A stretch of DNA of 64,000 nucleotides, from NCBI RefSeq assembly GCF_001905145.1, contig NZ_LWLB01000033.1, positions 186,001 through 250,000 of the forward strand, given 5' to 3'. Shown piece by piece: positions 1 to 64,000 of the stretch. The notes beneath the pieces were generated by a model, which did not search any database, had not been told where the DNA came from, and saw nothing but the letters and a program-made list of their open reading frames with translations. Every line of letters begins with the position of its first letter. Within the stretch, counting starts at the first letter, position 1. This stretch comes from Nocardiopsis sp. TSRI0078. Its GTDB lineage: Bacteria; Actinomycetota; Actinomycetes; Streptosporangiales; Streptosporangiaceae. The position numbers were made by a program, and so were the translations under genes.

Positions 1-476
1 CCGGCCACGAAATCGCCCACACGGCGCCCGTCCCGGTTGATCATCGAGGTGATCAGCGCGATCACGCCGGTCGTCATCCAGATCTCCACGAACGACGCCA
101 GCGCGCGCCCCAGCGCCTGCCGGAACCGCTCGGGGGAGCCGTCGGTGCCCACCACGCGCAGGCCCAGTGCCATCTTGCCCAGGGAGCGGCCGCGCGAGAC
201 GGTCTCGAAGACCGTCGGGTAGCCGACCAGGACCAGGATGGCGCCCGCCAGGGAGACGGCGGCGGTGATCGCGGGGTCCAGGTTGCGGCCGATCCACGAG
301 GCGAGGACACCCAGCGCGATCAGGGCTATGACCTGGAGGATGGCGTCGATGGCCAGGGCCGCGGCCCTGGTGGCGAAACCGGCCGGACGCAGGTCGAGGA
401 CCACCGCGTCACCCGTGACCAGCGGAGTGACGCCGTACACGTCGCCGCGGGCGTCGCCGTTGCCGGGATAGGACAC
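1..476 (-). CDS. RDD family membrane protein (3' end cut by window edge)
   Basis: RDD proteins are small multi-pass membrane proteins of mostly unknown function, some acting in ion or osmolyte exchange. The reading frame begins near VSYPGNGDARG, then LVTGDAVVLDLRPAGFATRA, where the Arg and the following Ala-rich helix with AIDAIL match the RDD signature (Arg early, Asp in the first helix). Two hydrophobic helices (about residues 40-60 and 70-92) are followed by the conserved GRSLGKMALGLRVV stretch. I chose the GTG at 476 because GGGAG lies about nine bases upstream. GTG 482 and ATG 521 in the same frame are alternatives. The gene runs off the left edge after about 158 codons. It is divergent from the SpoIIM-like gene, an arrangement I recall as common next to actinobacterial MoxR clusters. 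Confidence 0.85.
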   Translation of the reverse strand, partial: MSYPGNGDARGDVYGVTPLVTGDAVVLDLRPAGFATRAAALAIDAILQVIALIALGVLASWIGRNLDPAITAAVSLAGAILVLVGYPTVFETVSRGRSLGKMALGLRVVGTDGSPERFRQALGRALASFVEIWMTTGVIALITSMINRDGRRVGDFVA

Positions 477-634
477 CAGCACTCGCTCCCTCAGGGCCGT
501 CTGAAACCGTCCACCCGACATTACCCGCAGCGCGGAACGGGTGTTCGCTGAGGCCGGTCCCCACGCGGACCGGTCGGGAGGGCGGACGGCCCGGGCCCGG
601 GCCGGGGGTCACCCGAACCGGTAGGGTCCGATGC

Positions 635-1639
635 GTGGATATCGACGTGTTCGCCGCGGCGCACGCCCGGGAGTGGGAACGGCTCGACAGACTGGTGCGC
701 AGGCGCCGCTCGCTGGACGGTGAGGAGATCGACGAACTCGTCGAGCTCTACCAGCGCGTGTCCACCCACCTGTCGGTGGTGCGCTCCTCCGGGCAGGACC
801 CCGCGCTGGTGGGCAGGCTGTCCGCGCTGGTCGCGCGGGCCCGGTCGGCGGTGACCGGAGCGCACGCGTCCGCGTGGCGCGACGTCGGCGGGTTCTTCAC
901 CCGGGTGTTCCCCGCGGTGCTGTACCGGCTGCGGTGGTGGTGGATCGGCACCACGGCGGGCACGGTGATGGTCTCGGGAGCCACCGCCGCCTGGGTCGCG
1001 GGCAACCCCGACGTGCTGCACGCCCTGGGTACGCCGGAGTTCATCGCGCAGTACGTCGACTACGAGTTCGCGAACTACTACATGGAGAACCCCCGGGGCT
1101 CGTTCGCCGCCCAGGTGTGGACCAACAACGCGTGGGTGGCGGCGCAGGCGATCATCTACGGGGTGGCCCTCGGTTTGCCGACCCTGGCGGTGCTGTTCGT
1201 CAACGCCCTCAACGTGGGTGTCGGAGCCGGGATCATGATCGCCCACGGCCAGGGCGACGTGTTCTTCGGATTGATCCTGCCGCACGGCATGCTGGAGCTG
1301 ACCGCCGTCTTCGTCGCGGGCGGGGTGGGGCTCAAACTCGGCTGGACGATCATCGCGCCGGGCGACCGCACCCGCATGCGCGCCCTGGGCGAGGAGGCGC
1401 GCGCCGCCATCGCGGTGGCCCTCGGACTGGTCGTGGTGCTGTTCGTGTCCGGCCTCATCGAGGGCCTGGTGACAGGCAACGCGGCGGCGGGCCACATCCC
1501 GGTCCCGGTCGCCCTGGGCATCGGCGGCCTGGCGGAGGTGCTGTTCCTGGCCTACGTGTTCACGGTGGGTCGCAGGGCCCACCAGGAGGGCGAGACGGGC
1601 GACATCGAGAACGCCCCGCAGGCCGTGCCGGTGGCCTGA
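635..1639 (+). CDS. SpoIIM / DUF95 family membrane protein
   Basis: This 334-residue integral membrane protein belongs to the stage II sporulation protein M family. In endospore formers SpoIIM takes part in engulfment; in actinomycetes the homologue accompanies MoxR/DUF58 genes and its role is not defined. The N-terminal 100 residues are charged and predicted cytoplasmic. A helix near 103-122 follows the Trp-rich RLRWWWIG. Three more helices lie at about 170-245 around the family motif LPHGMLELTAVF, and two lie near 260-280 and 295-318. The tail is short and polar. The GTG start at 635 gives MDIDVFAAAH, the usual N-terminus of the family. The gene is divergent from the RDD gene and is separated from its customary DUF58/MoxR partners by the DUF397 and STAND genes. 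Confidence 0.88.
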   Translation: MDIDVFAAAHAREWERLDRLVRRRRSLDGEEIDELVELYQRVSTHLSVVRSSGQDPALVGRLSALVARARSAVTGAHASAWRDVGGFFTRVFPAVLYRLRWWWIGTTAGTVMVSGATAAWVAGNPDVLHALGTPEFIAQYVDYEFANYYMENPRGSFAAQVWTNNAWVAAQAIIYGVALGLPTLAVLFVNALNVGVGAGIMIAHGQGDVFFGLILPHGMLELTAVFVAGGVGLKLGWTIIAPGDRTRMRALGEEARAAIAVALGLVVVLFVSGLIEGLVTGNAAAGHIPVPVALGIGGLAEVLFLAYVFTVGRRAHQEGETGDIENAPQAVPVA

Positions 1640-1679
1640 GGCCTGTCCCCACCGGGCCCTCCGTGGCATCGTCGGGGCT

Positions 1680-1931
1680 ATGGACACCGACGTGCCCCGC
1701 TGGTTCAAGAGCAGTCATAGCAGCTTCGAGGGCGGTTGTCTGGAGGTCGCCTTCACCAGCTCCAGCCGGTTCAGGAGCCGCTACGGAAGCTTCGAGAGTG
1801 GCGCATGCGTCGAGGGGGAGTTCGCCGACCGTCCCGTGGTGCTGGTGCGGGACACCCAGAACCGGGAGGACGTGGTGCTCGATGTCGGTGTGGGCGAGTG
1901 GGCGGAGCTGCTGCGTCTGCTCACGGCCTGA
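1680..1931 (+). CDS. DUF397 domain small protein
   Basis: This 83-residue protein has the DUF397 layout: RWFKSSHSSFEGGCLEVAF near the N-terminus, then VVLVRDTQNREDVVLDV, ending in a Trp-containing helix (VGEWAELLRLL). DUF397 proteins are abundant in Streptomyces and relatives. They usually sit beside an XRE-type regulator, forming the partner of a toxin-antitoxin-like or developmental switch pair. No XRE regulator is present here. The next gene is a convergent STAND ATPase whose stop codon is only 20 bases away. The middle of the domain is longer than usual, with a Ser/Phe-rich insert (SSSRFRSRYGSFESG). The start is ATG 1680, with GGGGCT weakly placed upstream. Function unknown; the family call is firm. 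Confidence 0.85.
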   Translation: MDTDVPRWFKSSHSSFEGGCLEVAFTSSSRFRSRYGSFESGACVEGEFADRPVVLVRDTQNREDVVLDVGVGEWAELLRLLTA

Positions 1932-1951
1932 CGGGACGACCCTTGGCGATG

Positions 1952-3964
1952 TCATTCCTCGTCGAGCTGACGGAGGGACCCCTCCCTCTGCTTCAGTGCC
2001 AGCAGGGTGTGGGGGTGGTCCTCTCCTAGCAGTGACGTACGTACCTCGGCCACGCGGCCGAACATCATGGCGGCCGCCGCGTGGTCTCCGCGAGCGGAGG
2101 TGACCCGAGCCAGGTAGTAGTCGGACATGACCGTGTCCGGGTGCCGTTCGCCCAGAGTGCGCGTCCGGGCCCGACGCACCCGCTGAAAACCGTCCTCGGC
2201 GGTGTCCAGGTCGCCTTTGAGCATGCGGACGTAGGCCAGGTTCTCCAACGCCTGCAACGCAGTCGGGTGCTCGTTCTCCTCCCCATGGGCCTCCCAGAGG
2301 GCATGGAACTCCGCCGCGGCTGTGTCCAGGTCGCCGAGCATCCCGGTCATCAGGGCGAGCTGGTGCCGGGTGCTCAGGGTGTCGGGGTGCGCGGGCCCGA
2401 GCACGGCTGCCCGGTCGCGGTACACCGACCGGTAGACCTCCTCAGCCTCCTCGATCCGCTCCTGCGCACGAAGAGTGTCTCCCAGTTCGTGTCTGGCTCG
2501 GAGAGTGGCCGGATGCTTCTCTCCCAGGAGCTCTACCGCTCTCGCCAACGCCGGTCGGATGACGTCGAGCGCGAGCTCGGGAAAGCCGAGTACGGTCAGA
2601 GACCGGACACCGGACACCATGCTGTCGATCAGGACTGGGTCGTCCTCGGAGCACAGCCGGGTGTACAGCTCGGCGATCGTGGAACGGGCGCGTACCTCGA
2701 AGCCCAGATCCTGGTCGCGCTGCCGGTCGAGCAGTTTCCGGGCCTCGTCGAGCAGGGGGAGGTCCGCCTCCCCGAACCCGGCGCGGACGGTCTCCGAGAC
2801 CAGCGGATGCAGGCGCAGCGCGGTCTCGTCCCGGAGCGAAACGACGGAGACCAGTCCGTGGACCGCCAGCGCGTTCACGGCTCTGGCCAGACCGGCTTCG
2901 TCCAGGGGTCCGAGAACGCCGCCGTCCAGCTCCGGGAGGGGCAGGCGGCGCAGGGGGACGGACGCGGCGTCCGGACCCAGCACGGACAGCAGCCTCAGCA
3001 GCGGAGCGGCCGTGGGCTCCCTCTCCGCCACCAGCCGCAGGGACAGCTCCCACACCCCCGCCAGCAGCCCGCGCTCGGCGTCGGTGCCGCTGACGAGGGG
3101 CGCGGCCAGCTCGTCCAGCGTGCCGATGCCCCCGTCGAGCCGCGCCAGCAGCGCGTGCGCGTCGGGGAACAGCACCCGGTGCGTGGCCAGGATGCGCCCG
3201 GCCAGGTGCAGGGCGAGCGGCACCCCGCCCAGACGTCCGGCCAGCTCCGCAGCACCCGGAAGCTCCGTGAGCCCCGCGTGGTCGGCCAGGGCCGCGGCCG
3301 CCGCCGACACCTCCAGCTCACCGACCCGGTGCACCCGCGCGGGCGCCCACTGCGCGGGGTCGTCCACCCGGCTGGTCACCAGCACGAACCCGCCCGGGCT
3401 CGCCCGCATCCACCCCAGGTGGTCTCCCGGCCGGTTCTCCGGATCCAGCTCCTCGGGCCGGTCGGCGTTGTCGATCACCAGCAGCCACGGCCGGGGAGCG
3501 GCGTCCAGGTGCCGCCACACCCACCGCGCCGCCTGATGCCGGGCCCCTTTGACCTGCTCGGCCTCCCGCCGGGAGCCGCCCACCTCCACGGCGGCCTCGA
3601 CCATGCTCGCCTCGACGCTTCCGGGCCGCACCCAGAACACCGTCCACCCCCGGGCCCGCGCCCGCTCGGCCAGCGCCGCCGCCACCGTGGTCTTGCCGAA
3701 GCCGCCCGGCCCGGTCAGCACGTGCGGAACCGGCGCGCCCGTCTCCATGGCCTCGCCGAGGGCCTCCAGGAGCTCCTCGCGGCCGCGCACGGCGGTCGCC
3801 GGCCGGGGCGGGTCCAGGGACACGTCCGCGGGCGGCGGAGGCGGCGCCGGGGACGCATGGACGGTCACGCCGCCGTGGATGTCGCGCGCCTGGATCAGCT
3901 GACCGTGGACGGCACCGGAGGAGGCGTTGCGATGGGCGTCGGGGGGAGGGGCCATGTTCCCCAT
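1952..3964 (-). CDS. STAND ATPase: NB-ARC domain with C-terminal tetratricopeptide repeats
   Basis: This 670-residue protein is a signal-transduction ATPase of the NB-ARC/STAND type. Residues 17-36 carry the short motif GAVHGQLIQARDIHGGVTVH, followed by a Pro-rich linker. The nucleotide-binding domain has the P-loop GPGGFGKTT (85-93), Walker B LLVIDNAD (161-168), a FVLVTSR strand-loop near 192, and GGVPLALHLAG near 255, equivalent to the GLPLA motif. A winged-helix-like section follows, and from about 450 to the end there are TPR units (ERHPDTVMSDYYLARV, EDHPHTLLALKQR). Such proteins oligomerise on sensing a ligand; several STAND families act in phage defence, others regulate transcription. 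No effector domain is visible in this chain, so the output is unknown. It is convergent with the DUF397 gene and lies just downstream of the DUF58/MoxR operon on the same strand. Start ATG 3964; ATG 3955 is possible. Confidence 0.85.
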   Translation of the reverse strand: MGNMAPPPDAHRNASSGAVHGQLIQARDIHGGVTVHASPAPPPPPADVSLDPPRPATAVRGREELLEALGEAMETGAPVPHVLTGPGGFGKTTVAAALAERARARGWTVFWVRPGSVEASMVEAAVEVGGSRREAEQVKGARHQAARWVWRHLDAAPRPWLLVIDNADRPEELDPENRPGDHLGWMRASPGGFVLVTSRVDDPAQWAPARVHRVGELEVSAAAAALADHAGLTELPGAAELAGRLGGVPLALHLAGRILATHRVLFPDAHALLARLDGGIGTLDELAAPLVSGTDAERGLLAGVWELSLRLVAEREPTAAPLLRLLSVLGPDAASVPLRRLPLPELDGGVLGPLDEAGLARAVNALAVHGLVSVVSLRDETALRLHPLVSETVRAGFGEADLPLLDEARKLLDRQRDQDLGFEVRARSTIAELYTRLCSEDDPVLIDSMVSGVRSLTVLGFPELALDVIRPALARAVELLGEKHPATLRARHELGDTLRAQERIEEAEEVYRSVYRDRAAVLGPAHPDTLSTRHQLALMTGMLGDLDTAAAEFHALWEAHGEENEHPTALQALENLAYVRMLKGDLDTAEDGFQRVRRARTRTLGERHPDTVMSDYYLARVTSARGDHAAAAMMFGRVAEVRTSLLGEDHPHTLLALKQREGSLRQLDEE

Positions 3965-3997
3965 ACTGCCCGCACGAGCGCCGGTCCGTAAGGTCTC

Positions 3998-5299
3998 CTA
4001 CAGCCTTCCCCGCGCCTTGAGGTTGATGTAGGCGTCGGCCAGCGCCGGCGCGATGTGCTCGGGGTCGGCGTCGACCACCTCCACGCCCATCCGGCGCAGC
4101 TCCGCGGTCACCCGGCGCCGCTCGCCCAGCGTCCGCTCGGCCGCCGCCGCCCGGTACAGCGCGTCCGCGCCACCGCGCTCGGCGGCCATCCGGTCCACCG
4201 CGGGGTCCCTGACCGCCGCCACCAGCAGCAGGTGCCGGGAGGTCAGCGCGGGCAGCCTCGGCAGCAGCCCCTCCTCCAGGGCCGCCGCGTTCAGGTCGGT
4301 CAGCAGCACCACCAGCCGCCGGGTCCGCCCCTGCGTGCCCAGGACGGTCCCCACCAGCCCCGCCGGATCGGACTCCACCAGCTCCGCCTCCAGCGGCGCC
4401 ATGGCCTCCACGATCCGGCCCACCTGGCTGCCCTTGCCCGACGAGCGCACCTGCGCGCGCGTGCGCCGGTCGTAGGCCATGAAGTCCACCCGGTCGCCCG
4501 CCTTGCCCGCCAGCGCCGCCAGCAGCAGCGCCGCGTCCATGGCGTGGTCCAGGCGCGGGGTGTCGCCCACCCGCCCGGCCGACGTGCGCCCGGTGTCCAG
4601 CACGATGAGGATGCGCCGGTCCCGCTCGGGCCGCCACGTGCGCACCACCACGCCCTCGCCCCGGGCCGTGGCCCGCCAGTCGATCGACCGCACGTCGTCT
4701 CCGGGCACGTAGTCGCGCAGCGAGTCGAACTCGCTGCCCTGACCGCGCACCATCGCCGTGTGCTGGCCCTCCAGCTCGCGCAGCCGCGACAGCTTGCCCG
4801 GCAGGTGGCGCCTGCTGTGGAACGGGGGCAGCGTGCGCACCGTCCACGGCGCCGGCAGCGTCCGCTGCCTGCCCGCCAGCCCCAGCGGTCCCACACTGCG
4901 CAGGGTCACCCCGGCGGCCCGGGCGTCGCCGCGCCGTGTCGGGGTCAGGGTGGTCCTCACCCGGCGCCGCTCCCCGGCGGCCACCCGCAGCGGCTGCCTG
5001 CGCGGCGCGGCGCGCGCGCTCGGCGGCCAGGCGTCGCGCACCGATCCGCGCAGGTTCCGCCGCGTGGGGTTGGCGACGGTCACGGACACCGTCGCCGAGT
5101 CGCCCAGGCGCAGCGACGTGTCGCCCTCCCGGGACAGGCGCATCGCCTTGGGGCTGGCCGCCAGCACGACGTCCACCGCCAGCAGCGCCACCAGCACACC
5201 CATGGCGACCGCGGTCACCTCGGCACCGATCAGACCGGACAGCGCCACCGCGACCGTCGCCGCCAGCGCCAGCAGGACCGCCCGGCCGGTGACCACCAT
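3998..5299 (-). CDS. DUF58 domain-containing protein
   Basis: This 433-residue protein has two N-terminal hydrophobic helices (about 5-48). A beta-rich region resembling an Ig/VWA-associated module follows, then the DUF58 core [20 protein letters not shown] and WRATAR (about 215-245). The C-terminal region has a VWA-like fold with the metal-site-like [12 protein letters not shown]; the usual DxSxS appears as DTGRTS. DUF58 proteins are obligate partners of MoxR AAA ATPases and are thought to act in assembly or metal-dependent maturation of envelope or redox proteins. The start codon overlaps the MoxR stop as TGATG, so the two are translationally coupled. The coding density has no sign of decay. 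Confidence 0.9.
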
Positions 5300-6282
5300 C
5301 AGCGCGGCACCGGGACGGAGGCGAGCACACCGTCCAGGATTCCGTCGGTGGTGGCCCCCTCCAGCTCGGCCTCCGGGCGCAGCGAGATCCGGTGCCGCAG
5401 CGTCCCCTTGGCCAGGGCCTTCACGTCGTCGGGGGTGACGTAGTCGCGCCCCGACAGCCACGCCCACGCCCGGCTGGTGCGCAGCAGCGCCGTCGCACCG
5501 CGCGGGGAGGCGCCCAGCTGCAGCGACGGCGACTGCCGGGTGGCCCGGCACAGGTCGACGATGTAGCCCAGGACCTCGGGCGCCACCCGCACCCCCTCCA
5601 CGGCGAGCCGGCCGGCCCGCAGCTCGGCGGCGCCCGCCACGGGGCCCACCCCGGCCGCCTGCAGGTCGCCCGGGTCGAAACCGGCCGCGTGGCGGCCCAG
5701 CATCTCCACCTCGGCCTCCCGCGGGGGCAGGGGGATGGTCACCTTCAGCAGGAAGCGGTCCAGCTGCGCCTCGGGCAGCGGGTAGGTGCCCTCGTACTCC
5801 ACCGGGTTCTGGGTGGCGGCCACCATGAACGGCTCCGGCAGCGCGGCGGGCCTCCCCTCCACGGTCACCTGCCGCTCCTCCATGGCCTCCAGCAGCGACG
5901 CCTGGGTCTTGGGCGGGGTCCGGTTGATCTCGTCCGCCAGGAGCAGGTTGGTGAAGACCGGTCCCTTGAGGAACTCGAACTTCGCGGTGTGCTGGTCGTA
6001 GACGAGCGAACCCGTCACGTCACCCGGCATCAGGTCCGGGGTGAACTGCACCCGCTTGTGGTCCAGGGACAGCGCCGCCGACACGGTGCGCACCAGCAGC
6101 GTCTTGGCGACACCGGGCACGCCCTCCATCAGTACGTGGCCGCGGCACAGCAGCGCCACGACCATCGCGGTCACCGTCTCGTCCTGGCCCACGACCGCCT
6201 TGGCCACCTCGCGGCGCAGGGCGACCAACGCCGCACGCGCCTCGTCGGCGGATGGCAGTGCCTCGGGTGTGAAGGCGCTCAC
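5299..6282 (-). CDS. MoxR family AAA+ ATPase
   Basis: This 327-residue AAA+ ATPase has Walker A GVPGVAKT (54-61), Walker [10 protein letters not shown] (113-121), sensor 1 ATQNP (156-160), the arginine-finger segment [11 protein letters not shown] (170-180) and the C-terminal lid with SPRGATALL. MoxR proteins are chaperone-like ATPases that act with VWA/DUF58 partners to mature or insert metal cofactors and assemble envelope complexes. The gene starts with ATG 6282 and is coupled to the DUF58 gene downstream (TGATG overlap). The DUF4350 gene upstream ends 58 bases away, so the five genes from 9647 to 3998 read as one operon. I recall the equivalent block in Mycobacterium tuberculosis as Rv3690-Rv3693 (moxR2). 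Confidence 0.95.
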
Positions 6283-6340
6283 GTGCCGTCTACCTCTCTC
6301 GATACCTCAGTGGTCGTTCTCCGGTCCGCGCGCACGGGCG

Positions 6341-7546
6341 TCACCGCAGCCTCCGAGCGCGTTCGTCGAGCTCGTCGGCGAGCCGGACCAGGGAGTCGTC
6401 GTCTCCCGCGTACGGGTCCGGCCGCCCGGGGTGGAGCAGGGACCGCAGGTGCCCGGGATCGTCGCCGGTCCGCTCCGCGACGGCCGCCACGACCGCCTCG
6501 GGCGCGGCGTCCGCGCTCAACCCGAGCTTGGGCACCGTCCGCTCCAGGAACCCGGAGCGCAGCGCGGCCGCGGCCCGGTCCCGGGCCTTGCGCGACTGGT
6601 ACAGCCCCGCCCGGCCCTCGGTGGTCTCCGAGGCGCGCACCACCACGGGCAGTGACTCGGAGACCAGCGCGCCCATCCGGCGGCCCCGCCACAGCGCCAG
6701 CAGCGCCAGTGTCGCCACCAGCGGGACCAGGGACCAGCGCAGCCCCGACGGAAGCAGCTCCCACAGGCCGGCGCCGCCCTCCTGCTGGGGCGGGTCCGGG
6801 CGCAGCCACACCACGTCCTCGGCGGCCAGGAGGTTCAGCGCCAGCGCGGCGTTGCCCGCGGTGTCGAGCGCGGTGTTGGTCAGCGGCCTTCCGGTGCCCA
6901 GCACCGTGGTGGTCGTTCCGTCCCCGCGCACCCGGACCAGCGCGTGGCCGTCCTCCGCCGGGTAGCAGCCCACGGCGCCGGAGGGCGCCGTGTACAGCTC
7001 GCCGGCGACGTGGGCGTCGCCCGCAGCCTCGGCGGCCGGCAGGTCGCACCCGGGGGAGGGGGCCGTCTCCAGGAACCCCTCGGACTCCTCACGCCCGGTC
7101 ATCTCGACCCCGGGCGCGAACGCCTCCAGGGACCGTGTGGACGGCCGGACGAGGACGGTGTCCACGTCGAGGGCGGCCAGGGAGTCCAGCTCCTCGGGAA
7201 GCAGCCGGTGGTCCAGGAAGACCGCCAGCACCGTGTCGTCGCCGGCCGCCGCCACGGCCTCCTCGGCGGCGGCCGAGGAGCGCGTCACGTGCACGTCGCG
7301 GTCCTGCTCCAGCACGTTCACCAGCGCCCGGGTGCCGTCGGGGGAGACGGACTCCGGCTCCAGGTGTCCCGTGGGGAACCGCTCGGCGCCCAGGGACAGC
7401 AGCACCGACACCGTGACGAGCGCGGCGACCACGGCGGCCGGGACGCGCACCGAGCGCCACACGCGCAGGGCGCGCGAGCCCTCGGGCGGCGGCGTGCGGT
7501 CGGGCGGGGGAGCCTGGGGCGGCGCGGCGGGGGCCTCGGCCGTCAT
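6341..7546 (-). CDS. DUF4350 domain-containing membrane protein
   Basis: This 401-residue protein has one N-terminal transmembrane helix (about 33-50, VPAAVVAALVTVSVLLSLG). A large extracytoplasmic DUF4350 domain follows (EPESVSPDGTRALVNVLEQ and SLAALDVDTVLVRP, resembling a glutamine-amidotransferase-like fold). A second helix lies near 270-288 (WSLVPLVATLALLALW), and the cytoplasmic tail is Arg-rich. It is a standard member of the actinobacterial MoxR/DUF58 cluster, perhaps as a membrane partner of that chaperone system. The start ATG at 7546 overlaps the stop of the DUF4129 gene by four bases, so translation is coupled. No enzymatic residues could be assigned. Confidence 0.85.
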   Translation of the reverse strand: MTAEAPAAPPQAPPPDRTPPPEGSRALRVWRSVRVPAAVVAALVTVSVLLSLGAERFPTGHLEPESVSPDGTRALVNVLEQDRDVHVTRSSAAAEEAVAAAGDDTVLAVFLDHRLLPEELDSLAALDVDTVLVRPSTRSLEAFAPGVEMTGREESEGFLETAPSPGCDLPAAEAAGDAHVAGELYTAPSGAVGCYPAEDGHALVRVRGDGTTTTVLGTGRPLTNTALDTAGNAALALNLLAAEDVVWLRPDPPQQEGGAGLWELLPSGLRWSLVPLVATLALLALWRGRRMGALVSESLPVVVRASETTEGRAGLYQSRKARDRAAAALRSGFLERTVPKLGLSADAAPEAVVAAVAERTGDDPGHLRSLLHPGRPDPYAGDDDSLVRLADELDERARRLR

Positions 7547-8172
7547 TCCCTCACCTCCTCGGCGGGACGGGCGGCCCGCAGCCGCGCGTCCAGCTCGCGC
7601 AGCACGCGCGCGGAGTCGGCGGTCGCCGGGCGGTCGCCGTAGGCCACGTCGTTGAAGATCCGGGCGCCCTCGCGCAGGCCCCCGGCCTCGCCGGGCAGCA
7701 CGGCGGAGGCCTCGGACGCCAGCTCGGTGGCGGTGCGCCCCGCGCGCGGGGTGATGACCGCCCTGTCCTCCAGGTCCACGCTGATGGCCCTCAGCCTCTC
7801 GGTGACGGCGGCGGCGAACTCGCCCGCGGCCTCGTGCCGGTCGGCGGCGGCGCGGTGGTCGGTGGCCGTCATCGGCGCGCTCTCGTGCACGGGCGGACCC
7901 GCCGCGCGGCCGCGGGACGGGCGCAGCCAGAAGACCAGCCAGACCACCAGGGCCGCGACCACGGCCAGGACCGGCCCCAGGACCGCCCAGCCGCCGACGA
8001 ACTCCGGTGCCCCTTCCGTGAACCCCGCGATCAGGTCGCCGAGCCAGTCGAGGAAGCGGTCGATCAGCGACGGCTCCTGCTCACCGTAGAGGGGGTCGCT
8101 CAGCTCCTCGACGGCGCGGCGCCGCCCCTCCTCACGGGACACCTCACCGACGGCTGCGAGGTGTGTCCTCAC
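7543..8172 (-). CDS. DUF4129 domain-containing membrane protein
   Basis: This 209-residue protein has a charged N-terminus, one membrane helix (about 61-80, [21 protein letters not shown]) and a cytoplasmic C-terminal DUF4129 domain ([43 protein letters not shown]). DUF4129 domains are often fused to transglutaminase-like proteins in MoxR operons; here the domain is on its own. It overlaps the genes on both sides by four bases, giving tight coupling within the operon. Function is unknown beyond membership of the MoxR system. Confidence 0.85.
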
Positions 8173-9647
8173 GTCCGCGGCTCCGGCAGGTAGATCTCCG
8201 GGCCCGCCTCGTAGCCGGCCAGGGCGGCCTCGTGCAGCCTCAGGTCGAGGCCCTCGCGGCGCATCCGCAGGTCCACGTAGAGCAGCGTCGCCACGCCCAC
8301 GGTGAAGGGGGCGGTGACCGAGGAGACCAGTACCTCGCCCACGTAGATGACGGCGCCCGCCACGACGGCGGCCCAGGTCTCACCGGGGGCGGCGAAGCTG
8401 GGGATGACCGCGACGATGCTGAAGGGCGTGCTCAGCAGGCTGCCGACGAAACCGATGAGGACGGTGGCCAGCAGCACGATGCCGAAGACCCGCCACCAGC
8501 TGCCCTGTGTCAGGCGCCAGGAGCGGGCCAGGGCCCCGCCTACGCCGAGGCGTTCGAGCACCACGACGGGCATGGCGAAGTAGATGCGGACGTAGATCCA
8601 GGCGGCCAGCGCGATACCGCCGCCGAACCCCAGGACCACCGCGGCGATGATGACGGCCACGCCGACGGCCTCGCTGCCCGAGGCGGCCAGGAAGATGCCC
8701 AGGAACAGGCCGACGAGTCCCACCACCGTGATGACGAGGGTGAGGCCGAAGAAGATCAGCAGCTGCAGGAGCGCCAGGCCGACGACGGCCCCGATCCGCC
8801 CCTTCACCGCGGCCCAGGCCTGCGACGGGTTGAGCTTGCGGCCCAGGACGGCCATGCCGATCACGGCGGTGAGCAGCCCGGTGATCAGGACGGTCCCGGC
8901 GTAGCTCAGGAGTGTGCCGCCGTACAGGGCGATGATCGACCAGGCGCTGAACGGCAGCGGGTCCTCGGGGTCGACCGAGGCGGGGTCGTTCATGGCCTGG
9001 TCGAGGAAGATCCCGTAGTCGGACATGTAGCCGCTGAAGCCGACCGAGCTGACGATGCTGGCGATCGCCATGACGACCAGCGAGAGCCCGACGGTGGTCC
9101 TCGGGTTGTTGCGGATGACGCTGAACGCGCCGTTGAGGATGTCCCCGAGGGTCATCGGGCGCAGCGCGACGACCCCGGGCTTGGGCGCGCGCGGCCCGCC
9201 GTGGGGGGCGCCGTGGCCGTACGGGGACTGCTGCCCGTGACCGGGGGGCGGGCCGTACCCCGGGGGAGCCCCGGCGTACGCCTGCTGCTGTCCGTACCCG
9301 TACTGCGCGTACTGGCCGGGAGCCTGGCCGTACCCCTGCTGCCCGTAACCGGCCTGGTCGTACTGGCCCGGGCCGGGAGTCTGGCCGTACCCCTGCTGTC
9401 CGTACCCCGGCTGTCCGGGGGGCTGCTGCTCCGGACCCGGTCGCCACCCGTGGTGCGCCTGTCCTCCCTGCCCGGGCGGTGCGAACTCCGGCTGCCCTCC
9501 CGTGCCCGCGGCGGGCTCGGAGGGGTCCTGGCCGGGCGCCGCCCAGCCACCGGGCTCCGGTGGGGGAGCGGACTCGGGAGTTCCACCGCCGCCCGGCCCG
9601 TCCGGGGAGCCCCCCGACGTGTCCCGGTGGTCGTCCTCCTGGGTCAT
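8169..9647 (-). CDS. Multi-pass membrane protein with GYGQ-rich N-terminus (GDPD membrane-domain/DUF7847-like)
   Basis: This 492-residue protein opens the MoxR operon. Residues 1-150 are low complexity, rich in Gly, Gln, Tyr and Pro with repeated GYGQQGYGQ units, and are probably disordered. Residues 160-480 form six or so helices, beginning with [19 protein letters not shown], the standard opening of the membrane domain annotated in actinomycetes as glycerophosphoryl diester phosphodiesterase membrane domain. No phosphodiesterase catalytic motif is present, so enzymatic activity is unlikely. Role unknown; the cluster suggests an envelope membrane scaffold. The ATG at 9647 is preceded by GGGCGGGG and the stop overlaps the DUF4129 start. 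Confidence 0.8.
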
Positions 9648-10067
9648 CTGCCCCGCCCTCCATGGGGTTCGTTCGCACCGCGTGAACGGGTCGGCGCGAT
9701 TCCTGCCGTACGGAAAACCAACCTACCCGCCGGTTCCACCGCTCCTCAGCGGTGTTGGGGTGTATACAGGCTCAACCCACCCACTTCATTCCTTTTGTAT
9801 GCTTTCTGTTATCAACAGGCCAAGTCGTGAGGGTTCACGGGCCAGTTCAGCAGGGCCGACGCGCCTGTGGCCGCGACCGGTCGGCAAGGACCGAAAAACA
9901 TCGACCACTCTCCCAACACCGCCCGAAGGTGGCAAGGTGGGGAGAAGAAGCAGTTCTTTGCGTCGAGGGCGCACCGAACGTTTGTGCCGCTGAGTGTTTC
10001 CAGAGAGAGGAGTAGGCGCCGCCTACCCGCCCGCGGGCGGGTCTGACTCCCGGCGCCGGACACACCG
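9648..10067. promoter_or_regulatory. 420-base divergent promoter region between the MoxR operon and mtrA
   Basis: The stretch holds no convincing gene. It contains a perfect 7-bp inverted repeat, CACCGCT at 9737-9743 and AGCGGTG at 9748-9754, with a 4-base spacer. An AT-richer patch follows (9755-9830, including TGTATAC and TTTTGTATGCTTTCTGTTAT), the likeliest site for promoters. The leader to mtrA would then be 200-300 bases. No riboswitch was recognised. Confidence 0.5.
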
Positions 10068-10745
10068 ATGAAGGGACGTGTACTGGTTGTCGACGACGAC
10101 CTCGCCCTCGCCGAGATGCTCGGTATCGTTCTGCGGGGCGAGGGGTTCGAGCCCTCGTTCGTGCATGACGGAGACAAGGCCCTGGAGGCCTTCCGCGAGA
10201 CCAAGCCCGACCTGGTCCTCCTCGACCTGATGCTGCCCGGGGCCGACGGGATCGACGTGTGCCGCCAGATCCGCGCCGAGTCCGGTGTGCCCATCGTGAT
10301 GCTCACGGCCAAGAGCGACACCATCGACGTCGTCCTGGGGCTGGAGTCCGGCGCCGACGACTACATCGTCAAACCCTTCAAGCCCAAGGAGCTCGTGGCC
10401 CGCGTCCGCGTGCGGCTGCGCCGCACCGAGGAGCCCGCTCCCGAGGTCCTGCAGATCGGGGACATCACCATCGACGTCGCCGGGCACGCCGTGCGCCGCG
10501 ACGGCGAGCAGATCAGCCTCACCCCGCTGGAGTTCGACCTCCTGGTCGCCCTGGCCCGCAAGCCGCGCCAGGTCTTCACCCGCGAGGTGCTGCTGGAGCA
10601 GGTCTGGGGTTACCGGCACGCCGCCGACACCCGCCTGGTCAACGTCCACGTGCAGCGCCTGCGCGCCAAGATCGAGAAGGACCCGGAGCATCCCGAGGTC
10701 GTCGTGACCGTCCGCGGTGTCGGCTACAAGGCCGGTACCGCCTGA
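10068..10745 (+). CDS. mtrA: MtrA, OmpR-type response regulator of the MtrAB envelope system
   Basis: This 225-residue response regulator has an N-terminal receiver with acidic pocket D10/D11, phosphoacceptor D53 in LLDLMLPG, T80 and K102. The C-terminal winged-helix DNA-binding domain has SLTPLEFDLLVAL and a recognition helix near NVHVQRLRAKIE. The close match to mycobacterial and Streptomyces MtrA and the following mtrB and lpqB make the identity secure. MtrA regulates cell-wall hydrolases, osmotic response, replication and, in streptomycetes, development, antibiotic production and some nitrogen genes. The start ATG 10068 has only a weak ribosome site. mtrB begins 16 bases after the stop, so the three genes form one operon. 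Confidence 0.97.
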   Translation: MKGRVLVVDDDLALAEMLGIVLRGEGFEPSFVHDGDKALEAFRETKPDLVLLDLMLPGADGIDVCRQIRAESGVPIVMLTAKSDTIDVVLGLESGADDYIVKPFKPKELVARVRVRLRRTEEPAPEVLQIGDITIDVAGHAVRRDGEQISLTPLEFDLLVALARKPRQVFTREVLLEQVWGYRHAADTRLVNVHVQRLRAKIEKDPEHPEVVVTVRGVGYKAGTA

Positions 10746-10761
10746 TCCCACCGAGCCTCAC

Positions 10762-12582
10762 ATGACCGCAGGTACACCCGAGGAGGAGCGGACGACCGCC
10801 TCCGAGGGGCAACGGTCCGGAGCGTCCTCCGGACCGCCCGAGACCGGGGGACGCTGGCGCGACAGCGGCACGGGGCTCACCCGTGCCTACCTGTTCGCCC
10901 AGCGTGCCGCCCGCGCCCTGGTACGCGGCGTCCACACCAACTGGCGCCGTTCGCTGCACCTCAGGGTCATCTCCACCACCCTGGTGCTGTCCCTGGTGGT
11001 GATGGCGGGCCTGGGGTACGTCCTCATCTCCCAGGTGCGCAGCGGCCTGCTCGACGCCAAGATCGCCACGGCCGCCACCGACCACCGTGCCGGGCTCGGC
11101 TACGCGCTCACCGAGCTCCAGGAGAACGAGACGGCGGACCGCAAGCGGCTCCTGTACGACCTCGCCAACGAGCTCACCAGCCGCAGCGGCGACACCGGTC
11201 TGTACAGCGTGGTCATCCTGCCCTCGGTGGGCGACGAGATCGGATGGGCCACCGGCGAGGGCAGCGTCCCGAAGCGCCTCATCGACCAGGTCCGCCGGTC
11301 CGAGGTCGACGATCAGCAGTACCACACGTACACGCGCATCACCACCGAGGACGGCGGCACCGAGGAGCCCGCGCTGGTGGTCGGATCGCAGCTCACGCAC
11401 GCCTACGAGCTGTACTACCTCTTCCCGCTCCAGCACGAGCAGGAGATCCTCGACCTGGTCCAGAACACGGTCGCCCTGGTGGGGATCCTGCTGGTCATCC
11501 TCCTCGGGCTGATCGCGTTCGTCATCACGCGGCAGGTGGTCACACCGGTGCGCTCGGCGGCCCAGTCCGCCGAGCGGCTCTCCTCCGGCGACCTGACCGA
11601 GCGCATGACCGTGCAGGGGGAGGACGACCTCGCCAGGCTGGCGCTGTCGTTCAACGACATGGCGGGCAACCTCCAGGAGAAGATCCAGGAGCTGGAGGAG
11701 CTGTCCAAACTCCAGCGCCAGTTCGTCTCCGACGTCTCCCACGAGCTGCGCACCCCGCTGACCACGATCAAGATGGCCGGGGACGTGCTCTTCGACGAGC
11801 GCGAGGAGCTCGACCCCACCATGCGCCGTTCGGTGGAGCTGCTGCAGGGCCAGGTGGAGCGCTTCGAGGAGCTGCTCGCGGACCTGCTGGAGATCAGCCG
11901 CCACGACGCCGGAGCCGTCACCCTGGGCATCGAGTCCCTGGACATCCGGGACGCGGTCATGAAGGCCGTCGGCGACGCCGAGCAGATCGCCGAGCGGCGC
12001 GGGATCAAGGTCATCCTGCGCCTGCCCGCCGAGCCCTGCACGGCCGAGTACGACGCCCGCCGGATCAACCGCATCCTGCGCAACCTGGTGGTCAACGCCA
12101 TCGAGCACAGCGAGGGCCGCGACGTGGTGGTCACCGCCGCGGGCGACCGCGACGCGGTGGCCGTGGCCGTGCGCGACTACGGGGTGGGCCTCAAGGAGGG
12201 GGAGGAGCACCTGTGCTTCGACCGCTTCTGGCGCGCCGACCCGGCCCGCGTGCGCACCACCGGCGGCACCGGCCTGGGGCTGTCCATCGCCAAGGAGGAC
12301 GCCATGCTGCACGGCGGCTGGCTCCAGGCGTGGGGCATGCCCGGACAGGGCTCCCAGTTCCGGCTGTCGCTGCCGCGCCGCTCCGGCGCCGAGCTGCGCG
12401 GGTCCCCCCTGCCCCTGGTGCCGCCGGAGATCGCGCTGGGCCGCAGCTTCGCCCCGTTCGCGGGCGAGGGCGGCAACGGAGCGGCCCGTGCCGAGAGGGT
12501 CCCCTCCAGGGGCGACCAGGGCGCCACGGACAGCGGTGACAGGGGAGCCGACCAGCGTGAGGACGAGGAGAACCTGTCATGA
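10762..12582 (+). CDS. mtrB: MtrB, membrane sensor histidine kinase
   Basis: This 606-residue kinase has a first membrane helix near 70-90, an extracytoplasmic sensor of about 140 residues and a second helix near 235-257. A HAMP linker (to about 310) and a HisKA domain with FVSDVSHELRTPLTTIKMAG (phosphoacceptor His near 326) follow. The HATPase domain has N-box LRNLVVNAIEHSEG near 440 and GGTGLGLSIAKED near 500. It phosphorylates MtrA. The N-terminal 65 residues are a polar extension rich in Glu, Gly and Ser, and the C-terminus carries a charged, disordered tail. I chose ATG 10762 just after mtrA rather than an in-frame start inside mtrA. The stop overlaps the lpqB start as ATGA, so lpqB is coupled. 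Confidence 0.96.
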   Translation: MTAGTPEEERTTASEGQRSGASSGPPETGGRWRDSGTGLTRAYLFAQRAARALVRGVHTNWRRSLHLRVISTTLVLSLVVMAGLGYVLISQVRSGLLDAKIATAATDHRAGLGYALTELQENETADRKRLLYDLANELTSRSGDTGLYSVVILPSVGDEIGWATGEGSVPKRLIDQVRRSEVDDQQYHTYTRITTEDGGTEEPALVVGSQLTHAYELYYLFPLQHEQEILDLVQNTVALVGILLVILLGLIAFVITRQVVTPVRSAAQSAERLSSGDLTERMTVQGEDDLARLALSFNDMAGNLQEKIQELEELSKLQRQFVSDVSHELRTPLTTIKMAGDVLFDEREELDPTMRRSVELLQGQVERFEELLADLLEISRHDAGAVTLGIESLDIRDAVMKAVGDAEQIAERRGIKVILRLPAEPCTAEYDARRINRILRNLVVNAIEHSEGRDVVVTAAGDRDAVAVAVRDYGVGLKEGEEHLCFDRFWRADPARVRTTGGTGLGLSIAKEDAMLHGGWLQAWGMPGQGSQFRLSLPRRSGAELRGSPLPLVPPEIALGRSFAPFAGEGGNGAARAERVPSRGDQGATDSGDRGADQREDEENLS

Positions 12583-14465
12583 GCGCACCGAACCGCTTCG
12601 GCCGCGCCGCCCGCTCCTGCCTGGCCGCGGCCGTGGCGGGTGTGTCCATGTCGGCGTGCGCGTCCGTCCCGATGACCGGCCCCGTCGTGACCAGCGACGG
12701 CAACGGCGCCGAGGGCGACCCGTACGGGGGCTACGTGCGCCTGCTGCCCGCGGGGCCGCAGGAGGGCGTGGACCCGGCGGGCCTGGTCAGCGGCTTCCTC
12801 CAGGACATGGGCAGCTTCGAACAGGACTACGCGGCCGCCCGCAGCTACATGCTGTCCGAGACCCGCCAGGAGTGGTCACCGGACGGCACGGTCAAGGTCT
12901 TCCCCGACCTCGACACGGTCGACCTGGACACCGAGATCAGCACCGACGGGCTCACCGCCACCGTGCGGATGCGCAGCTCGCTGGTGGCCACCATCGACGA
13001 GGGCGGCAAGTACCTCCCCGGCGACCCCGAGAGGCTGCTCGACGAGACGTTCGTCATGGCCCGCGAGGACGGCTCCCTCGAGGGGGAGTGGCGCATCCAG
13101 AGCCTTCCCGAGGAGCTCATCCTCAGCAGGCTCGACGTGGAGCGCACCCACCGGCCCTTCAACCTGTACTTCTTCAACCCCGAAGAGAACGCCCTGGTCC
13201 CGGACCCGGTCTATCTGCCGGTGAGCAACGACGACCTGGCGGAGCGCCTGCTGCGCAGGCTCATCAGCGGGCCCAGCGACTGGCTGGACCCGGCGGTGCA
13301 CTCCTCCTTCCCCGAGGGGACCCGCGCCGCTCCGGACGCGGAGGAGGAACGGGTCTCCGTCAACGTGACCAGCAGTGGCGAGGTCGACGAGTTCGGCATG
13401 GGGGCGCAGATCGCCTGGACCCTGCGCCAGCTGCCGGAGATCCAGGAGTTCACCCTCAGCGTGAACGGCTCCGAGGTCGACTTCCCCGGATCCGAGGGGG
13501 CGAGCGCGGACCGGCCGCGCCCGGGCAGCGTCTACTGGGCCGACGTGAGCCCCGGGGTGACCACGACCGAGACACGCGCCTACTACTCGCACGAGGGCCG
13601 GCTGTGGTCGGCCTCGGACTGGGACTCCGACACCTTCGGCGAGGCGGACCCGGTCCCCGGCCCCCTGGGCACGGGGGAGGTCCCGCTGGAGCAGTTCGCT
13701 GTGTCGCTGGACGAGCGGACCCTCGCCGGGGTCACCACGGGCGGCGGCGAGGTGGTCACGAGCCCGATGACCTCGGGCGCCGCGGTCCGGGAGGTCCTGT
13801 CCGACGGGACCTTCACCGATCTGTCCTGGGACGTCGACGGCGACCTGTGGGTGGTCGAGGAGATCCCCGACGAGGACGAGGGCAACGAGGAGGACGACGA
13901 GGACGAGGAGGAGACGACGGACGAGCCCGCCGATCCCCCCAACCTCAACGGCACCCAGCCCGCGCCGGACGCCACCGCCCTGTGGCTGCTGCGCGGCGGC
14001 GAGGAGGTCGTGCGGGTGGACGTGTCCGACCTGGGCGGCCCGCTGGTGGACTTCCAGATCGCGCGGGACGGCACCCGTGCCGCCGCGGTGACCGAGGTGG
14101 ACGGACGGCGCTCGCTCCAGGTGGGCCGCGTGGTCGAGGGCCCCGACGGACAGGTCCTCCTGGAGTCGTTCGTGCCCCTGGCCGGCGAGCTGGAGCAGAT
14201 CACCGCGGTCTCCTGGCGCTCGGCCGACCAGCTGGTCGTGCTGGGCAGCCGCGAGGGCGGCACGAGCCAGGCGCTCCTGGTCTCCCTGGACGGGGGCACG
14301 TCCTCCGCCAGCGCCGGATCCCCCGTCGCGAGCATGGTGACGATCTCGGGCGCCCCGGGGCAGCCGCTGATCGCCGGTTCGGACGACGGCAACGTCTGGA
14401 TCTCCAACGACCCGCTCAACTGGCAGCCCGCGGGAGAGGGCGGCTCGCCCACCTTCCCCGGCTGA
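12579..14465 (+). CDS. lpqB: LpqB, lipoprotein partner of MtrB
   Basis: This 628-residue lipoprotein has its lipobox at MSAC with the lipidated Cys at position 27. A GerMN-type domain lies in the first half (region around LLRRLISGPSDWLDPAVHSS, residues 220-240), and a beta-propeller-like domain fills the C-terminal half. LpqB binds the extracytoplasmic domain of MtrB and tunes its signalling, linking the system to envelope status. An unusually acidic run of Glu and Asp (about residues 426-452, DNA 13856-13935) interrupts the propeller between two strands, probably as an exposed loop. The ATG overlaps the mtrB stop by four bases. Family and context agree. Confidence 0.95.
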   Translation: MSAPNRFGRAARSCLAAAVAGVSMSACASVPMTGPVVTSDGNGAEGDPYGGYVRLLPAGPQEGVDPAGLVSGFLQDMGSFEQDYAAARSYMLSETRQEWSPDGTVKVFPDLDTVDLDTEISTDGLTATVRMRSSLVATIDEGGKYLPGDPERLLDETFVMAREDGSLEGEWRIQSLPEELILSRLDVERTHRPFNLYFFNPEENALVPDPVYLPVSNDDLAERLLRRLISGPSDWLDPAVHSSFPEGTRAAPDAEEERVSVNVTSSGEVDEFGMGAQIAWTLRQLPEIQEFTLSVNGSEVDFPGSEGASADRPRPGSVYWADVSPGVTTTETRAYYSHEGRLWSASDWDSDTFGEADPVPGPLGTGEVPLEQFAVSLDERTLAGVTTGGGEVVTSPMTSGAAVREVLSDGTFTDLSWDVDGDLWVVEEIPDEDEGNEEDDEDEEETTDEPADPPNLNGTQPAPDATALWLLRGGEEVVRVDVSDLGGPLVDFQIARDGTRAAAVTEVDGRRSLQVGRVVEGPDGQVLLESFVPLAGELEQITAVSWRSADQLVVLGSREGGTSQALLVSLDGGTSSASAGSPVASMVTISGAPGQPLIAGSDDGNVWISNDPLNWQPAGEGGSPTFPG

Positions 14466-14517
14466 GGCGTGCCCTTTCGCGGGGCGGGCGGCACCGCCCG
14501 CCCCGGAGGAGACCGGG

Positions 14518-15396
14518 ATGCGCCGCACGGGGCGGCCTGGGATCGTGGGGCCCATGAACGACCTCACGCGGCTGGGTGCCCCGATCGACGCGCGCCCCCA
14601 CCTCGCCCGGGAACGGGAGTCCCTGCTCGCGCTCCTGCGGAGCCTCGGCCCCGCGGAGTGGGAGGCCGAGGCCGTGCCCGGGTGGAGCGCGCGCGACGTG
14701 GCCGCGCACCTGCTCGGCGACGACTACTGGCGCATCGCGGGGATGCGCGACCGCTACCGGGCGGCCCCGGCCCCGGCGCCCGGGGAGCCGCTGGCGGCGT
14801 TCGTCCACCGCAACAACCAGGAGTGGGTGCGGGCCACCGCCAGGATCAGCCCGGAGGCGCTGGTCCAGACCCTGGAGATGACCGGACGCGAGGTGGTGGG
14901 GCTCTGGCGCGCCGCGGACCCGCATGTCCTGGGCCTCGGGGTCTCCTGGGCGGGCGCCGACCCGGCGCCGGTCTGGCTGGACTGCGCCCGCGAGCTGACC
15001 GAGCACTGGGCCCACCGCCAGCAGATCCGGCACGCGACCGGGCGGCCCACCGACCCCGGGCCGCAGGGCGGCCTGGTGCTGGACACCCTCATGCGCGCGC
15101 TGCCCCACACCCTGCGGGACACCCCGGCGGAGACGGGAACGCGCGTGCGCGTGGCCGTGGACGGCCCGGACGGCGGGGAGTGGACCGCCACCCGTACCGG
15201 TGCGGGCTGGTCGCTGGCGCACGCCGGCCCCGGGCCCGGCGGCGCGCCCGCGGCGACGGTGCGGTGGGACTTCGAGACCGCCTGGCGGCTGTGCGTGCGC
15301 GGGATCGGGCCCGAGGAGGCCGCGCGAAGGGGCGACCTCTCCGGGGACCCCGGGCTGGCCGGGGCCTGCTGCCGGATCGTGTCGATCATCCGCTGA
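14518..15396 (+). CDS. Maleylpyruvate isomerase family, mycothiol-dependent (DinB-like) enzyme
   Basis: This 292-residue protein has the mycothiol-dependent maleylpyruvate isomerase N-terminal fold. The helix ESLLALLRSLGPAEWEAEAV is followed by PGWSARDVAAHLLGDD, whose His corresponds to the metal ligand, and by ELTEHWAHRQQIRHATG, which holds the other histidine ligands. A smaller C-terminal domain (VDGPDGGEWTATRTG) follows. Members use mycothiol in isomerisation, detoxification or conjugation; the substrate cannot be read from sequence. ATG 14518 is favoured by GGAGGAG six bases upstream. ATG 14554 (MNDLTRLG) would give the usual family N-terminus. It stands 52 bases after lpqB and may be read from the same transcript. 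Confidence 0.8.
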   Translation: MRRTGRPGIVGPMNDLTRLGAPIDARPHLARERESLLALLRSLGPAEWEAEAVPGWSARDVAAHLLGDDYWRIAGMRDRYRAAPAPAPGEPLAAFVHRNNQEWVRATARISPEALVQTLEMTGREVVGLWRAADPHVLGLGVSWAGADPAPVWLDCARELTEHWAHRQQIRHATGRPTDPGPQGGLVLDTLMRALPHTLRDTPAETGTRVRVAVDGPDGGEWTATRTGAGWSLAHAGPGPGGAPAATVRWDFETAWRLCVRGIGPEEAARRGDLSGDPGLAGACCRIVSIIR

Positions 15397-15657
15397 CCCG
15401 CGCCGCCCCGCTTTCGGGCCTGTCGTCCGCGGGCCGCTCGTGCGGCGGTGGGCTTCCGTGGGCCCTGCGGTGTGCGGTCCTCGCGGATGTCGAAGTGCAT
15501 GCCGCCCCTGAGCCGGGGCGCTGCGACCGCCACCGGAAACCGGGCCCCGAGGCGGTCGTCCGCGGCGGGGCCGTCCCCGAGGCGGGCGCTGCCTCGCTGC
15601 CTCGTACCGGGACGCCCGTCCGCGGCCGCCGTCGTCCACAGGTCCCGGAAGGGGCTG

Positions 15658-16443
15658 GTGAAGGCCGGGGCGGGAGCCGATCCTGGACTGGTGAACGACG
15701 CGATCCGCCGTACCGGCGTGCTGCGGCGGATGCTCGCCGCGCTGCTCGACCTGCTCCTCCCGCACCCCTGCGCCGGGTGCGCGGGCCCCTCGGGGCCGCT
15801 GTGCGGGGACTGCCTCGCCGTGCTGGAGCGCCGCCCCCTCCGGTGCGCGCCCCGGCCGGGCTGCCCTCCCGTCTGGGCGGCCGGCCCCTACGCCGGGCAC
15901 CACCGCCGCGTGCTGCTCGCCTACAAGGAGGGCGGCGCGGACGCCCTGGCCGCGCCGCTGGGCGAGCGGTTGGCCGCCGCCTACACCGCGTCGGGGCTGG
16001 CCGCTCCGGGCACCCTGCTGGTCCCCGTTCCCGGCCGCGGCCCGCCGCGCGACCCCCGCGCCCCGGTCACCCGGCTGGCGCTCACCTGCCTGGCGGACGC
16101 GGGCGGCGCGGACGCCGGAAGGGTGGTGCCGCTGCTGCGCTACCGGGGTCGGCGCCGGCGCCAGGCCGGCCTGGGCCGGGCCGAGCGCCTGGCCAACCGG
16201 GCGGGCGCCTTCGTCGCCGACCTCCCGGGAGCCGGCGCGGCGGAGTCCGGGGCGGCTCCCGGGGGAGCGGCGGTCGTGGTGGACGACGTCCTCACCACGG
16301 GCGCCACGGTGGCCGAGGCGGCCCGCGCCCTGCGGGCCCGCGGGATCAGGGTGGCGGGAGCGGTGGTCCTCGCCGAGCGCCTTCCCGAACGTGCGTCCGG
16401 CGGGGTGCCGGGCCGGGCAAGAAGGTTTTACGAAGCCACGTGA
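15658..16443 (+). CDS. ComF family phosphoribosyltransferase
   Basis: This is a ComF-type protein of about 261 residues. The N-terminal zinc-binding cysteines are visible as PCAGCAGPSGPLCGDC. AGPYAGHHRRVLLAYKEGG is the standard ComF start of the core, and the PRPP-binding loop VVVDDVLTTGATV lies near residue 205. ComF is needed for late steps of DNA uptake in competent bacteria. In actinomycetes it is retained without an obvious competence system, and its substrate is unknown. The start is uncertain: GTG 15658 follows GGAAGG by five bases, and GTG 15691 (VNDAIRRTG) is a shorter option. In-frame codons further upstream look non-coding. The 260 bases between this gene and the previous one hold nothing else I can identify. 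Confidence 0.88.
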   Translation: MKAGAGADPGLVNDAIRRTGVLRRMLAALLDLLLPHPCAGCAGPSGPLCGDCLAVLERRPLRCAPRPGCPPVWAAGPYAGHHRRVLLAYKEGGADALAAPLGERLAAAYTASGLAAPGTLLVPVPGRGPPRDPRAPVTRLALTCLADAGGADAGRVVPLLRYRGRRRRQAGLGRAERLANRAGAFVADLPGAGAAESGAAPGGAAVVVDDVLTTGATVAEAARALRARGIRVAGAVVLAERLPERASGGVPGRARRFYEAT

Positions 16444-17140
16444 GCAGGGGAAAAGTCCATGTACACAGGGATTTGCGATGGTTACCGGCGAGTTGAGCGG
16501 GTGATCACTACCTGACATCCTCGTCAGGACAGGTTACGGTCACGGTATGGCACCCGTCCGGGTCCGTGGTTGCGTCGGAGAGTCTGAGCCCCCGGGAACA
16601 CCGGGGCGCCACTCCGGCAAGCCGATGCCAGGCGCAGGCGAAACGGCCCACGTAAGGCGACTTTTCGTCGACCGATCACGGTGCGCCTTAGAGGTAAGTC
16701 CTGCCCCGCGGAGGGTCCAGATGTCCCTCATGACAGGGAGAAGAGCAGTAGTCGCGTACAAGAGCGGCGACACTCTCAGCAGGCGGATGTGGGGACGAAG
16801 ACCAGGTCGGCCGGACGGGTGGCATCCCACCATCCGGGAGTCCGCCAACGGCGGGCTCCCGGGGGCACTCCCCCCCATCCCCCGGGGCCACTCTGCCCTG
16901 GTTGTGGCAGAAAGCCCTTTTCCCAGTTCGGAGGCCGTCACCAATCGTGTCCATGGGGCGCGTGATGACGGCGCCCATGGTGGGTATACGCACTTCCAAC
17001 CAAGCCGTGCCCCCTACAGGACCGGGGCACCAGCGGAAGGGGGCTAGCGCGGGACACCCCTTTCGCCCCCCTGGCGGCGGAAGGGATGCAGAGCAGCCTG
17101 GCCGTCGCCACGGCGGCGGCCACGCGATGAAGGGGGTCCT
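16444..17140. promoter_or_regulatory. About 700-base leader/promoter region upstream of hpf
   Basis: No convincing gene is seen. Visible elements are two GTTAC words (near 16480 and 16533) and a perfect 6-bp hairpin CCTGAC/GTCAGG (16511-16528). CCCCGG/CCGGGG (16590-16606) forms another hairpin. A near-perfect inverted repeat CCATGGG(G)CGC / GCGCCCATGG at 16951-16980 is followed directly by GGGTAT (16982-16987), which resembles the -10 box of stress sigma factors. The ribosome site AAGGGGG precedes the hpf ATG. The remainder may be a long untranslated leader or a small RNA. Confidence 0.45.
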
Positions 17141-17809
17141 ATGGACATCATCGTCAAGGGTCGACGCACCGATGTGAGTGAGAAGTTCCGACAGCACGTC
17201 GACAACAAGCTCGACAGGCTCTCCAAGTGGGAGAAGAAGGGCATGATCGTCGACGTGGAGGTGTCCGAAGAGCGCAACCCCAGGCTCGCCGACGTCCGCG
17301 AGAGGGTTGAGCTGACCATCCGGACCAACGGTCCGGTCATCCGCAGCGAGGCCGCTGCATCCGACCGCTACGGTGCCCTCGACCTCGCGATCGACAAGAT
17401 CGAGGCCCGTCTCCGCAAGGCCGCGGACCGGCGCAAGGTCCACCGCGGCAACCACAGCCCCGTCTCCGTCGCGGCAGCCACCGCCGACCTCCCCGGAGAC
17501 ATGCCCTCGGTCACCGCCACCGCCACGCAGGCGCCCCCGGCCCAGCGCAGCGGGGAGGAGGCCGACGGTACCGAGGCGGGCGGAAGGTTCTCCGACGAGT
17601 TCGTCGAGCTGGAGACCCAGGGGGAGGCCCCCGTCATCGTGCGGGAGAAGTTCCACCGGGCCAAGCCCATGAGCATCGACCAGGCGCTGATGGAGATGGA
17701 ACTCGTCGGCCACGACTTCTACCTCTTCCACGACGAGGTCAAGGACGCCCCGAGCGTCGTGTACCGGCGCAAGGGCTTCAACTACGGCGTGCTCAGGCTG
17801 GTCGACTAG
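17141..17809 (+). CDS. hpf: Long-form ribosome hibernation promoting factor
   Basis: This 222-residue protein has the long HPF architecture. The N-terminal S30AE/HPF domain (1-100; MDIIVKGRRTDVSEKFRQHV, KLDRLSKWEK) binds the decoding region of the 30S subunit. A low-complexity linker (about 105-160) and a C-terminal dimerisation domain (165-222; REKFHRAKPMSIDQALMEME, FYLFHDEVKDAPSVVYRRK) follow. Long HPF alone drives 100S ribosome dimers in stationary phase or stress. The start ATG 17141 has AAGGGGG at the right distance. It lies upstream of secA, as I remember for Streptomyces. Regulation is probably at the long upstream region, and the gene ends at a strong hairpin. Confidence 0.96.
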   Translation: MDIIVKGRRTDVSEKFRQHVDNKLDRLSKWEKKGMIVDVEVSEERNPRLADVRERVELTIRTNGPVIRSEAAASDRYGALDLAIDKIEARLRKAADRRKVHRGNHSPVSVAAATADLPGDMPSVTATATQAPPAQRSGEEADGTEAGGRFSDEFVELETQGEAPVIVREKFHRAKPMSIDQALMEMELVGHDFYLFHDEVKDAPSVVYRRKGFNYGVLRLVD

Positions 17810-18002
17810 ATGACGTCCCCGGGGCCCGGCCTCGCTTCGCGGGCCCCGTACCCGTAGGGGCCCCGGGGGCCGCGCCCGACCGGTGAAGGCCCGTGTTCGC
17901 ACGGCCGCCCGCCGTCCGACGCCTTCGGCGCGGTCCCCTTCCGGCCCCGCCCCCCGCGCGAGAGCGGGCAGTCCCCCCGGCGGGCGACACGCCCCGCCGA
18001 CG

Positions 18003-18044
18003 ACACCGCCGCGGCGGATCCTCCCGGACCCGCCGCGGCGGTGT
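18003..18044. terminator. Bidirectional hairpin between hpf and the convergent membrane-protein gene
   Basis: A perfect 15-bp stem: ACACCGCCGCGGCGG at 18003-18017 pairs with the complementary arm at 18030-18044 across a 12-base loop. It lies between two converging stops (17809 and 18069) and lacks a U-tract, as is usual for high-GC actinomycetes. Confidence 0.7.
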
Positions 18045-18068
18045 GCTTCGTCGTGGCCGTGGGTGCGG

Positions 18069-18593
18069 CTACTCCGGGCGCCCCTCGGATTCCTCGTGCT
18101 TGATCCGGTGCAGCGGGGTGTCGTGCGGCTCCTCCGACTCCTGACGGGGCGTGTCGAGGACGACGTCGCTCATCATGTCGAAGAACAGGGCGACCGCACC
18201 CGCCGCGAGCAGCAGGACCCCGGCGATCACCAGAAGGGTCACGGACATCCCCATGACGATGCCCAAGGCGCCCACGGTGAACCCGGCGCAGGCCAGCACC
18301 ACCGCCACCCAGGAGCTCAGACGCCCCCGGTGCGCGTTGCTCGGTGCCATACTGCCGCCCTGGCGCTGAAAGCCCTGGATGCGCCCGAACCGGCTGTCGC
18401 CGTCGGGATGCTCCCCCTCCCAGGCCAGCGCCGGGTCGTCCTCGACCGGGTCACGCCGCAGGACGGGTGTCTCACCGACCACCTCCTTGGCGACGTCGTC
18501 GGGAGAACGCGGGGAGGGTGTGGTCAGATCCTTGGCGTCGGGAGCCTTCCTGTCCTCGGCTCCGCGGCCCTTCCTGTTTCGCTTCGTTCGCAT
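18069..18593 (-). CDS. Hypothetical two-helix membrane protein
   Basis: This 174-residue protein is not assigned to a known function. The N-terminal 95 residues are strongly charged and rich in Lys, Arg, Asp and Pro. Two adjacent membrane helices follow (about 96-113, WVAVVLACAGFTVGALGIVM, and 116-138, VTLLVIAGVLLLAAGAVALF). The tail is acidic and His-containing (PLHRIKHEESEG). The two-helix core resembles small actinobacterial membrane proteins found near secA and hpf. ATG 18593 has GGGGGAT at ribosome-site distance. It is convergent with hpf and divergent from secA, so the 438-base spacer upstream serves both promoters. Confidence 0.75.
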   Translation of the reverse strand: MRTKRNRKGRGAEDRKAPDAKDLTTPSPRSPDDVAKEVVGETPVLRRDPVEDDPALAWEGEHPDGDSRFGRIQGFQRQGGSMAPSNAHRGRLSSWVAVVLACAGFTVGALGIVMGMSVTLLVIAGVLLLAAGAVALFFDMMSDVVLDTPRQESEEPHDTPLHRIKHEESEGRPE

Positions 18594-19031
18594 GGTGATC
18601 CCCCTGGGAACACGTTCGCGTTCGACGGGCCGCGGCCGTCCGACCGCGGCCGCCCTCCTGTGGGATGCCTACCCACGAAAGCCGGAAGGCATCGGGGACG
18701 GTGGGCAAACGGCGGGAAAGTTCCCGCGCCCGGGCCCGGAACGGCGCTCCCACCGGTACCGGGTGCCGCGGAGGCCCCGTCCACCATTCGGCTCCCCGTG
18801 CGTGTGACCTGCGGGAACATATCAGCCGGTTTGCTTCGTTCCTCAGAGGGAAACGTGCGGGCGGACCCCTCTCCCGAGAGGGTGGGGTGTATGGTTCGCG
18901 TCCTCTAGGATGTAGGCCCGAGGGCCCAGGAACCCCCCGCCGTCCTCCGCGGCCACGGGAAAGCGGTCAGCGGGCCCAGAGGGTCTCCACACGCGTGGAG
19001 CCAACCGCGATCTGCGAGGAGCGCATAGGAA
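18594..19031. promoter_or_regulatory. Divergent promoter region upstream of secA
   Basis: No gene is seen. A TAGGAT hexamer at 18906-18911 could be a secA -10 box, but no good -35 was found. A perfect hairpin CTCCAC-ACGC-GTGGAG at 18985-19000 lies about 30 bases before the secA GTG and would fold in the messenger leader. CCCTCT/AGAGGG (18867-18882) is another small hairpin. Confidence 0.4.
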
Positions 19032-21884
<2,853 letters not shown>

Positions 21885-21900
21885 GCGGCGGTAGCCGAAA

Positions 21901-21943
21901 CGCGCGTGGGCGCGGCCCCTCACCAGGGCCGCGCCCACGCGCG
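21901..21943. terminator. secA terminator hairpin
   Basis: A perfect 18-bp stem: CGCGCGTGGGCGCGGCCC at 21901-21918 pairs with 21926-21943 across a 7-base loop, then TTCGTGT. It begins 16 bases after the secA stop and also faces the convergent DM13 gene. Confidence 0.85.
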
Positions 21944-21998
21944 TTCGTGTGTCCGGCTCGGGCGGGCTCCTGGGGCCCCGGGGCCGGCCCGGACGACG

Positions 21999-22572
21999 TC
22001 AGAGCCGGACGGGCGCCGAGCCGAAGGCCACCGAGAAGCGGTCGCACCAGATCACCACGCTGGTCATCCCGCCGAGGTCGGCCTCCGGCAGGATCTCGTA
22101 GTCGGCGTCCCCCTCGTCGCCCTTGAGCGGGCCGAGCGCCACGTGACGCCCGTCGCGGTACTTGGACCAGTCACCGCCCGCCTCCTGGTCGGTGATCCAC
22201 ACGTGCAGGTCGGGGCCGTCGCTGGTGGCCAGGTCCGTCAGGCGTACGTGACGCGAGCCGTCGGCCGGTTCCAGCACGGTGGCCGTACCCGAGGTCCCGT
22301 GCTCCTGGGTGAGGAACCCGCCCTCGCCCAGCACCACGGGCCCGGTGTCCTCGTCCGACCCGGCCTCCTCGCCCGGTTCGGACGACTCCGCCGACTCGGC
22401 AGGCGCCGACGGTGCCGCGACAGGGGGTGCCTCCCGCACCGTCCGGGAGGTGAGCAGCCGCCAGGGCTGGAACGCCCACAGTCCGATCGCCACCAGGAAG
22501 CAGGGCCGGCCCCGCCGCGGACCAGAGCAGCAGGGGGCGCCGACCGCTCGTCGAAGTACCGTTCCTCGTCAT
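21999..22572 (-). CDS. DM13 domain membrane-anchored protein, probable frameshift near the N-terminus
   Basis: The C-terminal part is a DM13 domain (GTATVLEPADGSRHVRLTDL, DLHVWITDQ, GRHVALGPLKGDEGDADYEI, SVVIWCDRFSVAFG), a secreted fold linked to electron transfer and redox modification. Before it lies an acidic Ser/Glu-rich stalk and the membrane helix FLVAIGLWAFQPWRLL. In one continuous frame the only start is GTG 22493 (MAIGLWAF), which truncates that helix and has no ribosome site. An ATG at 22572 with AGAGGCGG upstream opens a different frame (MTRNGTSTSGRRPLLLWSAA), which looks like the proper N-terminus. One missing base near 22500-22510 would join them. Either the gene is frameshifted, the sequence has an error, or the short form is used. 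Confidence 0.6.
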
Positions 22573-22808
22573 ACCGCCTCTTTCGCGTGGGAGCTCACCG
22601 CCCCGTGTTCGGAGCCGGGGGTCCCGAGGCGACCTCCGAGGCGGGGTGTTCTTCCGCGGGAGGGCGGGAGGGGACCGGGACCCCCTCCACGCCTGCGGGC
22701 AGAGGTGATGAGGGGGCGCGGGACCCCCTTGCCGAGCCTTGTACTCCAGCGTCCCAAGGGCGGCCCCGCCGCACCAGACCGTTCTCCGTCCTGTGGACGG
22801 CCCCGGGG

Positions 22809-24308
22809 TCAGCCGGAGGAACCCGGCCCGGAGCCCTCCGACGGGTCCTTCGCCCCCGGCGGCCTCCCGGAGCCCGGGGGGTCCTCGCCGGTGTTGGTCT
22901 CGGTGTGCGCCCGCACGGTCTCGCCCGGGTCGTCCGGGTCCTGCTCACGGCCCGGGGTGGGCAGGTTGAACCGGGTGATGAGCACGTAGAAGATCCCGAA
23001 GTAGAGCGCGAAGTAGACCAGCCCGAGCAACAGGATCAGTCCCAGCCCGGTCGTGTTCTCCTTCGTCGCGTTCAGCAGCAGGTCGATCAGTCCCGCCGAG
23101 AACCCGAAGCCCAGGTGGGCGTCCAGCGCGTTCAGGACCGCCATCGAGACGCCGGTCAGCACCACGTGCACCGCGAACAGCGCCGGGGCCACGAAGATGA
23201 ACGCGAACTCCACCGGCTCGGTGATACCCGTCGCGAACGCGGTCAGCGCCGCCGGGATCATGATCGACCCGATCTGTGCCCGCCGCTCCTTGTGGGCCGT
23301 CAGCCACATCGCCAGGGCCGCGCCGGGCAGGCCGAACATCAGCACCGGGAAGAACCCGGACAGCAGGCCGCCCGCGTCCGGGTCGCCGGCGAAGTACCGG
23401 GTGATCTCGCCGTGCGTCACGGTGCCGTCGGGGGCGGTGTAGGTGCCCGACACGAACCAGATGAACGAGTTCACCACGTGGTGCAGGCCCATCGGCAGCA
23501 GGAGGCGGTTGATCACGCCGTAGGCACCCGCGCCCAGCGCGCCGGCGCCGATGATGCCCTCGCCCAGGTCCTGGATCCATCCGCCGACGACCGGCCAGAC
23601 CAGGCCCAGCGCCACACCCATCAGCAGACCGGCCAGCGCCGTCACGATCGGCACGAACCGGCGGCCGCCGAAGAAGCCCAGCCAGGTCGGCAGCTTGATC
23701 CGGTGGTAGCGCTGCCACAGCAGGGCCGCGACCAGGCCCACCGCGATGCCGCCGAGCACGTCGGTCGGGTTCTTCACCGCGTGGTTGATGACCGGCATGA
23801 CCGCGTTCACGGCCTCCGGGTCGGTCACCGGCTCCCGCGTCACCGGGTCGACCGGCAGGGGATAGGTGGTCAGCCGCGACCCCAGGTCACCGGTGGGGCC
23901 GTCGAAGGTCACCATCGTCCACGTGGCGACCCGGTCGAACACCAGGTATCCGACCACCGCGGCCAGCGCGGTCGATCCGTCGGCGCGCTTGGCGAAACCG
24001 ATCGCCACACCGATCGCGAACAGCAGGGGAAGGGCCTGGAACACCGCGTCGCCCGCGGTGCCGACGGCGCCCGCGACCGGTTCCATCCACCCCATCCCGG
24101 GGAACCCGGCCAGGCCGTCGGCGCCGAGCAGGTCGGGCTGGCCGAGGCGGAGGAGGATCGCCGCGGCGGGCAGTACCGCGATCGGCATCATCAGGCTGCG
24201 GCCGAGCCGCTGGAGGACGGCGAGGGTGGAGGAGGGGCGCTTCGTCCTCCTCGCGGTGCCGCCCGGCGGTTCCGGCGCGGCTGTTGCGGGGTTGTGGTCC
24301 GAACTCAT
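22809..24308 (-). CDS. nagE: PTS EIIC permease, N-acetylglucosamine type
   Basis: This 499-residue multi-pass permease of the glucose/GlcNAc family of the phosphotransferase system carries sugar across the membrane while EIIB phosphorylates it. It shows LQRLGRSLMMPIAVLPAAAI at the N-terminus, NDPTDVLGG-like KNPTDVLGGIAVG in the middle, MGLHHVVNSFIWF, and the sugar-binding GITEPVEFAFIF. The permease domain stands alone. EIIB and EIIA are separate genes transcribed away from the other side of the regulator. ATG 24308 (MSSDHNPAT) is chosen because AGGA precedes it; a GTG 24 bases upstream is weaker. It follows the GntR gene by 45 bases and is probably cotranscribed. The Pro/Gly-rich C-terminal tail is not conserved in the family. 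Confidence 0.93.
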   Translation of the reverse strand: MSSDHNPATAAPEPPGGTARRTKRPSSTLAVLQRLGRSLMMPIAVLPAAAILLRLGQPDLLGADGLAGFPGMGWMEPVAGAVGTAGDAVFQALPLLFAIGVAIGFAKRADGSTALAAVVGYLVFDRVATWTMVTFDGPTGDLGSRLTTYPLPVDPVTREPVTDPEAVNAVMPVINHAVKNPTDVLGGIAVGLVAALLWQRYHRIKLPTWLGFFGGRRFVPIVTALAGLLMGVALGLVWPVVGGWIQDLGEGIIGAGALGAGAYGVINRLLLPMGLHHVVNSFIWFVSGTYTAPDGTVTHGEITRYFAGDPDAGGLLSGFFPVLMFGLPGAALAMWLTAHKERRAQIGSIMIPAALTAFATGITEPVEFAFIFVAPALFAVHVVLTGVSMAVLNALDAHLGFGFSAGLIDLLLNATKENTTGLGLILLLGLVYFALYFGIFYVLITRFNLPTPGREQDPDDPGETVRAHTETNTGEDPPGSGRPPGAKDPSEGSGPGSSG

Positions 24309-24353
24309 GGTGGGGGGTCCTCCCTCGGACACGCGCCTCGTGGGCGCGGGGCG

Positions 24354-25091
24354 TCAGTCGCCGTGCCGCCGCGGGTCCAGCCGGGAATGCAGCTGGTAGC
24401 GGTCGGCGCGGTAGGTGGACAGTGCCAGTTCCACGCACTGTCCCTTGGTGAAGCTTCGGCGCTGCATCACCAGCACCGGGCTTCCGGCGGGCAGGCCAAG
24501 GAGCCGTGAGTCCGCCGAGTCGCAGATTCCGGCCTCGATGGTCTGTTCCCCGGAATCCAACAGGATGTCGAACTCGTTTTCCAGCACTTCGTAGAGGGAC
24601 CGTTCGGCGAGGTCGAAGTCCTCCAGGCCCGGGACCATGGCGGCGGGGATGTTGGAGCGCTCCACGGCCATGGGCTCGTCGTCGGCGGTACGCATGCGCT
24701 CGATGTGGTGCACCAGGGTGCCCGGAGCGATGTCGAGCATGCGGGCGGTGTGCCCGCTCGCCGGGATGACCTGGCGGATCAGCTCGCGCGCCCCGGGCTC
24801 GAAGCCGCGGGCGCGCATGTCCTCGCTGAAGGAGGCCAGTACCAGGGACATCTCGATCTTGGGACGGGCGATGAAGGTCCCCTTGCCGGGGACCCGGTAC
24901 AGCCGCCCCTCGGCCACCATCAGGTCGATGGTCTGGCGGACGGTCATCCGCGAGAGCCCGTAGGTGGCGCTGAGCTCGCGCTCGGAGGGGATCATGTCGT
25001 CCACGCCCAGCCCCGCCTCGGTGATCCAGTCCAGGAGGAGGTCGCGTAGCTGGCTGTACTTGGGCAGCGGGTTGCTGGGGTCGATCGACAT
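24354..25091 (-). CDS. dasR: DasR-like GntR/HutC regulator
   Basis: This 245-residue regulator has an N-terminal winged helix (PLPKYSQLRDLLLDWI, PSERELSATYGLSRMTVRQ, RLYRVPGKGTFIA) and a C-terminal UTRA ligand-binding domain (about 95-240). Close resemblance to DasR of Streptomyces, which senses glucosamine-6-phosphate and represses GlcNAc uptake and chitin genes while linking nutrition to development, fits the surrounding genes. It is transcribed divergently from the SIS/EIIB/EIIA/NagZ arm, with a 22-bp palindrome between, and probably together with the EIIC gene. Being inside the locus it controls, it may autoregulate. Orthology with DasR rather than another HutC paralogue is an inference. 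Confidence 0.88.
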   Translation of the reverse strand: MSIDPSNPLPKYSQLRDLLLDWITEAGLGVDDMIPSERELSATYGLSRMTVRQTIDLMVAEGRLYRVPGKGTFIARPKIEMSLVLASFSEDMRARGFEPGARELIRQVIPASGHTARMLDIAPGTLVHHIERMRTADDEPMAVERSNIPAAMVPGLEDFDLAERSLYEVLENEFDILLDSGEQTIEAGICDSADSRLLGLPAGSPVLVMQRRSFTKGQCVELALSTYRADRYQLHSRLDPRRHGD

Positions 25092-25442
25092 GGGCGGGCG
25101 GCCTTCTCGGTCGGCGGGTGGAGTTGGCGTCAGACCTTAGCGCGGGACGGGCCGCCCGCGCTCCGGGTACCCGGCCCGGGGCCTGTGCCGGGGCACGACG
25201 GACATAACTGGTATAGTCCGGACTAGACCACAGCTGCGTTCGCGTGTCAATCCGCCCGGGAGCAGGCGGTTCGCGCCGTTGCCGGGACTCCGGGAGGCGC
25301 GCTCTCCCCGGTCCGAAGGGCGTCCGGTCCGGTCCGAAGCGGGTCCGGGTGAACGGCACACGGCCGGGGCAGCCTGGCACCCACCATCCGTCGACGTCCC
25401 GTACGACCGCCCGTCAACGCCTCACACAGGGGAAGGCCCTCC
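25092..25442. promoter_or_regulatory. Divergent promoter region of the GlcNAc locus
   Basis: The 351-base spacer contains the palindrome described at 25209-25230 and otherwise GC-rich DNA without a gene. The palindrome lies in the only AT-richer patch (25203-25232), where promoters for both arms would be expected. Confidence 0.6.
25209..25230. promoter_or_regulatory. Palindromic operator, probable GntR (DasR-like) binding site
   Basis: TGGTATAGTCC at 25209-25219 is followed directly by GGACTAGACCA at 25220-25230, an inverted repeat with one mismatch in 11. The outer TGGT-TA / TA-ACCA words match DasR-type dre half-sites (consensus core TGGTCTAGACCA), but here ten bases separate them instead of none or few. 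The position between the divergent arms supports an operator for the GntR protein. Confidence 0.65.
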
Positions 25443-26486
25443 ATGACCACCACGACGAGCGTGATGCGCTCCGAGATCGCCGAGCAGCCGGAGGCGCTGC
25501 GCCGCACCTTCGCCGAACTGCTGCCGCTGCGTCCGGAGATCGAGGCCCTGGGCCGCTCCACCAGGCAGGTGCTGTTCATCGCGCGCGGCTCCTCCGACAA
25601 CGCGGCGGTCTACGGCAGCTACCTCCTCCAGGCGCACGCCGGCCGCCTGGCCACACTGGGATCGCCGTCCATCGCCACCACCTACGGCGCCCGGATCGAC
25701 CTGTCCGGCGTCCTGGCCGTGGCCATCTCCCAGTCCGGCAGGACCGAGGAGATCGTCGAGACCATGCGCTGGGCCGCCGACTGCGGCGCCCGCACCGTCG
25801 GCGTCACCAACGGCGCCGGGTCCCCGCTGGCGCAGGAGGCCGACGTCGCCCTGGTCACCCGCGCCGGGAACGAGGTCGCGGTGCCCGCCACCAAGACCTA
25901 CAACACCCAGCTGGCCGCCCTCGCGGTCCTGGCCCTGGGACTGGGGGCCGACCTGGACCCCGGCGACCTGACCCGGGTCTGCGAGGGCATCGAGGAGACC
26001 CTCGCCGCCCCCGCCGACGCCCTGGAGGAGATCGTCGAGCGGATGGTCGCCGTGCAGGGAGCGGTCATCTCCGGGCGCGGTATGGCCTTCTCCACCGCGC
26101 TGGAGGCCGCGCTGAAGCTCAAGGAGGCCTGCTACCTCCACGCCATGGGCCTGTCCTACGCGGACCTGCTGCACGGCCCCATCGCCGTCGTGGACCCGCG
26201 CACCCCGGCCCTGCTCGTGGCCGCCCCCACCGGTCCGACCCTGCAGGGCACGGTCGCCCTCGCCGAGCGCGTCCGCTCCGCCGGTGCCCCGGTGTTCGGC
26301 TTCGGCGGCGGCGACGCCCTGGCCGCCGCCAGCAACCTGTCCGTTCCCGTCCCGGACGTGCCCGAGTGGGTGGCCCCGATGAACCTGATCGTCCCCGCGC
26401 AGCTGCTCACCGAGCGCCTGGCCCGCCGCCTGGGGTACGACCCCGACGTCCCGCGCGGCCTGAACAAGGTCACGCAGACCTCCTGA
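25443..26486 (+). CDS. SIS-domain sugar-phosphate enzyme, probable glucosamine-6-phosphate deaminase/isomerase type
   Basis: This 347-residue protein has two tandem SIS domains like the isomerase half of GlmS but no glutaminase domain. FIARGSSDNAAVYGSYLLQ and AISQSGRTEEIVE bind the phosphosugar. ALKLKEACYLHAMGLSYADL and LHGPI keep the Glu and His equivalent to GlmS catalytic residues, and PRGLNKVTQTS ends like the GlmS tail whose Lys closes the active site. Related stand-alone proteins deaminate glucosamine-6-phosphate (NagB-II/GlmD type). I also recall an SIS protein in Streptomyces linked to aminosugar sensitivity. Since no classical nagB is visible, this gene is the likely deaminase of the pathway. 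It leads the EIIB-EIIA-NagZ arm and has AGGGGAAGG before ATG 25443. Confidence 0.88.
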   Translation: MTTTTSVMRSEIAEQPEALRRTFAELLPLRPEIEALGRSTRQVLFIARGSSDNAAVYGSYLLQAHAGRLATLGSPSIATTYGARIDLSGVLAVAISQSGRTEEIVETMRWAADCGARTVGVTNGAGSPLAQEADVALVTRAGNEVAVPATKTYNTQLAALAVLALGLGADLDPGDLTRVCEGIEETLAAPADALEEIVERMVAVQGAVISGRGMAFSTALEAALKLKEACYLHAMGLSYADLLHGPIAVVDPRTPALLVAAPTGPTLQGTVALAERVRSAGAPVFGFGGGDALAAASNLSVPVPDVPEWVAPMNLIVPAQLLTERLARRLGYDPDVPRGLNKVTQTS

Positions 26487-26640
26487 GGGCACCCTCCCGG
26501 CTTCCCGGCCCCCCGCCTTCCGGGAGCGCCCTCCCAACACCCCGTTCGGCCGCGGGCTCTGGTGTGTGCGCCGTCTCACCCATAAGCTCGCCCTCAGGCC
26601 TCGGGGGACACCCCGTTCCACGGCAGAACATGGAGGACAC

Positions 26641-26877
26641 ATGGCTGACAAGGCAACGGCGATCGTCGCCGGTCTGGGCGGCGCGGACAACATCGAGGAC
26701 ATCGAGGCCTGCATCACCCGCCTGCGCACCGAGGTGGCCGACCCCGGCCTGGTGGACGAGGACGCGCTCAAGGCGTCGGGCGCACACGGGGTCCTGGTCT
26801 CGGGCAACGTCGTCCAGGTGGTGGTCGGCCCCGAGGCCGACAGCCTCACCGACGACATCCGGGACCTGCTCGACTGA
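26641..26877 (+). CDS. nagF: PTS EIIB, glucose/GlcNAc family
   Basis: This 78-residue phosphocarrier has the EIIB fold around NIEDIEACITRLR, where Cys24 is the phosphorylated residue, and ASGAHGVLVSGNVVQVVVG at the end. It takes phosphate from EIIA and passes it to the sugar in the EIIC channel. The length is a stand-alone EIIB. ATG 26641 follows GGAGG by a good distance. It sits 154 bases after the SIS gene and 64 before EIIA. Its partner EIIC lies on the opposite strand beyond the regulator, so expression depends on the shared divergent control region. Confidence 0.95.
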   Translation: MADKATAIVAGLGGADNIEDIEACITRLRTEVADPGLVDEDALKASGAHGVLVSGNVVQVVVGPEADSLTDDIRDLLD

Positions 26878-26941
26878 CACAGCGGCGGTACCGGGACCCC
26901 ACCGGACGGATGAAGCACCTCTGAGAGGGAAGGCACCCCCC

Positions 26942-27430
26942 ATGTCAGACGTGACCGGCGCGCTGCGCGTGCTCTCCCCCGTACCCGGAACGGCGCTGTC
27001 CCTCGAGACGGTGCCCGACCCCGTGTTCTCCCAGTCCATGGTCGGCCCCGGGGTCGCCGTCCACCCCGAGCCCGGCCAGGAGGGCGGGCAGGAGGGCCTA
27101 CAGGAGGCCGTGTCCCCCATCGGGGGGACCCTGGTGAAACTGCATCCCCACGCGTTCGTGGTGATGGCCCCGGACCACCGCCGGGGCGTGCTCGTCCACC
27201 TGGGCATCGACACCGTCCAGCTGGCGGGGGAGGGGTTCACCCTCCTCGCGGCCGAGGGCGACGAGGTCGAGGCGGGCACCCCGGTGGTCCGCTGGTCCCC
27301 GGGCATGGTCGCGGCCCAGGGGCGGCCGTCGGTCGTGCCGGTGGTCGCGCTGGACGCGTCGCCCGACGCGCTCGGCGAGGTCGCCGACGGCGCGGTCCAG
27401 CACGGGGACCCCCTCTTCACCTGGAACTGA
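26942..27430 (+). CDS. crr: PTS EIIA, glucose (Crr) family
   Basis: This 162-residue EIIA protein has the LSPVPGTALSLETVPDPVFS opening and PIGGTLVKLHPHAFVV around the auxiliary His70. GVLVHLGIDTVQLAG contains the phosphorylated His86. It receives phosphate from HPr and donates it to EIIB; in many bacteria the same protein signals carbon status. It lies downstream of EIIB in the same arm. A Glu/Gly insert (EPGQEGGQEG, about 43-52) lengthens a surface loop. Start ATG 26942 is preceded by GAGAGGGAAGG. A hairpin right after the stop may reduce read-through to the hydrolase gene. Confidence 0.95.
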   Translation: MSDVTGALRVLSPVPGTALSLETVPDPVFSQSMVGPGVAVHPEPGQEGGQEGLQEAVSPIGGTLVKLHPHAFVVMAPDHRRGVLVHLGIDTVQLAGEGFTLLAAEGDEVEAGTPVVRWSPGMVAAQGRPSVVPVVALDASPDALGEVADGAVQHGDPLFTWN

Positions 27431-27466
27431 GCGGCCGGCGCGCGTGCGGGGCCCGCGCCCGGCCGC
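27431..27466 (+). terminator. Terminator-like hairpin between EIIA and NagZ genes
   Basis: GCGGCCGG (27431-27438) pairs with CCGGCCGC (27459-27466), and after a one-base bulge GCGCG (27440-27444) pairs with CGCGC (27454-27458). It starts immediately after the EIIA stop. No U-tract, so attenuation or messenger stabilisation is as likely as termination. Confidence 0.5.
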
Positions 27467-27588
27467 CCGGCTTCTCCGGTTTCCGGCCCCACCGCCCGGG
27501 CCCTCCCCGTGGCGACAGGCGCTCTGGCCTCCGAAAACGGGTATTCTCCAGCGGCGAACCCGCGATTCGCCGGAAGATGAGACCTGCC

Positions 27589-29274
<1,686 letters not shown>

Positions 29275-29444
29275 TCCGGGCCCGGGCCCTCCGGTGCTCC
29301 GCGTGCTCCCGGAAGGGGGCCGCGGTGGTTGAGACGGGCGGGGAACGGGAAGAACCGTTGCCCGCCCGACCTCTCGGGCGTCCGAGGAGCGGGCGGCGGT
29401 CCGAACGGACACGCACGACCACCGACGACCAAGGAGGGGATCGG

Positions 29445-30137
29445 ATGGACGGCAACCGATGTGTGGGCGGAGCCCGGCGCGGGGTCATCTGCGACTGGGG
29501 CGGTGTGCTCACGCCGCCGCTGCGCGACGGCATCCGGGCCTGGCTGCACGCCGACCGCATCGACATCGAGCACTACCACGAGGTCATGCGCCCCTACTTC
29601 GAGGACAGCTGCGACGGGGACAACCTCGTGCACGCGCTGGAGCGGGGCGAGATCGACACCTGTGAGTTCGAGCGCGAGCTGGCGGCCCTGCTGCGCTGCA
29701 CCCACGGCGGCCCGGTGGTGGCCGAGGGGCTGATCGACCGCATGTTCGGCAGCTTCGACCCGGTGCACGACATGTACGAGGTACTGCGCGAGGCGAGGGA
29801 CAGCGGAGCCGGCACCGCCCTGCTGTCGAACTCCTGGGGCAACTGCTACCCCCGTGAACACTTCGACACCGCCTTCGACACGGTGGTGATCTCCGGTGAG
29901 GTGGGGATGCGCAAACCCGAGGAGCGCATCTACCTGCACACCTGTGAGCGACTCGGCCTGCGCCCCGAGGACTGCGTGTTCATCGACGACCTGGAGCACA
30001 ACGTCCGCACCGCCGAGGAGCTCGGCATGACCGGCATCCTGCACACCGACGTGGGCGCCACGCGGCTGGAGCTGGAGCGGTTCCTGGCGCCGGACGGCGA
30101 CGGCGCACCCCCGGTTCCCGACGAGCGGGCGGCCTGA
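29445..30137 (+). CDS. HAD superfamily hydrolase (subfamily IA)
   Basis: This 230-residue HAD phosphatase-type protein has motif I as GVICDWGGVLTPPL, the DxGGV variant common in epoxide-hydrolase-like and YihX-like HADs, with D17 as nucleophile. Motif II is the Ser in ALLSNSWGN, motif III the Lys in GMRKPEERIY, and motif IV CVFIDDLEHNVRTA. All catalytic residues are present. The substrate is unknown; YihX-type enzymes act on sugar phosphates. It has a perfect ribosome site (AAGGAGGGG) before ATG 29445. It stands alone between the GlcNAc arm and the next terminator, so a link with sugar metabolism is only positional. Confidence 0.88.
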   Translation: MDGNRCVGGARRGVICDWGGVLTPPLRDGIRAWLHADRIDIEHYHEVMRPYFEDSCDGDNLVHALERGEIDTCEFERELAALLRCTHGGPVVAEGLIDRMFGSFDPVHDMYEVLREARDSGAGTALLSNSWGNCYPREHFDTAFDTVVISGEVGMRKPEERIYLHTCERLGLRPEDCVFIDDLEHNVRTAEELGMTGILHTDVGATRLELERFLAPDGDGAPPVPDERAA

Positions 30138-30155
30138 CCACCCCGCACGCCCCTC

Positions 30156-30191
30156 CCCGGCTCCGCGCCGGAGCACCGGGGCGGAGCCGGG
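30156..30191 (+). terminator. Hairpin after the HAD gene
   Basis: An 11-bp perfect stem, CCCGGCTCCGC (30156-30166) with GCGGAGCCGGG (30181-30191), a 14-base loop, then TTT. It starts 18 bases after the stop. Confidence 0.75.
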
Positions 30192-30238
30192 TTTGGCACA
30201 CTTGACGTGATCAGACCACGTTTCGGAGAGCCGCCCAC

Positions 30239-30703
30239 ATGCACGTCTTCCTGCCCAGCACCATCCCCGCCCTGGCCCGCCTGTTGGAGGAGGGACGGCT
30301 GGAGGAGGTCCCGCTGACCGCCTTCGCGGCCGACCCCGGCCCCGGCGCGGACACCGAGGAGGTCGAGTACGAGGCCATGTACGCCGCCGCGGAGGAGTCC
30401 CTGGCGCTGCTGGCCGCCGACCCCGGCGCGCCCCGCCGCCGGGTGGTGCTGGTCGCGGACATGCCCGACCGCGTGGTCGAGCACGAGGGCCGCGCGGGGG
30501 AGGGCGTGGCCCGTGTGAGGGTCACCGGGGCCGTCCCCTACAAGAAGCTGGCCTCGGCGCACGTGGACGACGCCGACGCCGCCCGCGACATCGCGGTGGC
30601 GGTCCAGGACCCCGCCTCGGAGGCCGCTGAGGACCACGAACTGATGTGGTTCGCCGTCCAGGAGCTGCGCTACCTCGTCCAGGAGGGCCAGGGCGGAGCG
30701 TGA
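30239..30703 (+). CDS. DUF6912-like hypothetical protein
   Basis: This 154-residue soluble protein begins MHVFLPSTIPALARLLEEGR and continues with LTAFAADPGPGADTEEVEYE, RRVVLVADMPD, ARVRVTGAVPYKKLASAHVD and HELMWFAVQELRYLV. This pattern matches the small actinobacterial family I recall as DUF6912. It has no catalytic motif, signal peptide or membrane helix, and is acidic overall. Homologues are widespread and usually single genes, suggesting a conserved but unknown housekeeping function. The ATG at 30239 follows CGGAGAG. The 250-290 bases downstream, up to the next gene, contain nothing recognisable. Confidence 0.75.
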   Translation: MHVFLPSTIPALARLLEEGRLEEVPLTAFAADPGPGADTEEVEYEAMYAAAEESLALLAADPGAPRRRVVLVADMPDRVVEHEGRAGEGVARVRVTGAVPYKKLASAHVDDADAARDIAVAVQDPASEAAEDHELMWFAVQELRYLVQEGQGGA

Positions 30704-30953
30704 CCGCACGCCGGCCCCGGCCGGAGGGGCGCGGTGGGAGGGCTCTTCGGGGCCGCCCGCACCGCTGGGGCCGGACGGAGCGTCTCGGGGCCTCTGCCGC
30801 CGGTGCCGGGGCTCGCTGCGAGCTCCGCCCACGCCCCTTGCGGGCCGTGCCGCGCGCCGACCTGACCGTCGGCTCGTAGGGGCCTGTCCGGAACCACCTG
30901 TTCATGGCCGGGCCCGGGCGGAGGTTTCTGCCTTTCTCGTGCCATACGGCAAG

Positions 30954-31703
30954 ATGGAGTCGTCCCCGACCGGTCCGTCTTGCGAGGAGTCAGCCATCAG
31001 CCGCCTGGTGCTATGGAACATCGACCTCACCCTCCTCGACGTGGGGCAGGTGATGAGGGCCGCCTACGCCGAGGCCTTCGAGAAGGTCACCGGTGAGCCG
31101 CTGGTCTACCTGACCTCGGCGGCGGGCCGCACCGACTCGGAGATGTTCTTCGAGTTCTGCGCCCGCAACTACGTCGACGTCGAGCCCGACAACGACATCC
31201 TGGCCGAGTTCCTCGCCGCCCTGGAGGAGTCCTTCGGCAACCGCTCGGGCGAACTCCTGTCCAGGGGCCGGGCGACGCCCGGGGCGGCCGCCTCCCTGGC
31301 GGCCGTGGCCTCCATGCCCGACACCGTCCAGACCGTGGTCAGCGGCAGCACCCGCGCCAACGCCACGGCCAAGCTGGTCGCGTTCGGGCTGGACACCCAC
31401 CTCGACCTGTCCATCGGCGGATACGGTTCGGTCAACTACCCCAAGTCCAGCCTGATCCAGTCCATCCGACTGCACGCGTCGGGCGAGGGCGGACGGGTCT
31501 ACACCGAGGAGGAGACGGTGTTCGTCACCGACTCCGTACCGGACGTGCGCGCCGCCGTGATCGGCGGCGCGGCCCCGGTCGCGGTGCTCAGCGGTTCGGC
31601 TACGGAGGGTCAGCTGCGCGAGGCCGGAGCGGCCGCCGTCCTGCCCGACCTGACCGATCCGCGCGCCGTGATGACCGCGGTCCACCAGGCGACGGCCCGG
31701 TAG
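30954..31703 (+). CDS. HAD-like protein lacking the nucleophilic aspartate
   Basis: This HAD fold protein has motif I LVLWNIDLTLLDVG. The first Asp of DxDxT, the phospho-nucleophile, is Asn, while the second Asp is kept. Motif II SGST follows in VVSGSTRANA, motif III is Lys in NYPKSSLI, and motif IV is FVTDSVPDVRAA, so other HAD residues remain. Without the nucleophile, hydrolysis by the usual route is not expected; it may bind phosphoesters or act in sensing. The start is uncertain: ATG 30954 has no ribosome site, GTG 30939 is 15 bases upstream, and a well-placed GAGGAG sits seven bases before an ATC at 30996 that would give the natural N-terminus ISRLVLWN. Neighbours give no functional hint. 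Confidence 0.82.
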   Translation: MESSPTGPSCEESAISRLVLWNIDLTLLDVGQVMRAAYAEAFEKVTGEPLVYLTSAAGRTDSEMFFEFCARNYVDVEPDNDILAEFLAALEESFGNRSGELLSRGRATPGAAASLAAVASMPDTVQTVVSGSTRANATAKLVAFGLDTHLDLSIGGYGSVNYPKSSLIQSIRLHASGEGGRVYTEEETVFVTDSVPDVRAAVIGGAAPVAVLSGSATEGQLREAGAAAVLPDLTDPRAVMTAVHQATAR

Positions 31704-32053
31704 CGACATGTTCACCGGCCCCGGGGGGTAGGTGGTGGCCCATGTACGCAGTCACCGATCACCGCAATCTGGCTATAACAGTAGGTAATCACCATGTAAC
31801 GGTGTCGGTCCTGTTTCCGGGGTCGAAAGCCAGTAGCCTGGGCAGCGAGCGGGGCTGGGACAACGTGGTCCGAAGCCCCGCGTTCCGACGGCCTGTGCGC
31901 ACAGGCCCATTCCCAACCGCCATGCCGGTGGGTTCCTTGCGGCCCAAGGAACTCACACGAAATAACACGACAGCACACGAGTTCACAGGTCACGTGACCG
32001 TTCGTTCTGCCAGTGCGCGTGCGACGTTGCTCACAAAGGAGTGAGAGATCCCT
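31704..32053. promoter_or_regulatory. 350-base promoter and leader of the glutamate dehydrogenase gene
   Basis: No gene seen. It holds three GTAAC-like words at 31775-31800 (listed separately) and a perfect 18-bp palindrome GGCCTGTGCGCACAGGCC at 31890-31907. A hairpin GTTCCTTG/CAAGGAAC spans 31932-31952. AAAGGAGTGAGAG precedes the ATG with a somewhat long spacing. Confidence 0.55.
31775..31800 (+). promoter_or_regulatory. GTAAC-type direct repeats, candidate GlnR or MtrA site
   Basis: ATAAC (31775-31779), GTAAT (31785-31789) and GTAAC (31796-31800) recur at 10- to 11-base intervals, one helical turn, in an AT-richer patch upstream of the glutamate dehydrogenase gene. Actinobacterial GlnR boxes are described as gTnAc-n6-GaAAc, and MtrA has been reported to bind similar words. 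The match is partial. Confidence 0.4.
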
Positions 32054-35000
32054 ATGTCCGGGCAATCCGACGTCCATCTCCAGAAGCTGCTCAGCGACGC
32101 GGCCGCCAAGTGGTCCCCGGGGGCGCGCATCAGCCCCGAGGAGGCCGACGCGGTCCGGCGCTTCCTCCCCGTCTACTACCGCCACACGGACCCTGAGGAG
32201 ATCAGCGGCCGTGCCCCGGAGCAGATCTGCGGACCCGCCGAGGCCCACCTCGCCTTCGGCGCCCACCGCGCCCCCGGAAGGGCCAAGGTCCGCGTCTACA
32301 CCCCCGACGCCGAGCGGAACGGCTGGGACCAGCAGACCAGCGTCCTGGAGATCGTCACCGACAACGCCCCCTTCCTCGTCTCCTCCGTCACCATGGCCCT
32401 CGCCGACCTCGGTGCCGGAGTCCGGCTGATCGTCCACCCGCAGATGACCGTCGGCCGCGACCTGGGCGGGCGCCTGTGCCAGGTCGACCCCGAGGTCGGC
32501 GGCGAGGACCTGCTGCCCATCGACGAGTCCTGGATCCACATCGAGATCGATCCGCAGTCCGATCCCGGACGCTTCGAGGAGATCGCCGCCCGCGTGGAGA
32601 GCGTCCTGGCCGACGTGCGCTACGTGGACGAGGACGCCGCCAAGATGAGCGACCGGGCCATCCGGATCGCGGACGAGCTGGCCGCCTACCCCGACCGCCT
32701 CGTGGCCGGGGGAGTGGACCCGCGCGAGATCGGCGAGAGCGTCGACTTCCTGCGCTGGACCGCCGGACGCCACTTCACCTTCATGGGCTACCGCGAGTAC
32801 AGCCTGGTCACCGACGAGAACGGCGACGACTCCCTGCGCCCGGAGCCCGGCTCCGGCCTCGGCATCCTGCGGATGGACTCGCCCGCCTCCACCAGCTTCG
32901 CCGCCCTGCCCCCCGAGATCCGCGCCAAGGCGCGCGAGCCCTACGTCCTCGTGCTGACCAAGGCCAACTCGCGCGCGACCGTCTACCGCCCCAAGTACCT
33001 GGACTACGTGGGCGTCAAGAAGTTCGACGCCCAGGGCAACATCGTCGGAGAGCGCCGCTTCCTCGGCCTGTTCACCTCCCAGGCCAACACCACCAGCATC
33101 TCCCAGATCCCCATCATGCGCCGCAAGCAGGCCGAGGTGCTGGCCCTGGCCGGGTTCGAGGCCGACAGCTACGACGGCAGGGACCTCGTCGAGCTCCTGG
33201 AGACCTTCCCCCGCGAGGAGCTCCTGCAGATCCCCGTGGGCGAGCTGTACAACATCGTGCGGGGGGTCCTGCGCCTGCGCGGCCGCCGCGGCACCAAGCT
33301 GTTCATGCGCCGCGACCCCTACGGCGGCCGGTACATGTCGTGCTTCGTGTACATGCCGCGCGACCAGTACAGCACCCGGGTGCGCCTGGACATCCAGGAC
33401 GTCCTCGCCGACGCCTTCAAGGGCGCGACCATGGACCACAACGTGCTGATCGGCTCCGCGCCGCTCGCCCGCCTGTACCTGGTGGCGCGGGCCCGGCACG
33501 GGCAGACCCTCGCCGACATCGACCAGGTCGCCCTGGAGGAGAAGGTCCGCCAGGCCGCCCGCTCGTGGGACGCGGACTTCGACGAGGCCCTCACCGGGGC
33601 CTTCGGTCCCATGCGCGCCACCGAGCTCAAGGACCGCTACTCCGACGGCCTGAACGAGGCCTACAAGGTCGACAACAGCCCCGCGACCGCGGCCGCCGAC
33701 ATCGGTCAGCTGGAGAGGCTCCTCAGCAGGACCGATCCCGAGCGGCGGCACGGCGAGTTCTCGGCCGTCCTGTACCAGCGCGAGGACGCCGAGCCCGGCT
33801 GCTACCGGTTCCGCCTCTACCGGATCGGGGAGCCCGTCTCGCTCTCGCGCGTCCTGCCCGTCCTGGAGAACCTGGGCGTGGAGGTCGTCGACGAGTGGCC
33901 CTACGACATGACCGTCCAGGACGTGGGCCGGGTGTGGGTCTACGACTTCGGCCTCGGCCCGATCCCCGGCTCCGACCTGGCGCCCGAACGCCTCAAGGCC
34001 CTGTTCGAGGAGGCCTTCGACGCCTCCTGGCGCGACCTCGGCGAGAGCGACCGGTTCAACGCCCTGGTGGTGCGCGCGGGGCTCGACTGGCGCCAGCTCA
34101 CCGTGCTGCGCGCCTACGCCAAGTACCTGCGCCAGACCGGTTCCACGTTCACGCCCGAGTACCTGGCCGACGTCCTGACCGCCAACGTGGGCATCGCCAA
34201 CCTGCTGGTCGAGCTGTTCGAGACCCGGTTCGACCCCGACCAGCCCGACGAGGGCCGCGACGACCGCACCGGCGTCCTCGTCCGCAAGATCGAGGGTGAG
34301 CTGGAGGCCGTGGCCAGCCTGGACCACGACCGCATCCTGCGCTCGTTCCTGGCGGTCATCCGAGCCACCCTGCGTACCAACCACTACCAGGGCCACCCCT
34401 ACCTGGTGCTCAAGCTCAACCCGCAGGAGATCCCGGACCTGCCGCACCCGCGGCCCCGGTACGAGATGTACGTGTACTCCCCGCGCGTGGAGGGCGTGCA
34501 CCTGCGCTTCGGCGCCGTCGCACGCGGCGGGCTGCGCTGGTCGGATCGCCTGGAGGACTTCCGCACCGAGATCCTGGGCCTGGTCAAGGCCCAGATGGTG
34601 AAGAACTCCGTCATCGTCCCCAGCGGCGCCAAGGGCGGCTTCGTGTGCAAGCGGCTGCCCCAGAACGGCACCCGCGAGGAGGTGATGGCCGAGGTCGTGG
34701 CCTGCTACAAGCAGTTCGTCAGCGGCCTGCTGGACGTCACCGACAACCTCGTGGACGGCGAGACCGTCCACCCCGAGCGCACCGTCCTGCACGACGGCGA
34801 CGACTCCTACCTCGTGGTCGCCGCCGACAAGGGCACCGCCACCCTCTCCGACACCGCCAACGCCATCTCCACCGAGCGCGGCTTCTGGCTCGGCGACGCC
34901 TTCGCCTCCGGCGGCTCGGTCGGCTACGACCACAAGGCGATGGGCATCACCGCGCGCGGCGCCTGGGAGTCGGTCCGGTACCACTTCCGGGAGATGGGCG

Positions 35001-36922
35001 TGAACGTGCAGGAGGAGCCGTTCACCGTCGTCGGCGTCGGCGACATGTCCGGTGACGTGTTCGGGAACGGGATGCTGCTGTCCCGGCAGATCCGGCTGAT
35101 CGCGGCCTTCGACCACCGCCACGTCTTCCTCGACCCGGACCCGGACCCGCACACCTCCTGGGTGGAGCGCAAGCGGGTGTTCGACCTGCCCCGCAGCACG
35201 TGGGAGGACTACGACCCGAAGCTGATCTCCGAGGGCGGCGGCGTGCACCCGCGCACCGCCAAGTCCGTGCCGGTCACCCCGCAGGTGCGCGAGGCGCTCG
35301 GCATCGAGGAGGGCGTGGAGGCCCTCACCCCGGACGAGCTGATCCGGTGCGTGCTCACGGCCCCCGTCGACCTGCTGTGGAACGGCGGCATCGGCACCTA
35401 CGTCAAGGCCAGTACCGAGACGCACGCCGACGTGGGCGACAAGGCCAACGACCAGTTGCGCGTGGACGCCTCCGACCTGCGCGTCAAGGTGGTCGGTGAG
35501 GGCGGCAACCTGGGGCTGACCCAGCCCGCGCGGATCGAGTTCGCGCGCGAGGGCGGCCGGGTCAACACCGACTTCATCGACAACTCCGCCGGTGTGGACA
35601 CCTCCGACCACGAGGTCAACATCAAGATCATGCTGGACCGCGAGGTGCGGGCCGGGACGCTGGACAAGGACGACCGCGACCAGCTGTTCATCGACATGAC
35701 CGACGAGGTCGCCGACCTGGTACTGGACAACAACTACGCGCAGAACACCGCGCTGGCCGCCTCGCGCAAGCAGGACACCCAGATGCTGCACGTCCACGGC
35801 CGGTACATGCGGCACCTGGAGCGCACCAAGGTCCTCAAGCGCAAGCAGGAGGACCTGCCCTCCGACAAGGCGATCGCGGAGCGGCGCGCGGCGGGCGGGG
35901 GGCTGACCAGCCCGGAGTTCGCCACCCTGCTGTCGTACACCAAGATCAGCCTCAAGGAGGAGATCGGCCTGTCCGACCTGGCCGACGACCCCTACCTGGC
36001 CGACACGCTGACCGGGTACTTCCCGACGCCGCTGCGGTCGGAGCGCTTCGCCCCGGGCGTGGCCTCGCACCCGCTGCGCCGGGAGATCATCGTCAACCAG
36101 GTCGTCAACCACATGGTCAACCACTCGGGGGTGACCTTCGCGTTCCGGCTCAACGAGGAGCTGGGCGCCAACGCGGCCGACATCGCCCGCGCCTACCTGG
36201 TGGTGCAGGACGTGCTGGGGCTGCGCCGGTTCTGGGGCCGGGTGGAGGAGCTGAACCACGAGGTCTCGGTGGACAGCCAGCTCGCCCTGCTGCTGGAGAC
36301 GCGCAAGCTCGCCGAGCGCTCCGCCCGGTGGCTGCTGCGCAACCGCACCTTCCCCTTCGACATCAGCAGCGAGATCGGCTACTTCGCCGAGGGCGTGGGC
36401 GAGGTGCTGCCGCGGCTGGTCCAGCTGCTGCGGGGCCGTGACCGGGAGGCCTTCGTCGAGCGCCGCGACCGCTACACGTCGATGGGCGTGCCGACCGATC
36501 TGGCCGAGCAGGTGGCCGTGATGGTGCCCGCCTACTCCACGCTGGACCTGGTGGAGATCGCCCACCGCACCGGGCGCCCGGTGGAGCAGGTCGCCGAGCT
36601 CTACTTCGAGCTGGCCGACCGGCTCAACATCAGCTGGTGGCGCGAGCGGATCATCGACCTGCCGCGGGACGACCGCTGGGCCACCACGGCGCGGGCCTCG
36701 CTGCGCGACGACCTGTACGCGGCGCACGCCGACCTGACGGCCCGGGTGCTGGAGAGCGGCCCGGCGGAGGCTCCCCCGGAGCTGATCGCCGAGTGGCTCG
36801 ACCAGAACCGGGACCGGGTGGAGCGCGCCGGGATCACCCTGTCGGAGATCCAGGAGAACGAGCGGTTCGACCTGGCCACCCTGTCGGTGGCGCTGCGGGC
36901 CTTCCGCGGGCTGGTGGACTGA
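32054..36922 (+). CDS. NAD-specific glutamate dehydrogenase, large (180-kDa) class
   Basis: This 1622-residue enzyme belongs to the large NAD-GDH family first described in Streptomyces. It converts glutamate to 2-oxoglutarate and ammonia, mainly catabolically. The N-terminal third holds ACT-like regulatory modules (LEIVTDNAPFLVSSVTMAL). The catalytic core lies around 800-1250, including LRWSDRLEDFRTEILGLVKA, VPSGAKGGFVCK with the active-site Lys, FVVGVGDMSGDVFGNGM-like VVGVGDMSGDVFGNGM, GEGGNLGLTQPARIEFA and NTDFIDNSAGVDTSDHEVN. The C-terminal helical domain completes the normal length. It is monocistronic, flanked by a long leader with GTAAC repeats and a strong terminator. Upstream elements suggest nitrogen control. 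No frameshift was seen. Confidence 0.97.
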   Translation: MSGQSDVHLQKLLSDAAAKWSPGARISPEEADAVRRFLPVYYRHTDPEEISGRAPEQICGPAEAHLAFGAHRAPGRAKVRVYTPDAERNGWDQQTSVLEIVTDNAPFLVSSVTMALADLGAGVRLIVHPQMTVGRDLGGRLCQVDPEVGGEDLLPIDESWIHIEIDPQSDPGRFEEIAARVESVLADVRYVDEDAAKMSDRAIRIADELAAYPDRLVAGGVDPREIGESVDFLRWTAGRHFTFMGYREYSLVTDENGDDSLRPEPGSGLGILRMDSPASTSFAALPPEIRAKAREPYVLVLTKANSRATVYRPKYLDYVGVKKFDAQGNIVGERRFLGLFTSQANTTSISQIPIMRRKQAEVLALAGFEADSYDGRDLVELLETFPREELLQIPVGELYNIVRGVLRLRGRRGTKLFMRRDPYGGRYMSCFVYMPRDQYSTRVRLDIQDVLADAFKGATMDHNVLIGSAPLARLYLVARARHGQTLADIDQVALEEKVRQAARSWDADFDEALTGAFGPMRATELKDRYSDGLNEAYKVDNSPATAAADIGQLERLLSRTDPERRHGEFSAVLYQREDAEPGCYRFRLYRIGEPVSLSRVLPVLENLGVEVVDEWPYDMTVQDVGRVWVYDFGLGPIPGSDLAPERLKALFEEAFDASWRDLGESDRFNALVVRAGLDWRQLTVLRAYAKYLRQTGSTFTPEYLADVLTANVGIANLLVELFETRFDPDQPDEGRDDRTGVLVRKIEGELEAVASLDHDRILRSFLAVIRATLRTNHYQGHPYLVLKLNPQEIPDLPHPRPRYEMYVYSPRVEGVHLRFGAVARGGLRWSDRLEDFRTEILGLVKAQMVKNSVIVPSGAKGGFVCKRLPQNGTREEVMAEVVACYKQFVSGLLDVTDNLVDGETVHPERTVLHDGDDSYLVVAADKGTATLSDTANAISTERGFWLGDAFASGGSVGYDHKAMGITARGAWESVRYHFREMGVNVQEEPFTVVGVGDMSGDVFGNGMLLSRQIRLIAAFDHRHVFLDPDPDPHTSWVERKRVFDLPRSTWEDYDPKLISEGGGVHPRTAKSVPVTPQVREALGIEEGVEALTPDELIRCVLTAPVDLLWNGGIGTYVKASTETHADVGDKANDQLRVDASDLRVKVVGEGGNLGLTQPARIEFAREGGRVNTDFIDNSAGVDTSDHEVNIKIMLDREVRAGTLDKDDRDQLFIDMTDEVADLVLDNNYAQNTALAASRKQDTQMLHVHGRYMRHLERTKVLKRKQEDLPSDKAIAERRAAGGGLTSPEFATLLSYTKISLKEEIGLSDLADDPYLADTLTGYFPTPLRSERFAPGVASHPLRREIIVNQVVNHMVNHSGVTFAFRLNEELGANAADIARAYLVVQDVLGLRRFWGRVEELNHEVSVDSQLALLLETRKLAERSARWLLRNRTFPFDISSEIGYFAEGVGEVLPRLVQLLRGRDREAFVERRDRYTSMGVPTDLAEQVAVMVPAYSTLDLVEIAHRTGRPVEQVAELYFELADRLNISWWRERIIDLPRDDRWATTARASLRDDLYAAHADLTARVLESGPAEAPPELIAEWLDQNRDRVERAGITLSEIQENERFDLATLSVALRAFRGLVD

Positions 36923-36951
36923 GCCCGGCCGCCCACGGCGGCGGACACCAG

Positions 36952-36995
36952 GCACACGGGTTCCCCGCGCGCACTCGCGCGGGGAACCCGTGTGC
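36952..36995 (+). terminator. Terminator of the glutamate dehydrogenase gene
   Basis: A perfect 19-bp stem: GCACACGGGTTCCCCGCGC at 36952-36970 pairs with 36977-36995 across a 6-base loop, followed by GTTTG. It ends only 23 bases before the prfB start. Confidence 0.9.
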
Positions 36996-37018
36996 GTTTG
37001 GCCCCTACACTGGGGTCC

Positions 37019-38137
<1,119 letters not shown>

Positions 38138-38603
38138 GGCGACCGGACGGTGCCCTCCGAGGCCCCCGTCGCGCTCCGGCCCGGGTCCGGGCTCCCCGGG
38201 GGCGGGAGCCCCCGGCGCCCGGACCGCACTCCCGGGGGCCGGGTGGGCGTCCGCCGCGCAGATCCCGACGTTGCGGGCCGCGTACGGTGACACGCCCGGT
38301 CGTACGGCGCGTACCAGGAGTGATGCACGCGGGGCGCATGCGGAGGTTGTATCCCAATGGTGATGATCACGACTCCGCAGTTTTACCGAAAATGCTATAT
38401 GTGAACGTTATCATCGGTTGACACCTCCGATATGCTCGTGGCTGCTGTCCGATAGGGCACTGATCCGCGGGGCGTGACGCGACTTGGACAATCCGGGCCG
38501 CTCCCCCCTCTAAACTGTCGGTTGGCCATGCGGCCGGTACGATCCCGCGCGGAGAGCCCTCCACGGCGGGTGCCCATACCTTCGAGAACCTTGTGATGCG
38601 CCT
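38138..38603 (+). promoter_or_regulatory. 466-base region upstream of ftsE
   Basis: No gene is seen. GGGCTCCC (38189-38196) pairs with GGGAGCCC (38204-38211) as a possible prfB terminator. From 38370 the sequence turns AT-rich and contains the promoter candidate at 38408-38436. The ftsE start is about 165 bases further on, so the leader would be long. Confidence 0.5.
38408..38436 (+). promoter_or_regulatory. Candidate sigma-70-type promoter for ftsEX
   Basis: TTATCA (38408-38413) and TATGCT (38431-38436) are 17 bases apart and lie in the AT-rich island of the ftsE upstream region. A perfect TTGACA at 38418 has no matching -10 at the right distance. Confidence 0.4.
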
Positions 38604-39293
38604 GTGATCCACTTCGATAACGTCACCAAGGTCTACCCGACCCAGAAGCGCCCCGCGCTCGACGGCGTTTCCATTGACGTAGACAAGGGCGAGTTCGTCT
38701 TCCTCGTCGGCCCGTCCGGCTCCGGAAAGTCGACCTTCCTCCGCTTGGTGCTCAAGGAGGAGAAGCCCGACAAGGGGCGCGTCAACGTCGCCGGCAAGGA
38801 CCTGGCGCGCCTGTCCAACTGGAAGGTGCCGCACCTGCGCCGCCGTATCGGCTGTGTCTTCCAGGACTTCCGCCTGCTGCCGAACAAGAACGTCTTCGAG
38901 AACGTCGCCTTCGCCCTGGAGGTCATCGGCAAGCCCCGGCGCTTCATCAAGAGGGTCGTACCCGAGGTCGTCGAGCTCGTCGGCCTGGAGGGCAAGGCCG
39001 GACGCATGCCCCACGAGCTCTCCGGTGGCGAGCAGCAGCGCGTGGCCATCGCCCGCGCCTTCGTCAACCGCCCGCAGATCCTGCTGGCCGACGAGCCCAC
39101 CGGAAACATCGACCCCGCGACCTCCATCGGCATCATGAAGGTGCTGGACCGAATCAACCGCACGGGCACCACAGTCGTCATGGCGACCCACGATGCCGCC
39201 ATCGTCGACTCGATGCGTAAGCGCGTGATCGAGCTTGAAGAGGGCCTGGTAGTGCGCGACCAGACGCGCGGCGTCTACGGCCAGGCGTACTGA
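38604..39293 (+). CDS. ftsE: FtsE, cell-division ABC ATPase
   Basis: This 229-residue ABC ATPase has Walker [11 protein letters not shown] (35-44), Q-loop VFQDFRLL, signature LSGGEQQRV (139-147), Walker [10 protein letters not shown] (158-166) and switch His in [10 protein letters not shown]. FtsE pairs with FtsX at the division or growth site and, by ATP-driven conformational change, activates peptidoglycan hydrolases. The GTG start at 38604 gives [12 protein letters not shown], the standard N-terminus. ftsX begins 57 bases downstream. Its upstream spacer contains the only visible promoter of the cluster. Confidence 0.97.
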
Positions 39294-39350
39294 CCTCTTG
39301 CTGCGAGGACCGGCGCGGCGAAGCCCCAAAGGATGGACCTTTAACAGATC

Positions 39351-40262
39351 ATGCGAGCACAATTCGTTCTCTCCGAGACGTGGATCGGCCTTCGCCGAAA
39401 CCTGACGATGACCATCGCCGTCATCACGACGGTGGCCATCTCACTGACCCTGTTCGGCGCCGGTCTGCTGGTCAACCAGCAGGTTTCCGAGATGCGCAGC
39501 TACTGGGACGAGCGGATCACGCTCACCATCTACATGTGCACCGACATCTCGCCGACCCAGGTCTGCCAGGAGAACGGTGCGGCCACCGAAGCGGACCGTG
39601 AGTCCCTCGAAGGCACCCTGAACGGCCTGAACGAGGTCGCGAGCTTCGACTACCTCACCGCGGCCGAGGCCTGGCAGGACTTCCAGGACCGGTTGGGCTC
39701 CTCCAACGAGGCGCTGGCCAACGCCGCGCAGGAGGGCGACATCCCGGACAACTACCGGGTCCAGCTCACCGACCCGGCCCACTACGACACCGTGCGCAAC
39801 GCGGTCGAGGGCGCTCCGGGTGTGGACACGGTCTCCGACGACCAGCGTGTGCTCGAACAGTTCTTCGGTCTGCTGGACGGTCTGCGTGCGGCCGCGCTGG
39901 TGCTCGCGGGCGTCCAGCTGGCCGCCGCCGCGCTGCTGATCGGCAACACCATCCGGCTGTCGGCCTACAGCCGCCGCCGGGAGACCGGCATCATGCGCCT
40001 GGTCGGTGCGTCGAACTTCTACATCCAGCTCCCCTTCCTGCTGGAGGGCGCGGTCGCGGGTCTCATCGGTGGTCTGATCGCCTCCGGGTTCATCGTGGCG
40101 ACCCGGTACACGCTGCTCACGCAGATCGAGGACTGGTTCCAGTTCGACGTGGCCCTGGGCACGGGATCGCTGCTGTACGTCATCGGCGTGTCGGTGATCC
40201 TCGGCGTCCTGCTGTGTACCATCACCTCGTTCCTCACCCTGCGCCGCTACCTCAAGATCTGA
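39351..40262 (+). CDS. ftsX: FtsX, cell-division membrane protein
   Basis: This 303-residue permease-like partner of FtsE has a first membrane helix near 21-43 (TMTIAVITTVAISLTLFGAG). The extracellular loop of about 120 residues contains a cysteine pair (MCTDISPTQVCQ) typical of actinobacterial FtsX. Three helices follow in the C-terminal half (from about 177, ALVLAGVQLAAAALLIGNTI, to VILGVLLCTITSFLTL), with the ETGIMRLVGASNFYIQLPF coupling helix. It transmits ATP hydrolysis by FtsE to extracytoplasmic wall hydrolases. smpB starts 73 bases later. A dedicated hydrolase or protease gene between ftsX and smpB, found in some relatives, is absent here. Confidence 0.96.
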   Translation: MRAQFVLSETWIGLRRNLTMTIAVITTVAISLTLFGAGLLVNQQVSEMRSYWDERITLTIYMCTDISPTQVCQENGAATEADRESLEGTLNGLNEVASFDYLTAAEAWQDFQDRLGSSNEALANAAQEGDIPDNYRVQLTDPAHYDTVRNAVEGAPGVDTVSDDQRVLEQFFGLLDGLRAAALVLAGVQLAAAALLIGNTIRLSAYSRRRETGIMRLVGASNFYIQLPFLLEGAVAGLIGGLIASGFIVATRYTLLTQIEDWFQFDVALGTGSLLYVIGVSVILGVLLCTITSFLTLRRYLKI

Positions 40263-40335
40263 CGGGGCCGCCGGGAGCGGAAGATTTGTCAGCCGGGGGG
40301 CCTCGTGCCCCCCGGACGTATGAAGGGACACATCT

Positions 40336-40800
40336 GTGGCACGGGAAACCGGGCGCAAGCTCATCGCGCAGAATCGGCGGGCCCGGCACGACTACCACCT
40401 CGACGAGACCTACGAGGCGGGCCTCGTCCTCACCGGTACCGAGGTCAAGTCGCTCCGACAGGGCCGCGCCTCCCTCGTGGACGGGTTCGCCCACATCAGC
40501 GACGGCGAGGTGTGGCTGGAGAACGTGCACATCCCGGAGTACTCACAGGGAACGTGGACGAACCACTCCGCCCGACGATCGCGTAAGCTACTCCTGCACC
40601 GCGAGCAGATCTCCCGGCTGATCGGCAAGACCCGAGAGCCCGGCCGCACGCTCGTCCCGCTGTCCCTGTACTTCAGCGACGGACGCGCCAAGGTCGAGAT
40701 CGCTCTGGCCCGCGGTAAGCGCGAGTACGACAAGCGCCACGACATCGCCGAGCGCGAGGCGAAGCGGGACATTGAACGCGCGCTCCGCCGCCGTCGATGA
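40336..40800 (+). CDS. smpB: SmpB, tmRNA-binding protein
   Basis: This 154-residue protein is complete: [39 protein letters not shown] and [20 protein letters not shown], and the C-terminal [21 protein letters not shown] tail that enters the mRNA channel. SmpB binds tmRNA and is essential for trans-translation, which rescues stalled ribosomes. The GTG start at 40336 has AAGGGACA upstream. Its RNA partner, ssrA, lies 2.4 kb downstream on the same strand with only the PBP-like lipoprotein between them. Confidence 0.97.
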
Positions 40801-40823
40801 GGCGCCCGAAAGGAACACACACG

Positions 40824-42812
40824 GTGTCCCCCCGTCCCCTTGGCCGGCTCACGGCCGCCGGCAGCGGCCTGCTCCTCGCCGCGACCCTGGCCGCGTGCAC
40901 ACCGCATCCCAGTCCCGAGGTGGCGGTCAGGTCCTTCCTGCTCGCCTGGCAGGACGGGAACCACGCGGAGGCCGCCACCTACACCGACGGCGATCCCGAG
41001 CAGGTGGCGGCGGCGCTCACCGACATGCGCGAGCAGCTCGACCTGGCGTCCCTGCGGTTCGACCTGGGACCGATCTCCCGTGAGGGCGAATCCGCCGACG
41101 CCGAGTTCGGGGTGCACGCCGACCTCGGTATCGGCGACCCGACCTGGAACTACACCGGTCGCATGCCCCTGGAGTGGGGCCCCGACGGCTGGCGGATCTC
41201 CTGGTCGACGAGCGTCCTGCACCCCGACCTGAGCGAGGACGAGCGGCTCGCGATCAGCTACGAGAGCCAGGAGCGCGGCCAGATCCTCGACCGTGAGGGC
41301 GAGCCCCTGGTCACCGCCGACAGCGTGACGGCCTTCGGCGTCCTGCCCGGCGAGATGGAGGACAAGGAAGCGGGGGTCACCCAGCTCGCCGAACTCCTGG
41401 ACGAGGACCCCGACCCGCTGCTGAACCGGGTGCGCTCGGCGCCGCCCGAGCAGTTCCAGCCGCTCGTGCTCCTGCGCGGTTCCAGCGTGGACGGGAAGCT
41501 GCTCAGCGAGGCGGGCGGTATCTCCGGCGTGGACACGCGGGAGGTCGAGGTCAACATGACGCCGTCGGTGGCGCCGTTCCTCCTGGGCGAGGTCGCGGGC
41601 ACCGCCGAGCACAGGGTGTCCTCCCGGGTCCCGGGCCCCTACCGGGCGGGTGACACCGTCGGCCTGAGCGGGCTGCAGAACATCTTCCAGCACGAGCTGG
41701 CCGGTTCGGGCACCACGCAGGTCGTCTCCCTGGACCGGGCCGGCGGGATCACCGACGTCCTGGAGGCCTGGGAGGGCGAGCGCAGCGGCGTCATCGGCAC
41801 CACCCTGGACATCGAGGTGCAGCGGGCCGCGGAGAACGCCCTGCAGGCGCTGCCCGGGGACGGGTACCTGGTCGCGGTGGACACCGCCAGCGGTGAGATC
41901 CTGTCCGCCGCCAGCGCCTCCGGCAACACCGCCGACGACAACGCGTTCACCGGCTCCTACGTACCGGGAGGCGCCTTCACCCCGGTCTCCACCCTGGCCG
42001 CCCTGGAGTCGGGCGCGGCCGGGCCGGACGACGTGGTGCCCTGCGGCTACTCGACCGAGATCGGCGGGCGGACCTTCGTCAATCCGAGCTCCGGTTTCCT
42101 GTCCGGTCAGCCGGACCTGGCCCGCAACCTGGCCTTCAGCTGCAACGTCGGGTTCGCCGACCTGTCCGCCGACGTGGGCCGGGACGCCGTCGCCGCGGCC
42201 GCCGAGCACCTGGGGATCGGCGCCGAGTGGCAGCTGCCGGTCCCGGCGTCCTCGGGGACGGTCTCCATCGGCGGCGAGGACGTGGACGTGGCCTCGGCGA
42301 TGATCGGCGAGCACGGCGTGCGCGTGAGCCCGCTGTCGATGGCGCTGGCGACGGCGGCGATCGCGGACGGTACCTGGCACGCGCCGACCCTGGTGCCCGA
42401 GGAGGGGCCGGCCCCGGACAGTGAGACGACCCTGGACGAGACCCGCCTGGAGGTGGTCCGCGAGGGGATGCGCGACGCGGTGGCCAACCGGATGCCCCAG
42501 CTGCTCGCCACCGGGGGAGAGGTGTACGGGCAGGCGGCCCGCACCGAGCAGGACGGTACCGCCCTGCACTGGTTCGTCGGCTACAAGGACGGCGTCGCCT
42601 TCGCCGTGCTGGCCGAGGTGGACCCGGAGATGACCCAGTGGTCGCAGTACGCGGTGGACGCCGCGGGCACCTTCCTGGCCTCGATGGCCAACGGCGTGCC
42701 CGCCGGGGAGAGCGGTCCCACGCCGGAGGAGTCGGCCGCTCCGCCCAACGAGGCCGACCTGACCGGCGGCGAGGGGATCGGGGGAACGGACGCCCAGGGG
42801 ACCGGCTGGTAG
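40824..42812 (+). CDS. PBP-like lipoprotein with degenerate transpeptidase active site
   Basis: This is a 662-residue lipoprotein with signal peptide and lipobox LAAC. An NTF2-like domain (VRSFLLAWQDGNHAEAATYT) is followed by a PBP dimerisation region (ISYESQERGQILDREGEPL) and a transpeptidase-like domain (about 330-640). The fold is class B PBP/MecA-like, but the active site has lost its signature. The SxxK position reads YVPGGAFTPVSTLAALE, with no Ser or Lys where YPPGSTFK is expected. The KTG motif reads QAARTEQDG. Only SCN (FSCNVGFADLS) is kept. It cannot work as a normal transpeptidase and probably binds wall or division partners. GTG 40824 has AAAGGA upstream; ATG 40797 has none. It follows smpB by 23 bases. 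Confidence 0.9.
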   Translation: MSPRPLGRLTAAGSGLLLAATLAACTPHPSPEVAVRSFLLAWQDGNHAEAATYTDGDPEQVAAALTDMREQLDLASLRFDLGPISREGESADAEFGVHADLGIGDPTWNYTGRMPLEWGPDGWRISWSTSVLHPDLSEDERLAISYESQERGQILDREGEPLVTADSVTAFGVLPGEMEDKEAGVTQLAELLDEDPDPLLNRVRSAPPEQFQPLVLLRGSSVDGKLLSEAGGISGVDTREVEVNMTPSVAPFLLGEVAGTAEHRVSSRVPGPYRAGDTVGLSGLQNIFQHELAGSGTTQVVSLDRAGGITDVLEAWEGERSGVIGTTLDIEVQRAAENALQALPGDGYLVAVDTASGEILSAASASGNTADDNAFTGSYVPGGAFTPVSTLAALESGAAGPDDVVPCGYSTEIGGRTFVNPSSGFLSGQPDLARNLAFSCNVGFADLSADVGRDAVAAAAEHLGIGAEWQLPVPASSGTVSIGGEDVDVASAMIGEHGVRVSPLSMALATAAIADGTWHAPTLVPEEGPAPDSETTLDETRLEVVREGMRDAVANRMPQLLATGGEVYGQAARTEQDGTALHWFVGYKDGVAFAVLAEVDPEMTQWSQYAVDAAGTFLASMANGVPAGESGPTPEESAAPPNEADLTGGEGIGGTDAQGTGW

Positions 42813-42869
42813 CGGTCCGACCACCGGTCGAAGGCCCACACGGGCCGTTCCTTCGACCGATCGGGAAAA

Positions 42870-42906
42870 GGGCGGGTCCCCGGGGCAACCCTCCGGGGAC
42901 CCGCCC
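42870..42906 (+). terminator. Terminator after the PBP-like gene
   Basis: A perfect 14-bp stem: GGGCGGGTCCCCGG (42870-42883) pairs with 42893-42906 across a 9-base loop, then GCGTCTTCCCC. It closes the ftsEX-smpB-PBP unit. Confidence 0.85.
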
Positions 42907-43227
42907 GCGTCTTCCCCTATGACTGGGCCGCGACAGGGGGTAGCGGACCAGCGAGAGGCAGGACCTCATCTCGGGGGAGATCCTGTCGTTTCCCAAGGTC
43001 GGCCCGACCCTGCCGACCGCCCCCGCGGGCCGCGTCGACCACCTCTTGAGTCCGCGCCCGCGGGGGTTTCTCCCTGTTCGGGGAGGCGGGAGTGATTCTT
43101 TTCCCCGGCAGGGAATCAGCTTGGCCCCCGTACTGTTCAACAGGTAGAGTGACGAACGCGCAAGCGGTTCGCCGCTAGCATGCCGGCCGCTCCGCCCGCC
43201 AGACGGGGAGGCCGTGACAACTCCACA
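42907..43227 (+). promoter_or_regulatory. Upstream region of the tmRNA gene
   Basis: No gene seen. A promoter with TTGGCC (43121-43126) and TAGAGT (43145-43150), spacing 18, should start a precursor near 43157, about 70 bases before the mature tmRNA. Upstream sequence holds GC-rich imperfect hairpins only. Confidence 0.55.
43121..43150 (+). promoter_or_regulatory. Candidate ssrA promoter
   Basis: TTGGCC (43121-43126) and TAGAGT (43145-43150), 18 bases apart, in an AT-richer stretch directly upstream of the tmRNA. Confidence 0.5.
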
Positions 43228-43596
43228 GGGGGTGATCGGTTTCGACTTCGGTAGTCGTTCCAGGGGAAGCGGGTCGAGGGTTGCGTTTGTGACCTCGTTA
43301 ATCCTGCATTCGCGTAAACACAAGTGCCAATTCCAAGCGCACTGAGTTCGCTCTCGCTGCCTAAGCGATAGCGTCTCTGTCGGCCTGGGCTCGTCATCGG
43401 CCCAGGTACCGGCATCAGCTAGATGACTTACCGCTCAGATCAGGCCACGGGGCCTGAGCGGGACATTCACGTGGCTGGGCCTGTCAGCGATGTGTCCGTG
43501 CAAGCGCTGGGGCCGAGTAGAACGACAGCGCGGACTGCACCCGGAGAAGCCCTGGCTCGGTGCTGAAGGACGCGGGTTCGATTCCCGCCACCTCCA
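43228..43596 (+). ncRNA. ssrA: Transfer-messenger RNA (tmRNA)
   Basis: The RNA rescues stalled ribosomes with SmpB. Its tRNA-like ends pair: GGGGGTG (43228-43234) with CACCTCC (43589-43595), and A43596 as discriminator. GATCGGTTTCGAC follows the 5' end, as in all tmRNAs, and the T-arm GCGGGTTCGATTCCCGC lies at 43572-43588. The resume codon GCC at 43326 opens the tag ANSKRTEFALAA, ending in TAA at 43362-43364; the ALAA end is the ClpXP-type degron. The 3' CCA is not encoded (ACGAG follows), so it must be added. Several pseudoknot-forming GC stretches fill 43370-43550. The mature length would be 369 bases plus CCA. The tag equals the one I remember for Thermobifida fusca. Confidence 0.97.
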
Positions 43597-43601
43597 CGAG
43601 A

Positions 43602-43656
43602 CGCGGGCTGCTGCTCGGCGGGCTTCGTCCGCCTCGCGGCAGCCCGCGCTTCTTTT
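43602..43656 (+). terminator. Intrinsic terminator of ssrA
   Basis: CGCGGGCTGC (43602-43611) pairs with GCAGCCCGCG (43639-43648), enclosing a smaller GGCGG/CCGCC hairpin, and is followed by CTTCTTTTT, one of the few real U-tracts in the window. Confidence 0.92.
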
Positions 43657-43919
43657 TGGGGGGACGACCCCCCAGGCCCCCCGGTGTGCCGCTCGGCCTT
43701 CGTGCTTCGCGGCGCGGTCGCGGCCGGGGTTCGCCGTGGCCCCGGTCCTCGCGGTCCCTCTCTGTACGCCCCTGACCTGCTCACCCGTGAGCGGCCGGGG
43801 GCTTTTCCATGTCCGGAGGGCGGCGTGCGCATGGGATCTGCATGGCCACCTAGGTTGTATACCTAACTAGATAGCTCTATGGTCTAGGTAGTACAGGCGA
43901 CCATCCGGAGGTGGCGGAG
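43657..43919. promoter_or_regulatory. Region between the ssrA terminator and the CPBP operon
   Basis: The first 190 bases are GC-rich with no gene recognised. From 43849 the sequence becomes AT-rich and holds the repeat-rich operator listed separately. Confidence 0.5.
43849..43894 (+). promoter_or_regulatory. ACCTA/TAGGT repeat cluster, probable PadR operator and promoter
   Basis: The AT-rich patch contains CCTAGGT (43849-43855), ACCTA (43861-43865) and CTAGGTA (43884-43890). TAGGT-TGTAT-ACCTA forms one inverted repeat, and TACCTA...TAGGTA forms a wider one with a 19-base interior. TATACCT or TATGGT could serve as -10. It stands 25 bases before the protease gene of an operon encoding a PadR regulator. 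Confidence 0.55.
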
Positions 43920-44681
43920 ATGGCGTTCCCCGACAGCATGGAGTTCTCAGCGCTCGGCCTGGGGCTGGCCGCGGTGGTCGTGCTCTACCTTCTGGCCGTC
44001 GAACCCTGGTGGGGCAGGCGCGCCTACGCCCGGTTGGAGCGGGTGCGCGACACCGATCCCGGTGCGCTGGTGCGGATGTTCGGCACGAGCGCCGCCGTCT
44101 GGTGGGGGCTCACCGCGGTCACCGTGCTGATCGTGGCCGTCTCGCCCGGCCTGCGGTTCGCGGACGCGGGGTTCGCGGTCCCCGAGGAGGGGATGGGCGA
44201 GGCCCTCGGGACGATGGCCGGCATGCTCGTCGGCCTGGTGGTGGTCCTCGTGCTGCTGCGGGTGACCGGACTGGACCGCGGGCTCACCGCCGGGCAGCGG
44301 GCGGTCTCCGCGCTGCTGCCGCGCGACCGGCGCGAGCGCTGGGCCGCCGCCGGGGGCTCGGTCACCGCGGGCGTGTGCGAGGAGGTCGTCTTCCGCGGCC
44401 TGCTCATCGCCCTCGGGGTCTCCCTGGGGCTCGACGTCGCCGTCGCCGCCGGGATCAGCGTGGCCGTCTTCGCCGTCGCCCACGTCTACCAGGGCCTGCT
44501 CGGGGTCCTCTTCGTCACCCTGATGGGCTTCGCCCTCACCAGCCTGTACCTGAGCACCGGGAGCCTGCTGCTCCCGGTCTTCCTGCACATCCTGGTGGAC
44601 CTGCGCGCCCTGCTGTTCGCCCCCGGGCGGGAGGGGGCGCGCCCCGGGTCCGGGAGAATCGGTGCCGACAGCGCCCGATGA
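43920..44681 (+). CDS. CPBP family intramembrane metalloprotease
   Basis: This 253-residue multi-pass membrane protein has the CPBP/Abi signature. EEVVFRGLLIAL near residue 154 carries the Glu-Glu and Arg, FAVAHVYQGLLG near 183 the His, and HILVDLRALL near 222 the second His and Asp, so all catalytic residues are present. Members are glutamate-type intramembrane proteases involved in prenyl-protein processing, bacteriocin immunity or signal control. The target is unknown. ATG 43920 follows GGAGG at good distance. The GTG nine bases upstream touches the ribosome site. It is the first gene of a coupled operon with a PadR regulator and a membrane protein. Confidence 0.9.
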   Translation: MAFPDSMEFSALGLGLAAVVVLYLLAVEPWWGRRAYARLERVRDTDPGALVRMFGTSAAVWWGLTAVTVLIVAVSPGLRFADAGFAVPEEGMGEALGTMAGMLVGLVVVLVLLRVTGLDRGLTAGQRAVSALLPRDRRERWAAAGGSVTAGVCEEVVFRGLLIALGVSLGLDVAVAAGISVAVFAVAHVYQGLLGVLFVTLMGFALTSLYLSTGSLLLPVFLHILVDLRALLFAPGREGARPGSGRIGADSAR

Positions 44682-44695
44682 AGGGGGAGACACGT

Positions 44696-45028
44696 ATGGA
44701 CCGCCGTGCGAGCTGGCTCAAGGGGGTGCTCGACCTCCTGGTCCTGGCCAGTCTGACCGGGGGCGAGAGCTACGGGTACGCGATCGCCAGGCGGTTGGAC
44801 GAGTCCGGCTTCGGCCGGATCCGCGGCGGAACGCTCTACCCCGTGCTCAACCGGCTGGAGGAGGCGGGGCTGGTGACCGCCGAGTACCGCGCCGCCGACA
44901 AGGGCCCCGGCCGACGCTACTACGTACTGACCGACGAGGGACGCGCGGTGCTGGGGGAGCAGGGCGCGGCCTGGATGGAGTTCGACGCATCGGTGCGCTC
45001 GGTGCTCGCGGACGGAGGGATCCGATGA
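44696..45028 (+). CDS. PadR family transcriptional regulator
   Basis: This 110-residue regulator has the PadR winged helix: LKGVLDLLVLASLTGGESYG, YAIARRLDESG, GGTLYPVLNRLEEAGLVTAE and GRRYYVLTDEGRAVL. The short C-terminal helix mediates dimerisation. PadR proteins usually repress their own operon and respond to small molecules or envelope stress. It begins 14 bases after the protease gene with AAGGGGGAG before the ATG, and its stop overlaps the next start as ATGA. The ACCTA/TAGGT repeat in front of the operon is a likely target. Confidence 0.92.
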   Translation: MDRRASWLKGVLDLLVLASLTGGESYGYAIARRLDESGFGRIRGGTLYPVLNRLEEAGLVTAEYRAADKGPGRRYYVLTDEGRAVLGEQGAAWMEFDASVRSVLADGGIR

Positions 45029-45780
45029 ACGACTACTTCACCGCGCTCGCCGCCCGGCTGCGCGAACGCGGCGTGGACGGCGGGCGCTCCCGCGCCCTGC
45101 TGGAGGAGCTGGCCGAGCACACGGCCGCGAGCGGCTCCGATCCGGTCGAGGAGTTCGGCCCGGTGGAGGAGTTCGCCGCCGCGCTGACCCCCTCCGCCGA
45201 GGAGGAGTCCGCCGACGGGGGAGAGGACGTCCTGGTCTGGTCCGCCGACGCCTTCGAGGGCCCCGCCCGCCTCAACGAGATGGGTGGACAGGGCTGGGAG
45301 GTGGAGCGGGTGGACCGGCTCGGCCGCTTCGTCAGCCGCCGCGCCTCCGAGCGTCCGCAGACATGGGAGTACCGCCAGGAGTTCAGCCACGGCCGGGGCG
45401 ACCGCGAGCGCCTCGCCGAGCGCCTGGCCCCCGAGGGATGGGAGCCGTGCGGCCACTGGTCCGTCCTGGCCTACTTCAAGCGGCCCGGCTCCGTCACCTC
45501 CGGCCCCGCCGCCGAACTCGACTCCCCGCCCGTGCCCGGACGCCGCCGGTACTTCCTGGGCGCCAGGGGTGCGCTGGCCATCGGCGCCAGCCTGCTGGTG
45601 GCGGTGGGCGCGTTGGGCTGGTCGCTCCTGCGCCTGGCGGAGGCCCCCGCGAAGACGGGGAGCGCCGCCGACTGGGCCGGGTACGTCACCGGTGCCGTGA
45701 CGGGCGCACTCGTCGTGCTGGGCCTGGCCTGGGGCGCGGCACGGCTGGCGGCGGTCCGACGCGACCGGGCGCGGGACTGA
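45025..45780 (+). CDS. Membrane protein with DUF2812-like domain, PadR partner
   Basis: This 251-residue protein has three parts. The N-terminal helical segment (MNDYFTALAARLRERGV to about 60, including LLEELAEHTAASG) resembles the domains that precede permeases in PadR operons. The middle domain (ARLNEMGGQGWEVERVDRLG, EYRQEFSHGRGD, PEGWEPCGHWSVLAYFKR) resembles DUF2812. Two C-terminal membrane helices lie near 185-207 and 222-243. Such proteins are often encoded with PadR regulators and may sense membrane stress or partner the regulator. The family call for the middle domain is a judgement by eye. It is translationally coupled to padR. Confidence 0.72.
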   Translation: MNDYFTALAARLRERGVDGGRSRALLEELAEHTAASGSDPVEEFGPVEEFAAALTPSAEEESADGGEDVLVWSADAFEGPARLNEMGGQGWEVERVDRLGRFVSRRASERPQTWEYRQEFSHGRGDRERLAERLAPEGWEPCGHWSVLAYFKRPGSVTSGPAAELDSPPVPGRRRYFLGARGALAIGASLLVAVGALGWSLLRLAEAPAKTGSAADWAGYVTGAVTGALVVLGLAWGAARLAAVRRDRARD

Positions 45781-45914
45781 GCCCCGGGCCCTCCCCGCGG
45801 TTACGATGGGCGGGCCGACGGCCCCTGTCGCGGGCGCCTTCGAGGAACTAGCCTCGGGTCCTCACCGGCCCCGTGCCGCGAGGGCGCGGGCCCCCTGGAC
45901 GGAGAGCCCTTCCG

Positions 45915-46700
45915 ATGCCGAAGAAGACAGCAGCTTCTCTCAACGCCGACCGATCGTCCCTGGTCCACAAGGTGCGCTACGCCCTGCGCAACCCCGGACG
46001 GGTGGCGCCGTACCTACGCCGCTCCGCACGGGACCTGAGACTGCGCCTGACCCACCGCGACCACGTGGACTACTACCGGGCGGTGATGGCCGCCGACGCG
46101 GCCCGCGACCCCAAGGCCGCGGTGGGCAGCCGGAGCGAGGAGCGCTGGCTGGCGCTGGGCCGGATGCAGTTCGACTACCTCGTCGAGCACGGGCTCAGCC
46201 CCGGGCACCGGATGCTGGACATCGGCTGCGGGAACCTGCGCGCGGGGTGGCGGCTGATCGACTACCTGGACCCGGGCGGCTACTACGGGATCGACATCTC
46301 CCCGGACATCCTCATCGCGGCCAAGGACGTGCTGGCCGAGCGCGGGCTGCAGGACAAGCTGCCGCACCTGACCCTCACGCGCGACCTGACCTTCTCCTTC
46401 CTGCCGGAGGGGTACTTCGACGTGGTGCACGCGCACAGCGTCTTCTCGCACTCGCCCGTCGAGGTGATCGACGAGTGCCTGGCCCACGTCGGTCGGATCC
46501 TGGCGCCGGACGGGTTCTTCGACTTCACCTACGACCGGACCGAGGGAGCCGAGCACCACGTGCTGCGGGAGGACTTCTACTACCGGACCGAGACGCTGGT
46601 GGGGCTCGCGGAGCGGCACGGGCTCTCGGCCCGGTTCATGCAGGACTGGGAGGAGCGGCCGCACGGCCAGTCCAAGATCCGCGTCACCGCGCGCGGCTGA
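45915..46700 (+). CDS. Class I SAM-dependent methyltransferase
   Basis: This 261-residue protein has a Rossmann methyltransferase fold. Motif I is MLDIGCGNLRAG (about 98-109), the acidic loop is GYYGIDISPDILIAAKDVL, motif IV-like is YFDVVHAHSVFSHSP, and HVGRILAPDGFFDFTYD follows. The Arg-rich N-terminal 50 residues (RYALRNPGRVAPYLRRSARD) precede the fold. The substrate is unknown; similar proteins act on small molecules or lipids. ATG 45915 with GGAGAG upstream is chosen over an in-frame start 42 bases earlier. No close operon partner: the next gene is convergent. Confidence 0.85.
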   Translation: MPKKTAASLNADRSSLVHKVRYALRNPGRVAPYLRRSARDLRLRLTHRDHVDYYRAVMAADAARDPKAAVGSRSEERWLALGRMQFDYLVEHGLSPGHRMLDIGCGNLRAGWRLIDYLDPGGYYGIDISPDILIAAKDVLAERGLQDKLPHLTLTRDLTFSFLPEGYFDVVHAHSVFSHSPVEVIDECLAHVGRILAPDGFFDFTYDRTEGAEHHVLREDFYYRTETLVGLAERHGLSARFMQDWEERPHGQSKIRVTARG

Positions 46701-46710
46701 CCCCGGCGGC

Positions 46711-47511
46711 TCACCCGCCGCCGCACGGCCCGTCGGGCGGGGAGAAGGGGGCGAGCACGGACGCCAGCCGCTCCCGCGCGGCCGTCATCGACGGCCCGTA
46801 CCAGGTCAGGTCCCTGCCCTCGATGAGCACCACGGGCAGCCCGGGGAAGGCGTCCGGGCCGTCGTCGGCGGTGAAGCGGTAGGGCTCGTCCGGCAGCACC
46901 ACGACGTCGGGTCCGGCCGCGGCGGCCTCCTCGGGCGCGAGGCGCGGATAGCGTCCCCCGGCGAGCACGTTCACCGCGCCCAGCCGGGACAGCACGTCGT
47001 CGGCGTAGGTGTCGCCGCCGACCCACATCCACGGGTCCCGCCAGACCGGCACGGCCACCCGGGGGCCGGAGGGCGCCGGTGCCGACCACGCGGCCTCGGC
47101 CCGCGCCAGCCAGTCCGGGGACGCGAGGGCGCATGCCGCGAACAGGCGGTGCAGGGAGGCGAACGCGCCCGGGACGGTGCGGATGTCGGTCACCCACACC
47201 GGGATCCCGGCCCTCCTCAGTTCCCGCACGTGCGGTTCCCGGTTCTCCTCCCGGTTGGCCACCACCAGGTCCGGCGCCATGTCCGCGATCCGCCGCACGT
47301 GCGGGTTCTTGGTGCCGCGCAGCCGCTCCACCTCCAGGCCGGCCGGACGCGTGCACCACACGGTCGCGCCGACCAGCACGTCCGGGGCGGTGTGGGCGAT
47401 CGCCTCGGTCAGCGAGGGCACCAGGGACACGACCCGCCGTACCGGGTCCGGCAGGACGACGGGGTGTCCTAGGTCGTCGACGGGGACCCCTCGGGCACGG
47501 GAGCTGCTCAT
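46711..47511 (-). CDS. Helical-backbone metal receptor (BtuF/PBP-like), no signal peptide
   Basis: This 266-residue protein has the fold of BtuF-type binding proteins: VVSLVPSLTEAIAHTAPDVL, TKNPHVRRIADMAPDLVVAN, RRAGIPVWVTDIRTV, WMWVGGDTYADDVLSRLGAV and GPDVVVLPDEPYRF. This class binds cobalamin, haem or metal chelates. Unlike transport receptors it has no signal peptide or lipobox at MSSSRARGVPVDD, and no ABC permease is nearby. It is therefore probably a cytoplasmic binding protein or corrinoid/metal chaperone of the kind widespread in actinomycetes. It is convergent with the methyltransferase, with stops only ten bases apart. Confidence 0.82.
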   Translation of the reverse strand: MSSSRARGVPVDDLGHPVVLPDPVRRVVSLVPSLTEAIAHTAPDVLVGATVWCTRPAGLEVERLRGTKNPHVRRIADMAPDLVVANREENREPHVRELRRAGIPVWVTDIRTVPGAFASLHRLFAACALASPDWLARAEAAWSAPAPSGPRVAVPVWRDPWMWVGGDTYADDVLSRLGAVNVLAGGRYPRLAPEEAAAAGPDVVVLPDEPYRFTADDGPDAFPGLPVVLIEGRDLTWYGPSMTAARERLASVLAPFSPPDGPCGGG

Positions 47512-47590
47512 GTGGTCGAGTATGGCGCGGCGGCGCGGAGGAGTCGCCCCCGGGTCCGGAGCGTCCGCTCCCGTGGCGGGCGGCGCGGGC

Positions 47591-48559
<969 letters not shown>

Positions 48560-48708
48560 GGGCTCGCCTTCCGTGGAGGGTGGTGCGGAACGGCACCGAC
48601 TCTAGGGCGACCCGGTTCCGGGACCGCTGCCGGGGCCGTCGGCCAGAAAGGCAATCTACGTCGTAAAGCTCCGCGGGGGTCCGATCCCTCCCCCGCCGGG
48701 GCTCCGGA

Positions 48709-48752
48709 CGCGGGACGGGGGCGGAGCCGGTCGGCTCCGCCCCCGTCCCGCG
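48709..48752 (-). terminator. Terminator of the gene ending at 48759
   Basis: A perfect 20-bp stem (48709-48728 with 48733-48752, loop GGTC) begins six bases after the stop of the minus-strand hypothetical gene. Confidence 0.85.
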
Positions 48753-48758
48753 CGGATG

Positions 48759-49067
48759 TCACTCCTCGGTGGCTCCCACGAGCCACGCGACCTTGTGGGC
48801 TGTGACGCCGAGGCTTCCACTGCCGCCCAGGTGGACCCCGAACGAGGCGATGAACGCGTAGTCGTGTTCCCGGCGTTCGCAGAGCACGTCCTCGACCGCG
48901 CAGGCGGACGACGGATTGCGCACCCGCAGGCAGGGTGACTGGCCGTCGACCATGTCCGCCCGCAGGTCGTAGCGGGACAGTTCGGCGGCGAGCTTGTCGA
49001 GGTGCTGGTGCTCCTCGGAGTCCGTGCGGGCCGACTGTCCGTCCTTCGCCTGTCTCGACTGGGTCAT
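48759..49067 (-). CDS. Hypothetical small actinobacterial protein
   Basis: This 102-residue soluble protein has no function I recognise. It has a polar N-terminus, then LDKLAAELSRYDLRADMVDG, CLRVRNPSSACAVEDVLCE, DYAFIASFGVHLG and a short C-terminus. The pattern of leading helix, LRVxNP and a WxF-like strand recurs in many short actinobacterial proteins of unknown role, usually near regulators. Three cysteines are present. It has its own promoter region with a GTTAC/GTAAC inverted repeat and is ended by a 20-bp hairpin, so it is an independently controlled small gene. Confidence 0.75.
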   Translation of the reverse strand: MTQSRQAKDGQSARTDSEEHQHLDKLAAELSRYDLRADMVDGQSPCLRVRNPSSACAVEDVLCERREHDYAFIASFGVHLGGSGSLGVTAHKVAWLVGATEE

Positions 49068-49138
49068 GGCGCAGATCCTTTCGTGTCGAGCGTGGTGGCT
49101 CTGCTCGATGCCCCGCCGCCATTGTTGCTCAGTGTTAT

Positions 49139-49154
49139 GTTACTAGTCCGTAAC
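49139..49154. promoter_or_regulatory. GTTAC-N6-GTAAC inverted repeat upstream of the small hypothetical gene
   Basis: GTTAC (49139-49143) and GTAAC (49150-49154) flank TAGTCC about 75 bases before the ATG at 49067, in an AT-richer patch between that gene and the nagA stop. Possible operator. Confidence 0.4.
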
Positions 49155-49171
49155 GAGGCGACGACACGCCG

Positions 49172-50311
49172 TTACGCTACCCACTCGCCCCGATACATCA
49201 CGTCACGGACTGTGAGGTTCTCGTCGAGCACGACCAGGTCGGCGCGGCCTCCGACCTCGATCCGGCCCGCGCCCTCCAGGCCCAGGGCCGCCGCCGGAAC
49301 CGACGACGCCGACCGCACCGCCTCGGGCACGCCCACGCCCAGTCCCTCCACCGCGTTGCGCACCGCCTGCGGCAGCACGATCGTGCTGGAGGCGATCGCG
49401 CCGTTCTCCACCAGGCGCGCCTCGCCGTTGCTCACCCGCACCCGCAGGTCGCCCAGCGTGTACTCGCCGTCTCCCAGGCCCGTCGCCGACATCGCGTCCG
49501 TCACCAGCGACACCCGGCCCGCGCCCGCGGCGCCGAACACCAGCCCGGCCGCGCCCGGGTGGACGTGCACGTTGTCCAGGATCAGCTCGACCGTCACCCG
49601 GTCGTCGCCCAGTGCCGCCGCGATCGGTCCCGGATCGCGGTGGTTGAGCGGACGCATCGCGTTGTACAGGTGGGTGGCCACCGACGCCCCCGCGTCGAAG
49701 GCCGCCAGGGTCTGCTCGTAGGACGCCTCGGTGTGCCCCACCGCCGCCACCACGCCGGAGGAGGCCGCGGCTCGGATCAGCTCCAGCGCGCCCGGCAGCT
49801 CCGGTGCCACCGTGATCATGCGGACGTGTCCCCGCCCGGCCGCGAGCCAGCGGTCGAACTCCGCGGTGTCCGGTTCGCGCAGCAGGTCCGGGTCGTGCGC
49901 ACCGCACTTGGAGCGCGCGATGAAGGGGCCCTCCAGGTAGATGCCCGCCAGCTCCTTGGCCTCGCACAGCTCGGCCAGCGCCGACACCTGGCGGACGGTG
50001 TCCTCGGGCGTGGCCGCGACCAGGCCGCCGACCAGCGCCGTCACCCCGCGGGCCCGGTTGAAGGCGATGATCTCCGCGGCGCCCTCGGGGTCGGCCTCGG
50101 GGAAGGCGTGCCCGGCGCCGCCGTGGATGTGGGTGTCGACCAGCCCGGGTACGACCCAGGCGCCCCCGACGTCGCGGCCCCCTCCGGCCGGGGCGTTGCC
50201 TCCGGAGCCGAGCGCGGCCACGCGGCCGTCCTCGACCCGCAGCCATCCGTCGTGGACTCCGTCGGGGGTCACGACGCGCGCGTTGGTGAGCGTGACGGGG
50301 GTGTGGGCCAT
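49172..50311 (-). CDS. nagA: N-acetylglucosamine-6-phosphate deacetylase
   Basis: This 379-residue amidohydrolase removes acetate from GlcNAc-6-phosphate, the first cytosolic step after PTS uptake. It has the metal-binding PGLVDTHIHGGAGHAF, AGIYLEGPFIARSKCGAHDP with the catalytic-site Glu, SSGVVAAVGHTEASYEQ, ATHLYNAMRPLNHRDPG, and VTDAMSATGLGDG with the catalytic Asp. ATG 50311 (MAHTPVTLTNARV) has AGGAGAGAG upstream. It stands 24 kb from the PTS, SIS and NagZ genes, so the pathway is split; no copy of the palindrome at 25209 was found in front of it. Confidence 0.96.
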   Translation of the reverse strand: MAHTPVTLTNARVVTPDGVHDGWLRVEDGRVAALGSGGNAPAGGGRDVGGAWVVPGLVDTHIHGGAGHAFPEADPEGAAEIIAFNRARGVTALVGGLVAATPEDTVRQVSALAELCEAKELAGIYLEGPFIARSKCGAHDPDLLREPDTAEFDRWLAAGRGHVRMITVAPELPGALELIRAAASSGVVAAVGHTEASYEQTLAAFDAGASVATHLYNAMRPLNHRDPGPIAAALGDDRVTVELILDNVHVHPGAAGLVFGAAGAGRVSLVTDAMSATGLGDGEYTLGDLRVRVSNGEARLVENGAIASSTIVLPQAVRNAVEGLGVGVPEAVRSASSVPAAALGLEGAGRIEVGGRADLVVLDENLTVRDVMYRGEWVA

Positions 50312-50579
50312 GTTCGGGCTCTCTCCTGCTGTCGTGGGCGGGCGTCCGGCGGACGGGGCGGCCGGGGGTGTGTCGCACATTACACAGGCGCGCGCGAGGC
50401 GGTCCCACAGGGGGAACGGCCCCCTCCCGGGGCCTTCGTTTTCCCCGTGGAACTGGGGAAATCCCGCTTCCTGGGACGGCTGTCCGCGGGCTGGACCACT
50501 CCGCGTGCGGCGCGGCCGCCCCGACGAGGGGTGCGCGCACGCATTGACGATAGCGGCCGGGGAGCCGCATGATGGAGGC
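50312..50579. promoter_or_regulatory. Intergenic region between nagA and the leader peptide
   Basis: The 268 bases hold no further gene. Divergent promoters for nagA and for the leader/flavin-reductase transcript should lie here; no clear -35/-10 pair was recognised. Confidence 0.4.
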
Positions 50580-50657
50580 ATGTCCGCCGGTGAGCTGCTT
50601 GTCCAGCGCCTGCATGTCGATCTGAGGCAGCAGGCGAGCGCGCTCTGTCGTAGCTAG
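50580..50657 (+). CDS. Putative regulatory leader peptide upstream of the flavin reductase
   Basis: A 25-codon reading frame (ATG 50580, TAG 50655-50657) contains RLHVDLRQQASALC, which matches the HVDL...SALC pattern of short actinobacterial leader peptides that precede sulfur-assimilation and flavin reductase genes. A Cys codon (TGT 50646-50648) lies three codons before the stop. Two hairpins follow at once, GCGGGG/CCCCGC (50664-50680) and CACGGG/CCCGTG (50683-50700). This suggests that ribosome stalling at the Cys codon, when charged tRNA-Cys is scarce, controls downstream expression. GGAGG precedes the ATG very closely. The role is inferred from the pattern and position. Confidence 0.7.
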   Translation: MSAGELLVQRLHVDLRQQASALCRS

Positions 50658-50938
50658 CGCCTTGCGGGGCCCCGCCCCGCGCCACGGGTGTACCCCCGTG
50701 CTCCGTGCCCTGACGCAGACACCGGACGCTCATCTCTCCCACCCTCTGGGTCCCGGGCCCCTCTTCGGCCCGAGGAGCAACCCTGCCAGGCCCGACACAC
50801 CGAGTCCCGGACGACGAGGTCCGCTCCCCGTGTCGGAAAGAGGAACGACGTCCTCTCCGGTGTCAGTCCCGATCACCGTCCCCCGACGCTTCCTCCGGTC
50901 GAACCCGGCTCGCTCTGACCGAACCCAGGAGTCCTCGC
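50658..50938 (+). promoter_or_regulatory. Possible attenuator region between leader peptide and flavin reductase
   Basis: The hairpins GCGGGG/CCCCGC (50664-50680) and CACGGG/CCCGTG (50683-50700) lie right after the leader stop. The remaining 240 bases contain no gene; AGGAG precedes the reductase ATG. Confidence 0.45.
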
Positions 50939-51454
50939 ATGACCCGCTTCACCGTGCTCGTCGCCGCACCCCAGCCCCGTTCCTCCGTGTACGCCGCCGC
51001 GCTGCGCGCCGCCTCCGAGGTGGCCTCCCGCGCCGGTGTCGATTCCCGGCCCGACGTCGTCGACATCGCCGAACTGGGCGCCGAACTGCTCTCGGACTCC
51101 TCCGCCGCCGCCGAGGCCGCCCTGGACCGGGTGAGCCGCAGCGACGTCCTGCTCGTCGCCTCCCCGCAGGTGCACGGCACCTACACCGGCCTGCTCAAGG
51201 TCTTCCTCGACCGCCTGCCCGAGCTGGGGCTGGGGCACACGGTCGCGGTGCCGCTGGCCGTGGTGGAGGACCTGCGCAACAGCCGCGGTATCGAGGAGGA
51301 CCTGCGCATCCTCCTGGCCGACCTGGGCGCCTGGGTGGCCGAGCCCGGCCTGATCCTGGCCGAGGAGGAGACCGACGCGCCCGACAGCGTCGTGCGCGCC
51401 TGGGCCGACGTCGCCGCCCCCGGCCTGCGCCAGGCCGTGTCGGTGGCCGCCTGA
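50939..51454 (+). CDS. NADPH-dependent FMN reductase family protein
   Basis: This 171-residue flavodoxin-like protein shows the FMN-binding start RFTVLVAAPQPRSSVYAAAL and VDIAELGAELL. SDVLLVASPQVHGTYTGLLK corresponds to the conserved SPxYHGSxxGxLK motif, with the phosphate-binding turn, and KVFLDRLPELGLGHTVAVP follows. Members supply reduced FMN to two-component monooxygenases, including alkanesulfonate desulfurization systems. The first loop, usually GSxRxxS, is shortened to APQPRSS. The partner monooxygenase is not in the window. The preceding Cys-containing leader peptide supports a link to sulfur supply. AGGAG lies ahead of ATG 50939. Confidence 0.86.
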   Translation: MTRFTVLVAAPQPRSSVYAAALRAASEVASRAGVDSRPDVVDIAELGAELLSDSSAAAEAALDRVSRSDVLLVASPQVHGTYTGLLKVFLDRLPELGLGHTVAVPLAVVEDLRNSRGIEEDLRILLADLGAWVAEPGLILAEEETDAPDSVVRAWADVAAPGLRQAVSVAA

Positions 51455-51463
51455 GCGGGGCCT

Positions 51464-52396
51464 TCAGGACCCTTCGGCGCGGGTGCCCGCGGGGGCGGGA
51501 CCCGCGCCCTGCGCGCGCCTGCGGCTGGTGTCGGCCTCGGCCCGGGCCACGTTGCCGCGGACCAGGACGACCACCACGAGGGTCAGGGCGAACCCGCCGA
51601 TCCGCAGGCCCAGCGTGGCCGGGTCGTCGGGGAGCCGTTCGCCGAACAGGAGCGTGCCCATGACGACCATGAACACGTTGCCCGCGACGTTGGCCACCGG
51701 TGCGGTGATGGAGGCTCGGGAGCGCTGCATCGAGGTCTGGAAGAGGACGATGCCCACCGCCCAGCCGACCGCGTACAGGTAGGGGTGGGGGGACAGCAGC
51801 GCGGGGACGACGGCGTTCCACAGGCCGTGGTCGGCCAGCAGGCCGCCCAGCCCCTTGCCCTGGAGGCCCGCGCTGCCCTGGGCGAAACCGGCGGCGATGC
51901 CCATCGCGGCGGCCGACATGTACCGCCCCCGGCCCCCGGCCAGGCCCACGACGGCCAGGCAGGCCGCCACGGTGGCGAGGCTGACGAGGACCAGCAGCGG
52001 GATGTGGGCGGTGGTCCCGGTCTCGGCGCCGTCGGCGGTGGACAGGCTGAGCAGGCCGAGAGCGACCGGCATGACGCCGAGCGCCACGTACTCGCCCCGT
52101 GTGAGGCGCTCGCCCAGTACGAGGGTGATGACGAGGATGCCGCAGGCCACTCCGGCGGCGAAGGCGGGCTGGGCCACCGACACCGGGGCCAGGCCGAGCG
52201 AGACGATCAGGCCGACGCTGCCCAGGGCGGCGAAGGCGCAGCCGGACACCCAGCGGGGGTTGGTGAGCAGCACCCGTGCCAGGTGGAGGGGCCGGTTGAC
52301 CGAGATCGGCTCCGATCCGTGCAGTGCGCGCTGTTCCACGGTCAGGCCGACGGTGTAGACCACGGCGGACAGCAGGGCGACCAGGAGTCCGATCAC
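51464..52396 (-). CDS. DMT superfamily transporter (EamA-like)
   Basis: This 310-residue multi-pass membrane protein has nine or ten helices in two repeats: LLVALLSAVVYTVGLTVEQR, ALGSVGLIVSLGLAPVSVAQ with PAFAAGVACGILVITLVLGE, and later APVANVAGNVFMVVMGTLLFGE. GERLTRGE and GERLPDDP at equivalent places mark the DMT/EamA duplication. Related proteins export amino acids, nucleobases or metabolites; the substrate is unknown. The Arg-rich C-terminal tail is cytoplasmic. The GTG at 52396 is an inference, with a weak ribosome site. It is convergent with the flavin reductase (stops ten bases apart), which may be chance. Confidence 0.85.
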   Translation of the reverse strand: MIGLLVALLSAVVYTVGLTVEQRALHGSEPISVNRPLHLARVLLTNPRWVSGCAFAALGSVGLIVSLGLAPVSVAQPAFAAGVACGILVITLVLGERLTRGEYVALGVMPVALGLLSLSTADGAETGTTAHIPLLVLVSLATVAACLAVVGLAGGRGRYMSAAAMGIAAGFAQGSAGLQGKGLGGLLADHGLWNAVVPALLSPHPYLYAVGWAVGIVLFQTSMQRSRASITAPVANVAGNVFMVVMGTLLFGERLPDDPATLGLRIGGFALTLVVVVLVRGNVARAEADTSRRRAQGAGPAPAGTRAEGS

Positions 52397-52532
52397 GGGG
52401 CGGGCCTGCTTTCTTGTGGACGGTCGCGACCGGTTGCGCACCGGGCCGCCGAGACGGGGGGAGCAGCCGCTAACGTCGTTGTCGGCGGTCTGTTCGGCCG
52501 GGGGCCGGCGGAAGGTTGACGGCCTCCATATA

Positions 52533-52549
52533 ACCAGTTCTAGTCTGGT
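52533..52549. promoter_or_regulatory. ACCAG-N7-CTGGT inverted repeat in the divergent promoter of the envelope cluster
   Basis: ACCAG (52533-52537) and CTGGT (52545-52549) flank TTCTAGT. TTGACG (52516-52521) lies 19 bases before TAGTCT (52541-52546), a loose promoter for the SGNH gene. The repeat would overlap its -10. The rest of the 252-base spacer shows nothing further. Confidence 0.4.
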
Positions 52550-52648
52550 CTGACGAGCCCCTGCCCTTGCTTGGTCGGTGCCATGGTCAGCAGGGGTGCT
52601 GGAGCTGGGATAGAACCTGTTCCGGAAAACACGGTCCGACGGTGAGGG

Positions 52649-54601
52649 ATGGGCACGGTGCAGGACCCGCGTGAGCCCGACGAGAAAGCCCCGAACCCTC
52701 CGGGAGAGGGGACCGGCGAGCCGCGCACGGCCCGCCCCTCCGAGTCCTCCGGGACCCCGGAGCCTCCCGAGCCCTCCGAGACCCCGGAACCTCCAGAACC
52801 CTCCGAGTCCTCCGAGACCACCGAGGCCCCGGGGCCCGAGGGGGAGCACCCGCGGGGGACGGCCGTCCGATCGCTCCGGCTGCGCTGGAAGCGGTGGGCA
52901 CCCGACCCGCGGGACCTGTCCTGGCGCGGCCTCGTCCCGTGGCGCCACCGCTCCGCGCGCTTCGAACCCGGGCCCCTCGGGCTGCTCGGCGTCATGCTCG
53001 CGGCCATGGCCGCGACCCTCCTGCTCATCCAGAGCGGCTCGGGCGGGATCGGCGGCGCGGGCGGTGACCGCGCCGACGGGCCCGTCACCGTTCCCGGACC
53101 GCCCGCGGGCGAACTGCGCGTCATGGTCGTCGGCGACTCCCTGACCCAGGGCAGCAGCGGCGACTACACCTGGCGCTACCACCTGTGGTCGCACCTGCGT
53201 GAGACGGGGGTGGAGGCCGACTTCGTCGGTCCCTACGACGGCATGTACGGGCTGGACGAGGGGGAGCTGGGCAACCAGGACTACGCCGACCCCGACTTCG
53301 ACACCGACCACGCCGCCCTCTGGGGCGCCTCCTCCGGGGAGCTGGCCTCCGACGTCGCGCGGGTGGCGGCCGAGCACGACCCGCACTACCTGCTGCTCCT
53401 GGCCGGGACCGAGGACATCCTGTCCGGGGACGGCGCCGACCGGGCGCTGGAGGGCATCGGCGAGGCGGTGTCCACGGTGCGCGTCGTGCGGGGGGACACC
53501 CGGTTCGTCCTCGGGGAGCTGCCTCCGGTGGAGGGCACCGGGGACGACGGCCGGATCAACGCCGAGATCGACCGGTTCAACATGGGCGTGGTCGACCTCG
53601 CCGGGCAGCTCACCGCCAACGACTCGCCCGTGGTGGTCGCCAGGGTCGCCGACGGGTACGTCCCCTCCCGTGACAACTGGGACGAGGTGCATCCGAACAC
53701 GCGCGGCGAGGTGAGGATCGCCGCGGCCTTCGCCGACGTGCTCGCCGATCCCCTGGGGGTCGGCCGGGCCTACCCGCGCCCGCTGCCGGACCCTCCGGTC
53801 GGGCCGCAGGCCGCTCCCGAGCCGGTCGCGGAGGAGTCCGACGAGGGTCTGCTGCTCAGCTGGGAGGCCGTGCCGGGGGCGACCGACTACCGGGTGGCGC
53901 AGCGCCGGGTCTCGCCCGACCCGGACGGGCCCTCCGTGCTGCCCGTGGGCGTGGAGAGCGACGGCGACAGCCGGTCCGTGCTGGTGGAGGCGCTGTTCAG
54001 CGGTGCCCGGTACGAGTTCGTGGTGCGTCCGTACAAGGGCCGGGACGAGGGAGCGGAGTCCGAGCCCCTCCAGCTGGTGTGGGACGACGACCCGCCGCCG
54101 GCGCCGTCCTGGGTGCGGGTCGCCGACGGCGGGGCCACCGTGGAGTGGGAGGAGGTGGAGGAGGCCTCCCACTACGAGGTGTGGGCGCGCGTCCTGGAGT
54201 GCTCGGTGGCCGATGACAGGCGCGTACCCGCGGACACGGCGGACAGCGAGCCCCCGACGGGTGAACCGACCGACGGGGACGGGGCAGGTCCGTCCGCGGG
54301 GGACGGTGAGCCTCCCCGGACCGAACCGGATCCCACGCCCGGCCCCCGTCCGGATCCCGAACCGGCCCCCGAGCCGGGCCCCCCGCCTCCCGCGCCCAGC
54401 ACTCCGGGGCCGGACGTGAGCTGCGAACCGCGTGACGGGCACGGCCCCGAGGAGGGGCGGGGATGGCGCACGCTGGGGTCGGTCGGGGAGGAGCCGCACT
54501 GGTCGGCGACGCTGTCCGGCTCCTACGAGATCGTGGTCCGCTCCTACCGCGACTACGTGGAGGGCGGCTACTCCGGCAGCGTCCTGCTCTCGGAGAGCTG
54601 A
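52649..54601 (+). CDS. Membrane-anchored SGNH/GDSL hydrolase with C-terminal FN3-like domains
   Basis: This 650-residue protein starts with a Pro/Glu/Ser-rich cytoplasmic region (1-70, PEPPEPSETPEPPEP) and a basic stretch, then one membrane helix (about 112-132). The outside SGNH domain has block I VVGDSLTQGSSG (about 160-171) with the nucleophile Ser, block III LLLLAGTEDIL (about 250), and block V DEVHPNTRGE (about 346) with Asp and His. The usual Asn of GxND is Glu. Two FN3-like domains follow (SWEAVPGATDYRVAQRR; VEWEEVEEASHYEVW), the second interrupted by a long Pro-rich insert (about 530-590). It probably acts on esters or acyl groups of envelope glycans. It is coupled to the next gene by a TGATG overlap. 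Confidence 0.85.
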   Translation: MGTVQDPREPDEKAPNPPGEGTGEPRTARPSESSGTPEPPEPSETPEPPEPSESSETTEAPGPEGEHPRGTAVRSLRLRWKRWAPDPRDLSWRGLVPWRHRSARFEPGPLGLLGVMLAAMAATLLLIQSGSGGIGGAGGDRADGPVTVPGPPAGELRVMVVGDSLTQGSSGDYTWRYHLWSHLRETGVEADFVGPYDGMYGLDEGELGNQDYADPDFDTDHAALWGASSGELASDVARVAAEHDPHYLLLLAGTEDILSGDGADRALEGIGEAVSTVRVVRGDTRFVLGELPPVEGTGDDGRINAEIDRFNMGVVDLAGQLTANDSPVVVARVADGYVPSRDNWDEVHPNTRGEVRIAAAFADVLADPLGVGRAYPRPLPDPPVGPQAAPEPVAEESDEGLLLSWEAVPGATDYRVAQRRVSPDPDGPSVLPVGVESDGDSRSVLVEALFSGARYEFVVRPYKGRDEGAESEPLQLVWDDDPPPAPSWVRVADGGATVEWEEVEEASHYEVWARVLECSVADDRRVPADTADSEPPTGEPTDGDGAGPSAGDGEPPRTEPDPTPGPRPDPEPAPEPGPPPPAPSTPGPDVSCEPRDGHGPEEGRGWRTLGSVGEEPHWSATLSGSYEIVVRSYRDYVEGGYSGSVLLSES

Positions 54602-56583
54602 TGGCCTCCGTACACGGGGACGGGGCCTGGAGCGGCGCCGCGGGCCGGTGGACGGCCCGGCTGCTGCCGTGGGCGGTGGGGCTGGTGGCCGGGGTGCTGG
54701 CGCTCGGCCCGGCGCTGGGGCCGGGGTACGTGCTCCGCTACGACATGGTGTTCGTGCCGGACCCGTCGCTCGGCACGGTGCTGAGGGGCGCGGACGGGTT
54801 CCCCCGGGCGATCCCCAGCGACGCCGTGGTGGCGGTGCTGTCCCTCGTCCTGCCCGGGGACCTCGTGCAGTCGCTCGCGCTGTCGGCGGTGTTCGCCGTG
54901 GGCGGGGCCGGTGCCGCGCGCCTGGCCTCGCGGGCGGTGTACCGCGGCGGGGCGGCCGGAGGGCCGGCCGCGGGTTCGCTCGGGGCGGTGCTGGCGCCGG
55001 TCGCCGCCGGGCTGGCCTATGTGTGGAACCCGTTCGTGGCCGAGCGCCTGCTGCTGGGGCAGTGGGCGGTGCTGCTGGGCTACGCGGGTCTGCCGTGGGC
55101 GGTGGGGGCCGCCGCCCGCTTGGCCACGGCCCGCCCGGTGGCGGGGTTCGCGGGTCTGGTGCGCGCGCTCGTCCCGGCCGCCGTGGGCGGGTTCTCGTCG
55201 GTGGTGCTGACCGCGCTCACCGCCGGTCCCGTCGCGCTGAGGACCGACGGCGCCGGTGGGAACCGCGCGGGCACGGCGGGGGAGGCCGACCGGGGCGTGC
55301 GCTGGTGGGGGCGGGCGGGCCTGTTCGCGCTGGCCCTGGTGACGGCCTCCCTCCCGTGGCTGCTGCCGTCCCTGTCCAGTGGCGCGGACACCGACCCGGC
55401 GGGGGTGGAGGCGTTCGCGGCCCGCTCGGACACCCCGTTCGGGGTGGTCGGCTCCCTGCTGCTCCTGGGCGGGGTGTGGAACTCCGGTGCGGTCCCGGCG
55501 GGCTACGGCGAGCCGGTGACGGCCTCGGTGCGGCTCCTGCTGTGCCTGGTGGCGCTGGCGGGCTGGGTGTGGTGGCTGCGCCGGGAGCGCCCGGGGTTCG
55601 GTACCGGCCTGTCGGCGGCCGCCCTCCTGGGGTTCGCGCTCGCGCTGCTGGGCGCCACCGGGCCGGGGCGCGAGCTGCTGACCTGGCTGATCGGCCTCTG
55701 GCCGGGGTTCGGGCCGCTGCGCGACGGCCAGTTGTACGTGGCGCCGCTGGCGCTGGTGCAGGCCCTGGGGCTGGGGGCCTGCGTCCGGTGGCTGGCCGGG
55801 GGCCGGTCCCTGCGGGGGGCCGAGGCGTCGGACGGGTCCGGTGAGGGGCACAGGGCCTTGGGGAAGGGCCGGGGCGGCATCGGATCGCTGGGGCGGGTGG
55901 GGCTCGCGGTGTTCGCGCTGCTCCTGCCGGTGGCGGTCCTCCCGGGGCTGCTGTGGGGCGCGGGCGGACGGCTGACCCCGGTGCACTATCCCGAGGAGTG
56001 GCGGGCGGCGCAGGCGGCGGTGGCCGCCGACGACCGGCCCGGCGCGGTGCTGGTGCTGCCCTGGAGCGCCTACCGCGGCCCGGACTGGTCCGGGCGGCCC
56101 GTGGTCGTGCTCGATCCGGCGACCAAGCTCTTCGACCGGCGCACCCTGTGGAACGACGACCTGGTGGTCGGCACCCCGGACGGCGGCTCCGTCGTGGTGT
56201 CCGGCGAGGACGCCCGGGCCCGCCGGGTCGCCCGCGTGCTCGAACCGGATCCCCGTACCGGCATGCCGGAGCGGCTGGAGGCCGGGACGCTGGGCGCCCT
56301 GGGTGTGCGCCACGTGGTGGTCTCCGCGCCGGTCGATAACCGGTTCTGGTCAGGGGTGGAGGGTCTGTCCGTGGTGGTGGAGGGGCCGGACATGGTTCTT
56401 CTGCGGGTGCACGAACAGCATGTAAGCCCCGATAAAGCTGTCATTCCGGGGTTGGAAGTTACCGGGGGGTTAGTTACAGTTGGGGCAATCATCTGGTCTG
56501 TGGCTAGATCAGGTTCTAGTCTCGTTTTCCAGCGCTCCGGACCCAGCGCGGGATCGGGCGCGCGGAAGGAGATCCCCAAGTGA
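54601..56583 (+). CDS. Multi-pass membrane protein, GT-C-like candidate
   Basis: This 660-residue protein has about a dozen helices (from WAVGLVAGVLALGPALG, about 24-40) and an extracytoplasmic C-terminal domain from about 460 (GRLTPVHYPEEWRAAQAAV, AVLVLPWSAYRGPDW). An early loop has GYVLRYDMVFVPDPSLG, where acidic residues resemble the first loop of GT-C polyprenyl-phosphate-sugar transferases, and AYVWNPFVAERLLLGQWAVL is a further conserved-looking segment. No confident family was recognised. Context with GT4 and AftD-like genes suggests glycan assembly. The last 60 codons (56400-56583) use AT-richer codons than the rest and overlap the next start as GTGA. Confidence 0.75.
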   Translation: MASVHGDGAWSGAAGRWTARLLPWAVGLVAGVLALGPALGPGYVLRYDMVFVPDPSLGTVLRGADGFPRAIPSDAVVAVLSLVLPGDLVQSLALSAVFAVGGAGAARLASRAVYRGGAAGGPAAGSLGAVLAPVAAGLAYVWNPFVAERLLLGQWAVLLGYAGLPWAVGAAARLATARPVAGFAGLVRALVPAAVGGFSSVVLTALTAGPVALRTDGAGGNRAGTAGEADRGVRWWGRAGLFALALVTASLPWLLPSLSSGADTDPAGVEAFAARSDTPFGVVGSLLLLGGVWNSGAVPAGYGEPVTASVRLLLCLVALAGWVWWLRRERPGFGTGLSAAALLGFALALLGATGPGRELLTWLIGLWPGFGPLRDGQLYVAPLALVQALGLGACVRWLAGGRSLRGAEASDGSGEGHRALGKGRGGIGSLGRVGLAVFALLLPVAVLPGLLWGAGGRLTPVHYPEEWRAAQAAVAADDRPGAVLVLPWSAYRGPDWSGRPVVVLDPATKLFDRRTLWNDDLVVGTPDGGSVVVSGEDARARRVARVLEPDPRTGMPERLEAGTLGALGVRHVVVSAPVDNRFWSGVEGLSVVVEGPDMVLLRVHEQHVSPDKAVIPGLEVTGGLVTVGAIIWSVARSGSSLVFQRSGPSAGSGARKEIPK

Positions 56584-56720
56584 TCAAGGTAATCGCCGCC
56601 TGCGTCATCGGCGCGGCACTGGCGGGAGGCGCCACCTTCGTGGCCACCAGTCTCGCCACGGAGTCGACCGCCACCGCGGAACCGGTGAACGAAACCCTCT
56701 ACAACTACGGCGACCGCTAG
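56580..56720 (+). CDS. DUF2613-like 46-residue membrane/secreted peptide
   Basis: The small gene reads VIKVIAACVIGAALAGGATF, then a Thr/Ala-rich segment and the end NETLYNYGDR. A single N-terminal membrane helix with a tail finishing in a YGxR motif matches the DUF2613 family of tiny actinobacterial proteins. Function is unknown. The ribosome site AAGGAG is ideally spaced from GTG 56580, and the start overlaps the stop of the upstream gene (GTGA). It lies between two glycosyltransferase-type genes, so it may be an accessory subunit of the envelope-glycan machinery. Confidence 0.8.
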   Translation: MIKVIAACVIGAALAGGATFVATSLATESTATAEPVNETLYNYGDR

Positions 56721-56786
56721 GTCTTCCGTACGGCGGAGGCCGCGGACGTCCCGTCCCCCCGGCGGGGCGTCCCACCCCGCGACCCC

Positions 56787-56817
56787 CGCGGCCCCGGGCG
56801 CCCGTTCCCGGGCCGCG
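56787..56817 (+). terminator. Hairpin after the DUF2613-like gene
   Basis: CGCGGCCCCGGG (56787-56798) pairs with CCCGGGCCGCG (56807-56817) apart from one bulged C. No U-tract. It may separate two transcripts of the cluster; the rest of the 236-base gap to the GT4 gene shows nothing. Confidence 0.45.
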
Positions 56818-56956
56818 CACCACCACTGACGTCCGGCCCACGGGCCTGTTCGGCGTGCGCTCTGCCCTTCCCCCGGAACGTCGCCGTCCGTGTCCGCCAC
56901 GAAGCCGAGGGTGTCCGTGCCCGCGTTCGGCCGGACACCGCGCGGAAGGAGAGCGT

Positions 56957-58324
56957 GTGGTCTTCCAGAAGGTCCACCGGGCCCGCCCGGACGCGGAACC
57001 CGACCTGTCCGCGGTCGCGGCGGTCGCCCCCTCCCCGGCGCCGGGGGCCGACGCGGGCGTTCGCACCGGCCCGAAGGACCGCGCCGACCTCGGACCGCGC
57101 CTGGACGGCGTCCGCCTGGTCATGATCAACTGGCGCGACCCCTGGCAGTCCGCCGCGGGGGGAGCCGAGGAGTACGCCTGGCGGATCAGCCGCCATCTGG
57201 CCGAACGCGGCGCCATCGTCACCTTCCTCACCAGCCGCGAGCCCCACCAGGCCCGCGTGGAGACCCGGGACGGCATCGTCATCCGCCGCATGGGCGGCAG
57301 GTTCACCGTCTATCCGCGCGTCATGGCGTGGCTGGCCCTGTGGCGCCGCGAGTACCAGCTCGCCTTCGACTGCATGAACGGCATCCCCTTCCTGTCCCGG
57401 CTCGTGCTGCGCCGCGGCACCCGGGTGGTCAGCATCGTCCACCACGTCCACGACCTGCAGTTCAACGCCTACTTCTCGCCGCCGCTGGCCTGGCTGGGCC
57501 GGTTCGTCGAGTCCGCCGTCGCCTCGCGCGTCTACCGCCGCTGCACCACCGTCACCGTCTCGGAGTCCTCCCGAAGGGCCATGCGCGACAAGCTCGGCTG
57601 GCGCGCGCCCATCGAGATCGTCCACAACGGCGGGCTCCCCGGGGCCGGGCCCCTCGACGGTGCCTCCGAGTCCCCGGCGCACCCCTTCCCGGCGGTGGTG
57701 AGCCTGGGCCGCCTGGTGGTCCAAAAGCGCGTCTCCCGGGTCGTCGACCTCGCCCGCCGGCTCCGCGAGGCCCACCCCGGCCTGAGGGTGCACATCATCG
57801 GCCGCGGCCCCGAGGGCGCCCCGCTGGCCGAGCGGATCGAGCGCGACGGAACCGGCGACCGCGTCGTCCTGCACGGCTTCCTGCCGGAGGAGGACAAGAA
57901 CGGCGTCCTGTCCTCCTGCCACCTCCACGTCACCGCCTCGGAGTTCGAGGGCTGGGGGCTGACCGTCATCGAGGCGGCCCGCCTCGGCGTGCCCACCGTG
58001 GCCTACGATGTGGACGGACTTCGCGATTCGGTCCGCGACGGTGAGACCGGGTGGCTGGTGCGCGAGGGCGAGGACCTCGCCGACGTGGTCGACCGCGCCC
58101 TCAAGGAGCTCTCCGACCCCGGGCGGGCCGAAGAGGTCCGGCGCGCCTGCCGCGCCTGGGCGTCCCGGTTCACCTGGGAGGCCAGCGGCGCGCGGATGAC
58201 CCGGATCGTCGCCCGGGAGCTCGGACTCCCCGGCGGCACGGCCCCCGACACCCCCGGCACCCCGGAGGACCCGGGCACCACAGGCGTTCCGCGAACGGCG
58301 GCAGGCAGGAAAGCGGCAAGGTGA
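56957..58324 (+). CDS. GT4-family glycosyltransferase
   Basis: This 455-residue cytoplasmic glycosyltransferase of the GT-B fold has the acceptor half with NWRDPWQSAAGGAEEYAWRI and VSIVHHVHDLQFNAYFSPPL. The donor half has VVSLGRLVVQKRVSRVVDLA, VHIIGRGPEGAPL and the EX7E motif SEFEGWGLTVIEAARLGVP. It would transfer a sugar from a nucleotide donor to a lipid or glycan precursor. An unusual N-terminal extension of about 45 residues and a Pro/Thr-rich tail flank the fold. The GTG at 56957 has AAGGAG five bases ahead. The stop overlaps the start of the AftD-like gene (GTGA), so both products are probably made together. Confidence 0.92.
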   Translation: MVFQKVHRARPDAEPDLSAVAAVAPSPAPGADAGVRTGPKDRADLGPRLDGVRLVMINWRDPWQSAAGGAEEYAWRISRHLAERGAIVTFLTSREPHQARVETRDGIVIRRMGGRFTVYPRVMAWLALWRREYQLAFDCMNGIPFLSRLVLRRGTRVVSIVHHVHDLQFNAYFSPPLAWLGRFVESAVASRVYRRCTTVTVSESSRRAMRDKLGWRAPIEIVHNGGLPGAGPLDGASESPAHPFPAVVSLGRLVVQKRVSRVVDLARRLREAHPGLRVHIIGRGPEGAPLAERIERDGTGDRVVLHGFLPEEDKNGVLSSCHLHVTASEFEGWGLTVIEAARLGVPTVAYDVDGLRDSVRDGETGWLVREGEDLADVVDRALKELSDPGRAEEVRRACRAWASRFTWEASGARMTRIVARELGLPGGTAPDTPGTPEDPGTTGVPRTAAGRKAAR

Positions 58325-61300
58325 CTTCGACGGAATCCACCGCCAGGCGCGAACCGGAGGATTCCAGTACACCGTCCTCCCCGACCCCGGCCTCCGCCGG
58401 GAGGGTGGACGAGCGGCTGCTCACGCGGCTGAAGCTCGTCACGGTGTGCCTGCTCCTGGGCGCCCTGGCGGCCAGCATCGACCCCGGCAGGATCGTCAGC
58501 GACACCAAGCTCGACCTGACGGCCAACCCCCTGGGGTTCCTGGAACGCGCCCTGCACATGTGGGACGCCTCCTACTTCGGCCAGATCCAGAACCAGGCCT
58601 TCGGGTACTTCTTCCCCAACGGCCCCTTCCACCTGCTGTTCGACCTGCTCGGCATGCCCGACTGGCTCATCCAGCGCCTGTGGATGGCCGTCCTGCTCAC
58701 CGCCGCGTTCACCGGTGTGTACAAGGTCGCCGAGGCGCTGGGCATCGGCACGGTCAACACCCGCATCCTGGCCGGGGTCGCCTACGCCCTCGCCCCGCGC
58801 GTGCTGACGCTGCTGTCGTACAACTCCGCCGAGCTGCAGCCCATGCTGCTCATGCCGTGGATCCTGCTGCCGCTCGTGCTCGGCACCAGGCGCGGGTACT
58901 CCCCGGCCCGCATGGCCCTGCTCTCGGGGCTGGCCTTCCTGCTGTGCGGCGGCACCAACGCCGCCTCCGAACTGGCGGTGCTGGTCGTTCCCGGCCTGTA
59001 CCTGCTCACCCGGCGGAACGGCCCCCGCAAGTGGCGGCTCACCGCCTGGTGGGCGGCCGCCCTGGTCCTGGCCTCGTTCTGGTACGTCGTGCCGCTGCTC
59101 GTCATGTCGCGGTACGTGTTCTCGTTCATGCCCTACACCGAGCACGCCGCCGTCACCACCGGCGTCACCTCGCTGCTCAACACGCTGCGCGGCACCTCCA
59201 ACTGGATGGGCTTCCTCCCCGACCAGGGCAACACCGCCCTGCCCTCGGGCGCGGAGCTGTCCCTCGCGCCCTGGCTGATCGCGATGACCGCCCTGGTCGC
59301 CGGGCTCGGCCTGGCCGGGCTCATCAACCGGCGCACCCCCGAACGGCTCTTCCTCACCGCGAGCCTGCTCACCGGTACCGCGATCATCGCCGCGGGCTTC
59401 ACCGGCGACCTCACCGGCCCCTTCGCGGGGACGGTGCAGGAGCTGTTCGACGGCGCGCTGTCCCCGTTCCGCAACGTGCACAAGTTCGACGCGCTCGTGC
59501 GCCTGCCCCTGGTCCTGGGCCTGGCCCACCTGCCCGTGGTGGTGGCCCGGGACCGGGCGGACCGGTACGGCACGCCGGTGCCCGGCAGGGTACGCCGCGC
59601 CGTCGCGGGCGGTACCTCCGCCGTCTTCCTGGTCACCCTCGTGCCCATCGGCACCGTCGGGATCGCCCCCGCGGGCGCGTACATGGAGATCCCCGACTAC
59701 TGGTACGAGGCCACCGACTGGCTGGAGGAGCGCTCCGAGGAGCGCGGCATGACCATGGCCCTGCCAGGCTCGGCGCGCGGCGAGTACGAGTGGGGCCGCC
59801 CCATGGACGAGCCCATGCAGCCGCTGCTGGAGGGCGCCTGGACCAACCACCAGATCGTCCCGTGGGGTTCGGCGGGCGTCTCCCGCATCACCCACGAGAT
59901 CGACCAGCGCGTCTCCTCCGGGCGCGGCTCGGCCGGGCTCACCGCCACCTTCGCCCGCATGGGCGTCACCCACCTCATCGTGCGCAACGACCTCCAGCGT
60001 GTCGGCAACAACGGCGGCTGGCCCGCCCGTGTCCACCACGCCCTGCAGGACTCGCCGGGGATCACCCGCGCGGCCGAGTTCGGCCCGTTCATCGGCTCCC
60101 TGGACCACGAGTCCGCCTCACAGTGGTTCGACCAGCCCTACCGGAGCCTGACGATCTACGAGGTGGAGGACGCCGCGCCCACCGTCGGCACCGTGCCCGC
60201 CGACGAGGTGCTGCGGGTCACCGGCGGCCCCGAGTCCGTACTCCACCTGGCCGAACAGGGACTGGTCGACGACGACCGCCCGATCCTGCTCGGCGACGAC
60301 CCCGGAGCCGCGCGGGTGGCCGCCGGGGACACGGTCGTCACCGACACGGCGCGCCGCCGCGAGGTCGTCTACCCCGACGTGCGCCGCAACGTGTCGGCCA
60401 CCCTCACGGAGGACGAGGAGTTCGAACGCGACGTCCCCGCCCCCGACATCCTCGACCCGGCGTGGCGGGACTACCTCGCCCACGCCGAGGACATCGGGAT
60501 CGCCTCGGTGCGCGCCTCCTCCTCCGAGAGCGGGGCGGGAGCGCGCGCCACCGACCGCGACCCCGGGCACGCCCCGTACGCCGCGCTGGACGACGACCTC
60601 GCCACCTCTTGGCGGTCCAGCGCCTTCACCGGTGCCCTGGGCGAGTGGATCGAGGTCGAGTTCACCGAACCGCAGGACCTGACCGGGCTCAGCGTCGCCT
60701 TCGAGCAGATGGCCGACGACCCGCCGCCCTCCCGGGTCACCCTCATCACCGACGACGGTGAGGCGCAGGTGCCCGTCGCCGAGACCGGAGAGCCCCAGGA
60801 GCTGGTGGCTCCGCCGGGGACGACCACCACGCTGCGTGTGCGTGTGGACGAGCTCGCCTGGGAGCCGGAGTACCGCTTCGGCACCCGGGTGGGCGTCTCC
60901 TCGATCTCCGTGCCCGGCCTGGAGCCGGCCCGGACGCTGCGGGTGCCCGGTCCGGCCGACACCGGAACCCTGCTCTTCACCGGCTCCACCGGCACCGCGC
61001 CCGGCTGCATGGAGGGCTCCCACGTGTGGGTGTGCAACCCCCGCCTCCAGGTGCAGGGCGAGGACGCGCGCCGCCTGGACCGCACGTTCGAACTGTCCGC
61101 GGACGCGGCCGCCGCGCCGCACACGGTCTCGGGCGAGGTCGTGCTCACCGACCCGCGCGAGGCGGAGAACGCCGCCAACCGTGCCGGACCCCCTCCGCAC
61201 GTGACCTCCTCCTCCGCCGCCGTGCAGCATCCCGCCGCCATGGGCCGCGGTGCGCTGGACGACGACGAGAGCACCGTCTGGTACCCGGACCCGGAGGAGA

Positions 61301-62889
61301 AGAACCCCTGGCTCGACATCGAGCTGGGCGCACCCACCGCGATCGACCACCTGGAGGTCGACTTCCCCCGCGCGGACAGCGTGCTGAGGCCGATCCGGGT
61401 CACCGTCGAGGGCGGGGACACCGTCCGCGAGGGGTGGCTGGACGGCAGCGGCCGGGTGGACTTCGCCGAGTTCACCGCGCGGTCGCTGCGGGTGACCTTC
61501 GAGCGTCCCGAGGGCCAGTCCCTGGAGATCGGCACCATCACCCTGCCCGGGGTGGACCCGGTGGACCCGCTGCCCGAGGGCGAGGCCTCCACGCCCTGCG
61601 GGCTCGGCCCCACCCTGCGGGTCAACGGCCGGCGGGTGGAGACACGCATCAGCGGGGGCACCCTCGCCGACCAGCTCACCGGCCGTCCGCTGCGCTACGA
61701 GAGCTGCACCGACCTGGACCTGGCAGAGGGCGGGAACCGGATCGTGGTCGACCCCGGCAACCGCTACGAGGTGCGCTCGGCCCTGGTGGAGAGCACCGAC
61801 CCGGTCGCGGACCGGCCCGAGGTCACCATGGCCGGGGTGGAGGCCCTGCACGAGTGGGGGCCGGGCGAGCGCCGCTTCGACGTGGACGTCGACGAGGACA
61901 GCCTGCTCGTGGTCAACGAGAACTTCAACGAGGGCTGGGATGCCCGCCTGGAGGGGGCCGACGGGCCGCTGGAGCCGGTCCGCCTGGAGGGGTGGAAGCA
62001 GGCCTGGGTGCTCCCCGAGGGCAGCGCGGGCACCGTCACCCTCACCTACGCCCCCGACACCGCCTACCACCGGGCCCTCGCCGTGGGCGCGGGGATGGCG
62101 GTGCTGCTGGTGGTGCTGGCCCTGTGGCCGAGGCGCCTGCTGCCCGGGGGAGCGCCGCCGCGGACCTTCGCGCAGCGCGGCTCGCGCGCCCTGCCCGGCG
62201 CCGGGGCCGGGTGGATGGGGCGGCGTGCGGTGCTGCCGCTCGGGCTCGCCTACGGGGTGTGGGTGGCCGGCGCCGTCGGTGCGGCCCTGGTCGGGCTGAT
62301 CCTGCTGTGCATGTGGTGGCTGGGCCGGCAGGCTCCCCGGGGGCTGCGGCACGCCAAGCCGGGGCGGCCGTCCATGGGCGGACGGTTGCTGCCCCACCTG
62401 GCGGGTCCGTGGCCGGTGGTGGCGTCGCTCGGGCTGGCCGGGCTGGCCATGGCCGTGGGCACCCACCTGGCGCTGTACATGCCCTTCCACGACGTCACCG
62501 AGGTGTTCGGTTCGGCGCTGCGCGGCTGGGTCCCGCAACTGCTGTGCCTGCCCGCGCTGGCCCGGCTCGTCCTGGCGCTGGGGCAGCGGGGCGACGGTGA
62601 ACCCGCCGACGCCGACCCGCCCTCGGTCCGTGCCCGGGACCTCGCCGCCCCGGGTACGCACGCGCCGTCCGGGACCGTGGTGTCGTCCGGGACCGCCGTG
62701 CCGTCCGTGGCCGACGCGAACGGTGAAGCCGTCAGGGTGCGCGCCGAAGACGGGTCCGGCGGCACGGCCGCGGCGCACGCGGCCGACGGCGCCTCCGACG
62801 GCGACGCGGGAGTCCGCTCCGGCGGCGGGGAGCCGTCCCGGGGCGGGGACGACCTGCGTGAGAGCGACCCCGAGGAGGCCCGGACATGA
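58321..62889 (+). CDS. AftD-like arabinofuranosyltransferase family protein (DUF3367)
   Basis: This 1522-residue membrane enzyme has an N-terminal GT-C module. After the first helix, VSDTKLDLTANPLGFLERAL and MWDASYFGQIQNQAFGYFFP form the first extracytoplasmic loop with its candidate catalytic Asp. About ten helices follow to residue 430. The large outside region contains two discoidin-like (F5/8 type C) carbohydrate-binding modules, near ALDDDLATSWRSSAFTG and ALDDDESTVWYPDPEEKNPW. Several helices and a Ser/Thr/Ala-rich tail end the chain. In mycobacteria AftD adds arabinofuranose to arabinogalactan and lipoarabinomannan from decaprenyl-phosphoarabinose. The sugar used here is unknown. It is coupled to the GT4 and DUF3068 genes by 4-base overlaps. 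Confidence 0.9.
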   Translation: MTSTESTARREPEDSSTPSSPTPASAGRVDERLLTRLKLVTVCLLLGALAASIDPGRIVSDTKLDLTANPLGFLERALHMWDASYFGQIQNQAFGYFFPNGPFHLLFDLLGMPDWLIQRLWMAVLLTAAFTGVYKVAEALGIGTVNTRILAGVAYALAPRVLTLLSYNSAELQPMLLMPWILLPLVLGTRRGYSPARMALLSGLAFLLCGGTNAASELAVLVVPGLYLLTRRNGPRKWRLTAWWAAALVLASFWYVVPLLVMSRYVFSFMPYTEHAAVTTGVTSLLNTLRGTSNWMGFLPDQGNTALPSGAELSLAPWLIAMTALVAGLGLAGLINRRTPERLFLTASLLTGTAIIAAGFTGDLTGPFAGTVQELFDGALSPFRNVHKFDALVRLPLVLGLAHLPVVVARDRADRYGTPVPGRVRRAVAGGTSAVFLVTLVPIGTVGIAPAGAYMEIPDYWYEATDWLEERSEERGMTMALPGSARGEYEWGRPMDEPMQPLLEGAWTNHQIVPWGSAGVSRITHEIDQRVSSGRGSAGLTATFARMGVTHLIVRNDLQRVGNNGGWPARVHHALQDSPGITRAAEFGPFIGSLDHESASQWFDQPYRSLTIYEVEDAAPTVGTVPADEVLRVTGGPESVLHLAEQGLVDDDRPILLGDDPGAARVAAGDTVVTDTARRREVVYPDVRRNVSATLTEDEEFERDVPAPDILDPAWRDYLAHAEDIGIASVRASSSESGAGARATDRDPGHAPYAALDDDLATSWRSSAFTGALGEWIEVEFTEPQDLTGLSVAFEQMADDPPPSRVTLITDDGEAQVPVAETGEPQELVAPPGTTTTLRVRVDELAWEPEYRFGTRVGVSSISVPGLEPARTLRVPGPADTGTLLFTGSTGTAPGCMEGSHVWVCNPRLQVQGEDARRLDRTFELSADAAAAPHTVSGEVVLTDPREAENAANRAGPPPHVTSSSAAVQHPAAMGRGALDDDESTVWYPDPEEKNPWLDIELGAPTAIDHLEVDFPRADSVLRPIRVTVEGGDTVREGWLDGSGRVDFAEFTARSLRVTFERPEGQSLEIGTITLPGVDPVDPLPEGEASTPCGLGPTLRVNGRRVETRISGGTLADQLTGRPLRYESCTDLDLAEGGNRIVVDPGNRYEVRSALVESTDPVADRPEVTMAGVEALHEWGPGERRFDVDVDEDSLLVVNENFNEGWDARLEGADGPLEPVRLEGWKQAWVLPEGSAGTVTLTYAPDTAYHRALAVGAGMAVLLVVLALWPRRLLPGGAPPRTFAQRGSRALPGAGAGWMGRRAVLPLGLAYGVWVAGAVGAALVGLILLCMWWLGRQAPRGLRHAKPGRPSMGGRLLPHLAGPWPVVASLGLAGLAMAVGTHLALYMPFHDVTEVFGSALRGWVPQLLCLPALARLVLALGQRGDGEPADADPPSVRARDLAAPGTHAPSGTVVSSGTAVPSVADANGEAVRVRAEDGSGGTAAAHAADGASDGDAGVRSGGGEPSRGGDDLRESDPEEART

Positions 62890-63938
62890 GCGTGCTGGAG
62901 GCCGACGAAGCGACCCGCCACCGGAGCGGCCCCGGCGGAACGGGACCGGGCGCCGCCCCCTCCCCGGGCACCGTCCTGGTGGCCGTGGGCGCGTTCCTGC
63001 TCACCCTGGCCGCCCTCCTGCCCCTGTACGTGCACGACCGGGTGGCCCTGCTGCCCGCCGAGGCCGAGTTCGACGTCCGCATGGTCGACGACGGGGGCGC
63101 CTGGTACCTGGACACCTCCACGTGGTCGTGGGTGGAGGCCCCCGAGCTCACACGGACCACCCGGGTGGACGCCTCGGCGCACGGCGGCGACTGGTCGGCG
63201 TGGGAGGTGTCCGTGGACACCGCGGTGCCCGACCGGATGATCGACCACTGGAGCCGGCGGGTCATCGTCGACCGGGAGACCGGCCGGGCGGTCAACTGCT
63301 GCGGCGAGCACGTCGACGGCGACCGCGCGGTCCGGCAGGCGGGGCTCGTGTTCTTCTGGCCGCCCGGCGCCGAGGAGGGCGACCACCCGTTCTACGACGC
63401 CGAGGTGCGCGCGGCGCCCTCGGTGGAGTTCCGGGCGGAGGAGGAGGTGGCCGGCGTGCCGGTCCGCCGGTACGAGCAGACGATCGGGGCCACCCAGGTG
63501 CCCGACTCCGCGCGCCCGGTACCCGCCGACCTGTTCCGTCCGGGGGCCGCTGGTACGGTCACCGCCACCCGCTGGCTCGAGGTCCGCCGCACGTTCTGGG
63601 TGGAGCCGGTCAGCGGGACCGTCGTCAACGCGCACGAGACGCGCTCGGAGACCCTGCGTCCGCGGAACGACTCCGGCGAGGCGCCCCTGCTGTACGCCGA
63701 GCTGGCCATGGTGGACCACCAGGTCTCGGCCTACGCCGAGCAGGCCCGCGTCCGCTCGGTACTGCTGCTCTCCCTGGGCTCCTGGGCGCCGTGGACCCTG
63801 GCTCCCCTGGGGGCCCTGGCCGTGCTGGCCGGTGTGGTCCGGGCCTGGCGCGCCCGGAACGCGGCCGAGAAGGAGGAGGGGCGTGTGGAGCCGGGGAACA
63901 CGGGTGTTCCGGGGGAGGACGGGCCGGCCACGTCGTAG
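62886..63938 (+). CDS. DUF3068 (PorA-type) membrane protein
   Basis: This 350-residue protein has one membrane helix near 30-50 (TVLVAVGAFLLTLAALLPLY), an extracytoplasmic beta-rich domain of about 250 residues and a second helix near 305-325. WYLDTSTWSWVEAPELTR, VIVDRETGRAVNCCGEHVDG, GLVFFWPPG and TRWLEVRRTFWVEPVSGTVV are typical DUF3068 segments. The family is widespread in actinobacteria, frequently beside AftD-like genes. Function is unknown; corynebacterial relatives are described as porin-associated. The start overlaps the upstream stop (ATGA). It closes the coupled GT4-AftD-DUF3068 unit. Confidence 0.88.
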   Translation: MSVLEADEATRHRSGPGGTGPGAAPSPGTVLVAVGAFLLTLAALLPLYVHDRVALLPAEAEFDVRMVDDGGAWYLDTSTWSWVEAPELTRTTRVDASAHGGDWSAWEVSVDTAVPDRMIDHWSRRVIVDRETGRAVNCCGEHVDGDRAVRQAGLVFFWPPGAEEGDHPFYDAEVRAAPSVEFRAEEEVAGVPVRRYEQTIGATQVPDSARPVPADLFRPGAAGTVTATRWLEVRRTFWVEPVSGTVVNAHETRSETLRPRNDSGEAPLLYAELAMVDHQVSAYAEQARVRSVLLLSLGSWAPWTLAPLGALAVLAGVVRAWRARNAAEKEEGRVEPGNTGVPGEDGPATS

Positions 63939-63948
63939 GATCAAACAC

Positions 63949-64000
63949 ATGTGCGGTCGTTATGCCCAGTCCCGGAACGTGCACCAGCTGCAGCTCGCCT
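63949..64000 (+). CDS. SRAP domain protein (YedK/HMCES), first codons only
   Basis: The window ends 17 codons into a gene reading MCGRYAQSRNVHQLQLA. MCGRY with Cys2 at the processed N-terminus is the hallmark of SOS response-associated peptidase proteins, which cross-link to abasic sites in single-stranded DNA. It starts ten bases after the DUF3068 stop. The rest lies outside the window. Confidence 0.85.
   Translation, partial: MCGRYAQSRNVHQLQLA

Follow-up and report, generated by a model that had tools for sequence, protein, structure and literature searches.

A catalytically dead class B penicillin-binding protein homolog conserved downstream of smpB in actinomycetes, putatively a non-catalytic adaptor or sensor of wall synthesis

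We found that a gene at positions 40824 to 42812 (+ strand) of a Nocardiopsis sp. TSRI0078 contig encodes a 662-aa lipoprotein built like a class B penicillin-binding protein (PBP), and that the loss of its catalytic residues is fixed, confined to a single clade and accompanied by purifying selection. All positions refer to the window, i.e., the whole stretch of 64,000 nucleotides that was analyzed. We conclude that this MecA_N-type class B PBP became a fixed pseudoenzyme long ago, and we regard it, with moderate confidence, as a putative non-catalytic adaptor or sensor of wall synthesis. With a PBP homolog fixed as dead across a whole family, nature has run the experiment of uncoupling what class B PBPs do as scaffolds from what they catalyze, and the outcome singles out the NTF2-like domain as important when catalysis has been lost. 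The protein also passes the Pfam cutoff for the transpeptidase domain, and domain-based annotation would therefore count it as penicillin binding, although covalent binding is not expected.

Domain architecture and gene neighborhood

The open reading frame begins with a GTG codon preceded by the sequence GAAAGGA; an alternative ATG start at 40797 would overlap the smpB stop codon. A lipobox, LAAC, was read in the translation at 40887 to 40898 (+), and its cysteine (Cys25) is aligned in 88% of the dead orthologs (n = 113). Pfam assigned three domains to the protein, all above their gathering cutoffs: MecA_N (residues 31 to 139), PBP_dimer (residues 150 to 311) and Transpeptidase (residues 347 to 595). 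The first, an NTF2-like domain at 40914 to 41240 (+), scored 27.4 bits against a cutoff of 22.0 and also exceeded that cutoff in all eight further dead orthologs scanned. It is followed by the PBP_dimer (pedestal) domain at 41271 to 41756 (+) and by the transpeptidase fold at 41841 to 42623 (+), the latter delimited by the alignment (residues 340 to 600).

Within the transpeptidase fold, the former SxxK site (41964 to 41981, +) reads PGGAFT in the context YVPGGAFTPVS, with GAFT in place of SxxK, and the former KTG site (42531 to 42539, +) reads QAA in the context VYGQAARTE. These readings, together with the lipobox and the three Pfam domains, confirm the proposal of an earlier note on this DNA that the gene encodes a PBP-shaped lipoprotein without SxxK or KTG. 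The same note had listed SCN as retained. This holds for the window protein, where the SxN site is SCN (42138 to 42146, +) and includes Cys440, but not for the clade, where just 7 of 173 dead orthologs retain both Ser and Asn. Cys440 and a second cysteine, Cys407 (42042 to 42044, +), are present in all 140 aligned rows. Cys407 is probably the disulfide partner of Cys440, and the invariance of the two residues suggests that the transpeptidase fold has been kept.

The PBP_dimer and Transpeptidase domains behind an N-terminal membrane anchor place the protein among the class B PBPs, and among the features of a functional enzyme it has the SxN motif and lacks SxxK and KTG. Judged from these sequence features, its ancestry is that of the MecA_N-type class B PBPs, but it is not a functional PBP. 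Nine proteins with a Transpeptidase domain were found in its own genome; since the other eight keep both SxxK and KTG, the window protein is the only dead one. The order MecA_N, PBP_dimer, Transpeptidase is the same as in other MecA_N-type class B PBPs (PBP2a/MecA, Enterococcus PBP5 and PBP3), from which the window protein differs in that SxxK and KTG are missing. Among PDB sequences, it matched best to 7bn9, annotated as Penicillin-binding protein 3 (E = 1e-28), and to chains of PBP5/PBP2a. All 17 NCBIfam matches fell far below their cutoffs, the best being pbp2_mrdA with 138 of 455 bits.

The neighbors named in the earlier note, ftsEX, smpB and ssrA, were all located around the gene. Upstream and on the same strand (+) lie ftsE, encoding the ABC ATPase (38604 to 39293), ftsX (39351 to 40262) and smpB (40336 to 40800), each of them an open reading frame whose place is conserved in relatives. 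FtsE is 71 to 97% identical and in the same place in those relatives whose fetched stretch extends that far, and orthologs of ftsX also occupy the same place. Among the 164 fetched loci of the window's family (f1) and its sister family (f2), smpB lies at most 1.5 kb upstream on the same strand in 162, the remaining two loci being at contig ends. No more than 150 bases separate smpB from the PBP-like gene in 140 of these 162. Downstream lies the tmRNA gene ssrA (43228 to 43597, +), with the tag ANSKRTEFALAA. Between the two genes, a strong GC hairpin follows the stop codon (42870 to 42906, +; z score of -6.2 for 42813 to 42930); it is a possible transcript end ahead of ssrA, although it has no T run and is absent from the terminator scan output. 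The promoter and terminator scan returned no promoter and one terminator-like site, against 1.6 expected.

Other features of the region were noted, with gene identities recognized by eye. A release factor 2 (prfB)-like frame lies directly upstream of ftsE (36992 to 38137, +). An open frame of 2,193 codons (31712 to 38293, -) runs antisense to a long NAD-glutamate dehydrogenase-like gene (32054 to 36922) and is most likely a by-product of the high G+C content rather than a gene. Seven loci (L034, L105, L107, L108, L116, L141 and L144), but not the window, contain an extra gene of about 390 to 410 codons between ftsX and smpB that resembles an S41 C-terminal processing protease.

Catalytic motifs are lost in a single clade under purifying selection

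To follow the motifs across orthologs, we collected 178 distinct proteins encoded at most 1.5 kb downstream of smpB. The SxxK lysine is lost in 173 of them and kept in 5. In the 173, it is replaced by Ser (72), Thr (65), Gly (34), Gln (1) or Ala (1), and the serine of the motif is still present in 14. The KTG lysine is kept in none of the 171 dead orthologs that could be read at this site (the other two are cut by contig ends); its replacements, Gln (86), Val (61), Ile (19), Leu (3) and Ala (2), vary by subclade, being mainly Gln or Val/Ile. In Nocardiopsis, both motifs are absent from all 33 full-length orthologs first aligned. A 90% identical protein occurs in N. quinghaiensis, and the genome of the window groups with Nocardiopsis in the order Streptosporangiales. 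The soil strains Streptomonospora nanhaiensis and Nocardiopsis terrae also carry the gene. The locus L075 (NYMS01000012.1), recorded as Glycomyces fuscus TRM 49117, is 80% identical to that of the window and is probably misnamed.

The gene itself is nearly universal in the family, being found (E ≤ 1e-40) in 198 of 200 genomes and 67 of 68 genera. Assembly gaps seem to explain the two misses, since in one genome (G114) the contig ends 195 bases past the smpB match and the other (G162) has no smpB match either. Motif sites were examined in loci that represent 67 of the 68 sampled genera (tallied by hand), and the dead orthologs span these 67 genera and one genome of the sister family (L034), which has SVFQ and GLAG at the two sites. 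No ortholog with intact motifs was found in any family locus that we read; such copies were confined to other families and lie outside the dead clade. This leaves recent decay or sequence error, which orthologs with intact SxxK and KTG would have favored, without support from the family loci read.

The five intact smpB-linked orthologs belong to other families: L035 to L037 to family f3, of the same order, L040 to f9 and L205 to f37. They form a small outgroup that shares the conserved gene place. All five lie in the same place after smpB and differ from the window protein in having STFK, SCN and KTG intact; ftsX was also seen in L035 to L037 and L040, and in L205 smpB alone was seen. L037 has the same domains as the window protein. 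In a tree of 95 rows (quick method, midpoint root, no bootstrap), the 64 dead rows fall on one side of a single branch (SH-aLRT support of 100; stem length of 0.48). Active relatives that share its domain order join the dead clade in this tree, which makes it MecA_N type by descent. Next to it, with a support of 91, stand intact copies from other families within the class, and the intact f3 copies fall outside both; this position conflicts with the expectation from kinship within the order and may be due to the long stem.

The simplest reading of the gene place and the tree is that an active class B PBP gene would first have joined the ftsE-ftsX-smpB group, and that the SxxK and KTG lysines would then have been lost, apparently once, before the window's family and its sister family split, the protein having been kept dead since. 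Since the gene already occupied this place before the loss, its location does not account for the dead state.

Selection has nevertheless maintained the gene. Across 27 close pairs (25 of dead orthologs), the median dN/dS was 0.28 overall and 0.20, 0.21 and 0.24 for the NTF2-like, pedestal and transpeptidase domains, respectively, with values of 0.12 to 0.59, all well below 1, in the 25 dead pairs. The contrast between domains is weak at this depth: dN/dS was higher in the transpeptidase than in the NTF2-like domain in 15 of the 25 dead pairs and lower in 10, with examples in either direction (0.53 and 0.03, respectively, for L001-L002; 0.24 and 0.47 for L059-L062). Clade-wide loss of the catalytic residues combined with purifying selection is what defines a pseudoenzyme, and the description of the protein as such in the earlier note is upheld by the loss in all family loci read and by these dN/dS values.

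Two alternatives bear on this description. That the window gene is merely decaying, or a sequencing error, has a negligible probability. Draft genomes do contain a few broken or truncated orthologs (e.g., G021 and G024), but open frames of 622 to 730 codons are present in 162 of the 164 fetched loci, with the two shorter ones at contig ends, and this, together with the clade-wide loss and the dN/dS values, rules out recent decay or sequence error. The persistence of the gene in almost all family genomes argues in the same direction. It is also very improbable, if less so, that the protein is still an enzyme that uses other residues of the transpeptidase fold. This domain is retained under purifying selection, and some orthologs have a serine at the SxxK position, yet no alternative nucleophile and base stand out among its conserved residues. 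Only four polar or charged transpeptidase residues reach 85% conservation among the dead rows, namely Ser502 (of SPL), Arg550 and the two cysteines; of these, Ser502 and the cysteines also occur in all 27 active relatives and Arg550 in 15 of the 27. Moreover, the two lysines are never kept, and the KTG lysine has been replaced differently in different subclades. Because both lysines are absent and the SxxK serine is mostly absent, no acyl-enzyme is expected, and from PBP chemistry the protein should neither cross-link the wall nor bind penicillin covalently in the usual manner.

The G021 ortholog (G021:C75:136836-138751) appears as two overlapping frames, reflecting either a frameshift or an assembly error.

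Conservation of the NTF2-like domain

Over long divergence times, the best-conserved domain is the transpeptidase domain in active relatives and the NTF2-like domain in the dead clade. For pairs with a pedestal identity of 0.30 to 0.40, the mean identity of the NTF2-like domain was 0.45 between dead proteins and 0.27 to 0.29 between active ones, whereas that of the transpeptidase domain was 0.37 between dead and 0.46 to 0.48 between active proteins. As a control for time depth, we compared the dead protein with the active paralog from the same 24 genomes (276 pairs). The identities of the NTF2-like and transpeptidase domains were 0.51 and 0.43 in the dead protein, compared to 0.40 and 0.54 in the active paralog. 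The NTF2-like domain was the more conserved of the two in 267 of 276 dead pairs and in 2 of 276 active pairs, although genome pairs are not independent and the paralog alignment is less certain in the NTF2-like part. The pattern was the same within one paralog type (8 genomes; 27 of 28 dead pairs versus 0 of 28 active pairs) and within the other (16 genomes; 112 of 120 versus 1 of 120).

We then located positions specific to the dead clade, defined as those at which 85% or more of the dead rows agree on a residue that at most 5 of the 27 active rows share. Nine of them fall within residues 30 to 144 (including Gln43, Asp73, Asp100 and Gly102), three in the pedestal (including Ser205 and Leu214), one in the linker (Trp316) and two in the transpeptidase domain. 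Taken over long times, these alignments plainly show that it is now the NTF2-like domain, and no longer the transpeptidase domain, on which constraint is strongest. Searched alone against PDB sequences, the NTF2-like domain gave nothing beyond a single match with an E value of 1.9. What this domain does in the PBP2a/PBP5 group, which is of clinical importance, is not well understood.

Putative role in septal wall synthesis and relation to active paralogs

The retained fold, the lipid anchor and the shifted constraint argue for a binding role centered on the NTF2-like domain and the pedestal, and our best inference is that the protein serves septal wall synthesis as an adaptor or sensor that does no catalysis. 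The earlier note had suggested that it scaffolds or senses wall synthesis; the pseudoenzyme part of that interpretation is strongly supported, and the role stays putative. The protein would most likely be held at the external surface of the membrane by its lipid anchor, with the NTF2-like domain and pedestal making the important contacts and the transpeptidase fold serving as a structural platform or as a non-catalytic surface that binds the wall or a partner. In this position, it might tune either septal wall synthesis (by FtsI/FtsW or the active paralog) or the opening of the wall by partners of FtsEX. The gene place suggests a role in division but is older than the loss, and gene order alone suggests a link to FtsX.

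We compared distances in the PBP-like protein with those in FtsX across 105 of 113 dead loci, using SmpB as a control. The partial correlations with FtsX (outer part and rest, respectively) were 0.43 and 0.64 for the NTF2-like domain, 0.59 and 0.76 for the pedestal and 0.56 and 0.52 for the transpeptidase domain. Shared ancestry dominates these values, and the NTF2-like domain correlated no better than the other domains. We put forward only tentatively the more specific idea that the whole actinomycete family uses a dedicated, naturally dead PBP as a lipid-anchored adaptor that links FtsEX to the wall synthases, with the NTF2-like domain as its working part. If true, this would be a natural, fixed counterpart of the non-catalytic division role seen with an engineered mutant of Bacillus subtilis. 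In that species, a PBP 2B mutant without catalytic activity still allows division, so that PBP 2B acts structurally within the division complex; PBP 3 then becomes essential and supplies the chemistry (PMC5656894). The mutant is likewise a non-catalytic division PBP and serves as a precedent; it differs in being a laboratory mutant of an active enzyme, whereas the window protein belongs to a naturally fixed dead family.

The mycobacterial PBP-lipo (Rv2864c/MAB_3167c) is, by its description, likewise an actinobacterial class B PBP that is called a lipoprotein, and it takes part in septal wall synthesis (PMC9170245). However, Mycobacterium abscessus PBP-lipo requires its catalytic serine for function (PMC9170245), and non-catalytic scaffolding is thus not general among actinobacterial PBP lipoproteins. 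A published table for Streptomyces lists single beta-lactamase-like proteins that lack active-site motifs (PMC6273383). Our searches of the open-licence PMC literature listed no description of a dead PBP family, or of a dead PBP in this gene neighborhood.

A different possibility, which we consider doubtful, is that the protein is the dead partner of an active MecA_N-type PBP encoded elsewhere, or a sensor of wall precursors or beta-lactams, and functionally unconnected to FtsEX. Of 31 family genomes, 27 contain another PBP that outscored the dead copy as a match to the L048 query, and 23 of the 26 such PBPs fetched from the family show SxxK and KTG by pattern. An active MecA_N-type paralog (L047/L250) is also present in the window's own genome, and no second such protein appeared in the three f3 genomes with an intact linked copy. 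Against this, the best match of the active-paralog query was the dead copy itself in 4 of the 31 genomes (G083, G195, G236 and G061), G061 having a weaker second match of uncertain kind, and strict pairing of dead and active proteins thus fails in these four. In the 27 others, the second PBP could supply catalysis, and the paralog data would fit a handover of catalysis to the paralog. Tuning of wall synthesis by a lipid-anchored, non-catalytic adaptor or sensor remains our preferred reading.

Among the paralogs, two second copies from family f15 (L042 in G052 and L221 in G284) have TAFK for STFK and TTG for KTG, with SCN kept. They apparently represent an independent, partial loss that affects the catalytic serine and the KTG lysine.
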